A stretch of DNA of 64,000 bases, taken from contig NZ_CP110224.1 of the NCBI RefSeq assembly GCF_026013645.1, positions 434,001 through 498,000 on the forward strand, written 5' to 3'. The stretch's first letter is position 1. Every line of letters begins with the position of its first letter. The notes below the pieces were generated by a model that was not told where the DNA came from, did no database searches, and saw only the letters and a program-made list of their open reading frames with translations. The DNA is from Virgibacillus natechei (GTDB lineage Bacteria > Bacillota > Bacilli > Bacillales > Amphibacillaceae). Positions 1 to 64,000 of this stretch are shown here, piece after piece. The position numbers and the translations under genes are program-made.

Positions 1-1021
1 GCAGATCAGCAAAGCCTTCACTCGTATAGCCTTCAGGAACCGGGAGCCATGCAAAAAAGGAACCTTTTGGAGCCTTCACTTTCCAACCAATACGTTTACA
101 CTCGGTAATAAGCACATGGCGGCGTTGCTCATAAAGGGTAACTAAGTCCTCTACACAGGACTGGTCTTCTGTGAGTGCTGTGACGGCAGCTTCTTGCACA
201 GCAGGAAATAAACTTACAAATAAGTGATCTTGTATAAGATTAATAGCTTCAATCATTTCTGCATTTCCAACAGCAAACCCAACGCGCCAGCCTGCCATAT
301 TGTATGTCTTCGATAATGTATATAGTTCGATGCCGACTTCTTTAGCACCATCTGCTTGCAAAAAGCTTACTGGCTTTTCATCATCAAAACCAATTGCACC
401 ATAGGCAAAGTCATGAACAATTCCTATATCAGAATCTCTAGCAATTTTCACTGTATCTTCGAAAAGTTTTATAGAAGCAGTAGCGCCTGTTGGGTTGTTC
501 GGATAATTTAAATATAATAATTTGGCTTGCGTCTTTTGTTTGTCGGTAAGCGCATCATAATCTGGTAGAAAGCTATTTTTCTCCAGTAAAGGCATTGTTT
601 CATAATTTACTCCTGCAAGACTAACGCCTGACAAGTAATCCGGATAGCCGGGATCTGGTAGTAGCATTAAATCACCATCATTCATCAATGCGAGCGGCAA
701 CTCAACCAATCCAATTTTTGCTCCAAATAAAATGGCTACTTCCGTATTGGGGTCGATATCTACGTCGTAATGGCGTTTATAAAAACCAGCTGCAGCTTCT
801 TTCAATTCAGTAGTCCCTCTGAAAGGGGAGTATTTGTGTGTTTTTGGGTCCTCGGCAGCCTGTTGTAGTGCTTTTACAATATGGGGTGGTGTTGCCTGGT
901 CTGGATTTCCCTGTCCTAGGTTAATAATATCCCGTCCTTCAGCAACGGCGTTTGCTACTTTATGGGTAAGTGCAGCGAAGAATTGATCAGGTAAGTTTTT
1001 CAATCGATTGGAAAAATGCAT
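1..1021 (-). CDS. mtnE: MtnE-like PLP aminotransferase (C-terminus cut by window edge)
   Basis: Fold-type I pyridoxal-phosphate aminotransferase, closest in recalled sequence to B. subtilis MtnE, which transaminates 2-keto-4-methylthiobutyrate to methionine in the methionine salvage pathway. About 340 residues are present and the C-terminal part lies outside the window. Visible motifs are NLGQGNPDQATPPHIVKAL near the N-terminus, YLNYPNNPTGA in the middle, the PLP-lysine segment YTLSKTYNMAGWRVGFAVGN and SFFAWLPVPEGYT near the cut. The start at 1021 has an AGGGGG-type ribosome site 8 bases upstream. It lies downstream of the serpin gene on the same strand. I see no SAM riboswitch ahead of it. 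The family is secure; the exact substrate is inferred from similarity. Confidence 0.85.
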   Translation of the reverse strand, partial: MHFSNRLKNLPDQFFAALTHKVANAVAEGRDIINLGQGNPDQATPPHIVKALQQAAEDPKTHKYSPFRGTTELKEAAAGFYKRHYDVDIDPNTEVAILFGAKIGLVELPLALMNDGDLMLLPDPGYPDYLSGVSLAGVNYETMPLLEKNSFLPDYDALTDKQKTQAKLLYLNYPNNPTGATASIKLFEDTVKIARDSDIGIVHDFAYGAIGFDDEKPVSFLQADGAKEVGIELYTLSKTYNMAGWRVGFAVGNAEMIEAINLIQDHLFVSLFPAVQEAAVTALTEDQSCVEDLVTLYEQRRHVLITECKRIGWKVKAPKGSFFAWLPVPEGYTSEGFADL

Positions 1022-1078
1022 GATGATACCCCCTATTTCTAGATCCTTATTTGTATATGTACGTTAAGAGTGAACTAC

Positions 1079-1120
1079 AATGCAAACCCTGTGGCGTTAT
1101 GATACTACGGGGTTTGCATT
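1079..1120. terminator. Hairpin over the serpin stop codon
   Basis: A perfect 11-bp inverted repeat (AATGCAAACCC at 1079-1089, GGGTTTGCATT at 1110-1120) overlaps the serpin stop codon. No clear T-run follows on either strand, so it may be an attenuator or RNA-stability element between the serpin and aminotransferase genes rather than a full terminator. Confidence 0.4.
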
Positions 1121-2355
1121 GGATTTGAAATAGAACCCATGAATAGAATTGCGTCCGTTTCATCATCCGTGATGGTTATGAAAAATGGGCGATTGACTTC
1201 CATATGAAATGGCTCGTCGATGGGCGCTGAGGTTATCTCCATTTCTACAGATGTAGCTGCAGCCGCTTCTGTTCCTTCTTCATTAACATCAATAAATGTT
1301 TTTTGTTTTACCTGGCTAATCCATAAAGGGTCATCTTCTTCGATCATTTTCGGAAAATTTGCATCTTCATCAAATGCTGACTCCATCCCAAGTTTCTCTA
1401 ACGTTTCATTCAATATGGTCTCGTATTCTAGTTGGAATTTAGGTAGCATAATGGTGCCTTCTTTTGTATCGAACTGGGAGCTCCATGCCGTCCAGTTTTC
1501 CTCCGTGAGCATTGCCTTGAATTCATCTACACTGGAATTCTCCCTTGGAAGGAACACGTTCATACTCATCTCTTCATCACCATAAGGAAGAGTCACTGCT
1601 TGAAAGCTTTCATTTTCCATATAAGCTAAATCTTCGCTTTGTGTCATGAGCGGGACATCTTTTGTTGTGCCGTCGTCCAAATGAAAAGTTCGTTCCTCAG
1701 TCTTATTCTCATCAAATGCATACGTCCAGTCGCCCTTAAAGTAAATAGCGTTGATGAGTATGGCTACTAAGTCAGGATTTAGAGGAGAATCTACAATGTT
1801 GTCAATTTTATCGTTTGTCATATCTGTAACCCAATCATTTATTCTCTCAGCAGACTCATTATCGGTTATATCAATTTCATGAATTTCTGCATTAAAATAG
1901 TCTTTATTATTTTGAGCGAATTCGTCTTGAAAATGAAAAAAATCGTTTAGCCAAATCGAGTTGGCAACATGCAGTTGAAAGTGGTCAGAATCTCTATGAA
2001 GCATGGACATTAAAGAAGCATTCGCTTTATTCCATTCGTCTATATCCATTCCTTCATTCTGCAAAACGTTCGCCATTTCTTCTTTCGTCACACCATCTGC
2101 GCCGTTGTATACCATGGATAATGCCATCAATAAACTAGTAGGAGAAACAAATGAATTACCATTTTCATTCGCTTCAACTTCTGTTATTAATGAAAATCCT
2201 AATGCATTATTGGAGGGGATGATGGACTTATAATCATCTTCGTTAAAATCAGCATCGGTCGACAAACCGAAATCATCTGTATGTTCTTCGTTTGCACAGG
2301 AAACAGCGATTAAGCAAATGCTTACTAAAAGTGAGAGTAGTATTATGTTCTTCAA
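1105..2355 (-). CDS. Lipoprotein serpin (serine protease inhibitor)
   Basis: A 416-residue serpin, a suicide inhibitor of serine (or cysteine) proteases. Residues 1-20 form a lipoprotein signal ending in the lipobox AVSC before ANEE, so the protein should be tethered outside the membrane. The serpin body follows (SPTSLLMALSMVYNGADG, NAIYFKGDW, MNVFLPRE). The reactive-centre loop begins near residue 359 with an inhibitory-type hinge, EEGTEAAAAT. Counting from the hinge Gly as P15 puts P1-P1' near Thr-Ser in ITSAP. The conserved end NRPFFITITDDETDAILFMG is present and the length is normal. The small alanine-rich hinge predicts a working inhibitor. The target protease is unknown; no protease gene adjoins it. 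Confidence 0.93.
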   Translation of the reverse strand: MKNIILLSLLVSICLIAVSCANEEHTDDFGLSTDADFNEDDYKSIIPSNNALGFSLITEVEANENGNSFVSPTSLLMALSMVYNGADGVTKEEMANVLQNEGMDIDEWNKANASLMSMLHRDSDHFQLHVANSIWLNDFFHFQDEFAQNNKDYFNAEIHEIDITDNESAERINDWVTDMTNDKIDNIVDSPLNPDLVAILINAIYFKGDWTYAFDENKTEERTFHLDDGTTKDVPLMTQSEDLAYMENESFQAVTLPYGDEEMSMNVFLPRENSSVDEFKAMLTEENWTAWSSQFDTKEGTIMLPKFQLEYETILNETLEKLGMESAFDEDANFPKMIEEDDPLWISQVKQKTFIDVNEEGTEAAAATSVEMEITSAPIDEPFHMEVNRPFFITITDDETDAILFMGSISNPMQTP

Positions 2356-2580
2356 TGCATAACCAGCTCATTTCTTTGTTTAATTAACTGAATATTTAAT
2401 CAAAATATCATATGTAACCATTTGTGTCAAGGACGCATAATCTCCTTATTTTCATCAAACAATTAAAACAAGGAAAACAGAGTTGTTTTAATCGAAATGA
2501 CTGTGGTAGCAAGTATGTATAAAGCTAGAATCACTATTCATTCATCTTAACACAAAAAATTCACACAAAACATTATAGAC

Positions 2581-2609
2581 TTGAAACTTTACCGTCTGGT
2601 TAGTATAGT
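2581..2609 (+). promoter_or_regulatory. TetR promoter with operator in the spacer
   Basis: TTGAAA (2581-2586) and TATAGT (2604-2609) are separated by 17 bases. The spacer contains ACCGTCTGGTTAGT (2591-2604), a match to the ACCRTCYRGAYGGT-like palindrome that occurs twice upstream of the carnitine genes. This layout fits autorepression by the downstream TetR protein. Confidence 0.7.
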
Positions 2610-2642
2610 TAATATATAAAATTGTTTAAGAGGAGCTTATAA

Positions 2643-3179
2643 ATGGGCCGAAATTCTAGGAAAATAGAAATACTGACTGCTGCATCTAAGGTTGTAAGTG
2701 AAAAGGGTATTTTCAACTTGACATTAGAAGCTGCTGCTGTAGAAGCAGGTATTAGCAAAGGAGGACTACTCTATCATTTCCCCTCTAAAGAAGCTCTAGT
2801 TGAGGGAATGGTTGAGCATTTAACGAATAATTACAGAGAAAAAATTGAATATAATGCAGACATAGACCCAGAGGAAAGAGGGCAATGGCTCCGCGCTTAT
2901 ATCAATGTTACGTTCAATCAAACGTACCAAAACAAGGATATGAATGCTGGATTATTGGCAGCAAAAGCAGTAAATTCTAATCTGCTGGACCCAATGCGAG
3001 AATTATATACAGATTGGCAAAGCGAAATTGAAAATGATGGACTAGACCCTGTTAAAGCGACAATTATACGCTTAGCTGTAGACGGGATTTGGTTATCGGA
3101 ACTATTTGATATTCATCATATTGAAGAAAGTAAAAAGGAAAACATTTATAAAGCACTAATAGATTGGGCCAATGAATAA
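2643..3179 (+). CDS. TetR/AcrR-family regulator, probable controller of the carnitine genes
   Basis: A 178-residue TetR-family repressor. The N-terminal HTH is clear: AAVEAGISKGGLLYHFPSKE at about residues 31-50. A short all-helical ligand domain follows. The ATG is preceded by AGAGGAG at a normal distance. Its promoter carries an operator-like palindrome matching two others ahead of the BKACE gene (3549 and 3585), 0.5 kb downstream on the same strand. A role as ligand-responsive repressor of itself and of carnitine catabolism is an inference from these shared sites. The ligand could be carnitine or a pathway acyl-CoA. Confidence 0.85.
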   Translation: MGRNSRKIEILTAASKVVSEKGIFNLTLEAAAVEAGISKGGLLYHFPSKEALVEGMVEHLTNNYREKIEYNADIDPEERGQWLRAYINVTFNQTYQNKDMNAGLLAAKAVNSNLLDPMRELYTDWQSEIENDGLDPVKATIIRLAVDGIWLSELFDIHHIEESKKENIYKALIDWANE

Positions 3180-3195
3180 CCCCTAATATGAAATG

Positions 3196-3226
3196 AAAAA
3201 CACCATCAATGAGATGGTGTTTTTTT
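3196..3226 (+). terminator. Rho-independent terminator of the TetR gene
   Basis: The stem AACACCATC/GATGGTGTT with a short loop is followed by a seven-T run, 17 bases after the TetR stop codon. Confidence 0.85.
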
Positions 3227-3261
3227 CGTGACAGGCAGTCGGACTGTTCCCCACCCGCGGC

Positions 3262-3429
3262 CATTCGTTCCGCACCCAATCGTGTTCATCCCGCGCTGGC
3301 GGCCATTCGTTCCGCGCTCCCTCCATTTCATCCCGCGCTCGCAGTCATTTGTTCCGCGCTCCCTCCCGTTCATCCCGCGCCCGCAGCGATTTGTTCCACG
3401 CTCTCCTCCCGTTCATCCCGGACACCCAG
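3262..3429. repeat. Four tandem 42-bp GC-rich repeat units
   Basis: Four head-to-tail units of exactly 42 bp (3262-3303, 3304-3345, 3346-3387, 3388-3429) are built on CATTCGTTCCGCGCTCCCTC followed by a TTCATCCCGCGCTCGCAG half. Each unit therefore looks like two diverged 21-bp half-units sharing TTCRTYCCGCGCTC. The block is far more GC-rich than its AT-rich surroundings. Because 42 is a multiple of three, several frames stay open across it and give Pro/Arg/Ser-rich ORFs, which are probably not genes. Confidence 0.9.
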
Positions 3430-3537
3430 TATATAATATTTTTTAGCGTTTTTTTGTAAATCTTTTTAAGCTTGTCCTGTCAGTAAATAGAGGGGGTTTG
3501 AAAATTAATTGAAAACCTTTTCCATTAGAAAACAAGG

Positions 3538-3598
3538 TTGCAATATAAACCGTCTGGATGGTATAGTTTTATTTGTGTTAATGAACCGTCCAGACAGT
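3538..3598 (+). promoter_or_regulatory. Carnitine operon promoter with two TetR-type operators
   Basis: TTGCAA (3538-3543) and TATAGT (3562-3567) with an 18-base spacer form a promoter. Operator 1, ACCGTCTGGATGGT (3549-3562), fills the spacer. Operator 2, ACCGTCCAGACAGT (3585-3598), lies 36 bases downstream, centre to centre. Both match the site in the TetR promoter at 2591. Confidence 0.75.
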
Positions 3599-3690
3599 AC
3601 AGTAAATATGTAATAATAAAATAATCTTTGTGAGGGACAATACAGTTAAATGTATAGTAATAAATTAATCTATCGAGGAGGATTTAGAAA

Positions 3691-4581
3691 ATGAATAATA
3701 AAGTTTTATTAACAGCCGCAGTAACTGGAGCAGGAGAGACAACGAAGAAGAATACGCATGTGCCGGTGACTCCAAAAGAAATTGCAGAATCAGCGATTGA
3801 ATCAGCGAAGGCAGGTGCAACGGTTGCTCATGTCCATGCACGTGATCCAAAGACAGGAGGAGTTAGTCATGATACGGAGCACTACCGAGAAATTGTAGAT
3901 CGAATTCGTGATTCAGAAACAGACGTCATTATAAACATTACCGCTGGTGGTGGTGGTGATTTTATACCAAGTCTAAACACACCGGCTGCTGGTGGCGATG
4001 GAACAGACATACAAACACCAGAACAAAGACACGAACCTGTGGGGGAATTACTCCCAGAAATGTGTACGCTGGATTGCGGGAGCGTTAACTTCGGTAACAT
4101 GATCTATTTAAGCCCTACGGATTGGTTGAGAGATCAGGCAACATTGATTAAAGAGAGCGGCGTAAAACCAGAGCTCGAATGCTTTGACACGGGGCATATC
4201 CGTTTTGCTAAACAGCTAATTGATGAAGGGCTTATTGAAGGAGATCCAATGGTACAGTTCTGTTTAGGTATTCCATGGGGAGCAGAAGCAGATGCTGAAA
4301 CAATCATGTATATGAAAAATCGTCTGCCGGATAATGCGCATTGGTCAGCATTTGGAATTGGCCGCATGCAGATGCCTGTTCTGGCACAAACAGCTATGTT
4401 AGGTGGAAATGTACGTGTGGGGTTAGAAGATAATTTATATCTTAGTAAGGGTGTGTTTGCTCGTAATGATCAACTAGTTGATAAAGCAATTCATACGCTA
4501 GACGGTAACGGATTTGAAGTGATGACACCTCAAGAAGCACGTGAACAATATGGACTTAGAAACCTCAATGGGGGGAAATAA
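3691..4581 (+). CDS. BKACE-family 3-keto acid cleavage enzyme, likely dehydrocarnitine cleavage
   Basis: A 296-residue enzyme of the BKACE (DUF849) family. These zinc enzymes condense a beta-keto acid with acetyl-CoA to give acetoacetate plus a new CoA thioester. In carnitine catabolism the substrate is 3-dehydrocarnitine and the products are acetoacetate and betainyl-CoA. Family motifs include the metal-site VAHVHARDPKTGG (residues ~45-57), NITAGGGGDF, CTLDCGSVNFGN and the C-terminal GNVRVGLEDNLYL. The start has GAGGAGG at 3675-3681. Four bases separate it from carnitine dehydrogenase, which strongly supports the carnitine assignment. Substrate is inferred from context; family is certain. 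Confidence 0.9.
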   Translation: MNNKVLLTAAVTGAGETTKKNTHVPVTPKEIAESAIESAKAGATVAHVHARDPKTGGVSHDTEHYREIVDRIRDSETDVIINITAGGGGDFIPSLNTPAAGGDGTDIQTPEQRHEPVGELLPEMCTLDCGSVNFGNMIYLSPTDWLRDQATLIKESGVKPELECFDTGHIRFAKQLIDEGLIEGDPMVQFCLGIPWGAEADAETIMYMKNRLPDNAHWSAFGIGRMQMPVLAQTAMLGGNVRVGLEDNLYLSKGVFARNDQLVDKAIHTLDGNGFEVMTPQEAREQYGLRNLNGGK

Positions 4582-4584
4582 AAA

Positions 4585-5553
4585 ATGAATCAACTAAAGG
4601 AAGAAATTAAAACGGTAGCCGTGATTGGTACAGGAGTTATTGGGAATGGCTGGATTGCTAGGTTTCTAGCAAATGGTCATGACGTGATTGCTTATGATCC
4701 TGCTCCAGGTGCAGAAGAAAAGACGCGTCAAGCAGTGGAACTTGCTTGGACATCTTTACTAAAAATTGGACTTGCTCCAGGTGCTTCAGTTGATCGCCTG
4801 CAATTCGTTTCAACTATTGAAGAAGCAGTTAAGGAAGCTGATTTAATTCAAGAGAATGTGCCTGAACGCGAAGAATTAAAGAAAAATGTACTAGCAAGTA
4901 TCGACTATTATGCTAATCCTGAGGCAATTATTGGTTCAAGTACTTCTGGCATTATGCCTAGTAGATTGCAAAAGGACTTAAAACATCCAGAGCGATTGAT
5001 TGTGGCACATCCTTTTAATCCAGTCTACATTTTACCACTTGTGGAGCTAGTTGGTGGTCAATTAACCGAATCCTCTGTTATAGAGCGTGCAAGCCGTTTT
5101 TATCAATCGGTACAAATGAAGCCATTAGTGGTGCGCAAGGAAATTGAAGGGCATTTAGCAGATCGTTTGATGGAGGCATTATGGAGAGAAGCTTTGCATC
5201 TCGTTAATGATGGAATTGCCACTACGGAAGAAGTAGATGCAGCAATTGTCTACGGTGCTGGGTTACGTTGGGCGCAAATGGGTCCATTCCTTACCTTCCA
5301 TTTAGCAGGTGGAAATGCTGGTATGCGTCATATGCTGGAACAGTTCGGGCCTGCGTTGAAGCAACCATGGACAAAATTAGAGGCACCTGAATTAACCGAC
5401 GAGTTGAAAGAGAAAGTTATTGAAGGCTGTGAAACGCACGCAGGTGATTCTTCAGTCGCCGATTTGGAAAATAAACGTAATGAATTTCTCGTCAAAGTTC
5501 TCGAGTTAGCAGAGGAGTACTGGCCAGCAACGAACAGTGTATCAAAAATATAG
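4585..5553 (+). CDS. L-carnitine 3-dehydrogenase
   Basis: A 322-residue NAD-dependent dehydrogenase of the 3-hydroxyacyl-CoA dehydrogenase superfamily, oxidising L-carnitine to 3-dehydrocarnitine. The Rossmann motif VIGTGVIGNGWIARFLANGH lies at residues ~13-32, followed by a basic/acidic AYDPAPGAEE. Substrate-domain motifs include IQENVPER, SSTSGIMPS, AHPFNPVYILPLVELVGG and the C-terminal GLRWAQMGPFLTFHLAGG. This pattern and length match stand-alone carnitine dehydrogenases. It sits between the cleavage enzyme and the thioesterase, giving the expected three-step route from carnitine to glycine betaine. Confidence 0.9.
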   Translation: MNQLKEEIKTVAVIGTGVIGNGWIARFLANGHDVIAYDPAPGAEEKTRQAVELAWTSLLKIGLAPGASVDRLQFVSTIEEAVKEADLIQENVPEREELKKNVLASIDYYANPEAIIGSSTSGIMPSRLQKDLKHPERLIVAHPFNPVYILPLVELVGGQLTESSVIERASRFYQSVQMKPLVVRKEIEGHLADRLMEALWREALHLVNDGIATTEEVDAAIVYGAGLRWAQMGPFLTFHLAGGNAGMRHMLEQFGPALKQPWTKLEAPELTDELKEKVIEGCETHAGDSSVADLENKRNEFLVKVLELAEEYWPATNSVSKI

Positions 5554-5575
5554 GGGATTAAGAAGGAGGATCATT

Positions 5576-6049
5576 ATGGTGAACCAGCCATTTATTTATC
5601 AAGCTCATGTGCACAGCGAATGGGTCGACTATAACGGCCATATGAATGATGCAGCATATGCAAAAGTTTTTAGTTTAGCTGTGGATGAATTTATAGATTA
5701 TATTGGATTAGATGCACAAGCTCGTACGGAACATGCTTATACCATTTTTACACTAGAAACACATTTATGCTATTTACAGGAAGCGAATGAAGGGGAGCAG
5801 CTTCATGTAGAGGTGCAATTAATGGATGATGATGCGAAACGTCTACATGTTTTCTTTACGATGAAAAATGCTTCTGGGGATTTAGTAGCGACCAGTGAAC
5901 AAATGTTAATGGGGATGGATACAGATGAAGGCAGACCTGCTCCTTTTCCTGAACCGGTAGCTGTCGCCATTAAAGCATTACGAGAAAAGCAAGCGAATCT
6001 AGAAGTCCCTAAACAAGTAGGAAGACGTATTGGGATAAAGCGAAAATGA
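5576..6049 (+). CDS. Hotdog thioesterase, probable betainyl-CoA thioesterase
   Basis: A 157-residue 4HBT-like hotdog-fold acyl-CoA thioesterase. The motif VDYNGHMNDAAYAKVFSLAVDE near the N-terminus holds the active-site D-x-N-G-H-M signature (shown here in part: DYNGHMNDAAYAKV). The start at 5576 is preferred over one 39 bases upstream because AGAAGGAGG lies 6-7 bases before it and the upstream start falls inside the dehydrogenase gene. In this operon it should hydrolyse betainyl-CoA to glycine betaine and CoA, the last step of carnitine conversion. The substrate is inferred from neighbours. Confidence 0.85.
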   Translation: MVNQPFIYQAHVHSEWVDYNGHMNDAAYAKVFSLAVDEFIDYIGLDAQARTEHAYTIFTLETHLCYLQEANEGEQLHVEVQLMDDDAKRLHVFFTMKNASGDLVATSEQMLMGMDTDEGRPAPFPEPVAVAIKALREKQANLEVPKQVGRRIGIKRK

Positions 6050-6080
6050 TTTCGATTCGGATCAAGAAGAGAGATGGTTT

Positions 6081-6158
6081 ATGAATAAGATTGAAATAAA
6101 TAATCTGACGAAGATCTTTGAATCTAGGTTTAGGTGTGAAAAGGAAACACAGAACTGA
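6081..6158 (+). pseudogene. N-terminal stub of an ABC ATPase (25 codons)
   Basis: A short ORF encodes MNKIEINNLTKIFESRFRC and then stops. Its first dozen residues resemble the beginning of osmolyte-uptake ATPases of the OpuAA/ProV type. There is no P-loop or any later domain. It lies directly between the thioesterase and the complete OpuC-type ATPase, so it may be the scar of a deleted second osmolyte transporter. The identification rests on few residues. Confidence 0.35.
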
Positions 6159-6184
6159 TAGACAAAGGGTGACCAAATAAAAAC

Positions 6185-6230
6185 AGGAATACCATCATGG
6201 TGGTATTCCTCAGCTTTAACTGGTAAAGCT
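6185..6230 (+). promoter_or_regulatory. Two hairpins ahead of the transporter genes
   Basis: A near-perfect 13-bp inverted repeat (AGGAATACCATCA at 6185-6197, TGGTGGTATTCCT at 6198-6210) is followed by AGCTTTA/TAAAGCT at 6212-6230. There is no long T-run. The pair may attenuate or process the transcript between the catabolic and transport halves of the locus. Confidence 0.4.
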
Positions 6231-6267
6231 GTCAATCAAGAAAATACAACATGGAGGTGTTTTTACC

Positions 6268-7422
6268 TTGTTAGAGTTTAAGCATGTGACAAAGAACTAT
6301 AAAGACGGTCAACCGGCTGTTAATGATTTAAACCTTAAGATAGGTAAAGGAGAGTTTGTTTGTTTTATCGGACCAAGTGGTTGTGGAAAAACAACTACGA
6401 TGAAAATGGTAAACTTATTAATTGATATAACAGAAGGTTCCATTTTGATAGATGATAGAGATATAACGGATCAAGACCCTGTGGAATTGCGTCGCTCCAT
6501 TGGCTACGTTATTCAGCAAATTGGCCTTATGCCACACATGACGATTAAAGAGAACATCGTGCTTGTCGGAACACTCTTAAAGTGGACTGAAGAGTGGAAA
6601 GACAGACGTGCCAAAGAATTGCTTCAATTAGTGAATATGCCGGAAACGTATTTAGATAAGTATCCACACGAGTTAAGCGGGGGGCAGCAACAAAGAATTG
6701 GTGTACTACGTGCGCTCGCAGCTAATCCACCACTCATCTTAATGGACGAACCATTCGGAGCACTTGATCCGATTACCAGAGATTCCTTGCAGGAAGAATT
6801 TAAAAAACTACAAAAAGATTTAAATAAGACCATTGTTTTTGTTACCCACGATATGGATGAAGCACTGAAGTTAGCAGATAAAGTTGTTATTATGCGTGAG
6901 GGTGAAGTAGTTCAAGCTGACAGTCCTGACGAGATTTTACGGAATCCTGCTGATGATTTCGTTGAAGAATTTATTGGGAAAGATCGTTTGATCCAAGGTC
7001 GTCCTGACGTAACAACGGTTGAACAGATTATGGGTGGTTCCCCAGTTACGATAGAAACCTCGGAAACATTGAAAGCAGCTATTTCAAAAATGCGCGAAAA
7101 GCGTGTTGACTCCCTTCTTACTGTGGATTCAAATAATGTATTAAAAGGCTATATTGATGTTGAAATGATTAATTTAAGTTATAAGAAGGCGTCCTACGTT
7201 CATGAGGTTATGGATAGTGAGGTATTCTCTGTATTAAAAGATAGCAAGCTTCGAGATACGATGCATAAGATGCTGCGCCGTGGAGCCAAATATGTGCCAG
7301 TCGTAGATAATTCTGCTCGCATTGTCGGTATAGTTACCAGAGCAACCCTGGCAGATATGGTCTATGACACAATCTGGGGCGAGGGCTTAGAAATTGATGA
7401 CCCCGTTGCTACCAAAGAATAG
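6268..7422 (+). CDS. opuCA: OpuC-type osmolyte ABC importer ATPase with CBS domains
   Basis: A 384-residue ATPase of the quaternary-amine uptake family. Walker A is GPSGCGKTTTMKMV (~35-48), the signature is LSGGQQQRIGVLRAL (~136), Walker B is LILMDEPFGALDP and the H-loop is FVTHDMDEAL. Two CBS repeats fill the C-terminal third, as in OpuBA/OpuCA, where they sense ionic strength. The TTG start at 6268 is supported by GGAGGTG nine bases upstream; no ATG fits. It begins an import operon of four genes. Location after carnitine-degrading enzymes suggests that carnitine is the main substrate, which OpuC is known to accept. Confidence 0.9.
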   Translation: MLEFKHVTKNYKDGQPAVNDLNLKIGKGEFVCFIGPSGCGKTTTMKMVNLLIDITEGSILIDDRDITDQDPVELRRSIGYVIQQIGLMPHMTIKENIVLVGTLLKWTEEWKDRRAKELLQLVNMPETYLDKYPHELSGGQQQRIGVLRALAANPPLILMDEPFGALDPITRDSLQEEFKKLQKDLNKTIVFVTHDMDEALKLADKVVIMREGEVVQADSPDEILRNPADDFVEEFIGKDRLIQGRPDVTTVEQIMGGSPVTIETSETLKAAISKMREKRVDSLLTVDSNNVLKGYIDVEMINLSYKKASYVHEVMDSEVFSVLKDSKLRDTMHKMLRRGAKYVPVVDNSARIVGIVTRATLADMVYDTIWGEGLEIDDPVATKE

Positions 7423-7433
7423 GAGGGTTATAA

Positions 7434-8078
7434 ATGAATGAGTTTTTTTCAACACATGGAATGGATCTATTAATTAAAACAGGAGAACATTTATATATTT
7501 CTGCAGCAGCTATTATTCTCGGCATCCTTGTGGCTATTCCGCTTGGGATTATATTAACACGAATTCCAACATATGCAGACAGGCTCATTTCTTTTATTGG
7601 GATTTTACAGACTATACCAAGTCTTGCTATTCTTGCGTTTTTCATTCCGCTACTAGGTGTAGGTAAATTTCCAGCAATTATAGCATTGTTCTTTTACTCT
7701 GTTTTGCCGATTTTACGGAATACGTATACAGGGGTTCAAGGTGTTAATAAGAATGTGCTTGAAGCTGGAAAAGGCATGGGCATGAACACCCGGGAATCCA
7801 TTTTCAAAATCGAATTGCCGCTGGCGCTTCCGGTTATTATGGCTGGAATACGTTTGGCTACTGTTTATTTAATTGGCTGGGCAACGCTTGCTGCATTTAT
7901 TGGCGGTGGTGGTCTAGGTGACTTTATTTTTGATGGTATGAACTTGTATCAGCCATCCCTAATTATTGCTGGGACAGTTCCTGCTACAATTCTTGCATTG
8001 CTTGCAGATCGAATGATTTCATCCATTGAAAGAAAACTGACACCTGAAGGATTGAAAGATACGTATCAAACAACATGA
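7434..8078 (+). CDS. opuCB: OpuC-type permease
   Basis: A 214-residue inner-membrane permease with about five hydrophobic segments. It contains the binding-protein-dependent transport signature EAGKGMGMNTRESIFKIELP (the EAA loop that docks on the ATPase), followed by LPVIMAGIRLATVYLIGWAT. The length is normal for OpuCB/OpuBB. It starts 11 bases after the ATPase stop, behind an AGGAGG site. Confidence 0.9.
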   Translation: MNEFFSTHGMDLLIKTGEHLYISAAAIILGILVAIPLGIILTRIPTYADRLISFIGILQTIPSLAILAFFIPLLGVGKFPAIIALFFYSVLPILRNTYTGVQGVNKNVLEAGKGMGMNTRESIFKIELPLALPVIMAGIRLATVYLIGWATLAAFIGGGGLGDFIFDGMNLYQPSLIIAGTVPATILALLADRMISSIERKLTPEGLKDTYQTT

Positions 8079-8096
8079 ACATGGAGGTGACTACCG

Positions 8097-9026
8097 ATGA
8101 GAAAAAAGATGAGGCTTATTTTAACAACGATGATGACCGTTCTTATCATTTCGGGCTGTTCCCTGCCAGGCTTAAGCGGACCTTCAGAAAACACCATACA
8201 AATTGGGGCACTCGGAACATCCGAATCGGAAATCATGGCAGAAATGCTATCACTTATGATTGAGAGAGAAACGGATTTAAATACAGAGCTTGTAACACAC
8301 TTAGGATCTTCTATTGTACAGCATCAGGGCATGGCTACAGACGATCTTGATCTTACATCCACTAGATACACGGGAACAGATCTAGCGGGGGTGCTTGGAC
8401 TGGACCCTGTAAAAGACCCAGATAAAGCGATGGACATTGTTCAGACTGAATTTGATGATCAATTTAACCAAACATGGGCACAGTCTTACGGATTCGAGAA
8501 CAGCTATACGCTTGCAGTGACTCAAGACTTTGCGGAGGCAAACGATCTGGAGGCGATTTCTGACTTAGAGCCTTACGCTGATGACTTACGATTTGGTGTG
8601 GATAACGCTTGGATTAACCGCGAAGGTGATGGGTATAACGGATTCATAGAAACTTATTATGAATTTGGTGATGTGTTTCCGATGAATATTGGTCTTGTAT
8701 ATCAAGCTGCTGCAAGTGGGCATATGGATGCGGTACTTGCCTATTCATCAGATGGCCGGATTCAAGAGTTTGATTTAAAAGTTCTTGAGGATGATTTACA
8801 ATTTTTCCCTCCTTACGATACGTCACCGGTCATCCAGAATAAAGTACTTGAGGAGCATCCTGAAATCGGGTCTATTCTCGATAGACTCTCTGGAACAATT
8901 TCAACGGAAAAGATGCAGGAATTGAATAATAAAGCCGATGCGAGGCTTGAAAATCCCGGGAAAATAGCTGAAGAATTTCTTGAGGAAAATAACTATTTTG
9001 AAACAAGTGAGGGGGCAGTTGAATAA
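8097..9026 (+). CDS. opuCC: OpuC-type substrate-binding lipoprotein
   Basis: A 309-residue extracellular binding lipoprotein. The signal peptide ends in the lipobox IISGC (Cys about residue 21). The mature domain is of the OpuAC/OpuCC type, with ALGTSESEIMAEML at the start and DLDLTSTRYTGTDLAGVLG in the first lobe. The latter is typical of quaternary-amine binders that cage the ligand with aromatic side chains. The ribosome site GGAGGTG lies 9 bases before ATG. The stop overlaps the next gene start by one base, implying translational coupling. Confidence 0.9.
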   Translation: MRKKMRLILTTMMTVLIISGCSLPGLSGPSENTIQIGALGTSESEIMAEMLSLMIERETDLNTELVTHLGSSIVQHQGMATDDLDLTSTRYTGTDLAGVLGLDPVKDPDKAMDIVQTEFDDQFNQTWAQSYGFENSYTLAVTQDFAEANDLEAISDLEPYADDLRFGVDNAWINREGDGYNGFIETYYEFGDVFPMNIGLVYQAAASGHMDAVLAYSSDGRIQEFDLKVLEDDLQFFPPYDTSPVIQNKVLEEHPEIGSILDRLSGTISTEKMQELNNKADARLENPGKIAEEFLEENNYFETSEGAVE

Positions 9027-9679
9027 TGGAAACTTTAGAACAGTTGATGACGTATGTTTCCCAAAATAGCGGTTATATATGGACCCAGTTTTATCGACAT
9101 TTTCTTATGGCTGCCTATGGCGTTTTATTTGCAGCACTTATCTCTATTCCATTAGGTATTCTCATTGCCAAATATACGAAGTTAAGTAGCTGGGTTCTAG
9201 CATTCGGCAGTATTATTCAGACGATACCAGCGCTTGGTGCAATGGCTGTATTAATGGTTGTCATGGGACTAGGAACAACTACGGTCGTAACAACATTATT
9301 TCTTTATTCCATTCTCCCGATTACACAAAACACATATGTAGGGATGAAAGAAGTGGATAGATCGATTATTGAAACAGGGCGCGCTTCCGGAATGACTCCT
9401 TTCCAGCTTTTACGTATGGTTGAATTACCTTTAGCTATCAGTGTTATTATGGCAGGTCTTCGAACAGCGCTTGTTGTCGGAATTGGGATAGCAGCTATAG
9501 GGGCTTTTGTTGGTGCAGGTGGACTTGGTGCTATTATCTTGCGTGGTACAAATGCTACTGATGGAACAGCTATCATTCTTGCTGGTGCGATTCCAACGGC
9601 ATTAATGGCGATTATTGCTGATTTAGTAATGGGATTGATAGAGCGAAAATTGAACCCAGTTAAGACGTCAAAACCCTAA
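9026..9679 (+). CDS. opuCD: OpuC-type permease (second)
   Basis: A 217-residue permease, paralogous to the one at 7434. The EAA-type loop reads ETGRASGMTPFQLLRMVELP, with SVIMAGLRTALVVGIGIAAI after it. About five membrane segments are visible. It completes the ATPase-permease-binder-permease order typical of opuC and opuB operons. Confidence 0.9.
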   Translation: METLEQLMTYVSQNSGYIWTQFYRHFLMAAYGVLFAALISIPLGILIAKYTKLSSWVLAFGSIIQTIPALGAMAVLMVVMGLGTTTVVTTLFLYSILPITQNTYVGMKEVDRSIIETGRASGMTPFQLLRMVELPLAISVIMAGLRTALVVGIGIAAIGAFVGAGGLGAIILRGTNATDGTAIILAGAIPTALMAIIADLVMGLIERKLNPVKTSKP

Positions 9680-9709
9680 ACAAGCCAGTACACAAAGGAG
9701 ACTCTACAC

Positions 9710-11383
9710 GTGGTAAAAAAGAACTATATTTTTGAACAAGATGTGACGTGCCGATTATCTGACGGAACCATCCTTCGCGGGGATGTATACCGTCCAGATG
9801 ATCACGAACCTCATCCTGTACTCATGTTACGGTTACCTTATGATAAAAGAACGCCTCGTTATTATGATGAATATTTAGAGGTGCCACGAATGGTACAAGC
9901 AGGTTACGTGGTTATTCTTCAAGATGTACGGGGACGTTTTGCATCCGGGGGAGCATTTTACCCATTTATTCATGAAGGAAAAGATGGGTACGAATCTGTA
10001 GAGTGGGCAGCTAAACTTCCTTATTCAAATGGGAAGGTTGGTTTATTTGGCATGTCTTATCATGGTTATACGCAACTTGCCGCAGCCGCTGAAAAACCTC
10101 CCGCCTTAAAAGCAATCGCCCCAGTTATGACAATGGCGGAGCCTTGGTCAGATATGTTAGACGGTGATTGTGGCGCCAGTGATATCGGGAACTTCTATAC
10201 ATGGACACTGGAATCGATACTTCCCGATCAACTGGAACGTCGTGGTAACCAGAAATCTGAAAAGGTTCAAGCCTATATCGAAAAACTACCTGAATTACTA
10301 AAATACAGGCCTTTAAAAGAGGCTCCGCCTATAAAGGAACTGGATCCAAATTCATTTTTTTTTGATGTTGTGAACCAGAAAGTTAGCGAAGATACTGTTA
10401 AGCGTATGAATTTGCGAAAGAGTTTACAGGAAGTTTCCATTCCGGCACTGTTTATCGGCGGCTGGTTTGACGGGTTATTAATACCAACACTGAAAGCCTA
10501 TCAAGCCTACGGTGGTGAGCGTATGCTCTGGATAGGCCCATGGACACATGAAGCGATGAGCGGACGGGCAGGGGAGAAATTCTTTGAGAACAGCGCAGTC
10601 CAAATGGGCGTTGATCGCGTCAAAGATCCAACGGAACTTCATATTAAATGGTTCGACAAATGGTTGAAAGACAAGCCATTATCTATCGAAAAGCCTGTCC
10701 ATCTTTATATGGCCGGCCAGAAAAAATGGCAATCCTTTGAAAAATGGCCGCCTGATACAAGTACAATAGAATTCTTTCTCCATAGTGAAGGAGCGGCACA
10801 GTCACGTCATGGTGATGGGCGCCTTCTAAGGAATCCATCTGACGTGCAATCCATGAACCAACTCAAGCTTGATCCGGAAAATCCTGTACCTACACGTGGC
10901 GGAGGTGTTCTTCTGGCTGGACATGACTCAGGCATGTTTGAACAGGGAGATATTCAGGATCGCGAAGATGTGCTTGTTTTCACAAGCGAACCACTTGCAA
11001 AGGAATTGAACATTTTAGGAATAATTCAAGCTAAGGTCTGGGTTTCTTCTGTCACACCGCTGATGGATATCTTTGTACGCGTATCGGATGTCGAGCCATC
11101 GAATAAGGTATATAACGTTGTCGATACGTTTTATCGTGAACCTGTGAAGAATATAAATGAACCGTTTTATATCAATCTTGACATTAACCATACTGCATAT
11201 CGCTTCAAAACGGGGCATTGCGTACGTGTGGAAATTGCTGCGAGCAATGCCCCACGCTTTGATGTGAATCTCAATAACGGACAGACATCAAAAACAGCTT
11301 CTGGAGGGGAAGTAGCTTTTGAGACGATTTATCATGGAGATGAATATCCGTCACGACTGGTCCTGCCAATGAAGGAAAAGTGA
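9710..11383 (+). CDS. CocE/NonD-family S15 hydrolase, possible O-acylcarnitine esterase
   Basis: A 557-residue alpha/beta hydrolase of the X-Pro dipeptidyl-peptidase/cocaine-esterase (S15) class. The nucleophile elbow is GMSYHGYTQ (Ser near residue 115). The Asp region (GWFDGLLIPTLKAY) and WIGPWTHEAM provide the other triad positions, and a C-terminal jelly-roll follows. No signal peptide is seen, so it is cytosolic. The GTG start has AAAGGAG about 10 bases upstream. It closes the carnitine import operon 30 bases after the last permease. Such enzymes cleave esters and amides; a role in freeing carnitine from acyl-carnitines is inferred only from context. Confidence 0.82.
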   Translation: MVKKNYIFEQDVTCRLSDGTILRGDVYRPDDHEPHPVLMLRLPYDKRTPRYYDEYLEVPRMVQAGYVVILQDVRGRFASGGAFYPFIHEGKDGYESVEWAAKLPYSNGKVGLFGMSYHGYTQLAAAAEKPPALKAIAPVMTMAEPWSDMLDGDCGASDIGNFYTWTLESILPDQLERRGNQKSEKVQAYIEKLPELLKYRPLKEAPPIKELDPNSFFFDVVNQKVSEDTVKRMNLRKSLQEVSIPALFIGGWFDGLLIPTLKAYQAYGGERMLWIGPWTHEAMSGRAGEKFFENSAVQMGVDRVKDPTELHIKWFDKWLKDKPLSIEKPVHLYMAGQKKWQSFEKWPPDTSTIEFFLHSEGAAQSRHGDGRLLRNPSDVQSMNQLKLDPENPVPTRGGGVLLAGHDSGMFEQGDIQDREDVLVFTSEPLAKELNILGIIQAKVWVSSVTPLMDIFVRVSDVEPSNKVYNVVDTFYREPVKNINEPFYINLDINHTAYRFKTGHCVRVEIAASNAPRFDVNLNNGQTSKTASGGEVAFETIYHGDEYPSRLVLPMKEK

Positions 11384-11410
11384 AACCATAAGTAAATAGT
11401 ATAAGCTGCG

Positions 11411-11440
11411 AGGGACTGACTTTACGAAGTTGGTCCTTTT
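11411..11440 (+). terminator. Terminator of the carnitine locus
   Basis: The imperfect stem AGGGACTGACTTT/AAGTTGGTCCTTTT ends in a T-run, 28 bases after the hydrolase stop. Confidence 0.7.
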
Positions 11441-11596
11441 CGGGTTATTTGATATTATATTAGTACTGGTATATCAATGGAAGTAATTATAAAAATGCTT
11501 CTTTAATTTATAATATATTGGGTAGAATGTTTGCTTCATTTGGAAAAGAAAGTACAATGTAAGAAGCGGGCGCTGATCAAGCTCGTAGTATTTTTT

Positions 11597-11683
11597 GCAG
11601 ATAAGAAAGCATAAAAACCTTCTTACTGCATAAGTGCAACTAAGGCTATGCCATGAAGCTTGGCGATAAGCCAAGTTTACTAA
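11597..11683 (+). mobile_element. 88-bp two-hairpin element, copy 1 (87 bp)
   Basis: First copy of a repeat seen again at 17798 and 25388. Hairpin 1 pairs GCAGATAAGAAAG with CTTCTTACTGC. The conserved linker GCATAAGTGCAACTAAGGC overlaps both hairpins. Hairpin 2 pairs GGCTATGCC with GGCGATAAGCC, and the end reads AAGTTTACTAA. A TTTTTTG flank precedes it, as for the other copies. It lies between the carnitine terminator and the pseudouridine synthase, close to that gene's ribosome site. Confidence 0.8.
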
Positions 11684-11703
11684 AGTGAGGGAGTATTGAT
11701 TAC

Positions 11704-12399
11704 GTGAAAATTCCTATTCTATATGAAGATAATCATTTGCTTATTGTTGAAAAGCCGATAAATATACCTGTACAAGCAGATAACACAAGGGATAAAGATT
11801 TACTTACATTACTTAAGCAGGATATTAAAGTTCGTTATCAAAAACCTGGGAATGTCTTTCTTGGGCTTGTCCACAGGTTGGATCGCCCCGTCGGAGGTGT
11901 AATTGTATTTGCGAAAACTTCCAAGGCAGCATCCCGAATGTCCGATGTGATGCGGAGGCAGGCGATTGATAGAAGTTATTTAGCTGTTGTAAGAGGGGGT
12001 CCTGATAGAGAACAAGCAAAATTGGAGCATTTTCTGAGCAAAAATCAGCAGGAAAATAAAGTATATGCGGTTCCGTCCCATCATAAACAAGCCAAGAAGG
12101 CATTACTTTCTTACAAAACGTTAGCCCAAACGAAACAATTGAGTCTGTTATCGGTTCAACTTCAAACTGGGCGATCGCATCAGATACGTGTTCAGCTAGC
12201 AGAAACTGGAACCCCAATCTATGGGGATCAAAAATATGGATATCATGTAAACCAGCCTGGACAGCAAATTGCTTTATGGGCGCATTCTTTATCCTTCGAA
12301 CACCCAACGAAAAAGGAAAGGATTACAGTTGATTCGCTTCCACCAAGAGAATATCCCTGGAACCTTTGGCAGGATGTGTATCCAAATAAGAACCGTTAA
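11704..12399 (+). CDS. RluA-family pseudouridine synthase
   Basis: A 231-residue RNA pseudouridine synthase of the RluA family, isomerising uridine in rRNA or tRNA. The catalytic motif is HRLDRPVGGVIVFAKTSKAA, with the essential Asp in HRLD (about residue 60). LLSVQLQTGRSHQIRVQLAE is the family C-terminal motif. There is no S4 domain, so it is a short, single-domain member. The GTG start at 11704 follows GTGAGGGA. The exact target base cannot be told from sequence. Confidence 0.88.
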   Translation: MKIPILYEDNHLLIVEKPINIPVQADNTRDKDLLTLLKQDIKVRYQKPGNVFLGLVHRLDRPVGGVIVFAKTSKAASRMSDVMRRQAIDRSYLAVVRGGPDREQAKLEHFLSKNQQENKVYAVPSHHKQAKKALLSYKTLAQTKQLSLLSVQLQTGRSHQIRVQLAETGTPIYGDQKYGYHVNQPGQQIALWAHSLSFEHPTKKERITVDSLPPREYPWNLWQDVYPNKNR

Positions 12400-12479
12400 T
12401 TAGTCTAGCATGGTTTAACAGCTGAAAGGCGTTTCTTAATCTAGGTATATCCTTCTTATGGTTTATATAATGAATAATT

Positions 12480-12495
12480 AATCAAACGTTTGATT
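12480..12495. promoter_or_regulatory. Orphan 16-bp perfect palindrome
   Basis: AATCAAACGTTTGATT is a perfect palindrome in the gap between the converging pseudouridine synthase and Uma2 genes. It looks like a repressor operator but no promoter or gene start is close. It may be left over from a lost gene. Confidence 0.35.
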
Positions 12496-12575
12496 TAAGT
12501 GTGAAATGGGCGCTATGCATCAGGGATTTCCCTCACTACGTTAAAGCACTAGCGTGGCGGGGGACAGGTGTCTAT

Positions 12576-13178
12576 TTAATCCAAGTGAGGAATGGTGCTC
12601 ATTATTTCTGCCATAGTGAAAGATATACACGGGACGTGGGGAGAGGTTACTTGCTCGTCTTTCTGGAAAATATCTATCAGATTATACTGTTCCTCGTGTA
12701 GGGAATATTGTTCTAAAATACCTGTCTTAGGTTCTACTATCCAATATTCGGGAATGTGGGAGTTTGCATACGTATCTAGCTTGTCAATTTTATCCCGTTT
12801 TAATGTAGATGGGGAAAGGATCTCTACAACAAGATCGGGAGGCCCTATTACACCGCGATTGCTTAAAATATTCATTCGTTCTCGGTGAACAAGTATAAGA
12901 TCAGGCTGTCTTACTTCATTATTAGCCAATATGACATCAACAGGAGCATATAAAATAATATAATCTGATTCACAGCTTTTAGCAATATCTTTTTGCATCT
13001 GAAAGCTGATCATCTGATGAGTCACGGTTGGCGCTGGGCTCATCAATTCTAATTTGCCATTAACTAGTTCATAGCGATTGCCGTCATCAATGGAAGCATA
13101 GTCATCATAGGTGAGGTTGCTTTCTTTTATTAGATCTGTACTGGAGTTTTGCTGATGGCTGTTCTTTTTATCACTCAC
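12576..13178 (-). CDS. Uma2-family (DUF820) PD-(D/E)XK-fold protein
   Basis: A 200-residue Uma2-family protein, a restriction-endonuclease-like fold common in cyanobacteria and some Firmicutes, with unknown physiological role. Key segments are RYELVNGKLELMSPAPTVTH (~35-54), YAPVDVILANNEVRQPDLIL with the acidic PD, and GPPDLVVEILSPSTLKRDK with the ExxxxS/K part. IPEYWIVEPKTG completes the core. The proposed catalytic D..D/E..K residues are present. The upstream region holds a copy of a small dispersed repeat directly before the ribosome site. Confidence 0.85.
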   Translation of the reverse strand: MSDKKNSHQQNSSTDLIKESNLTYDDYASIDDGNRYELVNGKLELMSPAPTVTHQMISFQMQKDIAKSCESDYIILYAPVDVILANNEVRQPDLILVHRERMNILSNRGVIGPPDLVVEILSPSTLKRDKIDKLDTYANSHIPEYWIVEPKTGILEQYSLHEEQYNLIDIFQKDEQVTSPHVPCISFTMAEIMSTIPHLD

Positions 13179-13201
13179 TTTTACACACCTCCGATTTTTC
13201 G

Positions 13202-13240
13202 TTTATCGTAGTTTAACGAAAACCCCACTGAACGAAGTTT
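13202..13240 (-). repeat. Dispersed intergenic repeat, copy A
   Basis: Begins with TTTATCGTAGTTTAAC (plus strand), then AACCCCACTGAACGAAGTTTTA. Related copies are at 14831 and 17183. Copies A and C sit just before the start of a minus-strand gene and can fold into a hairpin of the AAAAC..GTTTT type. Confidence 0.65.
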
Positions 13241-13281
13241 TATTTCATAATAGTATATCATAACGTTTAGGCTCCTGCTAT

Positions 13282-13320
13282 CATAAAGCGCTCCCATAAA
13301 GCGCTCCCATAAAGCGTCTC
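13282..13320. repeat. 13-bp tandem repeat, three units
   Basis: CATAAAGCGCTCC occurs twice (13282-13294, 13295-13307) and a third time with changes (CATAAAGCGTCTC, 13308-13320). It is non-coding. Confidence 0.8.
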
Positions 13321-13415
13321 TCACCATCACTGTTAAAGCGGAACCTAAAACACTTAATCATGCAGATTCATTTAAAATAATACCTGGGACAGCAGGGATA
13401 CTTATTCCACTCGAG

Positions 13416-13438
13416 GAGGGGCAGTTCAACTGTCCCTC
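13416..13438 (-). terminator. Hairpin over the stop codon of the AI-2E-type permease
   Basis: GAGGGGCAGTT (13416-13426) and AACTGTCCCTC (13428-13438) form a near-perfect hairpin spanning the stop codon. No T-run is visible, so termination is likely but not certain. Confidence 0.5.
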
Positions 13439-14556
13439 TGTCCCACGGAGTCACCTTTAATGAAGCGCCACAATCCGTTAAAGACATTAGCATCATATAA
13501 AGATATAAAGAGAACTAGTATAATCGGACCAATGACAAGTCCAATTAAACCGAACAGCTGTAAACCAGCAAATAGAGAAACTAGAATAGCCAGCGGGTTT
13601 AACTTCAAGCTAGATGATAATACTTTCGGTTCTGCAATCTGGCGGGCAGTTACCGTGGAAGCATAAAGAATGAGCAGGCCGAATCCCAGAAAAATATCTC
13701 CCGTGAAAAAGCTGTAAATACTCCAGGGAATCAAAATAAGTCCTGGCCCAAAATAGGGGATTAAATCGATAATCCCAAGGATAACGGCAATCGTTATTGC
13801 TTGATCTACTTGGAGTATCAATAATCCAATCAGGCTGATGATTGCAGTAAGCGTCATCAAGATAATCTGTGATTTCAGGAAACCAAATACTTTTACTTTC
13901 AAGTCAAGAAGTACATGCATGGTTTTTTTTCTGAAAGTCAATGGGAGCTTGTCCTTGTACATTGCTGCATAGCCTTTTGAGTCTTTACTTATAAAATAAA
14001 CAGCCAACATCGAAAATATAATAACGGTAAATGTAATAGGAAGTGCACCGACAAAAGCGGAAATTCCATTAGCGATTCCCTGACCGAAATTTCCAAGTGT
14101 AGCAGCTACATTGCTTCCAATAATTTGGATTCCCTCCTGTAATGCTTGTCGCTGTGAAGGCTCTATATTATCAAGCAATCCAATGCCCTGATCCCATAGT
14201 GGAAAGATATATTGGTTAAAATAGCTTTGTACATTACTGGATATTTGTTCAATTTGCGATGGTATGTAATCCGATAAATAATGGATTCCATCAATCGTCT
14301 TTTTAACTAAGATTGTCACGAATCCACCGACAATTCCGATGAGGAGAAGAATGCTTGTCAACACAGCAATCGGTCGTGGAAAGTGTGCATGCTTTTCCAA
14401 TAAGCGAATTATTGGATTGATAAGGAATGCAAACATAGCTGCAATAAGGAAAGGATAAGTAAGCCTTAAGAAGTGAAAAAGTAGAAAAAGTCCAATGACA
14501 GTAAGCAATAGTATAAGCAATATACGAAAGATCATTTGTATGATTGGATGGTTCAC
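13426..14556 (-). CDS. AI-2E/YtvI-type membrane permease
   Basis: A 376-residue polytopic membrane protein of the AI-2E transporter (DUF20/PF01594) family, with about seven or eight hydrophobic segments. The region IPYFGPGLILIPWSIYSFFTGD near residues 265-285 (IDLIPYFGPGLILIPWSIY) is the conserved family motif. The N-terminal tandem TM hairpin precedes a soluble helical insert (about 75-150). Sporulation protein YtvI and sodium-linked exporters belong here, so the substrate is uncertain. It appears to be a single-gene unit. Confidence 0.8.
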   Translation of the reverse strand: MNHPIIQMIFRILLILLLTVIGLFLLFHFLRLTYPFLIAAMFAFLINPIIRLLEKHAHFPRPIAVLTSILLLIGIVGGFVTILVKKTIDGIHYLSDYIPSQIEQISSNVQSYFNQYIFPLWDQGIGLLDNIEPSQRQALQEGIQIIGSNVAATLGNFGQGIANGISAFVGALPITFTVIIFSMLAVYFISKDSKGYAAMYKDKLPLTFRKKTMHVLLDLKVKVFGFLKSQIILMTLTAIISLIGLLILQVDQAITIAVILGIIDLIPYFGPGLILIPWSIYSFFTGDIFLGFGLLILYASTVTARQIAEPKVLSSSLKLNPLAILVSLFAGLQLFGLIGLVIGPIILVLFISLYDANVFNGLWRFIKGDSVGQRDS

Positions 14557-15090
14557 GTTAAGGCACTCCTCTCATTTAATGGATAGAACAAGTAGAATGT
14601 CAAGTCTGAAATCTAACTCAATATTTCGCACAAAAACTATAAAAATTTTTCGCCTCAAGTCATCAGATAACCAAGGTTATGCTTTCAAAAAGGCAACAAA
14701 AATTAATTGATCAGGAGTCAATTTGTTTCTAGTCCTGTTACCTTCATTTTATCATGTGAAGTTGTAAATATATACTTTGCTGTATTCGAAATTTCACTAA
14801 AGGCTCCTTTCTGAATCGGTTTATCCCTGTTTTATCGTAGTTTAACGGGCAGCCAATCATCAATGGATACTTCACCAATAATAATGAAAATGGTTTATTT
14901 TCACGAGAGTTAGCCCTTAAGAGTGTGAAGTTGGGGTCGTTCATAAGTAGGTAAATCAGTAAAAGTTTTTGCGTAATATATTGCATTTTACACAGAAAAG
15001 GCGTATCCTAGATTCTATTAATATATTGCATATTGCTTATATGAAATTAGTCTTTCATGAGCATATTTATACATCTTAGGGGGAACTTTT
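14557..15090. other. 534-bp gap between divergent genes
   Basis: AT-rich spacer between the permease and BrnQ. It contains dispersed repeat copy B (14831-14873) and presumably the promoters of both flanking genes. I see no T-box, riboswitch or convincing ORF. Confidence 0.5.
14831..14873 (-). repeat. Dispersed intergenic repeat, copy B
   Basis: TTTATCGTAGTTTAAC (14831-14846) is identical to copy A in its conserved end; the remainder is diverged (GGGCAGCCAATCATCAATGG). Confidence 0.55.
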
Positions 15091-16446
15091 ATGGGCGACA
15101 AACTATCTTTTTCTTCATATTCCGTAATTGGGGTCATGTTGTTCGCGTTATTTTTCGGAGCTGGAAATCTGATTTTTCCGGCAGAGCTTGGTCAAAATGC
15201 CGGAACGAATTTATGGCCGGCAGTGGTAGGTTTTTTGATCACCGGAGTTGGATTACCTTTACTTGGAATTTTGGCGATGAGTTTTTCGGGTAGCCGTGAT
15301 TTACAGGAGCTTTCAAGCAGAGTTCATCCCGTCTATGGCATCGTCTTTACCTCTTTGCTCTATCTGACGATTGGGCCCTTTTTCGCAGCTCCACGTACAG
15401 GTACGGTTGCGTACGAAGTTGGCATCATGCCGTTTGTAAGCGAAGGGAATGCACAAATTGGATTATTCATTTTTACATTGCTGTTTTTTGTAGTAACTCT
15501 TTTGTTTTCATTAAAGCCTGCTAAGCTTGTTGATAATGTGGGGAAAATATTGGCGCCTGGGATTGTTGTTCTGCTTGGTATCCTTTTACTCATGGTCGTC
15601 ATGCAACCAATGGGATCTATTGAGCCTCCGCAAGAAGGTTATACAAGCGGAGCGTTCATGCAAGGTTTCTTAGAAGGCTATAATACGATGGATGCGTTGG
15701 CTTCCCTGGTTTTTGGTATTATCGTTATTAATGCAGTTCGATCAATGGGTGTTACTTCTAAAAACGGAATATTGATGACAACAGCTAAAGCGGGTATTGT
15801 TGCCACTTTCTTACTAGCAACCATCTATGTGGGGATTGCCCTTCTTGGAGCAACGAGCACTTCAACTTTTGGAATATTTGAAACTGGTGGTCCGGTTCTT
15901 AGCAACGCAGCATCTTATTATTTCGGTACACTTGGATCCATATTATTGGCGATCATTATCACGCTTGCTTGCTTAACAACAAGTATTGGTTTAACAACAG
16001 CCTCTGCACAATTTTTTCACACATTAATACCAAGATTCAGTTACAAAGTATTTGTCATTTTCTTTGCGAGCCTAACGTTTATGATAGCGAATTTCGGATT
16101 GGCGAACATTATCACTTATTCGGTTCCTGTATTAATGTTCCTGTATCCATTGGCAATTGTTTTAATGCTTTTGGCATTCCTGTCACCTTTATTCAACCAT
16201 GCGCATATGGTGTATGTTTCAGCAATAACGGTTACATTTCTAATCAGTACTTTTGATGGATTAAAAGCATTGTGCGATTCCCTTGGTATAGATTATTTCA
16301 CATGGATGCAGCCCATTGTTTCCTTTTATGAAAACACACTTCCTTTATATAACGAAGGGCTTGGTTGGTTGCTCCCTGCCATAATTGTTACGGTAATTAC
16401 CGGCATAATCACCCGTGTACGTAGCGTAACAGCAGCACATACATAA
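15091..16446 (+). CDS. brnQ: Branched-chain amino acid transporter BrnQ
   Basis: A 451-residue LIVCS-family sodium-coupled carrier for leucine, isoleucine and valine, with about twelve membrane segments. The N-terminal motif FALFFGAGNLIFPAELGQNA is diagnostic, followed by FLITGVGLPLLGILAM and RTGTVAYEVGIMPF. The start has AGGGGGAA about 8 bases upstream. A strong terminator follows. It is monocistronic and converges on the GntR gene. Confidence 0.93.
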   Translation: MGDKLSFSSYSVIGVMLFALFFGAGNLIFPAELGQNAGTNLWPAVVGFLITGVGLPLLGILAMSFSGSRDLQELSSRVHPVYGIVFTSLLYLTIGPFFAAPRTGTVAYEVGIMPFVSEGNAQIGLFIFTLLFFVVTLLFSLKPAKLVDNVGKILAPGIVVLLGILLLMVVMQPMGSIEPPQEGYTSGAFMQGFLEGYNTMDALASLVFGIIVINAVRSMGVTSKNGILMTTAKAGIVATFLLATIYVGIALLGATSTSTFGIFETGGPVLSNAASYYFGTLGSILLAIIITLACLTTSIGLTTASAQFFHTLIPRFSYKVFVIFFASLTFMIANFGLANIITYSVPVLMFLYPLAIVLMLLAFLSPLFNHAHMVYVSAITVTFLISTFDGLKALCDSLGIDYFTWMQPIVSFYENTLPLYNEGLGWLLPAIIVTVITGIITRVRSVTAAHT

Positions 16447-16454
16447 GCCAAAAT

Positions 16455-16494
16455 AAAAGCCGGTACCTCCCGTCTAAAGAGGTACTGGCTTTTA
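16455..16494. terminator. Bidirectional terminator between brnQ and the GntR gene
   Basis: AAAAGCCGGTACCTC pairs with GAGGTACTGGCTTTT, with T-rich tails on both strands. Confidence 0.88.
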
Positions 16495-17160
16495 TTTTTC
16501 TTTATTATTCTTTTTATAAAATTCATCAATCGAACGGAGCCAATTTTCTTTCATAACTGGTGATACGCTTTGTTTGTCAAGGTTTTTCATTAAATCAATG
16601 ATGGTCTTATGTTCGTCTATTGATTTCTCCGTTAAGACAATCGAATTATGAAAAAATAATCTTCTAACATGTGCTTGGAGTGCGTCCACTACGCTTGATA
16701 TATACGGGTTGTTTGCGGTATCAACAATGATTTGGTGAAATTCCTCATCTGTTTTTAAAGCAGCATAATAATTTTCTGAACGGATGGCTTGTGCAAATTG
16801 GTTATTTGTATTTTCGAGTATATCAATAATGTCATCCGTTAGGTGGTTGATCGCCAATTCAGCGGATAAGGACTGTAATGCCGCTAAAGGGGGGAGGAGG
16901 TCATTAATTGATTCTTTCTCAACTTCCGTTACCTGTGTTGCTTTACCTGGATACATTTTCACAAATCCATGTACTTCAAGTATTTGCAATGATTCACGGA
17001 CTGGGGTTCTGCTGACACCTAACGCGTTAGCGAGCTCCATGTCATTTAACTTCTCACCTGGAAGCAGTGTCCCGTCAATAATCCATTGCTGAAGCTGGTT
17101 GTACGCATTTTCCTTGGCAGATTGACGGATTGGCTTTGAATGGTCACTTGGGATTGGCAT
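16492..17160 (-). CDS. GntR-family regulator with FCD domain
   Basis: A 222-residue FadR/FCD-type GntR regulator. The winged HTH includes LPGEKLNDMELANALGVSRT and PVRESLQILEVHGFVKMYPG (residues ~37-75). The C-terminal all-helical FCD domain has the metal-site residues in DEEFHQIIVDTANNP (D, H) and later His positions. These proteins respond to organic acids. The target is unclear because no co-directional operon follows. A dispersed repeat lies just upstream of the ribosome site. Confidence 0.88.
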   Translation of the reverse strand: MPIPSDHSKPIRQSAKENAYNQLQQWIIDGTLLPGEKLNDMELANALGVSRTPVRESLQILEVHGFVKMYPGKATQVTEVEKESINDLLPPLAALQSLSAELAINHLTDDIIDILENTNNQFAQAIRSENYYAALKTDEEFHQIIVDTANNPYISSVVDALQAHVRRLFFHNSIVLTEKSIDEHKTIIDLMKNLDKQSVSPVMKENWLRSIDEFYKKNNKEK

Positions 17161-17182
17161 TATCCTTCATCCTCACTCTCAA

Positions 17183-17237
17183 TTTATCGCAGTTTAACTG
17201 GCAGTAAAACCCCCACTGAATGGAGTTTTACTTTATA
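17183..17237 (-). repeat. Dispersed intergenic repeat, copy C
   Basis: TTTATCGCAGTTTAAC (17183-17198) is followed by GGCAGTAAAACCCCCACTG and TGGAGTTTTACTTTATA. GTAAAACCCC and GGAGTTTTAC form a hairpin. This is the most complete copy and it lies upstream of the GntR start. Confidence 0.65.
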
Positions 17238-17381
17238 CGTATAGTTATAGTATACAAGAAAAAGGGAGAGATTGATATACAATATATTACGTTATGTTTA
17301 TTTGCTTCAAATTGCCGCTTTGAAAGCATTGATCACACGTTTGATTAAAATGTATTTCGTATATAACAGTCTATCATCATA

Positions 17382-17765
17382 ATGGAGAGGCTACATGCAT
17401 TTCCTGTTGATCGTGAGAATCTTGGGCCAAGTACGATCAAAATCCCGAGAAGATTACTAGCAGAAAATAAGGTGGTAGGCATTTTCCCAAGTGGTACAAG
17501 AACTAGTGAAGAAACCCCATTGAAGCGAGGCGCGGTTACAATCGCTAGCCATTCCAAGGTTCCAATCGTTCCTGTGGCTTATGTTGGGCCGAATACTGTC
17601 GGCGACTTGGTCAAGCGTAAAAAGCCGCGAATTATCTATGGTGTGCCAATTATTTACAAAGATAACCAACCAAAAAAAGAAGCGATGGAAATCATGATGG
17701 AAGAACGAAACAGGGAACTAAAACATTTACGGAATGAACTCGAGTCAGTGGCTGAGCAGATTTGA
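17382..17765 (+). pseudogene. 5'-truncated PlsC-type acyltransferase
   Basis: Encodes the C-terminal two thirds of a 1-acyl-glycerol-3-phosphate acyltransferase. Block II (FPVDRENLGPSTIK) is at the start and block III (GIFPSGTRTSEETPLKRGA) follows, with VPIVPVAYVGP. The essential N-terminal HX4D motif and the first helix (about 70 residues) are missing. Upstream DNA shows no matching frame. It is probably inactive. Copy 2 of the 88-bp element lies 33 bases downstream. Confidence 0.75.
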
Positions 17766-17797
17766 CATAGTCTATAGTTTCATAAGCCCCGTTTTTG

Positions 17798-17885
17798 GCA
17801 AATGGGAAAGTATAAAAACTTCCCTATTTGCATAAGCGCAACTAAGGCATTCACCGAAATCCGTTGTGAATGCCAAGTTTTCTAA
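17798..17885 (+). mobile_element. 88-bp two-hairpin element, copy 2
   Basis: Hairpin 1 pairs GCAAATGGGAAAG with CTTCCCTATTTGC. The linker is GCATAAGCGCAACTAAGGC. Hairpin 2 is a perfect nine-pair stem, GGCATTCAC/GTGAATGCC, whose sequence differs from the other copies while pairing is kept. It ends AAGTTTTCTAA and the 5' flank is GTTTTTG. Confidence 0.82.
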
Positions 17886-17896
17886 TAATTGTAGTT

Positions 17897-17942
17897 GACC
17901 ATTGTGGTCTAAAGTGCTACACTTTAATCGACCGGGTTGGTC
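17897..17942 (+). promoter_or_regulatory. Two TetR-type operators ahead of an exporter operon
   Basis: GACCATTGTGGTC (17897-17909) and GACCGGGTTGGTC (17930-17942) share GACCnnnnYGGTC dyad symmetry and are 33 bases apart. They lie immediately upstream of the TetR gene and are probably its autoregulatory sites. Confidence 0.65.
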
Positions 17943-17986
17943 TATTTAGAAATAACAATGAATATAAAATTATAAAGGGGGAGTTG

Positions 17987-18634
17987 GTGGCTATTACAAA
18001 GACATTTAAGAACCTCGACGAAAGTAAACAAAAAAGAATTTTAAATGCAGCGCTTAAAGAATTTGCAACGAACGATTATGAGCAGGCTTCAACGAACCGG
18101 ATTGTGAAAAATGCTGGAATAGGAAAAGGCATGCTTTTTTACTATTTTCAAAACAAAAAAGAGCTCTATCATTATTTAATCGATTATGCAATCAACATTA
18201 TGATTGATGAATATTTCAGTCTTATTGATACAAAGGAATCTGACTTTGTAGAGCGTTTGAAACAAATTGCTCAAGTTAAATCAACCTATTACTATAATCA
18301 TCCAGACGTCAGTAATTTTATAGGAAATATTTTCTTGGATGATCAAGCGCAACTACCGGAAGGGTTGGAAAATAGATTGCAAGACTTACAAATAAGAGGA
18401 TATTCTCTTTTATATGATGATGTGGATACAAGTTTATTCCGGGATGATGTCGATGTAGAAAAGATCTATAAGCTTATTCGTTGGTCGATAGAGGGGTACC
18501 AGAATGAATTAATGAATTCCTTTAAAGGTCAGAATATATCATTTATCGACTTAGAACCATACTGGGAAGAATTCGATGAATATCTGGAAATTTTAAAAAC
18601 AAGTTTCTATAAACAAGAGGGGGAGTTCAAATGA
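17987..18634 (+). CDS. TetR-family repressor of the adjacent ABC exporter
   Basis: A 215-residue TetR regulator. The HTH is in ASTNRIVKNAGIGKGMLFYY and FQNKKELYHYLID (residues ~30-62). The GTG start at 17987 is chosen because AAAGGGGG lies 6 bases upstream; a longer frame from 17870 would run through mobile element copy 2 and both operators. The stop overlaps the ABC ATPase start by four bases, so it is part of a three-gene operon and probably controls it in response to an exported compound. Confidence 0.87.
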   Translation: MAITKTFKNLDESKQKRILNAALKEFATNDYEQASTNRIVKNAGIGKGMLFYYFQNKKELYHYLIDYAINIMIDEYFSLIDTKESDFVERLKQIAQVKSTYYYNHPDVSNFIGNIFLDDQAQLPEGLENRLQDLQIRGYSLLYDDVDTSLFRDDVDVEKIYKLIRWSIEGYQNELMNSFKGQNISFIDLEPYWEEFDEYLEILKTSFYKQEGEFK

Positions 18635-19545
18635 GTGTGCTGCAAGTAAATAACCTAACAAAGAAATTTGGGAAATTCACAGCATTAGATGGAGTGAATA
18701 TTGAAGTAAATGAAGGGGAAGTTTATGGTTTCATTGGCCCGAATGGTGCTGGTAAATCAACGACCATTCGTGTGTTGCTCGGTATTTTAAAGGCAACAGA
18801 AGGGGAAGCAAAGGTTTTTGGCAAGGATGTGTGGGCAAATGCGGTTGAGATACATAAGCATATTGCCTATGTACCAGGTGATGTAAACCTATGGCCCAAC
18901 TTAACAGGTGGGGAAGTTATTGATCTATTTGTGAAACTGCGTGGTGGGAATAATAAAAATCGACGCGAGGAATTGATTGAGAAATTCAAGTTAGATCCAA
19001 CCAAAAAATGCAGAACCTATTCCAAAGGGAACCGGCAAAAGGTTGCGTTAATCGCTGCTTTTTCATCAGATGCAGATCTCTATATTTTAGATGAACCGAC
19101 ATCAGGCTTAGATCCATTGATGGAGCAGGTTTTTCAGGATTGTGTCATGGATGCGAAAAGGGCAGGGAAAAGTGTCCTGCTTTCCAGTCATATTTTATCG
19201 GAAGTAGAAAAGCTATGTGATCGAGTCGCCATTATTCGAGAGGGTAGCATTATTGAAAGTGGCTCATTAAAAGAGTTACGTCATTTAACGCGTAACAATC
19301 TGCTAGTTGAAACAAAACAAGCCATTACTGCTTTAAATGAGTTAAAAGGTGTTCATGCGATTGAAGAACAGGAACAAGGCCTAGCATTTCAAGTAGATAC
19401 GGAAGAAATGGACGCGGTTATGAAGCATATCAGTCAATTCGGTATTGTGAAATTGGAAAGCGCACCACCGACATTGGAAGATTTATTTATGCGTCATTAT
19501 GAAGGCGGGGAGCAAAAAGAGACAGGAGCAGGAGGTGCATCCTAA
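18631..19545 (+). CDS. ABC exporter ATPase
   Basis: A 304-residue drug/antibiotic-export type ATPase. Walker A is GPNGAGKSTTIRVLLG (~37-52), the signature region is TYSKGNRQKVALIAAFSSDA, with SKGN replacing the usual SGGQ, Walker B is LYILDEPTSGLDP and the switch His is in LLSSHILSEVEK. The C-terminal extension is typical of self-resistance and lipid-export ATPases. It overlaps the downstream permease start by one base. Confidence 0.9.
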   Translation: MSVLQVNNLTKKFGKFTALDGVNIEVNEGEVYGFIGPNGAGKSTTIRVLLGILKATEGEAKVFGKDVWANAVEIHKHIAYVPGDVNLWPNLTGGEVIDLFVKLRGGNNKNRREELIEKFKLDPTKKCRTYSKGNRQKVALIAAFSSDADLYILDEPTSGLDPLMEQVFQDCVMDAKRAGKSVLLSSHILSEVEKLCDRVAIIREGSIIESGSLKELRHLTRNNLLVETKQAITALNELKGVHAIEEQEQGLAFQVDTEEMDAVMKHISQFGIVKLESAPPTLEDLFMRHYEGGEQKETGAGGAS

Positions 19546-21143
19546 TGGCAGATAATATGAAAAAAACCGGTGCACTTTCCCGTTTTATTATAAGACGGGA
19601 TCGCATTCGTATTCCATTATGGTTAATCGGAATTGTCTTTTTTACATTGATAGTGCCGATTGCTTTTACAGATTTATACCCTTCACAAGAAGACAGAACA
19701 GGTATGGCTGAAACAATGGAAAATCCAGCGATGACTGCAATGGTGGGTCCGGGTGATTTAAGTAATTATACCATTGGTGCGATGACGGCACATCAAATGT
19801 TGCTTCTTACAGCAGTTGTTGTTGGGATAATGAGTATTCTGCTTGTGACTCGCCATACACGAGCAGATGAAGAAGACGGGCGTATCGAGATGGTTCGTTC
19901 CTTACCGGTAGGACGATTATCTAATCTAAATGCAACTTTATTTGTTTTAGGGATAACGAATGTGATTTTAGCACTAATCACTGGTTTTGGATTATATGCA
20001 TTAGGGATCGAAAGTATGGGCATGGAAGGGTCTCTACTATATGGCGCAGCTTTAGGGGCAACCGGTATCTTTTTTGCTGGGGTAACTGCCCTATTTGCCC
20101 AGCTTTCAGAAAACTCCCGTGGTACAACTGGTTTTTCCATAGCAGTACTCATTATCGCCTATCTTGTTCGTGCTGTTGGCGATGTAGGTAACGAAGCATT
20201 ATCATGGATCTCTCCTTTAGGCTGGGTGACACAGACAGAGGCTTATGCCACGAATAATTGGTGGCCAATTGTATTGATGCTTGGTGTATCTATCATTCTA
20301 TTTATTCTTGCTAATTATTTGAATGCTGTTCGCGATTTGGAAGCGGGATTTTTCCCAGCAAGGCCAGGCAGAAAATATGCATCCTCATTTTTACAAAGTC
20401 CAATAGGGCTAGCGCTAAGACTACAACGGACTGGGATAATCGCTTGGGCTATTGGTATGTTTGTGATGGGGATTTCTTATGGATCCATTATGGGTGATTT
20501 GGAATCCTTTTTTGCAGGCAACGAGGTAATGGAACAAATGCTAATGGAAGAGGAAGGGTACACATTAACAGAGCAATTTATTCCGATGTTAATGATTATC
20601 ATGGCATTACTCGCCACGGTACCTCCCATCATGGCAATGAATAAACTGTATGGGGAAGAGAAAAAGAATCGCATCGAACATCTGCTTGGAAGAGCTGTTT
20701 CACGCACCAGGTTGATGGGTAGTTATGTGGTTATCTCCATTGTGAATGGATTTATTATGCTTTCACTTACGGCCATTGGTCTATGGGCTGCGGGAGCCGC
20801 TGTTATGGAAGATGGGTTTGCTTTTGGAACGATATATGGAGCAGCCCTGGTATACTACCCGGCAATGCTTGTCATGATTGGTTTAGCTGTATTGCTAATC
20901 GGTTTTCTTCCAAGGTTGGCTAGTCTCATTTGGCTCTATGTATTTTACTCTTTCATCGTTCTTTATTTAGGAGGATTATTCCAGTTCCCGGATTGGGTCG
21001 GACAGCTCTCACCATATGGACACATTTCGCAACTACCCGTTGAAGAAATGGAATGGGTGCCGGTTGTCATTCTGACGGTAACTGCTGTTGTGCTGTTGGT
21101 TGTTGGATTTATTGGGTATAGGAAGCGGGATATGGAAGGGTGA
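19545..21143 (+). CDS. ABC exporter permease (polyketide-antibiotic exporter type)
   Basis: A 532-residue integral membrane protein with two six-helix halves, about twelve segments in total. It resembles the TnrB/tetronasin-export permeases. Both halves carry matching motifs: LLVTRHTRADEEDGRIEMVR in the first half and YGEEKKNRIEHLLGRAVSRT in the second, each a conserved E-D/K-x-R-I-E cytosolic loop. It pairs with the ATPase at 18631. The compound exported is not known. Confidence 0.85.
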   Translation: MADNMKKTGALSRFIIRRDRIRIPLWLIGIVFFTLIVPIAFTDLYPSQEDRTGMAETMENPAMTAMVGPGDLSNYTIGAMTAHQMLLLTAVVVGIMSILLVTRHTRADEEDGRIEMVRSLPVGRLSNLNATLFVLGITNVILALITGFGLYALGIESMGMEGSLLYGAALGATGIFFAGVTALFAQLSENSRGTTGFSIAVLIIAYLVRAVGDVGNEALSWISPLGWVTQTEAYATNNWWPIVLMLGVSIILFILANYLNAVRDLEAGFFPARPGRKYASSFLQSPIGLALRLQRTGIIAWAIGMFVMGISYGSIMGDLESFFAGNEVMEQMLMEEEGYTLTEQFIPMLMIIMALLATVPPIMAMNKLYGEEKKNRIEHLLGRAVSRTRLMGSYVVISIVNGFIMLSLTAIGLWAAGAAVMEDGFAFGTIYGAALVYYPAMLVMIGLAVLLIGFLPRLASLIWLYVFYSFIVLYLGGLFQFPDWVGQLSPYGHISQLPVEEMEWVPVVILTVTAVVLLVVGFIGYRKRDMEG

Positions 21144-21222
21144 TAGGATTACTGAAGCTTAGTTAATAAGAGTTTTATTCATGTATAACTCAAACAGTTA
21201 TCCATTTATTTTCATTAAAGAG

Positions 21223-21260
21223 AGTGTCTCATAAGAAGTTAAATCGACTTATGAGACACT
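21223..21260. terminator. Strong inverted repeat after the exporter operon
   Basis: AGTGTCTCATAAG (21223-21235) pairs perfectly with CTTATGAGACACT (21248-21260). No T-run follows. It probably separates converging transcripts, but could be the end of a vanished insertion element. Confidence 0.6.
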
Positions 21261-21284
21261 TGCTATACTAAGCAGTAAAACTTC

Positions 21285-21449
21285 TTACTCCTTTTTCAAC
21301 GTATATCCTATAATTCCGAATAGTAGAGTTACTATACCAACAATTGTAGCTTCTAAGAATACATTTAAATTATCAAAGTTATATGTGATAACCATTGTTG
21401 ATAATATAGCACCAACTACTGAGAATAGAAGAATAAGTAAGAATTTCAT
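21285..21449 (-). CDS. Small membrane protein, 54 residues
   Basis: An ATG-started 54-codon ORF with a GGTGA ribosome site 6 bases upstream. It encodes two hydrophobic helices (LLILLFSVVGAILSTMVI and ATIVGIVTLLFGIIGYT) separated by a short polar loop and ending in LKKE. I do not recognise a family. It ends a run of small minus-strand genes with an XRE regulator. Confidence 0.6.
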   Translation of the reverse strand: MKFLLILLFSVVGAILSTMVITYNFDNLNVFLEATIVGIVTLLFGIIGYTLKKE

Positions 21450-21483
21450 ATTATCACCGCAATTTCAAATATTTGTTTATTTC

Positions 21484-21718
21484 TTACTGTAGGAACAGCT
21501 CTGGGCTTTGAGGACTTAAGTAATTAATTCTGATGATTATAGGTACACCAGACGTGTACGTATTAATAACCGCTCCAGCTGCTGCGCCAATTGCGGCTCC
21601 GTGAGCAGCATTCATTTCTAGGTAATAGTTGACGGCCTTAAGTTGTTCAATAATTATATCATATTCATTAGGAATCTCTTGAAAATCTACTGTAAGATAT
21701 TCTTTTTGAACATGTCAT
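21484..21718 (-). pseudogene. Small broken ORF with a frameshift in an A-run
   Basis: A strong GGGAGG precedes ATG ACA TGT at 21718, but the frame stops after 17 codons. Removing one A from the CAAAAAG run near 21705 restores about 77 codons, including EYLTVDFQEIPNEYDIII, then MNAAHGAAIGAAAGAVIN, ending PELFLQ. The Gly/Ala-rich zipper-like segment is notable. The family is unknown. It may be a recent loss, a phase-variable run or a base error. Confidence 0.5.
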
Positions 21719-21817
21719 TACATTCCTCCCTATGAAAGAAACTATGTCTTGAACAATGTGAAATGCTATTAATAATTTTTTATATACAACCATCCTCATA
21801 AAAAAAGAACATTAATA

Positions 21818-22003
21818 CTATCTATTTGCATCAATTATTGTCATCAGAGCAATTATTGAAATAAACAGTATGAGTAGTATCACTCCAAATTTTACCTTCC
21901 CTTTTTTCGTGAGCTTATTATTTTCATCTAAATCGTTTTTAAGAAATAAGTATGTTATAAAAACAAAAACCAATAATGCACCGACAAAATATAGACTGCT
22001 CAT
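21818..22003 (-). CDS. Small membrane protein, 61 residues
   Basis: A 61-residue protein with two hydrophobic segments: LYFVGALLVFVFITYLFL near the N-terminus and VILLILFISIIALMTII near the C-terminus. A KKGKVK loop lies between them. The start has GAGGTGGG just upstream. It follows the four-helix protein at 22034 by 30 bases and is probably in the XRE-led operon. No function is assigned. Confidence 0.65.
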   Translation of the reverse strand: MSSLYFVGALLVFVFITYLFLKNDLDENNKLTKKGKVKFGVILLILFISIIALMTIIDANR

Positions 22004-22033
22004 TTACCCACCTCGTTATTTTTAAATTTGTAC

Positions 22034-22414
22034 TCAATTACGTTTTGCGACAATAATAAAAATCGAAAAAATTGTAATCATAGAGAAGCCGGTTAAAAGA
22101 CTCAACACTTCTGTAGATGTAAGAGTAAATAAATTCGTTTGCAAAACAATTGTCAACACAAGAGTAAAACCGATTATTGCTGTTAGAGAATATTGCATCG
22201 CTTTTTGTTTAATATATTTCGTCCGTTCATCCTTCTGGGAAACTTGAGGTTGAAGATAACCAATTGCAAAACACATGTATGTCATGCCACCCCAAGGCAA
22301 AGTTTCAACCAAAGAAAGTGTACTAGTCATCAACGAAATAACGAGCATTACAGAAAAAATTAAAAATAAAAGAATACCAAATGAATAAAAAAATCTACCT
22401 GACACCATATTCAT
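22034..22414 (-). CDS. Four-TM protein paired with an XRE regulator
   Basis: A 126-residue membrane protein with four hydrophobic segments. Its central cytosolic loop QKDERTKYIKQKAMQYSL carries the DERxxxIxxKA pattern common to small membrane proteins encoded beside XRE regulators (DUF2178-like). The preceding XRE gene lies 13 bases upstream on the same strand. A signalling or stress role is only inferred. Confidence 0.7.
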   Translation of the reverse strand: MNMVSGRFFYSFGILLFLIFSVMLVISLMTSTLSLVETLPWGGMTYMCFAIGYLQPQVSQKDERTKYIKQKAMQYSLTAIIGFTLVLTIVLQTNLFTLTSTEVLSLLTGFSMITIFSIFIIVAKRN

Positions 22415-22427
22415 ACACCCCTTCCTT

Positions 22428-22649
22428 TTATTTATTAAAGAAATCCTTTAATTCTTTTTCATCCAAAGAGAAGATACTCTCCACTGATGTATTAAATGTT
22501 TTTGCGATGATTAATGCTAATGGAAGGGAAGGATTATATCTTCCTTTTTCAATGGATAGAATGGTTTGTCTCGAAACGCTAAGTTTTATTGCCAATTCTT
22601 CCTGTGAATAACTATGTTTGTTCCTATAAAATTTTAATTTGTTTTCCAA
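22428..22649 (-). CDS. XRE-family HTH regulator (YozG-like)
   Basis: A 73-residue single-domain Cro/CI-type regulator. The HTH is [20 protein letters not shown] (residues ~14-33) followed by [19 protein letters not shown]. The TTG start is preceded by GGGAGGAG. This compact type usually represses its own operon, here the membrane proteins at 22034 and 21818. Confidence 0.88.
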
Positions 22650-22767
22650 TTACTCCTCCCCCCTCATCTGTCTTTCTAATTATAACGTAAAGCAAGCTGT
22701 ACGTAAAGTTCATTTTACATTGTGAGTCTATCAATTATCTACAGGAAATATCTTATCTTTTAATTGA

Positions 22768-22950
22768 AGTGCTTGTTTAAATGCAATTGAATTTTTAAAA
22801 ACAAACGGGGTTACGGAAGAACAAGCGTATATGTTACTTAGCTCTGCTCCTGCAAAAGGACATTTAGCTGGTGTGGTAGATATACCAAATTCCTGTTGTA
22901 CTGTTGCGCTGCCAAAAGATATATTCGAGAAAGATATCTTACCCAAGTAA
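22768..22950 (+). pseudogene. C-terminal remnant of formamidase/acetamidase (FmdA)
   Basis: An open frame without a start encodes AIEFLKTNGVTEEQAYMLLS, then PAKGHLAGVVDIPNSC and IFEKDILPK before the stop. This matches the C-terminal end of FmdA/AmiF-type amidases (about 300-400 residues), with all catalytic parts deleted. The downstream FmdB gene is intact, matching the common fmdA-fmdB order. Confidence 0.75.
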
Positions 22951-22966
22951 ATTGGAGAAATAAAGT

Positions 22967-23236
22967 ATGGCAAATCACACGTTTTTTTGTGAAGGATGCG
23001 GCGAATTCACATTGTGGTATCAAGGCATTCGCGGAAATAAACAAGAAGCAAATTGCCCTGATTGTAAAACTTTGGCAAAGCGGATGTTCAAACCTCCAAT
23101 TACATTTCGAATGGATAGTCAGGTAAAAGGCAGGATTGAGCGTGGGATGGAACCCAGAGTAGTGAGGAAAGATGACATGCCGAAAAACAGGAATAAAAAG
23201 CAGGGAGTTTCGCGGCCGTGGCAAGCGGGACATTAA
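22967..23236 (+). CDS. FmdB-family zinc-ribbon protein
   Basis: An 89-residue protein with a zinc-ribbon of the FmdB type: FFCEGCGEFTLWYQGI and ANCPDCKTLAKRMF supply two CxxC knuckles (residues ~6-35). The C-terminal tail is basic. In other bacteria it accompanies formamidase as a putative regulator. Here it survives although its partner is reduced to a remnant 16 bases upstream. Confidence 0.85.
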   Translation: MANHTFFCEGCGEFTLWYQGIRGNKQEANCPDCKTLAKRMFKPPITFRMDSQVKGRIERGMEPRVVRKDDMPKNRNKKQGVSRPWQAGH

Positions 23237-23336
23237 TTAACTTTTTTGGTGTCTATCAGAGTGACGTAAAATTGGTCGCTCTAGTAGGCACCATTAATTA
23301 ATTTATTCAGGTTCATCAGAGAGGGATTTACAATGA

Positions 23337-24107
23337 TTAAACTGTTTTTAATTCTTCAATCCATTCGTTTCGCTTCGACCATTCAAGTACCTCTATAGAA
23401 TAGTTTCGAAACGGTTCGATAAATCCTTCTGTTACAGGTTTATTTATATCATTAGCAAGTACAATGAAGTCTGATTTTTTTCGCATATCCCTTACATCTA
23501 TCCATGAAAATAATGGATCTCTATAATTTTCCGAACCCGGCGTGTTAATTGCTTTTATTAATTTTTCACTTTTATTTTTTGATCGTGGCAATGCAAAATC
23601 GAAATTTTGGGGTTTCCCTGAAGTTCCTGTGAAATTTGAGCCTTCGATAAATGGTACATCATGTTCCTCAAAGAATTCTGCAATTTCCTCAGTGAAAATA
23701 CTAATTACGGAATTTCTGGATGTGAGTAACATATCGGAGATTCGTAACATGCACTGGATTAACCTGTGTTGTTTTTCGGGATATTCATTCACATTACTAA
23801 AAGCAACGAAAAGTTCTCCCGTTTTTTCATTATGGTTCACTCCAAATACATTTAAGGAGGTTTTAAAGAAGTCATTTCTTTTTTGCGAACGCTTTATTTC
23901 AATGCCCAGCATGTCTAGTTCATTAAGAATATAACCATCATCCGTTATTCTAAAATGGTTGCTTCCTTCTTTGATAAAATACAATTGGATAAAATCATGG
24001 TGCATATCAACAAATGGTGTTGTTATTTCAATAAAATCATTGAAGCTTTCCAAGACTAATCTTTTATTATTCCACTCATCATATACCTTTTTTAAATTAT
24101 CAATCAT
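23337..24107 (-). CDS. DUF1828/DUF1829 protein
   Basis: A 256-residue protein. The N-terminal half matches the DUF1828 pattern: FIEITTPFVDMHHDFIQLYF (residues ~25-44) and FRITDDGYILNELDMLGIEI (~52-72). The C-terminal half is DUF1829-like (PQNFDFALPRSKNKSEKLIK). Acidic D-x-H-x-D and DDG residues look conserved and active-site-like, but no activity is established to my knowledge. There is no signal or membrane segment. It follows the gene at 24133 by 25 bases on the same strand and is likely co-transcribed. Such pairs occur in mobile and defence-rich regions, which is the basis of the finding below. Confidence 0.75.
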   Translation of the reverse strand: MIDNLKKVYDEWNNKRLVLESFNDFIEITTPFVDMHHDFIQLYFIKEGSNHFRITDDGYILNELDMLGIEIKRSQKRNDFFKTSLNVFGVNHNEKTGELFVAFSNVNEYPEKQHRLIQCMLRISDMLLTSRNSVISIFTEEIAEFFEEHDVPFIEGSNFTGTSGKPQNFDFALPRSKNKSEKLIKAINTPGSENYRDPLFSWIDVRDMRKKSDFIVLANDINKPVTEGFIEPFRNYSIEVLEWSKRNEWIEELKTV

Positions 24108-24132
24108 TGATCATGCACCTCCCAATTAATTT

Positions 24133-24615
24133 TTATAGTAATTCAATTTGTTCTTCGTATGTATAGTCATTTATATTTCCGACATTACAGCGCTCTAAAA
24201 ACTTTGTTAATAAAGTGACCATATCTTCTAATTCTTCCCTTGATAAGTACATCTTAGCATAATTATGTTCTAGCGGATAGGCAATGCTATCACCGTATTC
24301 GGGGTGAGCAATATGTATATGAGGGCAAGGAATTGTTTGTCCGGCTAACTCGTATGCACCTGGTGGATTTTGGTGGGGCGGACCTACTAAATCTAGCCTT
24401 AATAATACTTGATCTTTATGTTGTTGTTCTCTTAATTGGAGTGTGCATCTTTTTTTTAACCTTCCTTTCCGATTAACATCAATCCAAAAATAAAAAAGAC
24501 TACTTTTTAGTTCGATTTTTGTAGCGTTACCTAAAGGTGGTATGTTTATTTTGGCGGGTTCATTAATGATCTTTTTTAAAGAAAGGATCATTTCATTTAT
24601 AGTTTTTAGCTCCAT
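24133..24615 (-). CDS. Uncharacterised partner of the DUF1828 protein (DUF6978-like)
   Basis: A 160-residue soluble protein. Notable segments are LFYFWIDVNRKGRLKKRCTL (~40-60), LLRLDLVGPPHQNPPG, CPHIHIAHPEYGDSIAYPL with a H-x-H and a further His, and a C-terminal acidic helix EELEDMVTLLTKFLERCNVG. I link it tentatively to DUF6978. It is the first gene of a two-gene minus-strand unit. No known toxin or nuclease motif is clear. Confidence 0.65.
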   Translation of the reverse strand: MELKTINEMILSLKKIINEPAKINIPPLGNATKIELKSSLFYFWIDVNRKGRLKKRCTLQLREQQHKDQVLLRLDLVGPPHQNPPGAYELAGQTIPCPHIHIAHPEYGDSIAYPLEHNYAKMYLSREELEDMVTLLTKFLERCNVGNINDYTYEEQIELL

Positions 24616-24701
24616 TGTATTCTCCTTATAATAAATTCAACAATACCCAAGAAATTTTACTGAGGATTACTGGTGTGCGGCGAAGCATTTCTTGTATTTA
24701 G

Positions 24702-24901
24702 AAAATTATAACACATATTGAAGGAATTTACGAAATTGAAATTACCAAGACTATTAAACCTCGTTATGATAAGCGCTTCATAGACTTTGTTGTAGACCGA
24801 ACAGATAGTAAAAACTTTTATATGAAAATGCTGGAAGATCAAGCGCTGATGAACTTCGTGAGGGAACGTATGAAGGAAGATGTTTATCATGGATTGCGTG
24901 A
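24702..24901 (+). pseudogene. Unrecognised C-terminal coding remnant
   Basis: An open frame with no start codon, running from a stop at 24699 to TAG at 24899. It encodes EGIYEIEITKTIKPRYDKRF, later a hydrophilic helix with MLEDQALMNFVRERMKEDVY and GLRDRG at the end. Codon use looks genuinely coding. It might be the tail of a restriction or helicase subunit, but I cannot place it. Confidence 0.4.
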
Positions 24902-25002
24902 TCGAGGGTAGGCGAAGTAGCCAGCTGGTACGAGAGGTTTTTCAGGAAACCAGTAGTGACTTGTACCTGAAATCATGTTACACTTACGTTTGCGATGAGC
25001 TG

Positions 25003-25109
25003 ATTTGTGTAAGACGAAGGATGAGGCAATTCATGTGGATGTGAACACATGGTCCTTCGCCACAAATTTCGTAAAGGCACCTGTACTTAAATGTATAGGT
25101 GTCTTTTTT
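25003..25109 (+). ncRNA. Candidate structured RNA with its own terminator
   Basis: A long hairpin pairs ATTTGTG and CGAAGGA (5' side, about 25003-25021) with TCCTTCG and CACAAAT (about 25052-25067). An inner ATGTG/CACAT stem caps it. A terminator hairpin (25075-25100) and a T-run follow. It lies ahead of the HEPN remnant and deaminase. It may be a small RNA or leader; no known riboswitch class is recognised. Confidence 0.45.
25075..25109 (+). terminator. Rho-independent terminator
   Basis: GGCACCTGTAC pairs with GTATAGGTGTC around a TTAAAT loop, followed by T6 A T5. Confidence 0.8.
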
Positions 25110-25241
25110 ATTTTTGATGAAACAGTATTTTTTAACTAACACCCTTCCGTAACACATTAGTTTGCCCATATAGCTCACTCTATAGTAAAATACGTATAAC
25201 AATAAGCTCGTCTGGTTCTATTATGTAGGGAGGAATATTTC

Positions 25242-25734
25242 ATGTCTGAAAGAAAGTCTATGCAGAGTTTAGCTAATTTAGAGAAAGCGCTTGGAAGACT
25301 GGAAGAAGCTCTGAATGAAGACGATAACAATAGTTTGTATATCGATGGCACTATCCAACGTTTTGAATTTACATATGAGCTTTTTTGGCAGTTAAGAAAG
25401 TCTAAAAACTTCCTTACTGCATAAGTGCAACTAAGGCTTTCGCCATAAAGCTTGGCGATAAGCCAAGTTTTCTAAGAAAACGCTAAAAAGATTACTTGAA
25501 GAAGAAGGTGTCGAAGCCAAAACTCCAAGGGAAACATTAAAACAGGCCTATACAATAGATTGGATTCAAAATGAACATACCTGGTTACAAATGCTGCGTG
25601 ATAGAAATGAAACCTCCCATGTATATGATGAAGAAAAGGCAAGAAGTATTTATGAGAATATCGTTGGTTATTTTCCTGAAATGAAGAGGACTTTTATGCT
25701 TTTAAAAGAAAGGTATTTACTGGAGGTCATTGAA
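25242..25734 (+). pseudogene. HI0074-type HEPN protein split by an 88-bp element
   Basis: The N-terminal part (47 codons, MSERKSMQSLANLEKALGRL) and C-terminal part match the nucleotidyltransferase-substrate-binding HEPN family (HI0074, MNT partner; RNase-type toxin). Element copy 3 inserts after the TGG of ELFW, adding a stop and a frameshift. Removing 88 bp restores ELFWKTLKRLLEEEG. The HEPN Rx4H motif is visible as RNETSH in LRDRNETSHVYDEE. The start has GGGAGGAA. No partner nucleotidyltransferase is adjacent. The frame has no stop before the deaminase gene. Confidence 0.85.
25388..25475 (+). mobile_element. 88-bp two-hairpin element, copy 3 (inside the HEPN gene)
   Basis: Hairpin 1 pairs GCAGTTAAGAAAG with CTTCCTTACTGC; the linker is GCATAAGTGCAACTAAGGC. 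Hairpin 2 pairs GGCTTTCGCC with GGCGATAAGCC, and it ends AAGTTTTCTAA. The 5' flank is TTTTTTG, and no target duplication is seen. Boundaries shift by one base (25389-25476) because a G occurs at both junctions. Confidence 0.87.
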
Positions 25735-26187
25735 ATGGATAAATTTATGAAAAGAGCAGTTGAACTTGCTGTAGCAAATGTTCGAGACGGTGGACAGCCG
25801 TTTGGTGCAGTACTTGTGAAAGATAATAATGCTATAGCTGAAGGTGTGAACGAACTGCATGAGACATATGATGTCAGTGGACATGCGGAGCTGCTGGCAA
25901 TTCGACGAGCACAGAAAGAATTGCAAACGAATGATCTATCAGGCTATACCATGTACGCAAGCGGGGAGCCCTGCCCGATGTGTTTAACGGCGATGTACTT
26001 TGCTGGGATTGAAAAGGTTCTTTACTGTGCTTCACTTGAAGATGCGGTTGAAGTGGGGTTAGGGAAGGCGAAACTGATATATGAGGACATGCAAAAGCCG
26101 AAATCAGAACGAGCACTATCAATGATACAGATGCCATTGAATGAAGGGCAAGAAAATCCAATGAAATTATGGGAAGAGCGAAAGTAG
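25735..26187 (+). CDS. Nucleoside deaminase (GuaD/CDA family)
   Basis: A 150-residue zinc-dependent deaminase of the cytidine/guanine deaminase superfamily. The zinc site is VSGHAELLAI (His, with the catalytic Glu) and GEPCPMCLTAM (two Cys). The N-terminal GGQPFGAVLVKDNN is also typical. It is closest to guanine-deaminase-type members by recall. ATG at 25735 has TGGAGGT seven bases upstream and marks the family's usual N-terminus, even though the frame is open further upstream into the HEPN remnant. A bidirectional terminator follows. Confidence 0.88.
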   Translation: MDKFMKRAVELAVANVRDGGQPFGAVLVKDNNAIAEGVNELHETYDVSGHAELLAIRRAQKELQTNDLSGYTMYASGEPCPMCLTAMYFAGIEKVLYCASLEDAVEVGLGKAKLIYEDMQKPKSERALSMIQMPLNEGQENPMKLWEERK

Positions 26188-26240
26188 AAGGAGGCTGTGT
26201 CCCTAGGTACCTTAATGTACCTAGGGACAGCCTCCTTTTT
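26188..26240. terminator. Bidirectional terminator
   Basis: A long stem, AAGGAGGCTGTGTCCCTAGG against CCTAGGGACAGCCTCCTTTT, with T/A tails serving both the deaminase and the converging MerR gene. Confidence 0.9.
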
Positions 26241-26940
26241 AGATCAATCCAATAACTTTACATAATTGATACAGCTCATGAACCCCATGAAATTGGCTGC
26301 GATTTCGTATATTAATGCCCACCAGCGCATCTTCAGTTACCTTTTTTGCCTGTTGAATGCTTTGGTGTTCAATTGCTTTTACGACAGGCTTTATATTCTC
26401 TAGATAATGAATCAAGTTTCGGAGTGCACGAATGACAAGGATTTGCCGCAGATGCACCCGGTTAAATGTCCGATAACCATTTTCTGGATTGCGGGTTGGG
26501 GTGATTAATCCTTCTTTTTCCCAGTGCCGAATTGCTGATGGCGGTACGTCAGCTAATTTGGCCACACCCCCAATGGTCATCTCTTTCTTCGTTTGTTTTT
26601 CATTAATATCTATTAAATTTGGGTTCTGGAGGAGTGTGAGTGTCTGGTCGGTTAGAACTTTTTCCTGTTGTAGATCCGCCTGTTCTTTATTAACAATCCA
26701 AAATGCTTCGTCTACTTCTCCGCGTTGTATGTGCTTCATTATCTTTTTAGTGATCCCCATATCAAATCCCGGATACATCGCTCGAATGCAGCGAAAATAG
26801 GCAACGTGTTTTTCTGTATAGAGGCGATAACCATTTAATGCTCTTTCTGGAATAGGTACGATTCCCCAGGCTTCATAATGGCGCAAAGCACTTGTTGTGA
26901 TATTCAATGATTTGGCAATATCGATTGGTTTGTAGTACAT
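26239..26940 (-). CDS. Tandem-HTH MerR-family regulator
   Basis: A 233-residue protein with two MerR winged-helix domains in one chain. The first (residues ~1-75) has YKPIDIAKSLNITTSALRHY and NGYRLYTEKHVAYFRCI. The second (~118-185) has MTIGGVAKLADVPPSAIRHW and NGYRTFNRVHLRQILVIRAL. A coiled-coil-like segment joins them. No metal-binding Cys is evident, suggesting a drug or other ligand. It is divergent from the UvrA-like gene, whose leader carries a large palindrome. Confidence 0.87.
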   Translation of the reverse strand: MYYKPIDIAKSLNITTSALRHYEAWGIVPIPERALNGYRLYTEKHVAYFRCIRAMYPGFDMGITKKIMKHIQRGEVDEAFWIVNKEQADLQQEKVLTDQTLTLLQNPNLIDINEKQTKKEMTIGGVAKLADVPPSAIRHWEKEGLITPTRNPENGYRTFNRVHLRQILVIRALRNLIHYLENIKPVVKAIEHQSIQQAKKVTEDALVGINIRNRSQFHGVHELYQLCKVIGLI

Positions 26941-27059
26941 CTATTATTTCACCTCACCGTTTGGTTGAACTATTATAACACCTTCTAAACATTATTAAAA
27001 ATCCTTAAAGTGCCGTGACGAGTAAGCAGGATAAAAGGTTGCTATTACAATCACATTTT

Positions 27060-27093
27060 CATACAACACTAGCACTTGCATTAGTGTTGTATG
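27060..27093. promoter_or_regulatory. 12-bp-arm perfect palindrome ahead of the UvrA-like gene
   Basis: CATACAACACTA (27060-27071) and TAGTGTTGTATG (27082-27093) are separated by 10 bases. It lies 41 bases before the UvrA-like start. It could be the operator of the neighbouring MerR protein or an mRNA leader hairpin. Confidence 0.6.
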
Positions 27094-27134
27094 ATGGGTT
27101 AGTAAGGCTAAGAAGAAAAGCAGGAGGTATTCAA

Positions 27135-29624
27135 ATGACAGATATAATCACAATCAAAGGTGCCAGGGAAAATAATTTGAAAAATATTTCACTGGACATC
27201 CCTAAGCATCAACTGGTTGTTCTGACAGGCCCATCAGGCTCTGGGAAATCGACGCTTGCACTGGATATTTTGCAGCGGGAATGTCAACGTCAGTATATGG
27301 AATCCAGCGGCATGGCCTCGGATACATGGAGTAAACCAAAAGTAGAATCAATTGTTGGATTATCTCCATCTATTGGTGTCGGGCAGCAAATTACAAATCG
27401 AAATCCTCGTTCCACGGTAGGAACCGTTACGGATATGTATACGTATTTGCGTCTTATCTATGAAAAGTTGGGAGAACGTACTTGTCCAAAATGTCAAACG
27501 AAGGTCAAACCTCAGCTTGAAAACAAAGAAGTTCACATTTTTGAAGAAGTTCCAGATTATACCGAATACGTTTATTGTTCAGCTTGTAACCATGAAATGG
27601 AAAGATTATCAAGATCTCATTTTTCCTTCAATAAGCCAGAGGGAGCTTGTGAGACTTGTGGAGGACTTGGGGAAGTGGCCGAAATTAATACGAAGGCAGT
27701 ATTTAATGAGGATTTTAGTATAAGTGATGGAGCAGTGCTTGTCTGGTATGATTCCTATATGAAATACCAAGTAAGCATATTAGAAGTAGCAACTAAATAC
27801 TATGATATTCCATTTGATGCCGATCTTCCATTGAAGGAGCACAGCGTAATTCTAAGAGACCTTTTATATTATGGAGTAGAAAGTGAAATTTTTTCTGCGC
27901 ATTTTCCAGATATTAAAGCCCCTAAAACAGTTAGTACAGGGAAGTTTGAAGGAGTACTAACCGGAATCTGGCGAAGATACAAAGAAAAAGACGGAGATAC
28001 AGCCGAGGCTGCACTCTTTTTCAAAGAACCATGCCATAATTGTGATGGTGAACGGTTAAAGGAAGCAAGCAGACTTGTAAAAGTGGCGGGTTCAAGCATT
28101 ACCGAAATTGCGCAAGCGTCGTTAAAAGAAATGCTTGAATGGCTGACTAGTCTTCAAGGTAAAATCGTGGAAGACGAATCGATCATCGAGACAGTGCTGC
28201 ATGATTTGATTGTTAAAGTGACAAGGGTAATTGATGTAGGTCTTGGCTATCTTTCCATGGATAGACAGGCTGTATCGCTATCCGGTGGAGAGGCGCAGCG
28301 GCTGCGATTAGCTTCCATTCTCGGGTCTGGTCTTACCGGGGTACTCTATATTCTTGATGAACCAACCGCAGGCCTGCACCCGAAGGATACAAAAGGGCTA
28401 GTAAAAGTAATGCAGCAGCTTCGTGACTTAGGAAATACCGTCCTTGTTATTGAGCACAGTATTCAAGTGATGCAGGACGCCGATCATATTATTGATATGG
28501 GTCCCGGTGCTGGTCAGCTCGGCGGAACAATCGTCGGAGAGGGACGTTTACAGGAATTAGAGGGGCAGGAGGATTCCGTGACCGGGGCGCATTTGCGAGA
28601 AAGTAGCTTTATAGGCAAAAGCCGCCGTAAAGGTACAGGTCATCAACTGACCATCCACAACGCTTATAAGCATAATTTGAAAAATATAACCATTTCTCTT
28701 CCATTAGGTTGTTTTGTTACTGTTGCTGGCGTATCGGGATCTGGAAAATCAACTTTGCTATATGATCTCCTTGCATCGGGTATGAATGGCAATCATTATA
28801 GCGGATGTGAAAAAATTACTGGATTTGATGAAGTTGAAAAGATGATTACAGTTGATCAGTCTCCATTAAGCAGAATGCGCCGTTCCAATGTTGCTACATA
28901 TACAGATGTGTTTACACTCATACGAAATCTATTTTCCAAATTACCAGAAGCGAAACAAAGTAACTTAACTGCGAAGGATTTTTCCTTTAATACTACTGGT
29001 GGAAGATGCAAGAAGTGCGAAGGCCTTGGCGTCGTATCGGTTGATATGCACTTTCTGCCTGACTTAGAAGCTCGTTGTCCTGCCTGCCATGGTAAAAGAT
29101 TTAAGGATGAAATTTTGACCGTTGCTTATAAAGAACATACCATCTCCGATATTCTTAACATGAGTATTGAGGAGAGTTTACCGTTGTTCAATGATCAAAA
29201 GAAAATTTCAAAGATGATCCATTTGTTAAATGAGGTTGGACTTGGCTATTTGCAGTGGGGTCAATCACTTACAACTTTATCTGGAGGTGAAGGCCAGCGG
29301 ATTAAGCTTGCAAAGGAATTGAGCAAACAGAATAATGGACACACCCTTTATATATTGGATGAACCATCGACGGGGTTGCATCCCAGCGATGTGAAAAAGC
29401 TTTTGGTGCTATTAAATAAGCTTGTTGATGCAGGGAACACGATTATTGTTGTGGAACATAACAGTGACATCATTGTTGACTCCGACTGGGTTATTGACAT
29501 TGGACCAGAAGGAGGAGAAGCAGGAGGAGAAGCAGGAGGAGAAATTGTTGCAGAAGGGACACCCGAGGAAGTCGCTACTGTAAAAGCTTCTCATACTGGC
29601 GCTTTCTTAGGGGCCTTTTTCTAG
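27135..29624 (+). CDS. UvrA paralogue (drug-resistance/UvrA2 type)
   Basis: An 829-residue UvrA-family tandem ABC ATPase, shorter than canonical UvrA (~950), fitting paralogues that lack the UvrB-interacting part. The first half has Walker A GPSGSGKSTLAL, zinc-knuckle Cys pairs (CPKCQTK, YCSACNHEM) and LSGGEAQRLRLASILGSGL. The second half has GVSGSGKSTLLYDLL, CKKCEGLGVVS, CPACHGKRF and LSGGEGQRIKLAKEL. ATG at 27135 is preferred over 27015 because AGGAGGT lies 6 bases upstream and the longer version would translate the palindrome. A GGEAGGEAGGE run is near the C-terminus. It probably protects DNA from an intercalator or provides resistance; this is inferred. Confidence 0.88.
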   Translation: MTDIITIKGARENNLKNISLDIPKHQLVVLTGPSGSGKSTLALDILQRECQRQYMESSGMASDTWSKPKVESIVGLSPSIGVGQQITNRNPRSTVGTVTDMYTYLRLIYEKLGERTCPKCQTKVKPQLENKEVHIFEEVPDYTEYVYCSACNHEMERLSRSHFSFNKPEGACETCGGLGEVAEINTKAVFNEDFSISDGAVLVWYDSYMKYQVSILEVATKYYDIPFDADLPLKEHSVILRDLLYYGVESEIFSAHFPDIKAPKTVSTGKFEGVLTGIWRRYKEKDGDTAEAALFFKEPCHNCDGERLKEASRLVKVAGSSITEIAQASLKEMLEWLTSLQGKIVEDESIIETVLHDLIVKVTRVIDVGLGYLSMDRQAVSLSGGEAQRLRLASILGSGLTGVLYILDEPTAGLHPKDTKGLVKVMQQLRDLGNTVLVIEHSIQVMQDADHIIDMGPGAGQLGGTIVGEGRLQELEGQEDSVTGAHLRESSFIGKSRRKGTGHQLTIHNAYKHNLKNITISLPLGCFVTVAGVSGSGKSTLLYDLLASGMNGNHYSGCEKITGFDEVEKMITVDQSPLSRMRRSNVATYTDVFTLIRNLFSKLPEAKQSNLTAKDFSFNTTGGRCKKCEGLGVVSVDMHFLPDLEARCPACHGKRFKDEILTVAYKEHTISDILNMSIEESLPLFNDQKKISKMIHLLNEVGLGYLQWGQSLTTLSGGEGQRIKLAKELSKQNNGHTLYILDEPSTGLHPSDVKKLLVLLNKLVDAGNTIIVVEHNSDIIVDSDWVIDIGPEGGEAGGEAGGEIVAEGTPEEVATVKASHTGAFLGAFF

Positions 29625-29660
29625 GGATCTGTCCCCCAAACAAAAAACGTTAAATTACAC

Positions 29661-29691
29661 TTGAACCTTACGTAAGGTCATGTATTATAGT
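29661..29691 (+). promoter_or_regulatory. MerR-type promoter with 19-bp spacer and dyad operator
   Basis: TTGAAC (29661-29666) and TATAGT (29686-29691) are separated by 19 bases, the overlong spacing typical of MerR-activated promoters. The perfect dyad ACCTTACGTAAGGT (29665-29678) lies in the spacer. The MerR gene at 30655 is the obvious regulator. Confidence 0.85.
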
Positions 29692-29733
29692 GGACTTAAC
29701 AATCTTGAAAGTAAGGGAAAGGAAGACAGTAAA

Positions 29734-30600
29734 TTGGAAAATAAAATTGTTAAGACACTGATATATGATAAACAAGTTCGTTTATATTTTGTTGACAACA
29801 CGAAATTAATTAATGAAATTTTGAGTCAGAGCAAGGTAACAAACAGACTACTTAAACTCATATTGGGAAAATCCGTATCTGTTGTGAGTTTAATTTCAGG
29901 AACCTTAAAAGGAGATCAAAGAATAAGTCTTCAAATGACGATGAGTGACCCCAAGTATAAAGTCTTTGCTGATGTTGATGCGAAAGGAAATGTACGTGGT
30001 TACCTCAATGAAGAATTACTGAAAACTTCTTTTGATGATATTAATAATGTATCGCTAGAATATTTTATTGGTCATAAAGGAACTATTCGTGTGATAAAGG
30101 GATCAGAAATGAATCAATTTACTGGCATTACTGATATGCCTTACGGAAACATTGTTGATGACATTTCACACTATTTCAAACAGAGCGAGCAGACTCAAAC
30201 ATATATAGGAGCCAATATTGAATTAGGAAATGATAATAGTCTTCTATTCAGTAAAGCTATATACGCCCAATTGCTTCCCGGTGCTCCCATCCATCTTCTT
30301 GATGAAGTAAAACACACCATTAATACGAATCAAGAATTCTTTAACCGCTTCGTAAATTTCAGGGCTAACAATAGTGAAAAAAAGTTGAGGAAACTATTTA
30401 AGGATGTAAAAGTGATTGGATATAGTCCAGTTCAATTTTTCTGCGGATGCTCAAAAGAAATGTTTTATGGGATGCTTCATTCATTAAGTAGAGACGATTT
30501 AAAGCAAGCGATTAATAAAAAAGAGCCTATTGATACGGTCTGTCAAATCTGTGGAAGGACATATAGCTTTGGCCAAAGCGAAATTCAAGAACTTCTTTAA
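29734..30600 (+). CDS. Hsp33-family redox chaperone
   Basis: A 288-residue Hsp33-like chaperone, a cytosolic holdase activated by oxidation. The C-terminal redox zinc centre has CGCSKEMF (CxC) and VCQICGRTY (CxxC). The N-terminal domain begins ENKIVKTLIYDKQVRLYFVD, as in family members. The TTG start at 29734, with AAAGGA upstream, is preferred; an ATG at 29680 lies upstream of the predicted transcription start. It is probably a second, inducible Hsp33 because it sits under a MerR promoter with an exporter. Confidence 0.82.
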   Translation: MENKIVKTLIYDKQVRLYFVDNTKLINEILSQSKVTNRLLKLILGKSVSVVSLISGTLKGDQRISLQMTMSDPKYKVFADVDAKGNVRGYLNEELLKTSFDDINNVSLEYFIGHKGTIRVIKGSEMNQFTGITDMPYGNIVDDISHYFKQSEQTQTYIGANIELGNDNSLLFSKAIYAQLLPGAPIHLLDEVKHTINTNQEFFNRFVNFRANNSEKKLRKLFKDVKVIGYSPVQFFCGCSKEMFYGMLHSLSRDDLKQAINKKEPIDTVCQICGRTYSFGQSEIQELL

Positions 30601-30654
30601 TTTATTACACTAAGTAAACGTCTAAAACTACATTTTTATAAGGAAGTGATGCGC

Positions 30655-31383
30655 ATGAAAGAATACTGGAAAGTGGGAGAACTTGCAACACTAACGGGTT
30701 TAACGATAAGAACCCTTAGATATTATGATCAAATACAATTATTTTCTCCATCTCAATATACAGAATCCGGGCATCGTCTTTATACAAAACCAGATTTGAC
30801 CAATCTACAACAGATTTTATCTTTAAAACAAATTGGTTTGTCTTTAGATGATATACAGGCTGTAATTATGAACAAAGAAAAAAATGCTGCTACGGACATC
30901 ATAGAAACTCAAATAGATCGAATAAAAGGAGATATACAAGTTCAACAGAAATTACTATATGAATTAGAAAGTGCCCTTAAAACGGTACGTAGTAAAAGAG
31001 TGATGTCCGTAGAAGAATTAACAAAATTGCTAGGGGCAATGAAAATGAATCAAGAAAAATATTTTACAAAACAGCAATTAGACATTATGAAAAGCTATTA
31101 TGTTCAAGCTGATGAAGATACTATAAAAGAGGTAGAGCAAGAATTTAAAGTGATTTTAAAAGAGATTCGTTTGGAAAAAGAAAAAGGCACATCTCCTAAG
31201 AATAGTAAGGTGCAAGAATTAGCAAAAAAATGGAGTAACATTGTCTACTCATTCACAGGAAGTGACCCAGATATACAGAAGCAAGCTGAAAAATTTCATG
31301 CTGAAAACCCTGGAAATGAATTACAGCACGGAGTAGACCATCAAATATATCGTTATATTGAAGCGGCTTTACAGGATAATTAA
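30655..31383 (+). CDS. MerR-family regulator with TipAS-type ligand domain
   Basis: A 242-residue regulator. The HTH region is YWKVGELATLTGLTIRTLRY plus GHRLYTKPDLTNLQQILSL (residues ~4-60). A coiled coil (~75-115) leads to a C-terminal TipAS-like helical domain (~125-240), a multidrug or peptide-antibiotic binder in TipAL and Mta. The start at 30655 has AAGGAAG upstream. It is the middle gene of a putative hsp33-merR-ABC operon driven by its own operator at 29665. Confidence 0.87.
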   Translation: MKEYWKVGELATLTGLTIRTLRYYDQIQLFSPSQYTESGHRLYTKPDLTNLQQILSLKQIGLSLDDIQAVIMNKEKNAATDIIETQIDRIKGDIQVQQKLLYELESALKTVRSKRVMSVEELTKLLGAMKMNQEKYFTKQQLDIMKSYYVQADEDTIKEVEQEFKVILKEIRLEKEKGTSPKNSKVQELAKKWSNIVYSFTGSDPDIQKQAEKFHAENPGNELQHGVDHQIYRYIEAALQDN

Positions 31384-31392
31384 TTACTAAGT

Positions 31393-31420
31393 CCGGGTGA
31401 AAAATTTTCCCGCTTTTTTC
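31393..31420 (+). terminator. Terminator or attenuator before the ABC gene
   Basis: CCGGGTGAAAA/TTTTCCCG with a following T6 run, between the MerR and ABC genes. It may reduce but not abolish read-through. Confidence 0.65.
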
Positions 31421-31450
31421 TAAATACCCTTAAATGATAGGAGTTATATT

Positions 31451-33190
31451 ATGAAAGAGAAACAAAGTGATAAAGGCCTTAAAGCCTTTATTTCCCTTTT
31501 ATTATCAACGAATATACCGAAAATGGCCCTGACATTAGGCTTAATCGGAAGTGTGATCACAACACTTGTAGGACTCACCATCCCCTTACTGACAAGGGAA
31601 ATAGTAGATGGCTTCTCCATGGAATCTATAAGCACTACGATCATCATTGCCATTGGAGCGGCTTTTATCTTACAAGCAATTATTGATGGTTTTTCTACTT
31701 ATCTACTAGCTTCAGTTGGGCAGCAAATCGTTGCACGACTAAGGGAGTCTATGTGGCTAAAGCTTATTCGGATGCCAGTGAGTTATTTTGACAAAAATGC
31801 AAGCGGTGAATCCGTGAGTCGTGTTGTAAATGATACGGGGATTGTGAAAGATCTGATTTCACAGCACTTCCCGCAATTTATAACAGGGATTATTTCCATT
31901 ATAGGGGCAGTGACGATCCTACTCATTATGGATTGGAAAATGACATTAATTATGCTGATTGCTGTGCCGTTTACGGTTGCTCTGATGATCCCGCTTGGTA
32001 GTAAGATGGCAAAAATTTCACGTGGATTGCAGGATGAAACAGCAACTTTTACAGGGAACATTCAGCAAACCCTTGCTGAGATCCGTCTCATGAAGTCTTC
32101 AACTGCTGAACCTGTTGAAGAGAAAAAAGGAATAGCAGACATTGGAAAATTACTCACGTTTGGATTAAAGGAAGCACGGATCTTTGCCCTGATCGGCCCG
32201 CTTATGTATCTAATTATCATGATCGTTGTCGTGGTGATCATTGGATATGGCGGTATACGAGTTGCTGAGGGATCGATGTCGACAGGTTCGCTTGTGGCAT
32301 TTTTACTTTATCTTTTCCAAATCATTATGCCAATTACAACATTTGCGATGTTCTTCACCCAGTTACAAAAGGCGAAAGGGGCAACAGAGCGGATTATTGG
32401 TATTCTGGAATTGCCTCAGGAAGCTGGACAGGGTGGTATGGAGAAGGATATATCAAGTGAAACTGTTCATGTGTCTAATGTATCTTTTGCCTATAATGAC
32501 AAGGAGCCTGTACTTGAACAGGTGTCCTTTGAAGCCCGTCCTGGTGAAAAGATTGCTTTTGCCGGGCCAAGTGGTGGCGGTAAAACTACATTATTCGGTC
32601 TGATTGAGCGGTTTTATGAACCAACTGCAGGAGACATACGGATCGGTGACACATCGATAACGGACCTATCGATGAAATCATGGCGCGATCAAATTGGATA
32701 TGTTTCTCAGGAAAGTGCGATGATGGCAGGAACCATTCGCGAAAATTTAACCTATGGATTAAGTGAATCAGAAAGTATACCAGATGATCGATTATGGGAA
32801 GTAGCTGAAATGGCTTATGCCGACCAATTTATTAAGGCATTTTCAGAAGGATTGGACACGAAAGTCGGGGAGCGTGGTGTGAAACTGTCAGGCGGGCAAA
32901 GGCAGCGGATTAACATTGCACGTGCCTTTCTAAGGGATCCTGAAATTCTTATGATGGATGAAGCTACAGCTAGCTTGGATAGTCAATCGGAAAAGATTGT
33001 CCAGCAGGCGCTAACTCGGTTGATGGAGGGGCGTACAACCTTTGTTATTGCACATCGATTATCGACCATTACAGATGCCGATAAGATCATTTTTATAGAA
33101 AAAGGAAAGATAACAGGAAGTGGGACGCATCAGGGATTGATCAATACCCACGAGTTGTACCGTGAGTTTGCGGAACAACAGTTATCATGA
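31451..33190 (+). CDS. Multidrug ABC exporter half-transporter (BmrA-like)
   Basis: A 579-residue fused permease-ATPase. Six membrane helices occupy residues ~1-315, with the coupling-helix region YFDKNASGESVSRVVNDTG. The ATPase has Walker A GPSGGGKTTLFGLIERFYEP, signature LSGGQRQRINIARAF, Walker B EILMMDEATASLD and the H-loop AHRLST. It probably acts as a homodimer exporting drugs or lipids. It follows a TipAS-type MerR gene, supporting drug-induced expression. Confidence 0.9.
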   Translation: MKEKQSDKGLKAFISLLLSTNIPKMALTLGLIGSVITTLVGLTIPLLTREIVDGFSMESISTTIIIAIGAAFILQAIIDGFSTYLLASVGQQIVARLRESMWLKLIRMPVSYFDKNASGESVSRVVNDTGIVKDLISQHFPQFITGIISIIGAVTILLIMDWKMTLIMLIAVPFTVALMIPLGSKMAKISRGLQDETATFTGNIQQTLAEIRLMKSSTAEPVEEKKGIADIGKLLTFGLKEARIFALIGPLMYLIIMIVVVVIIGYGGIRVAEGSMSTGSLVAFLLYLFQIIMPITTFAMFFTQLQKAKGATERIIGILELPQEAGQGGMEKDISSETVHVSNVSFAYNDKEPVLEQVSFEARPGEKIAFAGPSGGGKTTLFGLIERFYEPTAGDIRIGDTSITDLSMKSWRDQIGYVSQESAMMAGTIRENLTYGLSESESIPDDRLWEVAEMAYADQFIKAFSEGLDTKVGERGVKLSGGQRQRINIARAFLRDPEILMMDEATASLDSQSEKIVQQALTRLMEGRTTFVIAHRLSTITDADKIIFIEKGKITGSGTHQGLINTHELYREFAEQQLS

Positions 33191-33195
33191 CTTGA

Positions 33196-33219
33196 AGGGG
33201 TCTGTCTGGACAGACCCCT
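33196..33219. terminator. Bidirectional terminator
   Basis: AGGGGTCTGTC and GACAGACCCCT form a perfect stem between converging genes, followed by a T-rich tail on the plus strand. Confidence 0.85.
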
Positions 33220-33228
33220 GAATTATTT

Positions 33229-34215
33229 TTATAATTTCACAAGCGTCCGTCCACGAACTTTCCCTTCCAGAATTTCTTCTAATACGCCTGGTACTTCCTC
33301 CAATGGTACTTCACTGACAATGTCTTCATTAAGAAATGTAGGTTTTAAATCATCTGCTAACCGGTTCCAGATTTTCTTGCGTATTTCCATCGAGCATTGA
33401 ACCGAATCAATCCCAAGCCAGTTGATTCCTCTAGAGATAAACGGGAGGACTGTAGTCGATACTGCTACACCGCCTGCTAAACCAGATGTGGCGACAGAAC
33501 CATCGTATTTTAACGTACTTAAAATATATTGTAGGGTTTGGCCGCCAACTGGATCCACAGCTGCTGCCCACTTTTTCTTCCTGGTTGGCGTTCCATCTGT
33601 ATCGGTAATTTCTTCCCGATCTATAATTTCCTTTGCACCTAATTTTTTTAGGTATTCGGCTTCACTGGCTTTTCCAGTGCTTGCTGCAACGTTGTAACCT
33701 TTTTTAGCTAGCATGTCTACAGAAAGACTGCCGACACCACCTGTAGCACCTGCAACGAGTACGGATCCTTTGCTTGAGTTTAGGCCATTGTCCTCGAGCC
33801 TCTGGATCGATAAACCAGCTGTTAGTCCAGCTGTGCCAAGGATCATTGCCTCTTTGAGTGATAAACCTTTTGGTAGCGAAACAACCCAATCTTTCGGAAC
33901 TCTCGCAACCTGGCTAAACCCACCGAAATGCCCTGTTCCTAAAGTATAGCTTGTAACAATAACTTCATCACCTTTTTTAAAACTTCCATCAGCGGAATCG
34001 ATTACGGTCCCTGCTAAATCAATGCCTGGAACGTGAGGATAAGATCCAACCATTTGATTTTTTATACCGACCATCCCATCTTTATAATTAATGCTAGAGT
34101 AAGCAACCTGTATGGTTACATCTCCTTCAGGTAAATCATCCAACGTTAAATTTTTCACTTCTAAATTGGTTTGTTCATTTTCTTTATCTAACACAAGCGC
34201 TTGAAAAGTGTCCAT
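33229..34215 (-). CDS. YhdH/YhfP-family NADPH oxidoreductase (acryloyl-CoA reductase type)
   Basis: A 328-residue zinc-free medium-chain dehydrogenase. Motifs are SSINYKDGMVGIKNQMVGSY, HVPGIDLAGTVIDS, and the nucleotide site VLVAGATGGVGSLSVDMLAK (~155-174). It matches the YhdH/YhfP group, which includes AcuI acryloyl-CoA reductases and quinone reductases. ATG is followed by DTFQALVLDKE, a normal family start. It is a single gene, probably for reactive enone detoxification. Confidence 0.88.
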   Translation of the reverse strand: MDTFQALVLDKENEQTNLEVKNLTLDDLPEGDVTIQVAYSSINYKDGMVGIKNQMVGSYPHVPGIDLAGTVIDSADGSFKKGDEVIVTSYTLGTGHFGGFSQVARVPKDWVVSLPKGLSLKEAMILGTAGLTAGLSIQRLEDNGLNSSKGSVLVAGATGGVGSLSVDMLAKKGYNVAASTGKASEAEYLKKLGAKEIIDREEITDTDGTPTRKKKWAAAVDPVGGQTLQYILSTLKYDGSVATSGLAGGVAVSTTVLPFISRGINWLGIDSVQCSMEIRKKIWNRLADDLKPTFLNEDIVSEVPLEEVPGVLEEILEGKVRGRTLVKL

Positions 34216-34363
34216 TTTAATGATCCCATCCTTTTCTATTAGAATAGCTATACCATATCATATTTCCTTTTTATACCGGAGCAAAACACATTCGCATTCA
34301 TTTGTAATATATGCCACAATATGTAGCAGATATTCCTGTCTAAAAAGAAGGAGCTGAATTATC

Positions 34364-35203
34364 ATGACTGTGGGAGAAGTCATTCATCTTGTAAGTAAGG
34401 AACTCGAAACAATACCGGGAATTGTCGGAGTAGTATTAGGTGGTTCGAGAGCAAGGGACACGCATCGACCTGATTCTGATATTGATATTGGGATTTATTA
34501 TGACGAAGTAGCTGGATTTGATACTAATGCAGTTGGGAAAGCTGCTACAAAACTGGATGACGAGAATCGGAAAAATCTAGTAACATCTTTAGGTGAGTGG
34601 GGATCCTGGATCAATGGTGGTGGCTGGATTGTTGTCGAAGGCTATCATGTGGATCTTATTTTTCGTGATGTGAATAGAGTGGAGACTGTGATAGAGGATT
34701 GTCTATCAGGATCCATTTCTTCCCACTATCACACGGGTCATCCTCATGCCTACTTAAATGTGATGTATATGGGTGAAATTTCGATTTGCAGCATCGTAGC
34801 TGATCCGACAAATCAACTTGCGGCATTACAGGCGAAGACAATACCTTATCCTGAATCCTTGAAAGATGCGATTATCGGCTATTTTATGTTCGAAGCATCT
34901 TTTTCCTTCATGTTTGCAGATGATAACGTGGATAAAGATGATATTTCCTATGTCGCCGGGCATTGCTTCAGGGTGGTTTCCTGTTTGAATCAAGTTCTAT
35001 TTGCTGCGAATGAAACATACTGCATTAATGAGAAAAAAGCTGTAGCGATGGTTGAGCATTTTTCAATAAAACCGAAAAACTACAAGGAGAGAATAGACAA
35101 CGCTATTCGTTTACTATCTTCGGATAAAAATAATACTAGAAAAGGCGTGAATCTACTGGGGCAGCTTGTGACAGAAACAGAACAGTTACTTGATAAAAAT
35201 TAA
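34364..35203 (+). CDS. Nucleotidyltransferase-domain protein
   Basis: A 279-residue protein with an N-terminal pol-beta-type nucleotidyltransferase core: GVVLGGSRARDTHRPDSDID then IGIYY (residues ~22-46), with the metal-binding D-x-D, and HVDLIF giving the third acidic residue near 103. The C-terminal half is helical, KNTFase/DUF4037-like. Such proteins modify small molecules such as aminoglycosides, or RNA. The substrate is unknown. Confidence 0.8.
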   Translation: MTVGEVIHLVSKELETIPGIVGVVLGGSRARDTHRPDSDIDIGIYYDEVAGFDTNAVGKAATKLDDENRKNLVTSLGEWGSWINGGGWIVVEGYHVDLIFRDVNRVETVIEDCLSGSISSHYHTGHPHAYLNVMYMGEISICSIVADPTNQLAALQAKTIPYPESLKDAIIGYFMFEASFSFMFADDNVDKDDISYVAGHCFRVVSCLNQVLFAANETYCINEKKAVAMVEHFSIKPKNYKERIDNAIRLLSSDKNNTRKGVNLLGQLVTETEQLLDKN

Positions 35204-35311
35204 AGTGATGTTCATAGATGCGCTTATCACACTCCTTACGTAAAAGCAAAAATGAATCTTTTTCCATAGAATAACGTGTACTTTATTGTGGAAAAAAAGA
35301 GGATGGTTCGA

Positions 35312-36019
35312 GTGACAGAATATGAAGTGAAGGTTTATGAGGATATAAAACTGTGGCGGAAAAAAGTTCTGAAGCGGTCTAGTCTTTTCAACCAGGTATC
35401 GAAGAAAGCACAAACAAAAGTGAACGGAATGATTCCCGAGAAAGCCCATAACATTATCACTGAGAGTATAAAAAATATGGTAAAGGCGACCTTGGTCGGA
35501 TCGAATATTACCAAGGCAAAACCGCAACCAGCTGGAGTAAGTTTGTATGACAGAGATGAGCTCATGAAGGAAAAGCTGACATCTTACCGGAAAACAGCGG
35601 TTATCGAAGGAGCGGGAACTGGTGCAGGAGGTATTTTCCTAGGGTTTGCTGATTTTCCGTTGCTTTTATCGATAAAGATGAAATTTTTATTTGAAGCGGC
35701 TTCTGTGTATGGCTATGATCCAAATGAATATGAGGAGCGTTTGTTTATACTGCATGTGTTCCAGCTTGCCTTTTCAAGTGATGAGAAACGGAGGGAAACC
35801 TTTCGTATTATATCTAATTGGGAATCAGAAAAGGGAAAGCTCATGGATATGGATTGGCGGGTGTTTCAACAGGAGTACCGAGATTATATTGACCTGATTA
35901 AAATGCTGCAATTGATTCCAGGGTTTGGCGCAATTGTAGGAGCATATGCGAATCATAACCTACTTGATACACTGGGAGAAACAGCGATGAATGCGTATCG
36001 ATTGCGGTTTTTGCAATGA
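35312..36019 (+). CDS. EcsC-family protein
   Basis: A 235-residue EcsC-domain protein (PF12787). Recognisable stretches are YEDIKLWRKKVLKRSSLFNQ, IPEKAHNIITESIKNMVKAT and a hydrophobic GAGTGAGGIFLGFADFPLLL (~100-120). GTG at 35312 is preferred because AGAGGA lies 8 bases upstream. In B. subtilis, EcsC is the third gene of the ecsABC locus, but here it is solitary. Its biochemical role is unknown. Confidence 0.82.
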   Translation: MTEYEVKVYEDIKLWRKKVLKRSSLFNQVSKKAQTKVNGMIPEKAHNIITESIKNMVKATLVGSNITKAKPQPAGVSLYDRDELMKEKLTSYRKTAVIEGAGTGAGGIFLGFADFPLLLSIKMKFLFEAASVYGYDPNEYEERLFILHVFQLAFSSDEKRRETFRIISNWESEKGKLMDMDWRVFQQEYRDYIDLIKMLQLIPGFGAIVGAYANHNLLDTLGETAMNAYRLRFLQ

Positions 36020-36213
36020 AGGGTGCGATTTTCGGACGTTTTATCATAAAAGACAACCTGAGCCTCAGAATTGCCGAAGTTTAGGTGATCCACATGTGTT
36101 GGGTTAGCACGTAAAATTTTTGATAGAAAGTTATTATATATGCTTTTAATCTATCTGCAAACGGAGAATTAGTGTTATAATTGAGTTAATATAGATGACG
36201 GTGAGGACAATAA

Positions 36214-36774
36214 ATGATGGATAAAAAACGACATTTTGATAGTTCAAAGGAAATCATAGAAGCAATGTACTATCTTGATAATTATTGTATCTTAAAAAAT
36301 ATACATGCTGAGATAGTGTTGATGGGTGGCTCTGCTATTATGATAACACTTGGAATATTAAATGGTATGAATTTTCGTTCAACAAATGATATTGATGTAG
36401 AAACTATATCCACTACCGATATGGATTTACTGCAGGAAAGTTTGGATTTATCAAATATTCATTTAGTGGGTGGGATCATGGAGGTTCCTCCATTAGAAGA
36501 TCTTAAAGAAAAAGATAATTTGTACGAAATACACCAGGATTTTAGTGATATTAACCTGTTTGTACCAAACATTGAAATATTAGCCTGTTGTAAAATATTC
36601 TCAAAAAGGCAAAAGGATCTTGATGATTTGGAAAACACGCCACTTCTAGACGCTTGTGATAAAGGGAAGTTGCTCGAGATGGTTAATGAATATAAAGTTG
36701 AGCTTTTAAATCCGAATGATCCAGATCTAAATGTTCATCAATTGGATAACATTTTCCGTCAAAGAAGTATATAA
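36214..36774 (+). CDS. AbiEii/DUF6036-like nucleotidyltransferase
   Basis: A 186-residue nucleotidyltransferase. The fold motif is IVLMGGSAIMITLGI then FRSTNDIDVETIS (residues ~34-65), with G-G-S and D-x-D active-site positions. This resembles AbiEii/MenT toxins and DUF6036 antitoxin-like families. Another acidic residue is likely in DINLFVPN. The next gene, 44 bases on, encodes a 114-residue helical protein, forming a possible two-gene toxin-antitoxin or defence pair. Confidence 0.75.
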   Translation: MMDKKRHFDSSKEIIEAMYYLDNYCILKNIHAEIVLMGGSAIMITLGILNGMNFRSTNDIDVETISTTDMDLLQESLDLSNIHLVGGIMEVPPLEDLKEKDNLYEIHQDFSDINLFVPNIEILACCKIFSKRQKDLDDLENTPLLDACDKGKLLEMVNEYKVELLNPNDPDLNVHQLDNIFRQRSI

Positions 36775-36817
36775 TATAAAATTAGAGGTATTAATAAACA
36801 AAAAGGGAGGTACCATC

Positions 36818-37162
36818 ATGACGTATCGTTATAAAGATTTTTATCAAAGAATAAATAAACAATCTCAAGAATTACTTCATGGTGGGACCGATTATCGTAA
36901 AACTACTGTAAGTTTATCCTTATTAGTTGCTGATCAGCTTAAAACTGTAACTCCCTTTTTAGATTTATTGAATACAAAAAGGGTTGTTGAGGAACACCTT
37001 CCGGATGAGAATAAAGAAAGAGTAAATGATGTAGCAAAAATGCTTTATGTTAACGCTAGAGCTTTAGAAGTTTCTTCTAAACGAACTGCTGCTACGAAAG
37101 CGTATGTGGCTGAAAAAACGCAAAATCAGCAACCAATTAAATTAGTTAAGGCAAAAAAATAA
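36818..37162 (+). CDS. Small helical partner of the nucleotidyltransferase
   Basis: A 114-residue soluble, mostly helical and basic protein starting MTYRYKDFYQRINKQSQELL. GGGAGG lies 8 bases before ATG 36818; a longer frame from 36731 overlaps the upstream gene and lacks a ribosome site. It ends in a lysine-rich tail (KLVKAKK). I do not recognise a family. Tight coupling to the nucleotidyltransferase suggests a partner role. Confidence 0.68.
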   Translation: MTYRYKDFYQRINKQSQELLHGGTDYRKTTVSLSLLVADQLKTVTPFLDLLNTKRVVEEHLPDENKERVNDVAKMLYVNARALEVSSKRTAATKAYVAEKTQNQQPIKLVKAKK

Positions 37163-37192
37163 GAAGGTCTCTCATTCTACTAGCACATAAAT

Positions 37193-37228
37193 AAAGCGCA
37201 TCACTTATTCATACAAGTGATGCGCTTT
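37193..37228. terminator. Bidirectional terminator
   Basis: AAAGCGCATCACTT and AAGTGATGCGCTTT form a perfect 14-bp stem between converging genes. Confidence 0.9.
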
Positions 37229-37235
37229 AAATGTT

Positions 37236-38084
37236 TTAAAATTCCTCATAAATAGCAGGGTCTTGATCTTTATTTCTACCATCAGGACGAGTCAATGTTG
37301 CGAGTGTACTCATTTCTGTATCATCAAGCGAAAAATCAAAAATAGATATATTTTGTAATTGCCGTTCAGGGGATGCAGATTTAGGTATTGAAATTGCCCC
37401 GAGTTGATAATGCCAGCGTAAAATAATTTGTGAAATCGTCTTGTTATGATGATCGGCAATCTTTTGAATCGTTTCGTGTTGTAAGACTGCATTTGCTCGG
37501 GCTAATGGGCTCCAGGATTGTGTCTGGACGTTATTCTGTTCGTGCCATTTTCTTTGCTGTTCCTGGTTGAAAAATGGATGTAATTCTATTTGATTGATGC
37601 TTGGCTTAACACCTGTTTCCTTATCTAAACGCTCGATATGTTCAGGTAAGAAATTACATACACCAATGGAACGAATCAATCCCCATTTTTTTGCGTCAAT
37701 TAACGCTTGCCAAGCTTCCACATAAGTATCTTGTTTCGGGTTTGGCCAATGAATAAGATATAAATCATAATAATCCAGATTTGCGCGGTATAAAGATTCC
37801 TGAATGGTAGTAACTGCCTTATCGTATGTTTGATAACGACCTGGTAATTTGGATGTGATTCTTAACTCGCTTCTTGGAATAGAACTGCGCCTAAGGGCTT
37901 CACCTACAGTACCTTCGTTTTCATAATTATAAGCAGTATCAATTAGTCGGTATCCTATTTCCATGGCATTGTTTATAGCATTAGCACCTTCATTTCCATT
38001 GAGGTTATATGTACCAAAACCTACAGCTGGCAACGTCATGCCATCATTAAGTGTGATCTCTGGAATTGGGTTACTCATAGCCAA
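37236..38084 (-). CDS. Aldo/keto reductase (YtbE/YvgN-like)
   Basis: A 282-residue NADPH-dependent carbonyl reductase with a TIM-barrel fold. The catalytic tetrad is visible: D in RLIDTAYNYENEGTVG, Tyr in YNYENE, Lys in ITSKLPGRYQ and His in YLIHWPNP. SIGVCNFLPEHIERL and the C-terminal ISIPKSASPERQLQNI bind cofactor. It has its own gene unit. A GGTTCA/TGAACC dyad lies upstream (38133-38150). Confidence 0.9.
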   Translation of the reverse strand: MAMSNPIPEITLNDGMTLPAVGFGTYNLNGNEGANAINNAMEIGYRLIDTAYNYENEGTVGEALRRSSIPRSELRITSKLPGRYQTYDKAVTTIQESLYRANLDYYDLYLIHWPNPKQDTYVEAWQALIDAKKWGLIRSIGVCNFLPEHIERLDKETGVKPSINQIELHPFFNQEQQRKWHEQNNVQTQSWSPLARANAVLQHETIQKIADHHNKTISQIILRWHYQLGAISIPKSASPERQLQNISIFDFSLDDTEMSTLATLTRPDGRNKDQDPAIYEEF

Positions 38085-38132
38085 TCACTCCTTTTTTAGT
38101 AATATATAAAGATTACCACTAATTTGAGAAAA

Positions 38133-38150
38133 GGTTCAACTATATGAACC
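38133..38150. promoter_or_regulatory. 6-bp-arm dyad upstream of the aldo/keto reductase
   Basis: GGTTCA and TGAACC are separated by six bases, 49 bases upstream of the start. It is a possible operator, judged on symmetry alone. Confidence 0.35.
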
Positions 38151-38160
38151 GAGTGAAAAG

Positions 38161-38190
38161 AAAAGAGGACTGTCCGGGGACAGCCCTTTT
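38161..38190 (-). terminator. Terminator of the DrrAB-like operon
   Basis: AAAAGAGGACTGTCC pairs with GGACAGCCCTTTT. On the minus strand it is followed by a T-rich tail, just after the permease stop. Confidence 0.75.
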
Positions 38191-38202
38191 CTAATGAAAA
38201 AG

Positions 38203-38976
38203 CTACTCACGCTTACGACGTTTAAATAGGATTGTTGCAATAACAAATGAGACGATAAGCAATCCACCGAACCAAGCGATTGTTAACCAGGCATTGTTAC
38301 CAATCGGTGTGCCAAGAAGCAGTCCACGCAATGTTTCAATCAGTGGAGTCATTGGCTGATTTTCAGCGAATGCGTGCAACCATGAGGGCATGGTCTCGGT
38401 TGGGACAAAGGCACTACTAATATAAGGTAGGAACAACATAGGAAACGTAGCTGCATTAGCCGTTTCCACGCTTTTTGTGATTAAACCAATAGTAACAAAA
38501 AGCCAATTAAGCGAAAACATGAAAAGAGACAAGACCCCTATTACACCTAGCCATTCCAATAAACCTGCATTTGGCTGAAATCCAATGAGTATCGCAACGA
38601 GGAAAATTACTGTCGTTGCAATCGCATTGCGGACGAACCCGCCGATTACATGACCTACCATTAATGAAGAGGGGAGGAGTGGCATACTGCGGAGGCGTTC
38701 AAATAAACCTCCAGTCATGTCCTGTGTAACACTTATCGCTATCAATGAACTTCCAAAACCTACACATGTAATAATCACACCTGGAACAACATAATTGACA
38801 TAGTCCGTCCCTGTCTGAATAGCCCCTCCAAAGACATAGACGAACATGACCATAATGGCTATTGGCAGTCCAATAGCCATTAACAGAGACTCTGGTTCAC
38901 GAAAAATATGCTTTAAGCTCCGCCGTGACATTGTCCAGCCATCTGATACGTTCCAGTATAATTTTGAATTACGCAT
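38203..38976 (-). CDS. ABC-2 type permease (DrrB-like)
   Basis: A 257-residue membrane protein with six hydrophobic segments. Family features are ESLLMAIGLPIAIMVMFVYV, YVVPGVIITCVGFGSSLIAI and SISVTQDMTGGLFERLRSMP. The last is the daunorubicin-export DrrB coupling motif (here AISVTQDMTGGLFERLRSMP). It overlaps the ATPase gene by eight bases. It exports drugs or similar hydrophobic compounds. Confidence 0.88.
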   Translation of the reverse strand: MRNSKLYWNVSDGWTMSRRSLKHIFREPESLLMAIGLPIAIMVMFVYVFGGAIQTGTDYVNYVVPGVIITCVGFGSSLIAISVTQDMTGGLFERLRSMPLLPSSLMVGHVIGGFVRNAIATTVIFLVAILIGFQPNAGLLEWLGVIGVLSLFMFSLNWLFVTIGLITKSVETANAATFPMLFLPYISSAFVPTETMPSWLHAFAENQPMTPLIETLRGLLLGTPIGNNAWLTIAWFGGLLIVSFVIATILFKRRKRE

Positions 38977-39910
38977 TTGCAGAGAGCTCCTTTCTTTTAC
39001 GGTTTGTTATGTCCATGAAAACATCATCTAATGTCGGCTTGCGGAAATTAATAGATTCAGTCTCGATGCCGTGTTCATGCAATGTGTTCAATATCTGGCG
39101 TAAATTTTCCGTAGAACCTGCCGTAACTGAAATGACCCGATCCGTCTCATTTACTTGTCCTTTCAACAGACTTTGAGCCTTTTGATAGGTATCCAGTTCG
39201 TTGAAAGTTAATTCCAGTTTTTCTTCGCCGATAATTCGTTTCAGTTCTTCGGCCGTTCCTTCCTCCACAATTTTCCCATCGTCTATAATAGCAATTTGAT
39301 CCGCAAGCTGATCCGCCTCTTCCAAGTATTGTGTAGTTAAAAAAATGGTTACCCCATTGTCTGAAAGACGCTCTATCAAGCTCCACATATTTCTGCGACT
39401 CCGCGGATCCAGTCCAGTTGTTGGCTCATCCAGGAAAATAACCTCAGGAGAAGCAAGCAGGCTGATGGCAATATCCAATCGGCGGCGCATCCCGCCGGAA
39501 TAAGTTTTTGCTGGTTTTTTCGCAGCATTTGTTAAATCAAATTGTTCAAGCAATTCAGTTGTGCGTTCTTTAACAGCTTTCCGATTCAGATGATTTAAAC
39601 GCCCCATCATCATTAGGTTTTCTTCTCCTGTCAGAAGTTCATCCACCGCAGCATACTGTCCTGTTAAACTAATCATCTTTTTAACAGACTCAGCTTCACG
39701 GCTTGTATCATAACCTGCAATTGTTGCAGATCCACTATCTGCTTGAATTAATGTGGATAAAATGCGAACCGTCGTTGTTTTACCGGCTCCATTTTCTCCG
39801 AGCAATGCAAAAATGGATCCTCGTTTCACTTCGAAATGAAGGCCATCTAAAACAGTTTGTTTTCCATAGGTTTTCTGGATATCTTTAACGGAAATAACGG
39901 TATCGTTCAT
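38969..39910 (-). CDS. ABC exporter ATPase (DrrA-like)
   Basis: A 313-residue ATPase. Walker A is GENGAGKTTTVRILSTLIQA, the signature is YSGGMRRRLDIAISLL, Walker B is VIFLDEPTTGLDPRSR and the H-loop region is ILFLTTQYLEEADQ-like (TIFLTTQYLEEADQ). The C-terminal domain RKPTLDDVFMDITNR is typical of DrrA. The start at 39910 is chosen because GGGAG lies upstream; the frame extends 14 codons further without a better site. It forms an operon with the permease, under a TetR-type operator. Confidence 0.9.
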   Translation of the reverse strand: MNDTVISVKDIQKTYGKQTVLDGLHFEVKRGSIFALLGENGAGKTTTVRILSTLIQADSGSATIAGYDTSREAESVKKMISLTGQYAAVDELLTGEENLMMMGRLNHLNRKAVKERTTELLEQFDLTNAAKKPAKTYSGGMRRRLDIAISLLASPEVIFLDEPTTGLDPRSRRNMWSLIERLSDNGVTIFLTTQYLEEADQLADQIAIIDDGKIVEEGTAEELKRIIGEEKLELTFNELDTYQKAQSLLKGQVNETDRVISVTAGSTENLRQILNTLHEHGIETESINFRKPTLDDVFMDITNRKRKELSANA

Positions 39911-39999
39911 AATAAAATTCTCCCTTTGTAAATAATTGACTAATTCAATCAAAAATTAAGTGCATTAAATGTTAGAACAGTTTAAAAATAACTATAATA

Positions 40000-40022
40000 A
40001 TTGATTGATTAAATCAGTCAAT
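40000..40022 (-). promoter_or_regulatory. TetR-type operator of the DrrAB-like operon
   Basis: ATTGATTGAT (40000-40009) and ATCAGTCAAT (40013-40022) are nearly perfect arms around TAA. A related TTGACTAATTCAATCAA lies at 39936-39952. Both sit between the TetR and ATPase genes. Confidence 0.6.
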
Positions 40023-40101
40023 CTTAGAATACAGAGTTTATCTTTATCTGTCAATCCTTTTTTCAGGTTGTTGAAAGTGGGGGGAGGGGAGATGAAAAGT
40101 A

Positions 40102-40719
40102 TTAACGTGCAGTAATCATTCGCAAAAGAATATCTACTTTTTGGTCCATATTTTCCCTCCACCATGTCGGATCATCTGCCATAATACCTGATATAACGGT
40201 TAAATAAATTTCTAATAATTCTTCTGTGTCCCCTTGAATAATTTCTCCGGATTTCTGCCCTTCAGCAAACAAAGGGAATAATGATTCTATGTAAAATTGT
40301 CCTGATTTCTTCACGAGATCGTATATATTATCAGGCATGTCATTCTCATTGGATTTTGCTAAATGTTGGACCACCCGAAAGATATCACTGCTCACTTCGA
40401 GTTCTCCCTGTGTAAATCCGAATATTGTAAATTGCTTTATTTTCTCTAGTGGGCTTAACTGGCTTTCATTCAGTTCATGAAAGACTTGATCTACCCTGTT
40501 TCTTTCCATTGCCCATTCAAGGCTTTCATATAAAACTTCATCCTTGGATGTAAAGTAATGATAGACCAAGCCGTGGCTGACTCCAGCTTCTTTCGCAATC
40601 ATACTTATTTTTGTAAGTTTTACACCATTGTCTGCAAATACCTTGAGAGCAGCTTTCATAATTTGTGCTTTTCGTTCCATTCGCTTTTGTTCTAATTGGT
40701 TTTCATTTAAAGGTGCCAT
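40102..40719 (-). CDS. TetR-family repressor of the DrrAB-like exporter
   Basis: A 205-residue TetR regulator. The HTH is KISMIAKEAGVSHGLVYHYF followed by TSKDEVLYESL (residues ~37-68). The C-terminal domain has the pattern of drug-responsive members. It lies just upstream of the exporter genes on the same strand, with operators in between. Confidence 0.87.
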   Translation of the reverse strand: MAPLNENQLEQKRMERKAQIMKAALKVFADNGVKLTKISMIAKEAGVSHGLVYHYFTSKDEVLYESLEWAMERNRVDQVFHELNESQLSPLEKIKQFTIFGFTQGELEVSSDIFRVVQHLAKSNENDMPDNIYDLVKKSGQFYIESLFPLFAEGQKSGEIIQGDTEELLEIYLTVISGIMADDPTWWRENMDQKVDILLRMITAR

Positions 40720-40784
40720 CGGAATCAGTTCTCCTCTGTAATTGTTATTATGATTCTATTATACCATCATCGCTACAAATGATA

Positions 40785-40818
40785 AAAAACACCTCATTTT
40801 TAAAAATGAGGTGCCTGC
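40785..40818 (-). terminator. Terminator of the YtrAB-like operon
   Basis: CACCTCATTTTT and AAAAATGAGGTG (40790-40813) form a perfect stem. On the minus strand a T6 run follows, 13 bases after the last stop. Confidence 0.87.
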
Positions 40819-40825
40819 TTAAAGC

Positions 40826-41614
40826 TTACATTTTAATAGGTACGTCTCTCGTAAGAAAACGAATAAACCATAGTATCATACCTATCAAAACGAGCGTACC
40901 TAATATAGATACAACAAGTGGTATATTCAAATCAAAAGCCAGCCAGTATGACAATGGTTCGGCTAATTCATTTCCCCAAAGCAGGTCGAGAAGAGTTGAC
41001 ATGATAATTGCAAGTGCAATAAATCCAAATCCGATGATCCAGCCAAATCGGTAGTAGCCAACACCAATCAACCAACCGATTAAATAAGCGATGAATATAG
41101 TCATACTATAAACAATCAGTGATACGAGCCAGTTACTACTATCTATGAAGGAGGAACCACTAACCATCATTCCTGTTAAATCAATCGAAATACTCTGATC
41201 GTCATTTTGTATATGACTATTTTCCATTGAACGCTCTAGTACATGCTCGATATTAATTAGCCTTAAGATAACATATTCTATTACATTTAATACGGCTGCA
41301 ATGATCGCCAGTGAAATAGAGATCGCTAAAGCTGAAATTGCTGTACCTTTAAAATAATCTTTCCTTGTTATTCCATGGTTTACATAAAAAGTTAGAAAAG
41401 CATAGGCTGATAAAATACCAATGACCAGCATATAAACTTTTGAAGAACCATAAGAAAACGCCAAGAAGTCTCCAAATGTGCCTGTCAAGTTAACAGAAAT
41501 TATTATTATTGTGATATGGACGAATAACAAAATACTGATATACCAAATGGACCATTTCATTTGTGCGGTATACAGATCAAAGCTAACTTTAGATAATATG
41601 GGGTTTTGTTTCAT
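40826..41614 (-). CDS. Membrane component of a YtrB-linked ABC transporter
   Basis: A 262-residue membrane protein with about six hydrophobic segments (for example WYISILLFVHITIIIISV, VYMLVIGILSAYAFLTFYVN, FIAYLIGWLIGVGYYRFGWI). I see no family-specific motif beyond that. It is encoded directly after the YtrB-like ATPase and is presumably its membrane partner, as in cell-envelope stress transporters. Confidence 0.72.
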   Translation of the reverse strand: MKQNPILSKVSFDLYTAQMKWSIWYISILLFVHITIIIISVNLTGTFGDFLAFSYGSSKVYMLVIGILSAYAFLTFYVNHGITRKDYFKGTAISALAISISLAIIAAVLNVIEYVILRLINIEHVLERSMENSHIQNDDQSISIDLTGMMVSGSSFIDSSNWLVSLIVYSMTIFIAYLIGWLIGVGYYRFGWIIGFGFIALAIIMSTLLDLLWGNELAEPLSYWLAFDLNIPLVVSILGTLVLIGMILWFIRFLTRDVPIKM

Positions 41615-41615
41615 G

Positions 41616-42488
41616 TTACGCCTCCTCTCTTGTTAAATAGATGAATAAATCCTGAAGAGAAATTGGTCCAACTTCTAGTCCGCTCTGTATTGCCTCTTGT
41701 CTACGTGCTTCATCCAAATATTCATAGATCATCACGGATTTTGTATTGCCTAACCGCTGTTCACTTAAACGCGTTTTGCCGATGACAAATTCATCAACCA
41801 CTTCTGACGATCCAGTAATGGACGCGCCTTTGGATACTAGGGCCTCGTATTCTTCATGCAGAACGAACTTTCCTTTATCAATGATGACTACCTCATCGAA
41901 TAAATAATCCATTTCTGAGACGAGGTGTGTCGATAGGATAAATGTCCGTGGATGCTTTGCTTGATCCTCTAGTAATTCTTGATAAAAAATTTCCCTTGTC
42001 GGTGCATCCATTCCGAGGTAAACTTCATCAAATATAGTTAGAGGTGCTCGGCTGGCAAGCCCCATCGTTACACCAAGTGCAGATTGCATCCCTTTAGAGA
42101 GATCCTTTACATACTTATCTGTTGGAAGTTTAAATCGTTTAACGAGATAATCTGCATATTCTGCATCGAAATTAGGTCGGTATCTTCCAACAATCTCGAG
42201 CATGGCATTAACATATTCATATTCATAGGATAGATCTGACTCATATAAGAAAGCCACATGCTGCATAATGCCAGCATTTTCAAAGGAGGGTTCACCACCA
42301 ATTTCGATTTCTCCTTGTGTTTGCTTATGGAGAGCGGCTAACAGGGAGAGGAGGGTGGTTTTCCCAGCGCCATTTCTACCAAGGAGGCCATAAATTTTAC
42401 CACCATCAAGTTTTAAGGAGACATTATCCAGTGCCTTGAAATCTTTATACTGTAACGAGACATTTTTTAATTCAACATCAAACGTCAT
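41616..42488 (-). CDS. ABC ATPase (YtrB-like)
   Basis: A 290-residue ATPase. Walker A is GRNGAGKTTLLSLLAALHKQ, the signature is LSKGMQSALGVTMGLASRAP, with LSKGM replacing LSGGQ, and Walker B is LTIFDEVYLGMDAP, with the usual Pro after Glu replaced by Val. The H-loop is ILSTHLVSEMDYLF. This matches YtrB/YhcH-type ATPases. It overlaps the GntR gene by four bases, giving the YtrA-YtrB order. Confidence 0.88.
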   Translation of the reverse strand: MTFDVELKNVSLQYKDFKALDNVSLKLDGGKIYGLLGRNGAGKTTLLSLLAALHKQTQGEIEIGGEPSFENAGIMQHVAFLYESDLSYEYEYVNAMLEIVGRYRPNFDAEYADYLVKRFKLPTDKYVKDLSKGMQSALGVTMGLASRAPLTIFDEVYLGMDAPTREIFYQELLEDQAKHPRTFILSTHLVSEMDYLFDEVVIIDKGKFVLHEEYEALVSKGASITGSSEVVDEFVIGKTRLSEQRLGNTKSVMIYEYLDEARRQEAIQSGLEVGPISLQDLFIYLTREEA

Positions 42489-42862
42489 CGTTTATCACGT
42501 CCTTTCACCTTTTTTATTAAATCAAATACTTCGTTTTCCGTTATTGCTAATTTGTCTGCTTCTTGTACTAATTGCACAACATAATCATCAACGAAGGCTT
42601 CCTTCCGTTTTTGTATGAGCTTATCCTTCGCTCCCATTGCAACAAACATCCCAACACCTCTTTTTTTGTAAATAATTCCATCTTCAACTAATTGATTAAC
42701 CCCTTTTGAAACGGTAGCATGATTTATTTTATAAAAATGGACCAGTTGATTTGTGGAAGGCGCTTGGTCTCCTTCTTTCAGTTGGTCATTTACAATCTGG
42801 TCCTCAATTCGTTCCCTTACCTGCATGAATATGGGTTTATTCGTATCGAATACGTTGCTCAA
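42485..42862 (-). CDS. GntR-family regulator (YtrA subfamily)
   Basis: A 125-residue short GntR regulator: winged HTH (IFMQVRERIEDQIVNDQLKE, then QAPSTNQLVHFYKINHATVS) and a small C-terminal dimerisation tail, as in YtrA. Such regulators repress an ABC operon until wall-active antibiotics appear. A perfect dyad upstream is a likely binding site. Confidence 0.88.
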   Translation of the reverse strand: MSNVFDTNKPIFMQVRERIEDQIVNDQLKEGDQAPSTNQLVHFYKINHATVSKGVNQLVEDGIIYKKRGVGMFVAMGAKDKLIQKRKEAFVDDYVVQLVQEADKLAITENEVFDLIKKVKGRDKR

Positions 42863-42905
42863 TGTAGAGTCACCACCTTTTTTAGTATGATGCTTATATG
42901 GTTAT

Positions 42906-42925
42906 ATAGTTATGTGTATAACTAT
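42906..42925. promoter_or_regulatory. YtrA-type operator candidate
   Basis: ATAGTTAT and ATAACTAT are perfect arms separated by GTGT, 43 bases upstream of the YtrA-like start, where self-repression would be expected. Confidence 0.6.
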
Positions 42926-43000
42926 AATGCATGAACTGTATTTTGTCAAAAATAAACTGTAACTTAATGAATCTTTTTTACATAGTATTAAATACGCAAA

Positions 43001-43020
43001 AAGTTTCCCTGGGGAAAAAT
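43001..43020. promoter_or_regulatory. MntR-like box 1
   Basis: AAGTTTCCCTGGGGAAAAAT resembles the MntR box (consensus of the type TTTGCCTTAAGGAAACT) in either orientation. It lies upstream of the -35 region. Confidence 0.65.
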
Positions 43021-43041
43021 AGTTACTTATTAAAAAAATAC

Positions 43042-43070
43042 TTGACAAGTGCAAAAACAAAAATTAAACT
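43042..43070 (+). promoter_or_regulatory. Promoter of the manganese uptake operon
   Basis: TTGACA (43042-43047) and TAAACT (43065-43070) have a 17-base spacer. MntR-like boxes flank the promoter on both sides. Confidence 0.65.
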
Positions 43071-43083
43071 TGTGAGTAGATAA

Positions 43084-43107
43084 AAAACTTTACCTAGGGC
43101 AAAAAAT
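43084..43107. promoter_or_regulatory. MntR-like box 2
   Basis: ACTTTACCTAGGGCAAAAAA, read in reverse as TTTTTTGCCCTAGGTAAAGT, is a close match to the MntR consensus. It lies just after the predicted transcription start, where binding would block transcription when manganese is plentiful. Confidence 0.72.
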
Positions 43108-43121
43108 GGAGGATGCAAGAA

Positions 43122-44069
43122 ATGAGATTTCTCATAAAAAGAATAGGAAGTATCTTAATACTTAGCTTAATCATCTTTCTAGCTGCTTGTAATTCGGAGG
43201 AAGCAAGCCAATCGGATGATGGAAAAATTAATGTTGTAACAACCATTTCACAACTTGGAGACTCCATATCTGTTATTGGTGGTGATCGTGTAGAGGTCGA
43301 AAGTTTAATGGGGCCGTCGATTGATCCCCATTTGTACAATGCAACGCAAAGCGATATTGCGACAATTGAGGAAGCGGATGTCATTTTCTATAATGGCCTG
43401 GAACTGGAAGCGAATATGATTCGAATATTTGAAGAAATAGGTCAGTCAAAACCAGTGCTTGCTGTAGGGGAAACGATTCCTGAAGATTCTATATTAGAAG
43501 ACGAGGAAGAAGCTGGGGCAGACGACCCGCACATCTGGTTTGATATTGATTTATGGAAACAGGGATTGGATGCTGCGGTGGAAGAACTCAAACAGTATTC
43601 TCCTGAAGATGCGGATTACTTTGAAGCTAATAAGCAGGAATATTTTACGGAATTGGATCAATTAAATGAGGAATCGGAGGAAAAACTCGCAGCTATTCCT
43701 GAGGAACAAAGAGTGCTTGTAACTGCTCATGATGCCTTCGGATACTTCGGGAAGAAATATGATATAGAAGTAATAGGGCTACAAGGTTTAAGTACGGAAG
43801 ATGAAGTTGGTATTTCTAATATTACAGAAACAATTGAGATCATTAAAGAACGTGAAGTACCTGCTATTTTTATCGAGAGTAGTATAAGCGAAGATACGAT
43901 TCAGGCAGTAATAGAAGGCGCGGAAAGTGATGGAGTCAATGTATCTTTAGGTGGGGAACTCTTTTCTGATGCGATGGGTGAGCCTGGTACGGATGAGGGT
44001 ACTTATATAGGGATGTATCGTCACAATGTGGACACCATCTATGAAGCGCTAAGTGAAGGAGCTGAGTAA
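43122..44069 (+). CDS. mntA: Manganese-binding lipoprotein (MntA/ZnuA family)
   Basis: A 315-residue cluster A-I metal-binding lipoprotein. The signal ends IIFLAAC. Metal ligands are visible: His in SIDPHLYNATQSD, His in ADDPHIWFDIDLW, a later His in LVTAHDAFGYFGKKY plus Glu/Asp near the C-terminus (IESSISEDT, GTDEGTYIGMY). No His-rich zinc loop is present, which supports manganese over zinc. The start at 43122 is preferred because GGAGG lies 9 bases upstream; an ATG at 43113 abuts it. First gene of an operon with MntR-like boxes. Confidence 0.9.
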   Translation: MRFLIKRIGSILILSLIIFLAACNSEEASQSDDGKINVVTTISQLGDSISVIGGDRVEVESLMGPSIDPHLYNATQSDIATIEEADVIFYNGLELEANMIRIFEEIGQSKPVLAVGETIPEDSILEDEEEAGADDPHIWFDIDLWKQGLDAAVEELKQYSPEDADYFEANKQEYFTELDQLNEESEEKLAAIPEEQRVLVTAHDAFGYFGKKYDIEVIGLQGLSTEDEVGISNITETIEIIKEREVPAIFIESSISEDTIQAVIEGAESDGVNVSLGGELFSDAMGEPGTDEGTYIGMYRHNVDTIYEALSEGAE

Positions 44070-44071
44070 GG

Positions 44072-44809
44072 TTGACGGAGGTCGTACTTAAAGTAGAGGA
44101 TTTGGCTGCATCGTACCGGAAAAACACAGCACTTTATGATGTAAATCTTGAGGTGGAAGCTGGATCTCTAACCGGGATTGTCGGGCCGAATGGTGCGGGA
44201 AAATCGACACTTCTGAAAACAGTTCTAAATCTTCACCCTGCTTTGACTGGAAAGGTGGAATACTTCGGAAAGTCGTTTAAAAAAGCGAAGAAAAGAATTG
44301 GTTATGTACCACAAAGAGGTTCGGTTGACTGGGATTTTCCTACAGACGCGCTGGATGTCGTGACAATGGGATTATATGGACAAATTGGATGGTTAAAACG
44401 GCCGTCCAAATCGCACCGGGAAAAGGCAGCTGAAGCGTTGGAGAAAATGGGAATGACAGCATATGCCAAGCGCCAGATAAGCGAACTCTCTGGTGGTCAG
44501 CAGCAGCGTGTTTTCTTGGCTCGCGCATTAGTCCAAGATGCTGATTTGTATTTTATGGATGAGCCACTGGCAGGGGTAGATGCGGCAACGGAGCGGGCTA
44601 TTATGAATATATTAAAGGAGTTAAAATCCTCTGGTAAGACGGTTATGGTCGTACATCATGATCTACAAACGGTGGAAGATTATTTTGACCATGTTCTTTT
44701 ATTGGATCGTAAGGTTATAAGCCATGGTCTAACAGAAGAAGTGTTTACGAAACAAAATATAGGAAAAACGTATGGGGGAAATATGCGCTGGATGGGGGAT
44801 GAAAGCTAA
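44072..44809 (+). CDS. mntB: Manganese ABC importer ATPase
   Basis: A 245-residue ATPase. Walker A is GPNGAGKSTLLKTVLNLHPA, the signature is LSGGQQQRVFLARALVQDAD, Walker B is LYFMDEPLAGVD and the H-loop is MVVHHDLQTVEDYF. KKRIGYVPQRGSVDWDFPTD is typical of Mn/Zn importers. The TTG start is two bases after the MntA stop. Confidence 0.92.
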   Translation: MTEVVLKVEDLAASYRKNTALYDVNLEVEAGSLTGIVGPNGAGKSTLLKTVLNLHPALTGKVEYFGKSFKKAKKRIGYVPQRGSVDWDFPTDALDVVTMGLYGQIGWLKRPSKSHREKAAEALEKMGMTAYAKRQISELSGGQQQRVFLARALVQDADLYFMDEPLAGVDAATERAIMNILKELKSSGKTVMVVHHDLQTVEDYFDHVLLLDRKVISHGLTEEVFTKQNIGKTYGGNMRWMGDES

Positions 44810-44810
44810 T

Positions 44811-45746
44811 ATGTGGTCGATTCTCATGAATAGCAATACGCAATGGGTATTGATTAGTACGATGATTCTTGGCATAGCCGCTGGTATGGTAGGGTGTCTG
44901 GCATATTGGAAAAAGCAGAGCCTTATGAGTGACGCGCTCGCCCATGCAGCACTTCCCGGCGTTGTTATCACCTTTCTATTAATAGGAGAAAAGAATTTGT
45001 TTATGCTAGTCATTGGTGCTGCAATCAGCGCTTTAATTGGAGCTTTCTTTATCCAGTGGATACAATCGTCTACCAGAATATCCGAAGATACCTCAATGGG
45101 GATGGTTCTCTCTGTGTTTTATGGTCTTGGTATTATGTTGCTTACGATTGTTAATCAATCAGCAGGAGGAAATCAGGCCGGATTGGACAGTTTTATCTAT
45201 GGCCAGGCTGCAGCTATGGTTCAATCTGATGTATATACCATGATTGGTTTGGCCTTGCTGGTGATTATTATTATATTTACTGGGTTTAAGGAATGGAAAA
45301 TTTATCTTTTTGATCCGTCATTTGCTAAGGGGCAGGGGCTACCGCTTAAAGGAATGAATATACTTTATACTGCTGTTCTTGTAACGACAATCGTTATCGG
45401 TATTCAGGCTGTTGGTGTGATTTTAATTGCCGCACTCTTGATAATTCCTTCTGTTAGTGCTCGGTACTGGACACACTCCTTTAAAATGATGCTGCTTGTA
45501 TCTGGGGTATTTGGAGGATCAGCAGGTATTGCTGGAACCATGATCAGCACGATGGGAAGCGGATGGCCAACAGGACCATTCATTGTTGTTGTAGCATCCG
45601 GAATGTTTGCTGTATCACTTGTTTTTGGGAAAGAAAGAGGTATTCTCATAAAATACCTGCAGTTTAAAGCTCGCCAAAGACAGGTTGGCGCTCAGCAGGC
45701 CGCTACCAATCTTCAACAAAGAGGATTAGAGGAGGTTGGCAAATGA
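44811..45746 (+). CDS. mntC: Manganese ABC importer permease MntC
   Basis: A 311-residue metal ABC-3 permease with about nine hydrophobic segments. AYWKKQSLMSDALAHAALPG is the family motif. ATG 44811, one base after the ATPase stop, is chosen; the frame extends back into the ATPase gene. The C-terminal cytosolic tail is long and Gln-rich (RQRQVGAQQAATNLQQRG). Confidence 0.9.
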   Translation: MWSILMNSNTQWVLISTMILGIAAGMVGCLAYWKKQSLMSDALAHAALPGVVITFLLIGEKNLFMLVIGAAISALIGAFFIQWIQSSTRISEDTSMGMVLSVFYGLGIMLLTIVNQSAGGNQAGLDSFIYGQAAAMVQSDVYTMIGLALLVIIIIFTGFKEWKIYLFDPSFAKGQGLPLKGMNILYTAVLVTTIVIGIQAVGVILIAALLIIPSVSARYWTHSFKMMLLVSGVFGGSAGIAGTMISTMGSGWPTGPFIVVVASGMFAVSLVFGKERGILIKYLQFKARQRQVGAQQAATNLQQRGLEEVGK

Positions 45747-46624
45747 CCTATACGGCATGGATTATAGTGACAGCTTCTTTAGTAGGGTTGACCTGTGGCT
45801 TAATCGGTGTGTTTCTGATACTCAGAAAGATGGCGATGATGTCTGATGCTATTAGTCACACGGTTTTGTTAGGTATCGTTCTTGCGTATATGGTTACAAA
45901 TGAAGTGAGCGGACCGCATATGCTTATCGGTGGAATACTGGCAGGATTGCTCACGGCATTTCTTGTACAATGGCTTCATTCACTAGATATTGAACATCAT
46001 GCATCTATGGGAATTGTATTTACGACATTGTTTGCGCTTGGTGTCATTTTAATTGCCACTTCAGTAGGAAATGCCCACTTGGACGTAAAGCATGCGTTGA
46101 TGGGTGAAATAACATTCATACCGTTTCATACGATGTCTATTCCTTTTATCGGAAATGTACCTGTAGCAACAGCGATGTTGGCAGTTGCTTTCGTGATTGT
46201 TCTGTTTTTCATCATAGCTTTTTATAAAGAGTGGAAGATTACGACGTTTGATTCTGCGCTGGCGGCAAGTTTAGGGATTCCTGTGGTATTGTTACATTAT
46301 GTCTTTATGAGTCTTGTATCTGTAACCACTGTTGCTTCCTTTGATGCTGTCGGAGCAATCATGGTAGTTGCTATGTTGATTACGCCTGCTGCTTCCGCTT
46401 ATCTTTGGACGGATAAACTCTCTGTTATGCTTGTGCTGAGCGGCTCATTCGGTGTGGTATCTGCTGTGGTTGGTTATTATATTGCAGCATGGATAGATAC
46501 CTCGATTTCAGGTTCCATGGCATTCGCAACAGGGCTCGTTTTTCTAGTTAGTTTTATTTCTTCTCCGAAACATGGACTTATTTCAAAATATGTACGACCA
46601 GCTAAAACAGTAGAAGCAGAATGA
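45743..46624 (+). CDS. mntD: Manganese ABC importer permease MntD
   Basis: A 293-residue second ABC-3 permease, with LILRKMAMMSDAISHTVLLG, the same family motif, and eight or so membrane segments. It overlaps MntC by four bases. Together the two make a heterodimeric channel, as in the B. subtilis mntABCD operon. Confidence 0.9.
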   Translation: MTYTAWIIVTASLVGLTCGLIGVFLILRKMAMMSDAISHTVLLGIVLAYMVTNEVSGPHMLIGGILAGLLTAFLVQWLHSLDIEHHASMGIVFTTLFALGVILIATSVGNAHLDVKHALMGEITFIPFHTMSIPFIGNVPVATAMLAVAFVIVLFFIIAFYKEWKITTFDSALAASLGIPVVLLHYVFMSLVSVTTVASFDAVGAIMVVAMLITPAASAYLWTDKLSVMLVLSGSFGVVSAVVGYYIAAWIDTSISGSMAFATGLVFLVSFISSPKHGLISKYVRPAKTVEAE

Positions 46625-46656
46625 AGTGCCGATTTTTTTGAGGCCCTCATTCTGCT
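46615..46656 (+). terminator. Terminator of the manganese operon
   Basis: AGCAGAATGA, overlapping the last codons, pairs with TCATTCTGCT, followed by TTTTAC. Confidence 0.7.
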
Positions 46657-46658
46657 TT

Positions 46659-46754
46659 TACTTTAAAGCTCTTTTCATAAATAATGTTGTTGCTCTTGGC
46701 CCAATAACGGAAGTTCAGCGACCGGTTACAGTAGAGAACTTTATTCCAAAGTAA
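46659..46754 (+). pseudogene. Short unrecognised coding remnant
   Basis: An open frame ending in TAA reads NNVVALGPITEVQRPVTVEN then FIPK. There is no start codon or ribosome site. It looks like the C-terminal scrap of a lost protein; family unknown. The 5' limit is approximate. Confidence 0.25.
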
Positions 46755-46910
46755 ACAACTATGATGTTTCAATAAAGTTGCAAAGTAGTAAAATAATTAT
46801 AAGACTATTTTACTGTTTTCATTTTCATATAATTTTCATAACAAAAAACATTCTAAATATGTTATCCTTTTTATAGGAAGCCTTAAAAACTATTAGGGAG
46901 GAGAAAAATA

Positions 46911-47714
46911 ATATTAAAGACATCAAAATTTGTAACCGCTTTTGTAGTTTTGTCTATTGTTGTTTTATTAGGATCTAGTCACTCTTTTGCTAGTGAAAAA
47001 AGTGACGAAAACAATGAGGGCGCAAATGAAACATTTTCCGATTTTATGGATGAGGTATTTAATGATTTGGATGGATTAATGGTTAAAGCTCCAGATAACT
47101 CAAATGTAACGGAAGAATTTATAGAAGAAGCTACTGATTATTATAAACAAGAAAATTACAAAGAAATTAAAAATATAATTGCTGATCAGAATCTTTCAGC
47201 GTCACATAAAAGTACTACAGAAATGAATGACACTGAAGTCGAAAAATTCATAGAGGATAATAAAGAAGCTATATATGAAAGCATTGACGATTCCAAAACT
47301 AAAGAACATATGGCAAAATTAATGAATAACAACAGTGCAGATAACAATATAAATGTAGTTATAGGAAGAGACATAGAACAAAGCTTTTACCACCTTGAAA
47401 CGGAGTCAACGTTAAACAGGTTTACAGATGAGTGGGTAACTACTCTTTCAGGAAGCTATTTGTATGATACTATTACGCGCGAAAAATTTGGAGTTGCGGG
47501 ACCACAGGTTAATTTTGATGCTTCTTTTGGAGCTTTATTTAGTCCCTCGATAAATAATGTAGTTGGTGGTAACTCCATTATTAATAACAATGTTCAATTA
47601 TCTGCTAGATATGATGTGACGGCTGACATAGGTTTTTCTGTAGGAGATTTACCCTTAGGTTTCCCTCTTAACTATGGAAACCACACTGATAGTCATATTT
47701 TTTACCTTGACTAA
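46911..47714 (+). CDS. Secreted protein with non-canonical start
   Basis: A ~267-residue exported protein. The frame encodes a full Sec signal peptide, LKTSKFVTAFVVLSIVVLLG then SSHSFA before SEKSDE, but its first codon is ATA (46911) or TTA (46914), 7-10 bases after GGGAGGAG. A TTG at 46950 would remove the positive N-region. The mature part has an acidic N-terminus, a helical middle and a C-terminal beta-rich, Asn/Gly-rich region (VNFDASFGALFSPSINNVVG). No family was recognised. A four-TM protein follows; a secreted factor/immunity relationship is speculative. Confidence 0.6.
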   Translation: MLKTSKFVTAFVVLSIVVLLGSSHSFASEKSDENNEGANETFSDFMDEVFNDLDGLMVKAPDNSNVTEEFIEEATDYYKQENYKEIKNIIADQNLSASHKSTTEMNDTEVEKFIEDNKEAIYESIDDSKTKEHMAKLMNNNSADNNINVVIGRDIEQSFYHLETESTLNRFTDEWVTTLSGSYLYDTITREKFGVAGPQVNFDASFGALFSPSINNVVGGNSIINNNVQLSARYDVTADIGFSVGDLPLGFPLNYGNHTDSHIFYLD

Positions 47715-47745
47715 CTGTGAATTTATGATAATACACCAACACTTT

Positions 47746-47815
47746 GCACCTTTGCTCTTAATCGGATAATTCTATTAAACTGTGTTCTTAAGAGTAGGGC
47801 AAAGGTGCTCTTTTC
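47746..47815 (+). terminator. Terminator after the secreted protein
   Basis: GCACCTTTGCTCTTAA pairs with TTAAGAG and GCAAAGGTGC, followed by TCTTTT. The loop is long. Confidence 0.7.
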
Positions 47816-47852
47816 TGAGAAATATGACTAGTGCCGAGAGGAACGTTAAAAT

Positions 47853-48335
47853 ATGAACGATAGTAAGATGAAAAAAAATATTTTTAAACAAAGCATTTTG
47901 TATCGTTTTATTCTTTTATTAATGTTTCTTGTAAACGGCGCGTATGTATCCATTGAAATTTATAAGGCAAAAATCAGTGAACCATTGTTAGACAAGTCTG
48001 GACTAACTCACCTAGAGTATTCCAAAATAGAACTACTGTCTCATTACGCTAGAATATTTGAAGGTATTTTTATAACCCTAGCCATTATTAGTATCTTTGT
48101 ATTATTTATCAAAAAATACAAAGGGTTATTAAAAAGTTATATTTTTATACAACTGCTCTTTTTGATATCAATATTTATCTTGAATAGTGTTTTATCTACG
48201 TCTTTTGGAGTTATCGTGGGAAATACAGTACGGAATTTAATCGGGCCTTTTATACTTTTAATAGGCGTGCTTATTTATTTTGTCATTACGAAAATAAGAA
48301 ATAAGGGAGCTAATATGTTTAGCAGACGAATGTAA
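47853..48335 (+). CDS. Four-TM membrane protein
   Basis: A 160-residue integral membrane protein with four predicted helices (ILYRFILLLMFLVNGAYVSI, FEGIFITLAIISIFVLFI, SYIFIQLLFLISIFILNSVL, LIGPFILLIGVLIYFVIT) and basic ends. The start has GAGAGGAA upstream. Family not recognised. It is separated from the secreted protein by a terminator-like hairpin. Confidence 0.68.
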   Translation: MNDSKMKKNIFKQSILYRFILLLMFLVNGAYVSIEIYKAKISEPLLDKSGLTHLEYSKIELLSHYARIFEGIFITLAIISIFVLFIKKYKGLLKSYIFIQLLFLISIFILNSVLSTSFGVIVGNTVRNLIGPFILLIGVLIYFVITKIRNKGANMFSRRM

Positions 48336-48703
48336 GAAAGAAGAGGGTTATAACCATCATTTCAAACCGTTATACAATATGTTTCTATTCATAATTTTAG
48401 TGCATATGGGAAATATATGCACTGGTTGTAAAAAATAGCAATATTTTCATATTAACAACCTCTTTGGGTTATTTAATTCTAATTATTCCACTTTAGCAAT
48501 TATACCCCGACCATCACTCTAATTCATTATTGCACCTTTTCGAGAGGCGATGCAAAAATACCCAATATATTATTTATTAAAACGTTATCATACCAGTAAA
48601 AAATAGCATACTAAATGTTATGTGATTTAGTACGCTAAATGTATTGTGTTTTTTATTATTTCTCCACCCGTAAGTGAACGACTTATAATTTAATCAAGCT
48701 TTT
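48336..48703. other. 368-bp non-coding gap
   Basis: AT-rich spacer between converging genes. AGTGCATAT/ATATGCACT (48400-48408, 48415-48423) is a perfect inverted repeat. Catalase's terminator lies at 48594-48635. No gene is visible. Confidence 0.5.
48594..48635 (-). terminator. Catalase terminator
   Basis: On the minus strand GCGTACTAAAT and ATTTAGTATGC form a stem followed by a T-run. Confidence 0.75.
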
Positions 48704-50320
48704 TTAATATGGCTCCGAATCATGTCCTTTTTCAGTCGCTTGTTTTGGTGCTTTTTCAGCATCTTTATTTCCAAGTGGGTTTTTACTGGAACTATCTTTG
48801 TCCATCACCTTTTTCGCTTCATCCAGTCCTTCGCGTAAGCGGCGGCCGTATTCTTCATCCGCTTCCTCTGCAAGTGCAATCATTTTATCTTGAATACGCT
48901 GATCACATTCGGAAATATCACCTACGAGGTTGGAAATCAAATCAGCTTTTTCCCATTCTTCAAACCAGCGGAACGTTTCACCGGCTTGTTTCGTATTATC
49001 ATTTCGTTCGATGGATTCTCGTACCAGGTTTCCTTCGACTTTTGGTGTATGTTCTTTTCCGGTTTGCTCTGCTTCTTTTAAACCACCTAAGATAGATGGT
49101 TCATAGTTAATATGCGGGTTTTGTCCAGGTGCTTTATCGTTTGATTGCCGCATCGGCCCACCTTCATGATTGGTTGCTACTCTCTTCCTGGCAGCATTAA
49201 TTGGTACTTGCAAATAATTAGCACCCACACGATATCGCTGGGTATCGGAATAGGAAAAGGTTCTGCCCTGCAGCATTTTATCGTCGGAAAAATCAAGTCC
49301 ATCAACAAGGACTCCCGTGCCGAATGCGGCTTGTTCTACTTCTGTAAAATAATTCTCCGGATTTTTGTTCAAGACCATTTTTCCGACTGGCAGCCAAGGG
49401 AACTGATCCACTGGCCAAATCTTTGTATCATCAAGCGGGTCAAAGTCCAGTTCAGGATGTGCGTCATCACTCATGATTTGCACAAAAAGTTCCCATTCCG
49501 GATATTCTCCGCGCTCAATCGAGTCATATAAATCCTGTGTCGCATGGTTAAAATTTGTTGCCTGGATATCATTCGCTTCTTGTTGTGTTAAATTTTTAAT
49601 GCCTTGCTTTGGTTCCCAGTGGTATTTAACAAGTACTGCTTCGCCTTCTTTGTTCACCCATCGATACGTATTAACCCCTGACCCTTGCATCATTCGGTAG
49701 TTTGCCGGAATGCCCCAAGGTGAATAAATAAATGTAACCATATGAAAGGATTCGGGTGAATTCGCACAAAAATCAAAGAAACGCTCACTATCTTGAATAT
49801 TTGTTATTGGATCGGGTCTAAATGCATGAATCATGTCAGGGAATTTCATGGCATCGCGAATAAAAAAGATTTTTATATTGTTTCCAACTAAGTCCCAATT
49901 TCCATCTTCTGTGTACATTTTTACGGCAAATCCACGTGGATCACGAAGCGTCTCCGGGGAGTGCATGCCATGTACCACCGTTGAAAAACGAATGAAAAGT
50001 GGCGTTTGCTTTCCTTTTTCCTGAAAAACTTTTGCCCGTGTATACTTTGAAACAGGTTCGTCGCCAACCGTTCCATATGTTTCAAAATAACCATGGGCAC
50101 CAGCACCGCGAGCATGCACAATGCGCTCCGGCACTTTTTCTCTGTCAAAATGGCTGATTTTTTCGATGTAATCATAGTTTTCGAGTGTTGCTGGGCCACG
50201 ATTGCCTACTGTTCGTATGTTTTGGTTATTCGTTACAGGATGTCCCTGTCTCGTTGTCAGTGTGTCTTCATTTTCGATATGTCTTTGGTGATTGGTTTCG
50301 TTTGATTTATCTTTGGCCAT
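48704..50320 (-). CDS. Monofunctional haem catalase
   Basis: A 538-residue catalase that dismutates hydrogen peroxide. The distal His is in [17 protein letters not shown], the distal Asn in [20 protein letters not shown], and the proximal haem Tyr in [20 protein letters not shown]. The N-terminus has the usual [18 protein letters not shown]. The C-terminal extension (about 60 residues, charged, ending GHDSEPY) is longer than minimal clade 3 enzymes. No convincing PerR box was found upstream. Confidence 0.95.
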
Positions 50321-50635
50321 TCTTTTACCTCCGATTTATTATAGATTAGATAGCATACTTCTAAAGTAAGTCTCAGGCAAAAATGAGGCTGCACTTAGGT
50401 TTATGCACATAACTATAACCTTGCCAAAAATGACCAATAATATCCTTGTTTTTAGTTTTTTGATAGTAGGTTTTGGGTTTAGTTAGTATATATCTTGCGA
50501 GTTGTATTCTTTTCCTGTTTCTATGTGTGGAAAGTATTTATACTATGTTAAAAATTCAAAATACAAATAAAGGGTTTCACCAAAAAAAATAGAAGTTTAT
50601 TAAAATGAGATTTTAAATGTGGAAGGGGAAATCTG
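50321..50635. other. 315-bp intergenic region
   Basis: Divergent promoter region between the catalase and the S41 peptidase. It is AT-rich; only weak similarity to a PerR box (TTATAGATTAGATAG) was seen. No ORF is supported. Confidence 0.4.
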
Positions 50636-51904
50636 ATGTACGCGGAAATATTCAACGAGGTTGTATCCATAACACATTATGATTATGCCGGATGTTTGGA
50701 TAAAAAGGGCTGGGATAACCCAGAGAAATACAGAAATAAGATTCAAAAACTAGAAGAACAAAAAGAATTAACGCCTGCTTGGTTTACGGAAATGGTACAA
50801 GATTATTTACTGGATTTTAAAGATCGACATATGTATTTCAGATTGTCCGAAAGTGGTAAGCATAAGCAGTATAATGGTGGTTTTAAGGTTAGAAGATATG
50901 AAGATAGATTGTATGTTACTTCGGTAGGAAAGGAAAATCGTCTGCAAGTGGGCGACGCCCTTATTTCTTTAAACACTATACCGATAGTAGATTTAGTTGC
51001 CAAACATAAAAGAGAATTAATGGAGAGTACGGCAGAAAGAGAAAAGTGGGGACCTGTTATTAACAGCTATACATATTGTGAGGTAGTGAATGCTAATGGG
51101 GATACGAAGGAAATGAGACTGGGGAAATATGAGAAGGAAGCGTACGTTTCCGAGTATTCGATAAAAACCATTGATGAAGATATGATATTGATGACATTAA
51201 GTGATTTTGACAATCTTGATTCTATTCCAGCATTAGTTAAGAACTATGAGAAGGAATTAGCATCTGCAGAAAATTTAATTATAGACGTTAGGATGAATCT
51301 AGGCGGAAGTGGCAGTGCATTTGAGGCATTATTGCCATATATCTTTGAAGCAGGAACAACGATTGTGGACCTTAATGAAGATTATGCGATGAAGTATAAT
51401 TGCACATATCGAAATTATCGATTAACAAAAGAATTAATAGGAAACTTTTTAAAGAAAACGAATGATAACGACCTGCAAAATTACGCGAATAATTTTCTGC
51501 GTGAATTTGAAAAAAACAAAGGAAAAGGCTTTGCAGCATTGAATGAGGAAGAGGGAACAAGAACTATTGAAGGCAAGGAACATCCTAAAAATATTGTTGT
51601 TTTATCCGATGTTGATTGCGGGAGTGCAGGGGAGGTTTTTGTCGATATCTGCAAAAAATCACCAAAAGTAACGGTGATAGGCCGACCGACTGCTGGTGTT
51701 AATGACTATACAAACTTGACGATTATGGAGTGGGAAGGATTATTTAAACTTTATTATCCGACAGCAAGGTTAGATAAGGTTGATGCAGGAGAAGGAACAA
51801 CAGGCCTTGGGATAAAGCCGGACATTTATATTCCATGGACGCCGGAACACTTGGAAGAGGACGTTGATGTTTGTGAGTCAATGTTGCACTTATGCCGTTC
51901 CTAA
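50636..51904 (+). CDS. Cytosolic S41-family peptidase-like protein
   Basis: A 422-residue protein with a PDZ-like segment (~75-125) and a C-terminal-processing-peptidase (S41) domain. LIIDVRMNLGGSGSAFEALL (~220) and VVLSDVDCGSAGEVFVDICK (~325) carry the G-x-S-A-G-E nucleophile region, followed by VTVIGRPTAGVNDYTN. No signal peptide or TM is seen, so it appears cytosolic, unlike CtpA/CtpB. The N-terminal 70 residues are helical. Its substrate is unknown. Confidence 0.82.
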   Translation: MYAEIFNEVVSITHYDYAGCLDKKGWDNPEKYRNKIQKLEEQKELTPAWFTEMVQDYLLDFKDRHMYFRLSESGKHKQYNGGFKVRRYEDRLYVTSVGKENRLQVGDALISLNTIPIVDLVAKHKRELMESTAEREKWGPVINSYTYCEVVNANGDTKEMRLGKYEKEAYVSEYSIKTIDEDMILMTLSDFDNLDSIPALVKNYEKELASAENLIIDVRMNLGGSGSAFEALLPYIFEAGTTIVDLNEDYAMKYNCTYRNYRLTKELIGNFLKKTNDNDLQNYANNFLREFEKNKGKGFAALNEEEGTRTIEGKEHPKNIVVLSDVDCGSAGEVFVDICKKSPKVTVIGRPTAGVNDYTNLTIMEWEGLFKLYYPTARLDKVDAGEGTTGLGIKPDIYIPWTPEHLEEDVDVCESMLHLCRS

Positions 51905-51909
51905 AAAAA

Positions 51910-51936
51910 GCTGAATGAAGAAGCCCTTCATTCAGC
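51910..51936. terminator. Bidirectional terminator
   Basis: GCTGAATGAAG pairs with CTTCATTCAGC, with A-run and T-run flanks, between converging genes. Confidence 0.88.
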
Positions 51937-51960
51937 AATTTTTATTACTTCGTCTTATAT

Positions 51961-52728
51961 TTAGCCTTCTACTAGTAAGAGGCCAATCTTTTGCAGCGTT
52001 GCTTCTTGATAACTTTGAACTAATCCCATCGTTTTAATCGCTTCTTTTGTAACGGTTTTTTGTTTTAACGTGATGTTAACTGGATTTTCAAAAGGGAATT
52101 CATGCATTGCGATTGTATGGTTGTCTTTCCAGTTAAGGTCTATTTTGCTTTTGCTAAAATTGTCCAGCACGGAGGGGACGGGGATGCCTTTTCTGAAAAA
52201 CGGATGTCCATCTTCCATTGCTACACCAGGTTCGTTGATGCTCATAAATAATGATAGACTATCACAAAGTTGGAGCAGGGCATAATGAAAGTCGAACGCA
52301 TCTTTATTTAAGTCAGAAAAGGAATCCATAATCTGTTGCTGACGCTCTCTTTCCTGTTCGACAAAAGCATAAGCTTCCTTGGAGGTTTCCTCTAAAAGGA
52401 AATTCATATAATGTGTGCTGCATAACAGTCCTGCATACGCATCAAATTGTACTACTTCATCAATGCCATGCTTGTAAAAGACAGCTTTTGGAGGAGTGGG
52501 AAAATCGATAAATGTGTATGGTTCCTGTTTTTTGTCATTCCAGAAGGGTTGCTCGTCAATAGGCTTCCATCCAAGATCATGCTGGAAAATAGCGTATTCA
52601 ACAGATTTTCGAAGCTCTGGTTTTTTAAATAAAGCGTCTCGCCAATTAGCTATTAGTTTACCTGAAACATGTGCATGGTCATCTTGTGTGGTCATTATAA
52701 AAGCATTTTCATGTTCTCTGACAATCAT
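51961..52728 (-). CDS. DUF3891-family protein
   Basis: A 255-residue protein matching the DUF3891 pattern. MIVREHENAFIMTTQDDHAH at the N-terminus and AIFQHDLGWKPIDEQPFWND contain His/Asp clusters reminiscent of an HD-type metal site (H-A-H, H-D). FDAYAGLLCSTHYMNFLL supplies another His. Function unknown. It is a single gene. Confidence 0.78.
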   Translation of the reverse strand: MIVREHENAFIMTTQDDHAHVSGKLIANWRDALFKKPELRKSVEYAIFQHDLGWKPIDEQPFWNDKKQEPYTFIDFPTPPKAVFYKHGIDEVVQFDAYAGLLCSTHYMNFLLEETSKEAYAFVEQERERQQQIMDSFSDLNKDAFDFHYALLQLCDSLSLFMSINEPGVAMEDGHPFFRKGIPVPSVLDNFSKSKIDLNWKDNHTIAMHEFPFENPVNITLKQKTVTKEAIKTMGLVQSYQEATLQKIGLLLVEG

Positions 52729-52988
52729 GAATCATCACCCTTTCGAATGTATTATCATATGAATACGTTTCCCATGTTAAGTATACGCAAAAATGGATCA
52801 GGGGACAAAGTATAAGGTCAAAGGCACATTGTAAGCTTCCTTAACGTGCAGTACTATTTTACGATATAAATTCCTGGTGCTGTGTTGACAGAATCTACAA
52901 TAGAAATTATAATAGATTACATAAAGTAACTAAGTATTAAACGGTAATTAAATTTGGAACTACTAAAAAAAAGAAGAGGAAGATAAAT

Positions 52989-53843
52989 ATGGAAAATAAA
53001 TTCTTTGAAAAACCAGCAACCTATGTGGGAGAGCTCAGTGTTAATGTAACCGATTTGGAGAAAGCACTTACGTTTTATCAAGATGTCATTGGGTTTCAAA
53101 TACTGGAACAATCAGAGCGCAAAGCATCATTAACAGCTGATGGAAAAACAGCTTTGCTTACATTGGAACAGCCGGAAAATGTTCAACCAAAAGAAGGAAG
53201 AACGACAGGTTTATTTCACTTTGCTATCCTTTTGCCTACACGTGTTGACCTTTCCAGTTTTGTGAATTATCTCATTAAAAAAGGTGATGTCCGATTAGGA
53301 GCATCTGATCATTATGTAAGTGAAGCATTGTATTTATCTGATCCAGATGGAAATGGAATTGAAGTATACCGAGACCGCCCGTCATCTGAATGGAGTTGGA
53401 CGAATGGTGAAGTTTCCATGGGCACAGAAGCGTTAGACGGAGATAGTCTGGTTGCAGAAAGTAATAAGGAGTGGAATGGACTACCAAGTGAGACGATAAT
53501 GGGTCACATCCATTTACATGTTTCGGATCTTCAAACGACTGATAAATTTTATATGGATGGTCTTGGATTTACTGTTGTTACGAAATATTCGGGTGCACTA
53601 TTTACATCAACCGCTGACTACCATCATCATATTGGATTAAATGTATGGAATGGAGAAGGCGCCCCGACCCCTGCAAAAAATAGTGTAGGTTTGAACTGGT
53701 ATACACTTGTTTTCCCGAGTACAAATGTGAGGCAAGAAGCAATTGATCGTCTGGAACAGATGGGTGCAAGTGTGAGAGCTGAAGAGGAATATTACGCAGT
53801 GGAGGATCCGTCTGGGAATGTGATACACTTGGTCGTTCATTAA
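52989..53843 (+). CDS. CatE-like extradiol dioxygenase / VOC protein
   Basis: A 284-residue two-domain vicinal-oxygen-chelate protein closely resembling B. subtilis catechol-2,3-dioxygenase CatE. Each half has a beta-alpha-beta unit (KALTFYQDVIGFQIL and DKFYMDGLGFTVVTKY). Metal-ligand candidates are His in SETIMGHIHLHVSDL and TADYHHHIGLNVW, with Glu in the C-terminal strand. ALYLSDPDGNGIEVYRDRPS is conserved. It adjoins the MhqR cluster, supporting catechol/quinone detoxification. Confidence 0.88.
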   Translation: MENKFFEKPATYVGELSVNVTDLEKALTFYQDVIGFQILEQSERKASLTADGKTALLTLEQPENVQPKEGRTTGLFHFAILLPTRVDLSSFVNYLIKKGDVRLGASDHYVSEALYLSDPDGNGIEVYRDRPSSEWSWTNGEVSMGTEALDGDSLVAESNKEWNGLPSETIMGHIHLHVSDLQTTDKFYMDGLGFTVVTKYSGALFTSTADYHHHIGLNVWNGEGAPTPAKNSVGLNWYTLVFPSTNVRQEAIDRLEQMGASVRAEEEYYAVEDPSGNVIHLVVH

Positions 53844-53862
53844 TACGTTCATTTTTAATGCA

Positions 53863-53898
53863 GAAATCCCGCCGTGCATGTTAGCATTGCGGGATTTC
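53863..53898. terminator. Bidirectional terminator
   Basis: GAAATCCCGC and GCGGGATTTC form a 10-bp stem between converging genes. Confidence 0.85.
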
Positions 53899-53910
53899 CT
53901 GTGTTGTAAA

Positions 53911-54513
53911 TTATATATTCTTATACCATTTCTCGGCTGCTATTACTTCATTCATCGTTAACTGGTGGCCCTTGTTTTCCCACATAAGTTCTACGTTCGC
54001 ATTAGCCCCTTCAAGTAACGATTTTAGATCCTTTGACTCTTCGGGTGCACAGATCGGGTCATTTGATCCAGCTGCAATAAATACATGTTTACCTGAAAGA
54101 TCTGGTAAGTCGATCCCTCTTCTTGGCACCATTGGGTGATGTAGGATTGCTGCTTTTAAGGAATGTTGATAATGGAATAGTAAGCTGGCAGCAATGTTAG
54201 CACCATTAGAGTAGCCGACAGCCACAATATTATTGCGGTCAAAATGATGCTCCTGAGCCGCTTCATCAAGAAATTCATCTAATTCTTTTGTGCGGAAAAT
54301 AAGATCTTCCTCATCAAATACACCTTCACCTAACCTACGGAAAAAGCGTGGCATCCCGTTCTCCGAAACATTTCCTCGTACACTTAAAATATTTGCCTCC
54401 GGATCAATTTTTTCTGCTAGAGGAAGGAGGTCTTGCTCTGTTCCTCCAGTTCCGTGTAGTAATAGTAATGTTGGTCGTGATGGATCGTTTCCTTGTTGAA
54501 AGATATGTTTCAT
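53911..54513 (-). CDS. mhqD: MhqD-like carboxylesterase/hydrolase
   Basis: A 200-residue alpha/beta hydrolase, very similar to B. subtilis MhqD. The nucleophile elbow is VAVGYSNGANIAASLLFHYQ (Ser about 110), Asp in GSNDPICAPEESK and His in ENKGHQLTMNEV. VRGNVSENGMPRFFRRLGEG is diagnostic of this group. It is the last gene of an MhqR-controlled-type cluster for quinone and electrophile stress. Confidence 0.9.
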   Translation of the reverse strand: MKHIFQQGNDPSRPTLLLLHGTGGTEQDLLPLAEKIDPEANILSVRGNVSENGMPRFFRRLGEGVFDEEDLIFRTKELDEFLDEAAQEHHFDRNNIVAVGYSNGANIAASLLFHYQHSLKAAILHHPMVPRRGIDLPDLSGKHVFIAAGSNDPICAPEESKDLKSLLEGANANVELMWENKGHQLTMNEVIAAEKWYKNI

Positions 54514-54539
54514 TATATATGCTCCTTTCGTGTTTTTGT

Positions 54540-55142
54540 CTATTTTGGTCTTTCCATTGAAAAAATGTCGCCGGTTTTTGAATAATTTGATCCAGCTAAA
54601 CGACTGACAGCAGCTAAGGCATTCGGGTCAATTCTACCTGCGTCATATATTTCTTCATCAATATGATAGCGAACCACTTTGCCGATAATGAGATCCGTAA
54701 CATTATTCTCACCTAATTCAATAGAACGCTCTAGGGTGCATTCCAACCGAACCTTGGCTTCTTTGATTCCTGGTACCGATACGGATTCACTTTCAGTCCG
54801 TGTTAGATCAGCCTTTTCGATTTCACTTTCATCAGATGGGAGGGTTGCTGCTGTTTCATTTATTTTATTTACATTCTGCTCATCTACAATGTGCACAACA
54901 AATTCCTTGTTCTCCTTGATGTTACGAGCGGTGTCTTTAGCGGTTCCTTTTATACGTTGCACGGAGATTGAGATCATCGGTGGGTTTGATGATACAACGT
55001 TAAAATAACTAAATGGTGCCCCGTTGACCGTCCCGTTCTCGGCAATGCTTGTCACAAAAGCTATTGGCCTCGGTATAATGCTACCGATTAATAATTTGTG
55101 ATTTTCCTTGTCTGTATTATTGCTTGGGTCAAAGGAAAGCAA
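54540..55142 (-). CDS. Flavin reductase-like FMN-binding protein
   Basis: A 200-residue FMN-binding split-barrel protein. LLIGSIIPRPIAFVTSIAEN at the N-terminus and APFSYFNVVSSNPPMISISV are the flavin-site motifs. KDTARNIKENKEFVVHIVDE follows. It could reduce flavin or quinones and lies between MhqO and MhqD on the same strand, so probably serves the same detoxification unit. Confidence 0.85.
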   Translation of the reverse strand: MLSFDPSNNTDKENHKLLIGSIIPRPIAFVTSIAENGTVNGAPFSYFNVVSSNPPMISISVQRIKGTAKDTARNIKENKEFVVHIVDEQNVNKINETAATLPSDESEIEKADLTRTESESVSVPGIKEAKVRLECTLERSIELGENNVTDLIIGKVVRYHIDEEIYDAGRIDPNALAAVSRLAGSNYSKTGDIFSMERPK

Positions 55143-55190
55143 AGAAATTCCTCCTCTTTTATTTATAACGACTAAAGCGTGCTAATCTTC

Positions 55191-56126
55191 CTAATCCAGG
55201 TTTCTAACTTCAATTGGAAACAGGCTTTTCTGAAGCCTCTCGCGATATAGTTCATATTGCTCTGGCAACATTAACTTCTCTCCCATTGTTGCGTGTGCTT
55301 CGTCAATCGCAAATCCTGGTGGGTCTGTTGCGATTTCAAATAATATTTCTCCATGCTCTCGAAAGTAGATGGCATTAAAGTAGTTTCTGTCTTTAACTGG
55401 TGTCACACCATAGCCGCTTTTTTCCACATGCTGTTTCCAGTCCAGTTGATCTTGGTCATCTTCTGCGCGCCATGCGATATGATGTACGGTTCCAACACCC
55501 ATTTCCCCACTGCTGCTGGAAGTTGCTTTTACATCAATAACATTGCCGATATCACCGTATGATCGAAAACGGATGAATCCGTCTGCTTCACTGACTTTTT
55601 CAAGTCCCATTACATCTTGGAGTAATTGCGCTGTTTTGTCTGGTTGGGCGGATAGTAGTGTAGCACCGCCAAATCCCTTGATCGCTACATCGGGTGTAAC
55701 CTCACCGATTGTCCAACTGTTCTGTTCTCCATCTTCTCTTTCGACAATTTCCAATTGTAGTCCATGTGTATCTTCAAAATGTAATGTCGTTTCACCAAAC
55801 TTCTCTATTTTGGTAAATACGATATTGAATTTTTCCAATCGATTTTCCCAGAAAGGAAGTGCACCGATTGGTACAACGTAGGAAGTAGTTCCAACCTGGC
55901 CGTCGCCAATTTTTCCTTGCTTGGAATCAGCCCATGGGAAGAAGGTGATAATGGTACCAGGGCTTGCATCTTTATTACCAAAGTAGAGGTGGTAGGTCCC
56001 TGGATCATCAAAGTTAATGGTTTGTTTAACCATTCTCAATCCTAAAATTCCTGCGTAAAAATCAACGTTTTCCTGTGGGTGGCCGACAATAGCTGTTATA
56101 TGGTGAATGCCAGCTGTTTTTTTCAT
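55191..56126 (-). CDS. mhqO: MhqO-like ring-cleaving dioxygenase
   Basis: A 311-residue VOC-family protein similar to MhqO/MhqA. Metal-ligand candidates are His in AGIHHITAIVGHPQENVDFY and VGTVHHIAWRAEDDQDQLDW, with Glu in HGEILFEIATDPPGF. Two glyoxalase-like halves are visible. It overlaps the MarR gene by four bases and is thus translationally coupled. It is expected to open hydroquinone rings. Confidence 0.9.
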   Translation of the reverse strand: MKKTAGIHHITAIVGHPQENVDFYAGILGLRMVKQTINFDDPGTYHLYFGNKDASPGTIITFFPWADSKQGKIGDGQVGTTSYVVPIGALPFWENRLEKFNIVFTKIEKFGETTLHFEDTHGLQLEIVEREDGEQNSWTIGEVTPDVAIKGFGGATLLSAQPDKTAQLLQDVMGLEKVSEADGFIRFRSYGDIGNVIDVKATSSSSGEMGVGTVHHIAWRAEDDQDQLDWKQHVEKSGYGVTPVKDRNYFNAIYFREHGEILFEIATDPPGFAIDEAHATMGEKLMLPEQYELYRERLQKSLFPIEVRNLD

Positions 56127-56557
56127 TGTTCGGTTTCTCCTTCTTTTCCTGCTTTTTTTAGCAGTTCAATTAATGTTTTCTTTTCTTCATCCGTTAAGCC
56201 TGAGAAGATATCCTCAATAACGCTTTGGTGCTTTGGAAAAATTTCATCCATTAGCTGTTTTCCTTGTTCGGTAATTTGAATATAAACAACGCGCCGGTCT
56301 TCCTTGCAATTACTTCTTTCTAATAAATTTTTAGTTTCTAATTTATCAATGACATAGGTGATCGATCCTGTATTAATGAGTACAGCATCAGAAATTTGCT
56401 TCACTGTTTGTCTGCCTTTGTGATATAAGGCTTCCAAAATAGTGAAATCCGATGTTTTCATCCCATGCTTGCTAATATCTTTTTTAATTTGTTCCTGGAT
56501 GGATTTCGAGGACTTCATTAAAACAACGAATGATTTTAATGCTAAATTCTCGCTCAT
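56123..56557 (-). CDS. mhqR: MhqR-like MarR-family repressor
   Basis: A 144-residue MarR regulator. ENLALKSFVVLMKSSKSIQE resembles the MhqR N-terminus; the winged HTH is GRQTVKQISDAVLINTGSIT plus YVIDKLETKNLLERSNCKED. MhqR senses methylhydroquinone-type compounds and represses mhqNOP and mhqED. Here it heads the mhqR-mhqO-flavin reductase-mhqD run. Confidence 0.9.
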   Translation of the reverse strand: MSENLALKSFVVLMKSSKSIQEQIKKDISKHGMKTSDFTILEALYHKGRQTVKQISDAVLINTGSITYVIDKLETKNLLERSNCKEDRRVVYIQITEQGKQLMDEIFPKHQSVIEDIFSGLTDEEKKTLIELLKKAGKEGETEQ

Positions 56558-56590
56558 GCCGTCACCCCCGTCATTTATTCTGAATTAATT

Positions 56591-56608
56591 TATCTTTAAT
56601 TAAGTATA
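56591..56608. promoter_or_regulatory. Putative MhqR operator
   Basis: TATCTTTAATTAAGTATA is an imperfect dyad resembling the ATCTnnAnTnnAGAT-like MhqR box, 34 bases upstream of the MhqR-like start. Confidence 0.5.
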
Positions 56609-56754
56609 GTTTAGCTTATAAATAGATGAATGTCAATGGATTGGTTTGCCTTTTTAATTTTGTAGTGAACCCCCCCTCCGCGTTCGTCTAGTTTTCGCAC
56701 AAGCACTATAAGATTCACATAAACTGACCAAGAACCTTTCGGGGAGGTGAAACA

Positions 56755-57795
56755 ATGTACCAACGAGAAAAACCATTCTTCTTTATAATAGCTGCGTTTT
56801 TGATTCTGTTTTCTCTAACCCTATCGATCTATTTATTTGCTAGTCTAGGCAATGGTAGTTCACCAGGAAATAGTCCTGGGAATGGCCTTAATAATAATGT
56901 CGAAAATAATATTGATGCTGAAAACGCCGATGTCGACAACTCCATTGAGAATACGATCAACAGTGGAGATGTAGGCGACATTGATAATAATGTGACAAAT
57001 GATATCAACGTTAGTGTTGACGTAAATGTTTCGAACAGTATCTTGAACCATATTGAATCCGATACCAGTGGAGATGACGAGAACGGAAATGGAAATGACG
57101 ACGACAATGGCAACAACGATGGCAACGGAAACGGCAATGACCAGGTTCCAGAGACTGTTTGGGGTGTTGACTCTGCAAGTCTCACCACAGAAGACATGTT
57201 AGCTTGTGTCACAGAGAATTTCGGTGATCCTAGCGTCTGGGGACGTTATCTTGGGGACAATGAAGGTGTTTCTGTCGGGTTAACGGAAGAAGAAATCGAT
57301 TTACTCCAGTCCAATGATATTCAAACCTTAGTCATCTGGAATCATACGACAGATGTGACCGGCTATGATCACGGTCAAAGCGAGGCAAATCAAGCGATTG
57401 AAATGGCCCAAGATTTAGGCATCCCTGAAGGTGTGGCGTTATTTGCTAACGTAGAACCGATTTACCCAGTTGACGCTGCGTTCCTTTTAGGGTGGCATGA
57501 TGCACTCACGGATTCGGAGTATAACTCTGGCGTATATGGAATTTTTGACCCAAGTGAAGAACTCTATGTTGCTTTTGAAGAAGCAGCCGAAGAAAATAGT
57601 GACTTACTCGATGAGATGTACGTTTGGACCGCATCACCAAACGTTGGAATTACGACAGAAGACGATGCACCATCTTATGAACCTGATTATCCTGAAGGAT
57701 CTTTACTCGCTGGTTGGCAATATGGAATTGAGGCCGAGACGTGTAACATTGACACCAATCTTTTTGATGGGAATGTTTTAGAAGTATTGTGGTAA
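56755..57795 (+). CDS. Membrane-anchored DUF1906 glycoside-hydrolase-like protein
   Basis: A 346-residue protein. Residues ~7-28 form a TM or signal anchor (FFFIIAAFLILFSLTLSIYL). An Asn/Asp/Gly-rich linker (~32-130) follows. The C-terminal domain (~135-346) is DUF1906/Rv2525c-like, a TIM-barrel related to GH25: VWGVDSASLTTEDML, VWGRYLGDNEG, GVALFANVEPIYPVD and LLAGWQYGIEAE. The predicted role is at the cell surface or spore coat, perhaps on peptidoglycan or another glycan. The enzyme activity is unproven. GGGGAGG precedes ATG. Confidence 0.85.
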   Translation: MYQREKPFFFIIAAFLILFSLTLSIYLFASLGNGSSPGNSPGNGLNNNVENNIDAENADVDNSIENTINSGDVGDIDNNVTNDINVSVDVNVSNSILNHIESDTSGDDENGNGNDDDNGNNDGNGNGNDQVPETVWGVDSASLTTEDMLACVTENFGDPSVWGRYLGDNEGVSVGLTEEEIDLLQSNDIQTLVIWNHTTDVTGYDHGQSEANQAIEMAQDLGIPEGVALFANVEPIYPVDAAFLLGWHDALTDSEYNSGVYGIFDPSEELYVAFEEAAEENSDLLDEMYVWTASPNVGITTEDDAPSYEPDYPEGSLLAGWQYGIEAETCNIDTNLFDGNVLEVLW

Positions 57796-57837
57796 ATGAA
57801 ACCTAGCTTCGATAGAATGCAGACGCTATATTTCACA

Positions 57838-57866
57838 AAGAGCAACGCAATTTTCGCGTTGCTCTT
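57838..57866. terminator. Bidirectional terminator
   Basis: AAGAGCAACGC and GCGTTGCTCTT form an 11-bp stem between the DUF1906 gene and the UspA pseudogene. Confidence 0.88.
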
Positions 57867-57872
57867 CTACAA

Positions 57873-58312
57873 TTATTCAGGTGTTCGTACGACTAAAACA
57901 TCGCATTGAGCTGAGCGCACGATGGCTTCAGATACGGAACCAATTAAGAAACGCTCCACAGCATTCACCCCCTGTAGCACCACAGATAATTAAATCAGCT
58001 TCAATGGTGGTAGAGATCTCCTTCGTGATGATGCTCCTTGGAGAACCGTATTCGATTACGATATTTACGTTTTCGATACCTTCAGCCACGGCTTGTGCCT
58101 TGTAGCCATCTAATTAATTCCTTTGATTGTTGTTGTGTTTGGTCGATAATGGAATGGTCATACGTTCCAAATGATCGATTATCGAGTACGTTCACGATGT
58201 TGACGATCGAGCCTTCATACCGTTTTGCGAACTCGATTGATTTACGAAATGCGTATTCCGCTTCTTTTGAGCCGTCTACTGCTACTACAATATTTTTATA
58301 GTGATTTGCCAT
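57873..58312 (-). pseudogene. Universal stress protein UspA with two frameshifts
   Basis: The N-terminal 66 codons (KNIVVAVDGSKEAEYAFRKS) match UspA. Near 58112 a one-base gain shifts the frame; the second block reads DGYKAQAVAEGIENVNIVIE and ADLIICGATG. Near 57984 another extra base leads to NAVERFLIGSVSEAIVRSAQ and CDVLVVRTPE. All blocks together give a normal ~145-residue UspA, including the ATP-binding G-x2-G-x9-G-S pattern. It is broken unless the extra bases are sequence errors. Confidence 0.85.
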
Positions 58313-58419
58313 TTCTCCTAAACTCCTTTTTGATCATTCAAACGATCATCATCATCTAACATTTTAACTTGGCCTATTTAATTTTTTAGCGTATGAAAAA
58401 GTTTATCGCGGGTTCTTAT

Positions 58420-59352
58420 TTACGAAAAGAGATCAGCAATATGTTGCACTTCTTTTTCCGTTAATTGAACGTCCAATGCTTTTAAATTATTTAAAACTTG
58501 CTCTGAATTCTTAGCACCAGGAATTACTGTATCGATGGAGTCACGTGTTAAATACCAGGCTAAGACAACATGACTTACTTCTGCCTGTTTTGCATTAGCT
58601 ATTTCACGCAGTTGTTCCACTTTTTCTAGGTTTTGTTCGAATGCTTCACCTTTTAGGTGGGGCATTTTAGAGCGGAAGTCGTTAAACGTTGTGTTTTTTG
58701 TATATTTCCCAGTTAAGATCCCTGATGCAAAGGGGAAAAATGGGACGTAGGAAATATTATTTTCCGCTGTATAAGGGAGATAATCCGATTCGGCCGCGCG
58801 ATTAAACAGATTGTAATGCCCCTGATAAACATCTACATAGCCATCTCGATTTGCTTCTATTAATTGATCCATTGAAAAATTTGAAACCCCGATTGCTCTA
58901 ATCTTTCCTTCATCTTTTAATTCTTTTAAAGCGCCAACTGCCTCATCCTTTGGCGTGTTTTCGTCTGGTTTATGAATATAAAATAAATCGATATAGTCAG
59001 TTTGTAGTCGTTTTAAACTTTCTTCTACGGTTTGCTTTAAGAAGGCAGGGGAGTTATCAGTGATTACATCGTCACCGGCTAACTTCTGTGCTCCTTTTGT
59101 AGCAAGTACAATATCATTTCGCTTAGCCGTTTGCTTAACAGCTTCGCCGACTAATTCCTCCGAACGACCTTTTCCATAGCTAAATGCGGTATCGATAAAG
59201 TCCAGTCCAGCATCTACTGCATTACGGACAACTTTTTTATTGTTTTCTTCATCTAAATTTGGGTAAAGGTTATGCCCACCAATCGCATTGGCGCCAAGTC
59301 CAATTGGATTTACGTATAAATCTGTTTTGGCGATTTGTACTTTTTTTGTCAT
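58420..59352 (-). CDS. Aldo/keto reductase (YqkF/IolS-type)
   Basis: A 310-residue aldo/keto reductase. Catalytic residues are in LDFIDTAFSYGKGRSEELVG (Asp, Tyr), LATKGAQKLAG (Lys) and YIDLFYIHKPDENTPKDEAV (His). IRAIGVSNFSMDQLIE and TVIPGAKNSEQVLNNLKALD bind NADPH. There is a normal family length. It appears to be monocistronic and divergent from the NAD(P)-binding protein. Confidence 0.9.
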   Translation of the reverse strand: MTKKVQIAKTDLYVNPIGLGANAIGGHNLYPNLDEENNKKVVRNAVDAGLDFIDTAFSYGKGRSEELVGEAVKQTAKRNDIVLATKGAQKLAGDDVITDNSPAFLKQTVEESLKRLQTDYIDLFYIHKPDENTPKDEAVGALKELKDEGKIRAIGVSNFSMDQLIEANRDGYVDVYQGHYNLFNRAAESDYLPYTAENNISYVPFFPFASGILTGKYTKNTTFNDFRSKMPHLKGEAFEQNLEKVEQLREIANAKQAEVSHVVLAWYLTRDSIDTVIPGAKNSEQVLNNLKALDVQLTEKEVQHIADLFS

Positions 59353-59553
59353 CGTGTAAAAACTCCTTTTTTCTAGTGATGGATTTAAATCTTTATTTAC
59401 CTAATTGTATGAAAGTTTATCCTTTAGTTCAATGAATACAGATTCTTAGTTATTGCTGGATAGCCCAATAAGTTTAAAGGTTAGCTTGTATTGGGAATAG
59501 GTTCCATAGACAAATTTTCTCATAAGGAACGTAAAATAATGGAGGTATTTATA

Positions 59554-60198
59554 ATGAAAATAGGCATAATTGGAGCATCAGGTAAAGCAGGAAGTCTTAT
59601 TAAGAAAGAAGCTTTAGATAGAGGAAACGTCGTAACATCCATTGTAAGAGATGAAGCAAAATTAACAGGGAAAAGTGACTTTGTCATAGAAAAGGATATC
59701 TTTGATTTGAAGACAGAGGATATTAAAGATCTCGATGTGTTGGTGAATGCGTTTGGCGTACATGAGCCAGGGAAAGAACATCTTCATGTGGAAGCAGGCA
59801 GGGTTTTAATGGATATCGTGAAAGGGGATCCTGACACGAGGTTAATCGTCGTGGGAGGTGCAGGAAGTTTGTTTGTAGATGAAGCAAAAACAACAAAATT
59901 AATGGATACATCTGATTTTCCAAGAGAAGCTTACCCAACATCCGTAAATCAAGGGGAAAATCTGAAGGAATTAGAGCAAACTAGTGGAATCAATTGGACC
60001 TTCATCAGTCCGGGCGCATTCTTTGACCCTGAAGGAAAAAGGACAGGCACCTACCAAAAAGGGAATGATATTCTTATCACGAATGCAAAAGGAGAAAGCT
60101 ATATAAGCTATGAAGATTATGCCATTGCCTTACTTGATGAAATTGAAACACCCGTGCATAGTAATGAAAGATTTGCGGTTGTTGCAGAAGCGGAATAG
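59554..60198 (+). CDS. NAD(P)H-binding atypical SDR protein
   Basis: A 214-residue NAD(P)-binding protein (NAD(P)H-binding PF13460 type). The Rossmann motif is MKIGIIGASGKAGSLIKKEA at the N-terminus; WTFISPGAFFDPEGKRTGTY is typical of YwnB/isoflavone reductase-like members. ATG at 59554 is supported by GGAGGT 7 bases upstream. It is probably a flavin or quinone-type reductase, or a redox sensor. Confidence 0.87.
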   Translation: MKIGIIGASGKAGSLIKKEALDRGNVVTSIVRDEAKLTGKSDFVIEKDIFDLKTEDIKDLDVLVNAFGVHEPGKEHLHVEAGRVLMDIVKGDPDTRLIVVGGAGSLFVDEAKTTKLMDTSDFPREAYPTSVNQGENLKELEQTSGINWTFISPGAFFDPEGKRTGTYQKGNDILITNAKGESYISYEDYAIALLDEIETPVHSNERFAVVAEAE

Positions 60199-60347
60199 TG
60201 AATACAAGGTTTAACATATGTGTAAATGACCCTTATTATTCTAAAAGAAATAACTGTAAATAATTCCATTCCTATTTTAGGTATTGAAACCTCCTTTTGT
60301 AGCACGCTAAATATTGTTTCAGTACAATAATAAGGAGGTATTATCGT

Positions 60348-60782
60348 ATGGATGAGAGAAAAATGGTGAGGTCTGAATCAAGAAGAGCTGCTGATGCAGA
60401 AGTTGCAGAAGAATTAGGGTCATTTAGAAGTCAAATTGATCAGTTACAACAATCAATTTCTGATATGCAGTCACAACAAGGTGCTCAAAGTCAAAGTCAG
60501 CAGCAGCCTAGTCAAGGGCAGCAGCCGGCTCAGGGGCTACAAAATCAATTGTTGCAGCAAATCCAACAATTTAGTGGTCAAACGCAAAACCAATTACAAC
60601 AAACCGACCAACAACTTGAACAATCGATTCAGCAAGCAATTCAAGCATTAAATCAAGGGTTACAGCATGTGCAATCAAACCAAGCCCTGAATCAAATAAA
60701 TCAATCTCTTGGACAAGCCGAACAACAGTTAAATCAAATGAGCCAACAACAAAGTCAACAAAGCCAGCAAGGACAACAATAA
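60348..60782 (+). CDS. Glutamine-rich low-complexity protein
   Basis: A 144-residue protein with a charged N-terminus (MDERKMVRSESRRAADAEVA) and about 110 residues dominated by Gln, Ser, Asn and Leu, such as QFSGQTQNQLQQTDQQLEQS. A heptad-like pattern suggests an extended coiled coil. No signal peptide. AAGGAGG lies 7 bases before ATG and a terminator follows, so it is very likely expressed. It may be a spore-coat or surface-associated protein; function unknown. Confidence 0.72.
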   Translation: MDERKMVRSESRRAADAEVAEELGSFRSQIDQLQQSISDMQSQQGAQSQSQQQPSQGQQPAQGLQNQLLQQIQQFSGQTQNQLQQTDQQLEQSIQQAIQALNQGLQHVQSNQALNQINQSLGQAEQQLNQMSQQQSQQSQQGQQ

Positions 60783-60823
60783 CGAATAAGTCGAAACCAT
60801 AACAAACGATAGCCTAATCCTTG

Positions 60824-60857
60824 AGTAAGACTGACAGATCATGATGTCAGTCTTACT
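60824..60857 (+). terminator. Terminator of the Gln-rich gene
   Basis: AGTAAGACTGACA and TGTCAGTCTTACT form a perfect 13-bp stem followed by a T-rich tail. Confidence 0.85.
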
Positions 60858-60997
60858 TTAGTTTTATGTGATAAAAAACTTTTGGGTAAGGGGATCTTTA
60901 TCAAATTATTAACGGACAGATTGAATAAATACTGTATGAAACTTCTACCCTTGTAGAAATTAGCAGCCATGTTAATATAATAGCTTCTTTGTGAACA

Positions 60998-61036
60998 AAT
61001 AAACCCCACCTACTAACTAGGCAGGTGTGGTTTATT
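60998..61036 (-). terminator. Terminator of a decayed minus-strand gene
   Basis: AATAAACCCCACCT pairs with AGGTGTGGTTTATT. It lies 11 bases beyond the remnant stop at 61047. Confidence 0.7.
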
Positions 61037-61046
61037 ATGTGCTTCT

Positions 61047-61191
61047 TTAGTGGTGGTAACCATTATCCCCGCGTTCACGAGTTCCTCTAATAACAAATCC
61101 AGATTGCCCTTCATTAGGTTTATGAAGTTTTTCTGCATAATCGATTAACTGATCCACATTCTCAGGGGTCTAAACCAGCTTCTTCATACAT
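61047..61191 (-). pseudogene. C-terminal-type remnant of an ABC sugar-binding protein
   Basis: Encodes MYEEAGLDP, then after a one-base shift in a C-run, ENVDQLIDYAEKLHKPNEGQ and SGFVIRGTRERGDNGYHH. The pattern is that of an extracellular family 1 solute-binding protein (a-A-x-K-L... F-x-x-R-G), but only a small internal piece survives. Tentative. Confidence 0.5.
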
Positions 61192-61291
61192 AGTTTTAAT
61201 GTAAAACAAGATTGTAAGCAAAAGATACGGATACTTCACATGAAAGTTTTTCACTTTTATTTTGAAAAATATTATAGGAGGTCATAAATAA

Positions 61292-62410
61292 ATGGATACG
61301 TTACGCTTGGATATTCCAACCATTGCAATTACAGGCAGTGCTGGAAAAACGACAACCAAAGAGATGATCGCTTCAATATTGGACACAAAATGGGACATAT
61401 TTAAATCTTATAAAAATAATAATAACCCTTCTTTGCATACAAAAAAACATGCTCAAATGATAGAACCTTGGCATCAAGGAGTGGTTTTAGAATATGGGAT
61501 GTCAAGGGAGGGATTTGGAAAACAACATTGTAGTTATATTGAGCCTAATATCAGTATTATTACGAGTATTGGATTCGCTCATATGGGTGCTCTTGGAGGT
61601 AACCTAGAGAATATAGTCGAAGCAAAGTCAGCACTCTTTAAATATATGAAACCTACGGGCACGCTGTTAATAAATAGTGACGATGAGAATTCAAAATTAT
61701 TACAGACGGATAGCTTTAAAGGCCAAATGATAACCGTAGGAATTAAGAATAAGGCTGACTATCAGGCAATTAATGTAACATTTTTGGATAATGGAATGCT
61801 TTTTCAAGTTTTGTTAGATAACCATCTTGAGGAATTTTTTATTCCTTGCTTTGGCAATTTTAATGTCATAAATGCATTGTTTGCAATTGCTGTTAGCCAT
61901 CGACTGCATTTTACTCCTTCAGAGATAAGAAAAGGACTAATGAACTTTGAAAAACCTGTAAGACGATTATTTGTGAAGCATTTACGAGAAAACGCCATTC
62001 TTGTCGACGATAGCTATAGCGCTAACCCCCAAGCGGTCAAGGCGGCTATAGATGTTCTAAGCGAAATTGGAAAAGACAAAAAGAAAGTGGTTATACTAGG
62101 GTCAATGCTAGAATTAGGTCATTATTCAACTAAATTTCATGAGGATATTGGAAAATACGTAGTAATGAACAAAATCGATACGATTCTAACATATGGAAAA
62201 GATGCGAAATCAATTGGTGATGGGGCTCTCTCTGCTGGTCATCCCTTAGCGAAGCTATTCCACTTTGAAGACCGTGAACTTTTGCATGCACATATAGGAG
62301 ACATCACAACATCGAATGCTGCGATTTTGGTTAAAGGCTCAAATGGTATGAAGATGAATATGACCGTAAAGTATCTTGTTAAAAAGAATGGATTAAAAAA
62401 GAAAAACTAG
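61292..62410 (+). CDS. MurF-like Mur ligase lacking the N-terminal domain
   Basis: A 372-residue Mur-family ATP-dependent ligase. The P-loop is TIAITGSAGKTTTKEMIASI (residues ~9-28), the middle domain has SIGFAHMGALGGNLENIVEA (His/Glu), and the C-terminal domain has ILVDDSYSANPQAVKAAIDV, the MurF signature. The usual ~85-residue N-terminal UDP-substrate domain of MurF (about 455 residues) is absent, so it probably ligates a different carboxylate and amine. AGGAGG lies upstream. No partner gene adjoins it. Confidence 0.83.
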   Translation: MDTLRLDIPTIAITGSAGKTTTKEMIASILDTKWDIFKSYKNNNNPSLHTKKHAQMIEPWHQGVVLEYGMSREGFGKQHCSYIEPNISIITSIGFAHMGALGGNLENIVEAKSALFKYMKPTGTLLINSDDENSKLLQTDSFKGQMITVGIKNKADYQAINVTFLDNGMLFQVLLDNHLEEFFIPCFGNFNVINALFAIAVSHRLHFTPSEIRKGLMNFEKPVRRLFVKHLRENAILVDDSYSANPQAVKAAIDVLSEIGKDKKKVVILGSMLELGHYSTKFHEDIGKYVVMNKIDTILTYGKDAKSIGDGALSAGHPLAKLFHFEDRELLHAHIGDITTSNAAILVKGSNGMKMNMTVKYLVKKNGLKKKN

Positions 62411-62420
62411 TGAAAAGTAT

Positions 62421-62447
62421 AGCCGCATTCCTTTAGAGGATGCGGCT
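62421..62447 (+). terminator. Terminator of the MurF-like gene
   Basis: AGCCGCATTCC and GAGGATGCGGCT form a stem followed by AACTTTT. Confidence 0.8.
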
Positions 62448-62485
62448 AACTTTTAGGTTAGAATACGGTGTTTGTTATAGTATTC

Positions 62486-63994
62486 TTAGTTTCTTTTATT
62501 ATCTTTCGGTTCGTATTCTGCTTTTATTGATTTCCATATTGATACAATCATAATCAGAAGGATGACTGTAAATGGCAAAGCTGCTGTTAATGAAGCTGTT
62601 TGCAGGGCATCCAATCCACCTGTAAATAATAACACAAGAGCAATTGCTGTAATAAGAACACCCCATATTATTTTGGTTATCAGAGCTGGATTTAGACTTC
62701 CTTTAGATGTCATTGTTCCTAAAATATAAGTTGCAGAGTCAGCAGAAGTTACCATGAAGGTAAAAATCAGCAATATCGAAATGATCGATAAGATGTCTGT
62801 AAAAGGCACAACTCCGAGTGCTTCAAATAAAGCTACTGTTACATCATTGTTAACAGCCTCTGCAATACGAGTTCCATTATTTAAATCACTGTACAATGCA
62901 GTTCCGCCAAATACGGCAATCCATACACAGGCAATAGCGGGTGGTGCTAACATCACGCCTGCTACAAATTCACGGATGGTTCTGCCTCTAGACACCCGTG
63001 CTACAAATGCTCCTACAAATGGAGACCAGGCGATGGCCCATGCCCAGTAAAATATCGTCCAATCATATACCCACTCGCCACCTGTATATGGTGTCAGGCG
63101 CAGACTGTACTGAACAAAATGGGTTAAATAATCGCCTAAACCCAGCACAAAAGAGTTTAAAATAAATAATGTTGGCCCCAGTAAAAATACAATGACCATG
63201 ATAAGCAGAGCCAGCCCTAAATTTATGTTGCTCAGCCATTTTATTCCTCTATCCAATCCTGTGCCAGAAGAGACTAAATAGCAAACCATCATGATTAGAG
63301 CTATTATAATCTGGACCCCGATATTATTCGGGATATTAAAGACGGATGACAACCCACCATTTAGCTGGATAAACGATAACCCGACGGTGGTCGCAACACC
63401 CATGACCGTAGCAATTACAGCCAATATGTTAATCGTATTCGCTACGCCCTTATTTTTCCCGATAACGGGTTCGATGGCAACAGAAACCAATCCGCTCCTT
63501 CTTTTTCTGAATTGAATAAAGGCAATTGCCAGTCCGGCAATCGCAAAAACGGCCCACTGACTAATGCCCCAGTGGAAAAAGGAATATCCCATTGCCACCC
63601 TGGCCGCTTCCTCTGTCTGTGGCTCAATGCCAGGAAACGGGGTTACAAAAAAATGACTCATCGGTTCTGCGACACTCCAGAAAACAAGCGATACGCCAAA
63701 GCCTGCCGAGAACAGCATACCAACCCATGTAAAAAACGGGTATTCCGGGCGTGAATCAGAAGGACCTAACCGCATTATTCCATATTTACTTATGGAAATT
63801 CCAACTAGGAATAGGATAATAACAAAAACTGCTAGTAAATAAAACCATCCAAAATTAACCGTTGTAAAATCAAAAAGTGTCTGGGCCACTGTGCCAAACT
63901 GCTCTGGCATGAAAGCACCAATGATAACTAATAAGCCAAGAATAATTGCCGAGATAAAAAATACTGGATTTTTATAACTCTCTTTTTTCTTCAT
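62486..63994 (-). CDS. BCCT-family osmolyte transporter
   Basis: A 502-residue betaine/carnitine/choline transporter with about twelve helices. MLFSAGFGVSLVFWSVAEPM is the glycine-rich helix 3 region; FYWAWAIAWSPFVGAFVARV (helix 8) is the family signature with the aromatic cage. The helix 3 motif reads GFGVSL instead of GMGIGL of sodium-coupled betaine carriers, so coupling or substrate may differ. The start lies six bases from the window edge and the ribosome site is outside. It fits the osmoprotectant theme of the carnitine locus. Confidence 0.9.
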   Translation of the reverse strand: MKKKESYKNPVFFISAIILGLLVIIGAFMPEQFGTVAQTLFDFTTVNFGWFYLLAVFVIILFLVGISISKYGIMRLGPSDSRPEYPFFTWVGMLFSAGFGVSLVFWSVAEPMSHFFVTPFPGIEPQTEEAARVAMGYSFFHWGISQWAVFAIAGLAIAFIQFRKRRSGLVSVAIEPVIGKNKGVANTINILAVIATVMGVATTVGLSFIQLNGGLSSVFNIPNNIGVQIIIALIMMVCYLVSSGTGLDRGIKWLSNINLGLALLIMVIVFLLGPTLFILNSFVLGLGDYLTHFVQYSLRLTPYTGGEWVYDWTIFYWAWAIAWSPFVGAFVARVSRGRTIREFVAGVMLAPPAIACVWIAVFGGTALYSDLNNGTRIAEAVNNDVTVALFEALGVVPFTDILSIISILLIFTFMVTSADSATYILGTMTSKGSLNPALITKIIWGVLITAIALVLLFTGGLDALQTASLTAALPFTVILLIMIVSIWKSIKAEYEPKDNKRN

Positions 63995-64000
63995 AAAATA

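What the first reader, a model, noticed from the sequence alone, without database searches (positions are those of the whole stretch)
25388..25475. 88-bp two-hairpin mobile element caught inside a HEPN gene
Three same-orientation copies (11597-11683, 17798-17885, 25388-25475) share 87-88 bp length, two hairpins, the 19-nt core GCATAAGYGCAACTAAGGC and an AAGTTTWCTAA end. Hairpin arms change sequence between copies but keep pairing (GGCATTCAC/GTGAATGCC versus GGCTTTCGCC/GGCGATAAGCC). Copy 3 breaks the HEPN gene, and removing exactly 88 bp restores ELFWKTLKRLL with no target duplication. All copies follow a T5-6 G flank. Lack of duplication, terminal hairpins and a fixed 5' flank resemble IS200/IS605-derived non-autonomous elements; that link is an inference.
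Basis: partly seen in the sequence, partly recalled or inferred. Interest (0 to 1): 0.72.

Follow-up and report, generated by a model that had tools for sequence, protein, structure and literature searches.

The report
Short hairpin mobile element targeting T-tracts
An 88-base piece of DNA with two hairpins is scattered in dozens of copies through this bacterium and its relatives, where it jumps in next to runs of T on one strand, once breaking a gene; it carries no gene of its own and the enzyme that moves it has not been found.

Summary
Three copies (87, 88, 88 bp) lie at the stated places; a model finds 95 in this genome, and relatives occur in Bacillaceae, Brevibacillus, Paenibacillaceae and Desulfosporosinus. 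Mobility is shown: a relative's homologous HEPN gene is intact and lacks exactly these 88 bases, with no target duplication; three other sites are element-free in relatives. Both hairpins are supported by paired changes. Of 52 copies analysed 46 follow the replication fork, more than genes (72%) or non-coding T-runs (47%). The left flank is a T-tract (about TTTTYTTN, often a terminator tail), and the element's own right end, TTTTCTAA, resembles it; copies also stack head to tail. This is the logic of single-strand, IS200/IS605-like transposition, and I think a trans-acting HUH/Y1-type enzyme most likely. Membership is not shown: no Y1 gene with matching ends was found, this genome's IS200 has other ends, and one relative with at least 101 (older) copies has no recognisable Y1 gene. 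It fits neither REPINs nor TIR-type MITEs and matches no Rfam family. A new family of a known kind, as far as my searches reach; mobiliser unknown.

The parts
11591..11596 (+). T6 tract 5' of copy 1 (insertion target)
   Evidence: Read; relatives G001 and G002 have a T-rich stretch there and no element.
11597..11683 (+). copy 1 of the element (87 bp), intergenic
   Evidence: absent in G001 and G002.
17792..17797 (+). T5G flank of copy 2
17798..17885 (+). copy 2 of the element (88 bp), intergenic; variant with GCAA/TTGC foot
   Evidence: no element there in G001 and G002, but the flank cannot be aligned base by base.
25381..25387 (+). T6G flank of copy 3, inside the HEPN gene
   Evidence: the same bases are in the element-free homologue of G008.
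25388..25475 (+). copy 3 of the element (88 bp), splitting the HEPN gene
25388..25420 (+). hairpin 1 (left end); foot GCAG pairs with CTGC
   Evidence: Paired changes GCAG/CTGC, GTAG/CTAC, GCAA/TTGC: 127 of 189 fully paired, shuffles mean 90, max 101.
25394..25400 (+). AAGAAAG: candidate guide complementary to T-tract and right end (inference)
   Evidence: Sequence reading only; AGAAAG recurs in Desulfosporosinus and Clostridiales copies. Not tested.
25419..25437 (+). 19-nt core GCATAAGYGCAACTAAGGC
25429..25432 (+). AACT, pairs with AGTT 3' of hairpin 2
   Evidence: nearly invariant (154 of 175), double change GACT/AGTC in 1 of 175 (G016 copy L319) and in the longer repeat.
25435..25464 (+). 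hairpin 2
   Evidence: Up to 15 of 43 copies with both sides changed at one pair.
25466..25469 (+). AGTT, partner of AACT
25468..25475 (+). right end TTTTCTAA, resembles the consensus of the left flank
   Evidence: In 75 strong hits of other species the last 8 model bases are TTTTCTAA in 47 and TTTTCTTT in 17; the left flank there is T-rich with C or T at -4 and T at -3 in 73.
25242..25387 (+). 5' piece of the interrupted NTase_sub_bind/HEPN gene
   Evidence: PF08780 E 2.7e-11, profile 1-49.
25476..25734 (+). 3' piece of the interrupted gene
   Evidence: PF08780 E 1.4e-21, profile 46-121.

Best explanation
It is a short, gene-less, non-autonomous mobile element. Shown: it inserts without target duplication (exact joint seen for copy 3), directly 3' of a T-rich tract (often the T-tail of a terminator), mostly in the one orientation that follows the replication fork, so that its hairpin-bearing strand is the lagging-strand template; two hairpins are kept by paired changes; its own 3' end resembles the target motif and further copies are found stacked on it head to tail. 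Inferred: an enzyme acting in trans recognises the hairpins on single-stranded lagging-strand template, cuts 3' of the T-rich motif at the left flank and at the right end, joins the ends in a single-stranded intermediate and pastes it after another T-tract, as IS200/IS605 Y1 (HUH) transposases do. The enzyme's identity is not known.
For: Exact gap for copy 3 against the homologous gene of G008; element-free sites for copy 1 in G001 and G002, for own copy L008 in G001 and G002, also absent in G026, and for L015 in G003, with diverged flanks; one site shared with G002, so copies also descend vertically. Fork co-orientation 46 of 52 copies listed out of 95 (p 1e-8), against 148 of 205 genes (p 0.004) and 303 of 644 non-coding T5+ runs (p 4e-10); listed copies of G002 15 of 17, of G001 9 of 11 (p 0.002 and 0.07); 7 of 10 copies whose two neighbouring ORFs are both opposite still follow the fork. 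T-run of 4 or more within 12 nt upstream in 37 of 52 own copies against 8.6% background, 47 of 75 in other species against 8.6%. Right end similar to flank. Tandems in L134, L062, L140, L157. Paired changes. Recent movement in Natribacillus: identical copies at five, four and two different sites; 12 of 21 held copies have a neighbour 98% or more identical (organism). IS200/IS605 facts (lagging-strand template, guide 5' of the hairpin, flanking tetranucleotide) from passages of PMC6006769.
Against: No Y1 gene with matching ends: eight Y1 hits in this genome, none with the element at its ends; the three full IS200 copies have other ends. G016 has at least 101 model matches and no Y1 hit at E 0.001, one 14-bit hit under the cut-off at E 0.12; its 20 sampled copies look older (median nearest identity 0.90 against 0.925 here) and it is a 30-contig draft. 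Y1 hits occur in 52 of 61 genomes, with or without the element, so presence does not track it. By the passage the guide lies 5' of each hairpin foot; here hairpin 1 starts at the left end itself. Cores of the GGGCT type keep the AACT/AGTT pair only by wobble. 62 of 189 copies do not fully pair the left foot.
Confidence: 0.6

Rival explanations
1. REP/REPIN-like repeat moved by a RAYT (TnpA_REP), a single-copy Y1 relative.
For: RAYT-sized Y1 frames (169, 203, 257 aa) in this genome and frames of 180-273 aa in element-bearing relatives; the core of the longer cousin repeat lies about 1.2 kb from one of them (L179); the G016 subfamily starts with GTAG, the tetranucleotide of canonical REPs (PMC6006769 passages).
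Against: REPINs are inverted REP doublets, and RAYTs have REPs beside them (PMC3116915 passages); here hairpins 1 and 2 differ in sequence, the 88-bp core does not occur (up to 4 mismatches) within the 1.5 kb held on either side of the three RAYT-sized genes L178, L179, L181, the commonest start is GCAG, and G016 has no Y1 hit above cut-off.
Confidence: 0.15
2. RNA-mediated insertion, in the manner of group IIC introns, which attack a DNA stem-loop followed by a T-rich IBS1 and exploit lagging strands.
For: The 45 nt upstream fold better than background (mean -8.6 against -5.0 kcal/mol, p 7e-5); T-rich flank with C or T at -4, fork bias; group IIC target features from PMC10190682 passages.
Against: 88 nt is too short for a group II ribozyme core (established knowledge); no Rfam match overlaps the element in the window or in L004-L006; 62% of the 52 upstream stretches fold no better than -8 kcal/mol, and I see no terminator at the HEPN site (by eye); -1 is a free base. 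Reverse transcriptases of this genome were not searched.
Confidence: 0.12
3. Not a mobile unit but a conserved structured RNA or terminator spread by ordinary duplication.
For: Structure conserved; a longer related repeat contains a match to the Rfam motif Bacillaceae-1.
Against: Exact gap, element-free sites, identical copies at unrelated sites, flank specificity.
Confidence: 0.03
4. Passenger of another single-strand or site-specific machine (IS91/Helitron-like Y2, a replication or repair process, an unknown nuclease).
For: No Y1 partner; at least 101 model matches in G016 without a Y1 hit above cut-off.
Against: No transposase among the 25 widest ORF clusters around 204 held stretches (113 of the genome collection, 61 own, 30 of relatives and own). 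Y2 and other families were not searched genome-wide.
Confidence: 0.1

Closest known systems
IS200/IS605 insertion sequences and gene-less derivatives
   Same: No target duplication, hairpins, target left at the 5' flank, lagging-strand-template orientation.
   Different: No transposase with matching ends found; hairpin 1 sits directly at the left end; a 19-nt core joins the two hairpins.
REPIN / REP elements with RAYT
   Same: Short, two hairpins, many copies, presumed trans mobilisation.
   Different: Hairpins are not an inverted doublet; GCAG is the commonest start, GTAG a subfamily; no RAYT beside the element in the loci held; T-tract target.
bcr1 of Bacillus cereus and other bacterial MITEs (RUP, NEMIS, EFAR)
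   Same: Short interspersed non-coding mobile repeats of bacteria, several in Firmicutes.
   Different: By a passage of PMC3733652 that group has 15-30 bp terminal inverted repeats; here the tips of copy 3 show none, and there is no target duplication. The bcr1 sequence was not compared.
Group IIC introns
   Same: Insertion after stem-loop plus T-rich sequence, use of lagging strands (PMC10190682 passages).
   Different: 88 nt, no intron match, no protein; stem-loop not constant.
Bacillaceae-1 RNA (Rfam RF01690)
   Same: Matches inside a longer repeat of this genome that shares the GCATAAGTGCRACTAAG core and an AAGTCTTC right part.
   Different: The 88-bp element itself does not match it.
Unnamed stem-loop families of Bacillus halodurans and clostridia (Bhal-1, Clop-1, Clot-1; PMC2267715)
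   Same: Similar size (74-93 bp) and copy number in a table passage.
   Different: Sequences not seen, so identity with the present family is neither shown nor excluded.

Membership tests
IS200/IS605-derived element | insertion without target duplication | tested here: met
   Exact 88-base gap against G008; one site of this precision.
IS200/IS605-derived element | hairpins towards both ends kept by selection | tested here: met
IS200/IS605-derived element | fixed target motif at the left flank, related cleavage motif at the right end | tested here: met
   (sequence level; cleavage not tested).
IS200/IS605-derived element | lagging-strand-template orientation | tested here: met
   46 of 52, above genes and T-runs.
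IS200/IS605-derived element | guide sequence 5' of each hairpin foot | tested here: inconclusive
   AACT/AGTT is nearly invariant, one double change in 175 plus the longer repeat; the left guide is only inferred.
IS200/IS605-derived element | Y1 transposase element with the same ends | tested here: not met
   Own IS200 ends differ; no Y1 with the element at its ends in loci held; G016 without Y1 hit above cut-off. Genomes of Natribacillus and others were not searched.
REPIN | two REPs in inverted orientation | tested here: not met
   Hairpins 1 and 2 differ in sequence.
REPIN | linkage to a RAYT gene | tested here: inconclusive
   No 88-bp core within 1.5 kb of the three RAYT-sized genes, but the longer cousin's core lies about 1.2 kb from L179; no RAYT among 10193 ORFs of the loci held around copies.
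TIR-type MITE | terminal inverted repeats and target duplication | tested here: not met
   No duplication; tips of copy 3 are not inverted repeats.
group II intron | intron RNA core / domain V | tested here: not met
   No Rfam match overlapping the element.

The most novel reading that the evidence does not exclude
A family kept across Bacillota whose mover is not a known Y1 transposase: a fork-coupled machine that reads T-tracts through a guide inside the element (AAGAAAG, complementary to both the TTTTYT flank and the right end), with a modular loop that can take up further hairpin units and a kinship to the larger repeat that contains a Bacillaceae-1 match.
Probability: 0.22. Interest if true: 0.82.

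Novelty: new variant of a known kind. Interest (0 to 1): 0.58.

Why it matters
It is an abundant mobile element family (95 model matches, about one per 40 kb here) that matches no Rfam family and that I did not find described in ten paper searches (open-licence papers only; unnamed families in PMC2267715 could not be compared). Its orientation follows fork direction, its insertion sites share a readable motif that resembles its own end, and Natribacillus halophilus holds identical copies at different sites, so the search for the enzyme and a test of single-strand transposition outside the known IS200/IS605 and REPIN cases are directly possible.

Tried and rejected
Rfam: no match overlapping the element, at gathering score in the window or up to E 10 in L004-L006. 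Own IS200 as source: ends differ. Autonomous copy with separated ends: lone left or right ends found, none bracketing a transposase that I could see. Gene enrichment near copies: among the 25 widest ORF clusters only general families such as ABC transporters. Phages and plasmids: no match for copy 3 at E 1e-5; the one viral-contig hit has the core letters without the hairpins (read). Core letters in main texts of papers: 0; the other paper searches listed no title or abstract start that describes it; most subscription papers are not held. Further empty-site queries: L323 gave one usable site (L015), L325 none (L026 is absent in G002 but its flank is not alignable), L324 one empty (L008) and one shared site (L009). 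G-U against A-C mismatches as a sign of the folding strand: looked at by eye, no preference, not counted.

Full report
What is there. Three copies of 87, 88 and 88 bp lie on the + strand at 11597-11683, 17798-17885 and 25388-25475. Each has a left hairpin whose foot is the left end, the core GCATAAGYGCAACTAAGGC, a second hairpin and the end AAGTTTWCTAA. The core is not expected by chance in the window. The window is G000:C1:434001-498000 of a 3.87-Mb genome whose contig begins with a dnaA-like gene (read, not scanned). The core has 62 hits there with up to two mismatches and none for the reversed control. A covariance model from 43 own copies has 95 matches here at E 0.001, 101 in G016, 35 in G002, 27 in G001, 22 in G021 and 13 in G003, and matches in 12 of 41 genomes (candidates are capped at 108 per genome, so the two highest are lower bounds). 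That scan demanded the exact core, so it cannot show how conserved the core is. An exact 17-nt core was found in 9 of 61 relatives including this genome.

Structure. On 43 own copies with 26 pairs, 89.9% of cells pair (84.0% in shuffles, at most 45% when slid), and 63 cells have both sides changed against 24.3 in shuffles, with slid controls at 13 or less; the number of further pair types does not exceed shuffles. The left foot covaries over the held copies: GCAG/CTGC 93, GTAG/CTAC 13, GCAA/TTGC 7; 127 of 189 readable copies (of 214 distinct) are fully paired, 62 are not; shuffles average 90 and reach 101. AACT before hairpin 2 pairs with AGTT behind it; the double change GACT/AGTC occurs in one of 175 copies and in the longer repeat, so this pair has little power. 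At least five own stretches (L022, L025, L041, L052, L056) carry an extra block of about 60 nt inside the loop of hairpin 2.

It moves. In relative G008 a homologous HEPN gene, 81% identical and at another genomic place, is intact (150 aa, PF08780, followed by a nucleotidyltransferase gene). The alignment shows a gap of exactly the 88 bases, with CTTTTTTG before and GAAAAC after, and no duplication. Copy 1 is absent in G001 and G002 at a T-rich stretch. Own copy L008 is absent in G001 and G002, where the terminator before it is kept, and in G026; L015 is absent in G003, where the terminator with its T-tail is kept and the other side cannot be aligned. The exact joint is therefore shown only for copy 3. 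Copy 2 is absent in G001 and G002, but its flank cannot be aligned. L009 is shared at one site with G002, so copies are also inherited. In G001 a copy stands at the end of a truncated HEPN gene, without a T-tract before it. Natribacillus has identical copies at five, four and two different sites; a neighbour at 98% or more is found for 12 of 21 copies there, 6 of 58 here and 0 of 20 sampled in G016.

Where it lands. Of the 95 own matches 52 were listed with coordinates and analysed. T is at -3 in 94%, -6 in 86%, -2 and -7 in 76%; -1 is G in 51%. A T-run of four or more lies in the last 12 bases in 37 of 52 against 8.6% of random places. In other species, the first 75 of 120 model hits give T at -3 in 73, and a T-run of four or more in 47, against 8.6%. 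The 45 bases upstream fold better than background (-8.6 against -5.0 kcal/mol, p 7e-5; below -8 in 38% against 16%), and several are clear terminators, but I see none at the HEPN site. So the T-tract is the constant, the terminator a frequent way of supplying it (inference).

Two clues to mechanism. First, strand: with the terminus set at the midpoint, 46 of 52 copies follow the fork. ORFs of 150 aa or more in the held stretches follow it in 148 of 205, non-coding T5+ runs in 303 of 644, so neither gene direction nor T-run supply accounts for it (p 0.004 and 4e-10). The listed copies of G002 (17 of 35) give 15 of 17, those of G001 (11 of 27) 9 of 11, the latter not significant alone. My ORF caller is crude; 7 of the 10 copies with both neighbours opposite still follow the fork. 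In this orientation the hairpin strand is the lagging-strand template. Second, ends: the right end inside the element (TTTTCTAA in 47 of 75, TTTTCTTT in 17 of 75) resembles the flank outside the left end (T-rich, T or C at -4, T at -3, then TG or similar). One cutter of a TTTTYTNN motif would serve both (inference). It also explains the tandems: end-to-start in L062, L140 and L157, and with two bases between model hits in the four-copy array of L134.

What it works like and whether it belongs. This is how IS200/IS605 elements work: single-stranded lagging-strand template, hairpins at the ends, a flanking target tetranucleotide (passages of PMC6006769). Membership is not shown. Eight Y1 hits occur in this genome. 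None has the element at its ends; one IS200 copy (L175) has an element about 1.25 kb away, and the RAYT-sized gene in L179 has the longer repeat's core about 1.2 kb away. The three full IS200 copies have other ends. Among 10193 ORFs of 45 aa or more in loci held around copies, only an edge piece of that same IS200 matched a Y1 profile that I built. Y1 hits occur in 52 of 61 genomes, with or without the element. G016, with at least 101 matches, has none at E 0.001 and only a 14-bit hit at E 0.12; loss after past activity or a draft gap would explain this, and its copies do look older. It does not fit REPINs: those are inverted REP doublets near a RAYT (passages of PMC3116915). Group IIC introns are the most thought-provoking rival, since they attack a stem-loop followed by a T-rich IBS1 and exploit lagging strands (passages of PMC10190682); but nothing of an intron is in 88 bases, and the stem-loop is not constant here.

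A longer cousin. Four own loci (L048, L049, L053, L055), one in L179 and one in G016 (L319) belong to a repeat of several hundred bases (the G016 one shorter, 63-79 bases aligned) that shares GCATAAGTGCRACTAAG and an AAGTCTTCTT right part. L053 matches the Rfam motif Bacillaceae-1 above gathering score (40.8 bits); L049, L179 and L048 match below it; an Oceanobacillus stretch near element copies also matches (L083, 41.3 bits). PMC2864571 lists the motif in a table for Bacillaceae (passage). Whether the short element derives from the long one is open.

Verdict. A real, abundant, recently mobile element family, not described in the sources I could search; its behaviour is IS200/IS605-like, its mover unknown.

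Noticed in passing
window 24992-25103: BsrF small RNA (RF01411, 68.4 bits) just upstream of the broken HEPN gene.
   Followed up: no
L048, L049, L053, L055, L179, L319: Longer non-coding repeat that shares the core; L053 contains a Bacillaceae-1 match above gathering score; several tandem units in L179.
   Followed up: partly
window 25735-26187: In the window the HEPN remnant runs into a deaminase gene; the nucleotidyltransferase gene present beside the intact G008 homologue is not there.
   Followed up: partly
L220 (G001) 1861-1947: A copy of the element stands at the joint of a truncated, inverted HEPN locus in a relative, without a T-tract before it.
   Followed up: partly
window about 17179-17239: A further short repeat with many copies in relative G026.
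   Followed up: no
L175 about 1930-3100: Tandem repeat of about 163 bp beside an IS200 copy at about G000:C1:3835.8-3836.9 kb (spacing of repeated frames).
   Followed up: no
L070, L148, L159, L170: Copies whose left hairpin region has gained a GGGGCT...GCCCCACC...TAAAGA block, also seen in the longer repeat.
   Followed up: partly
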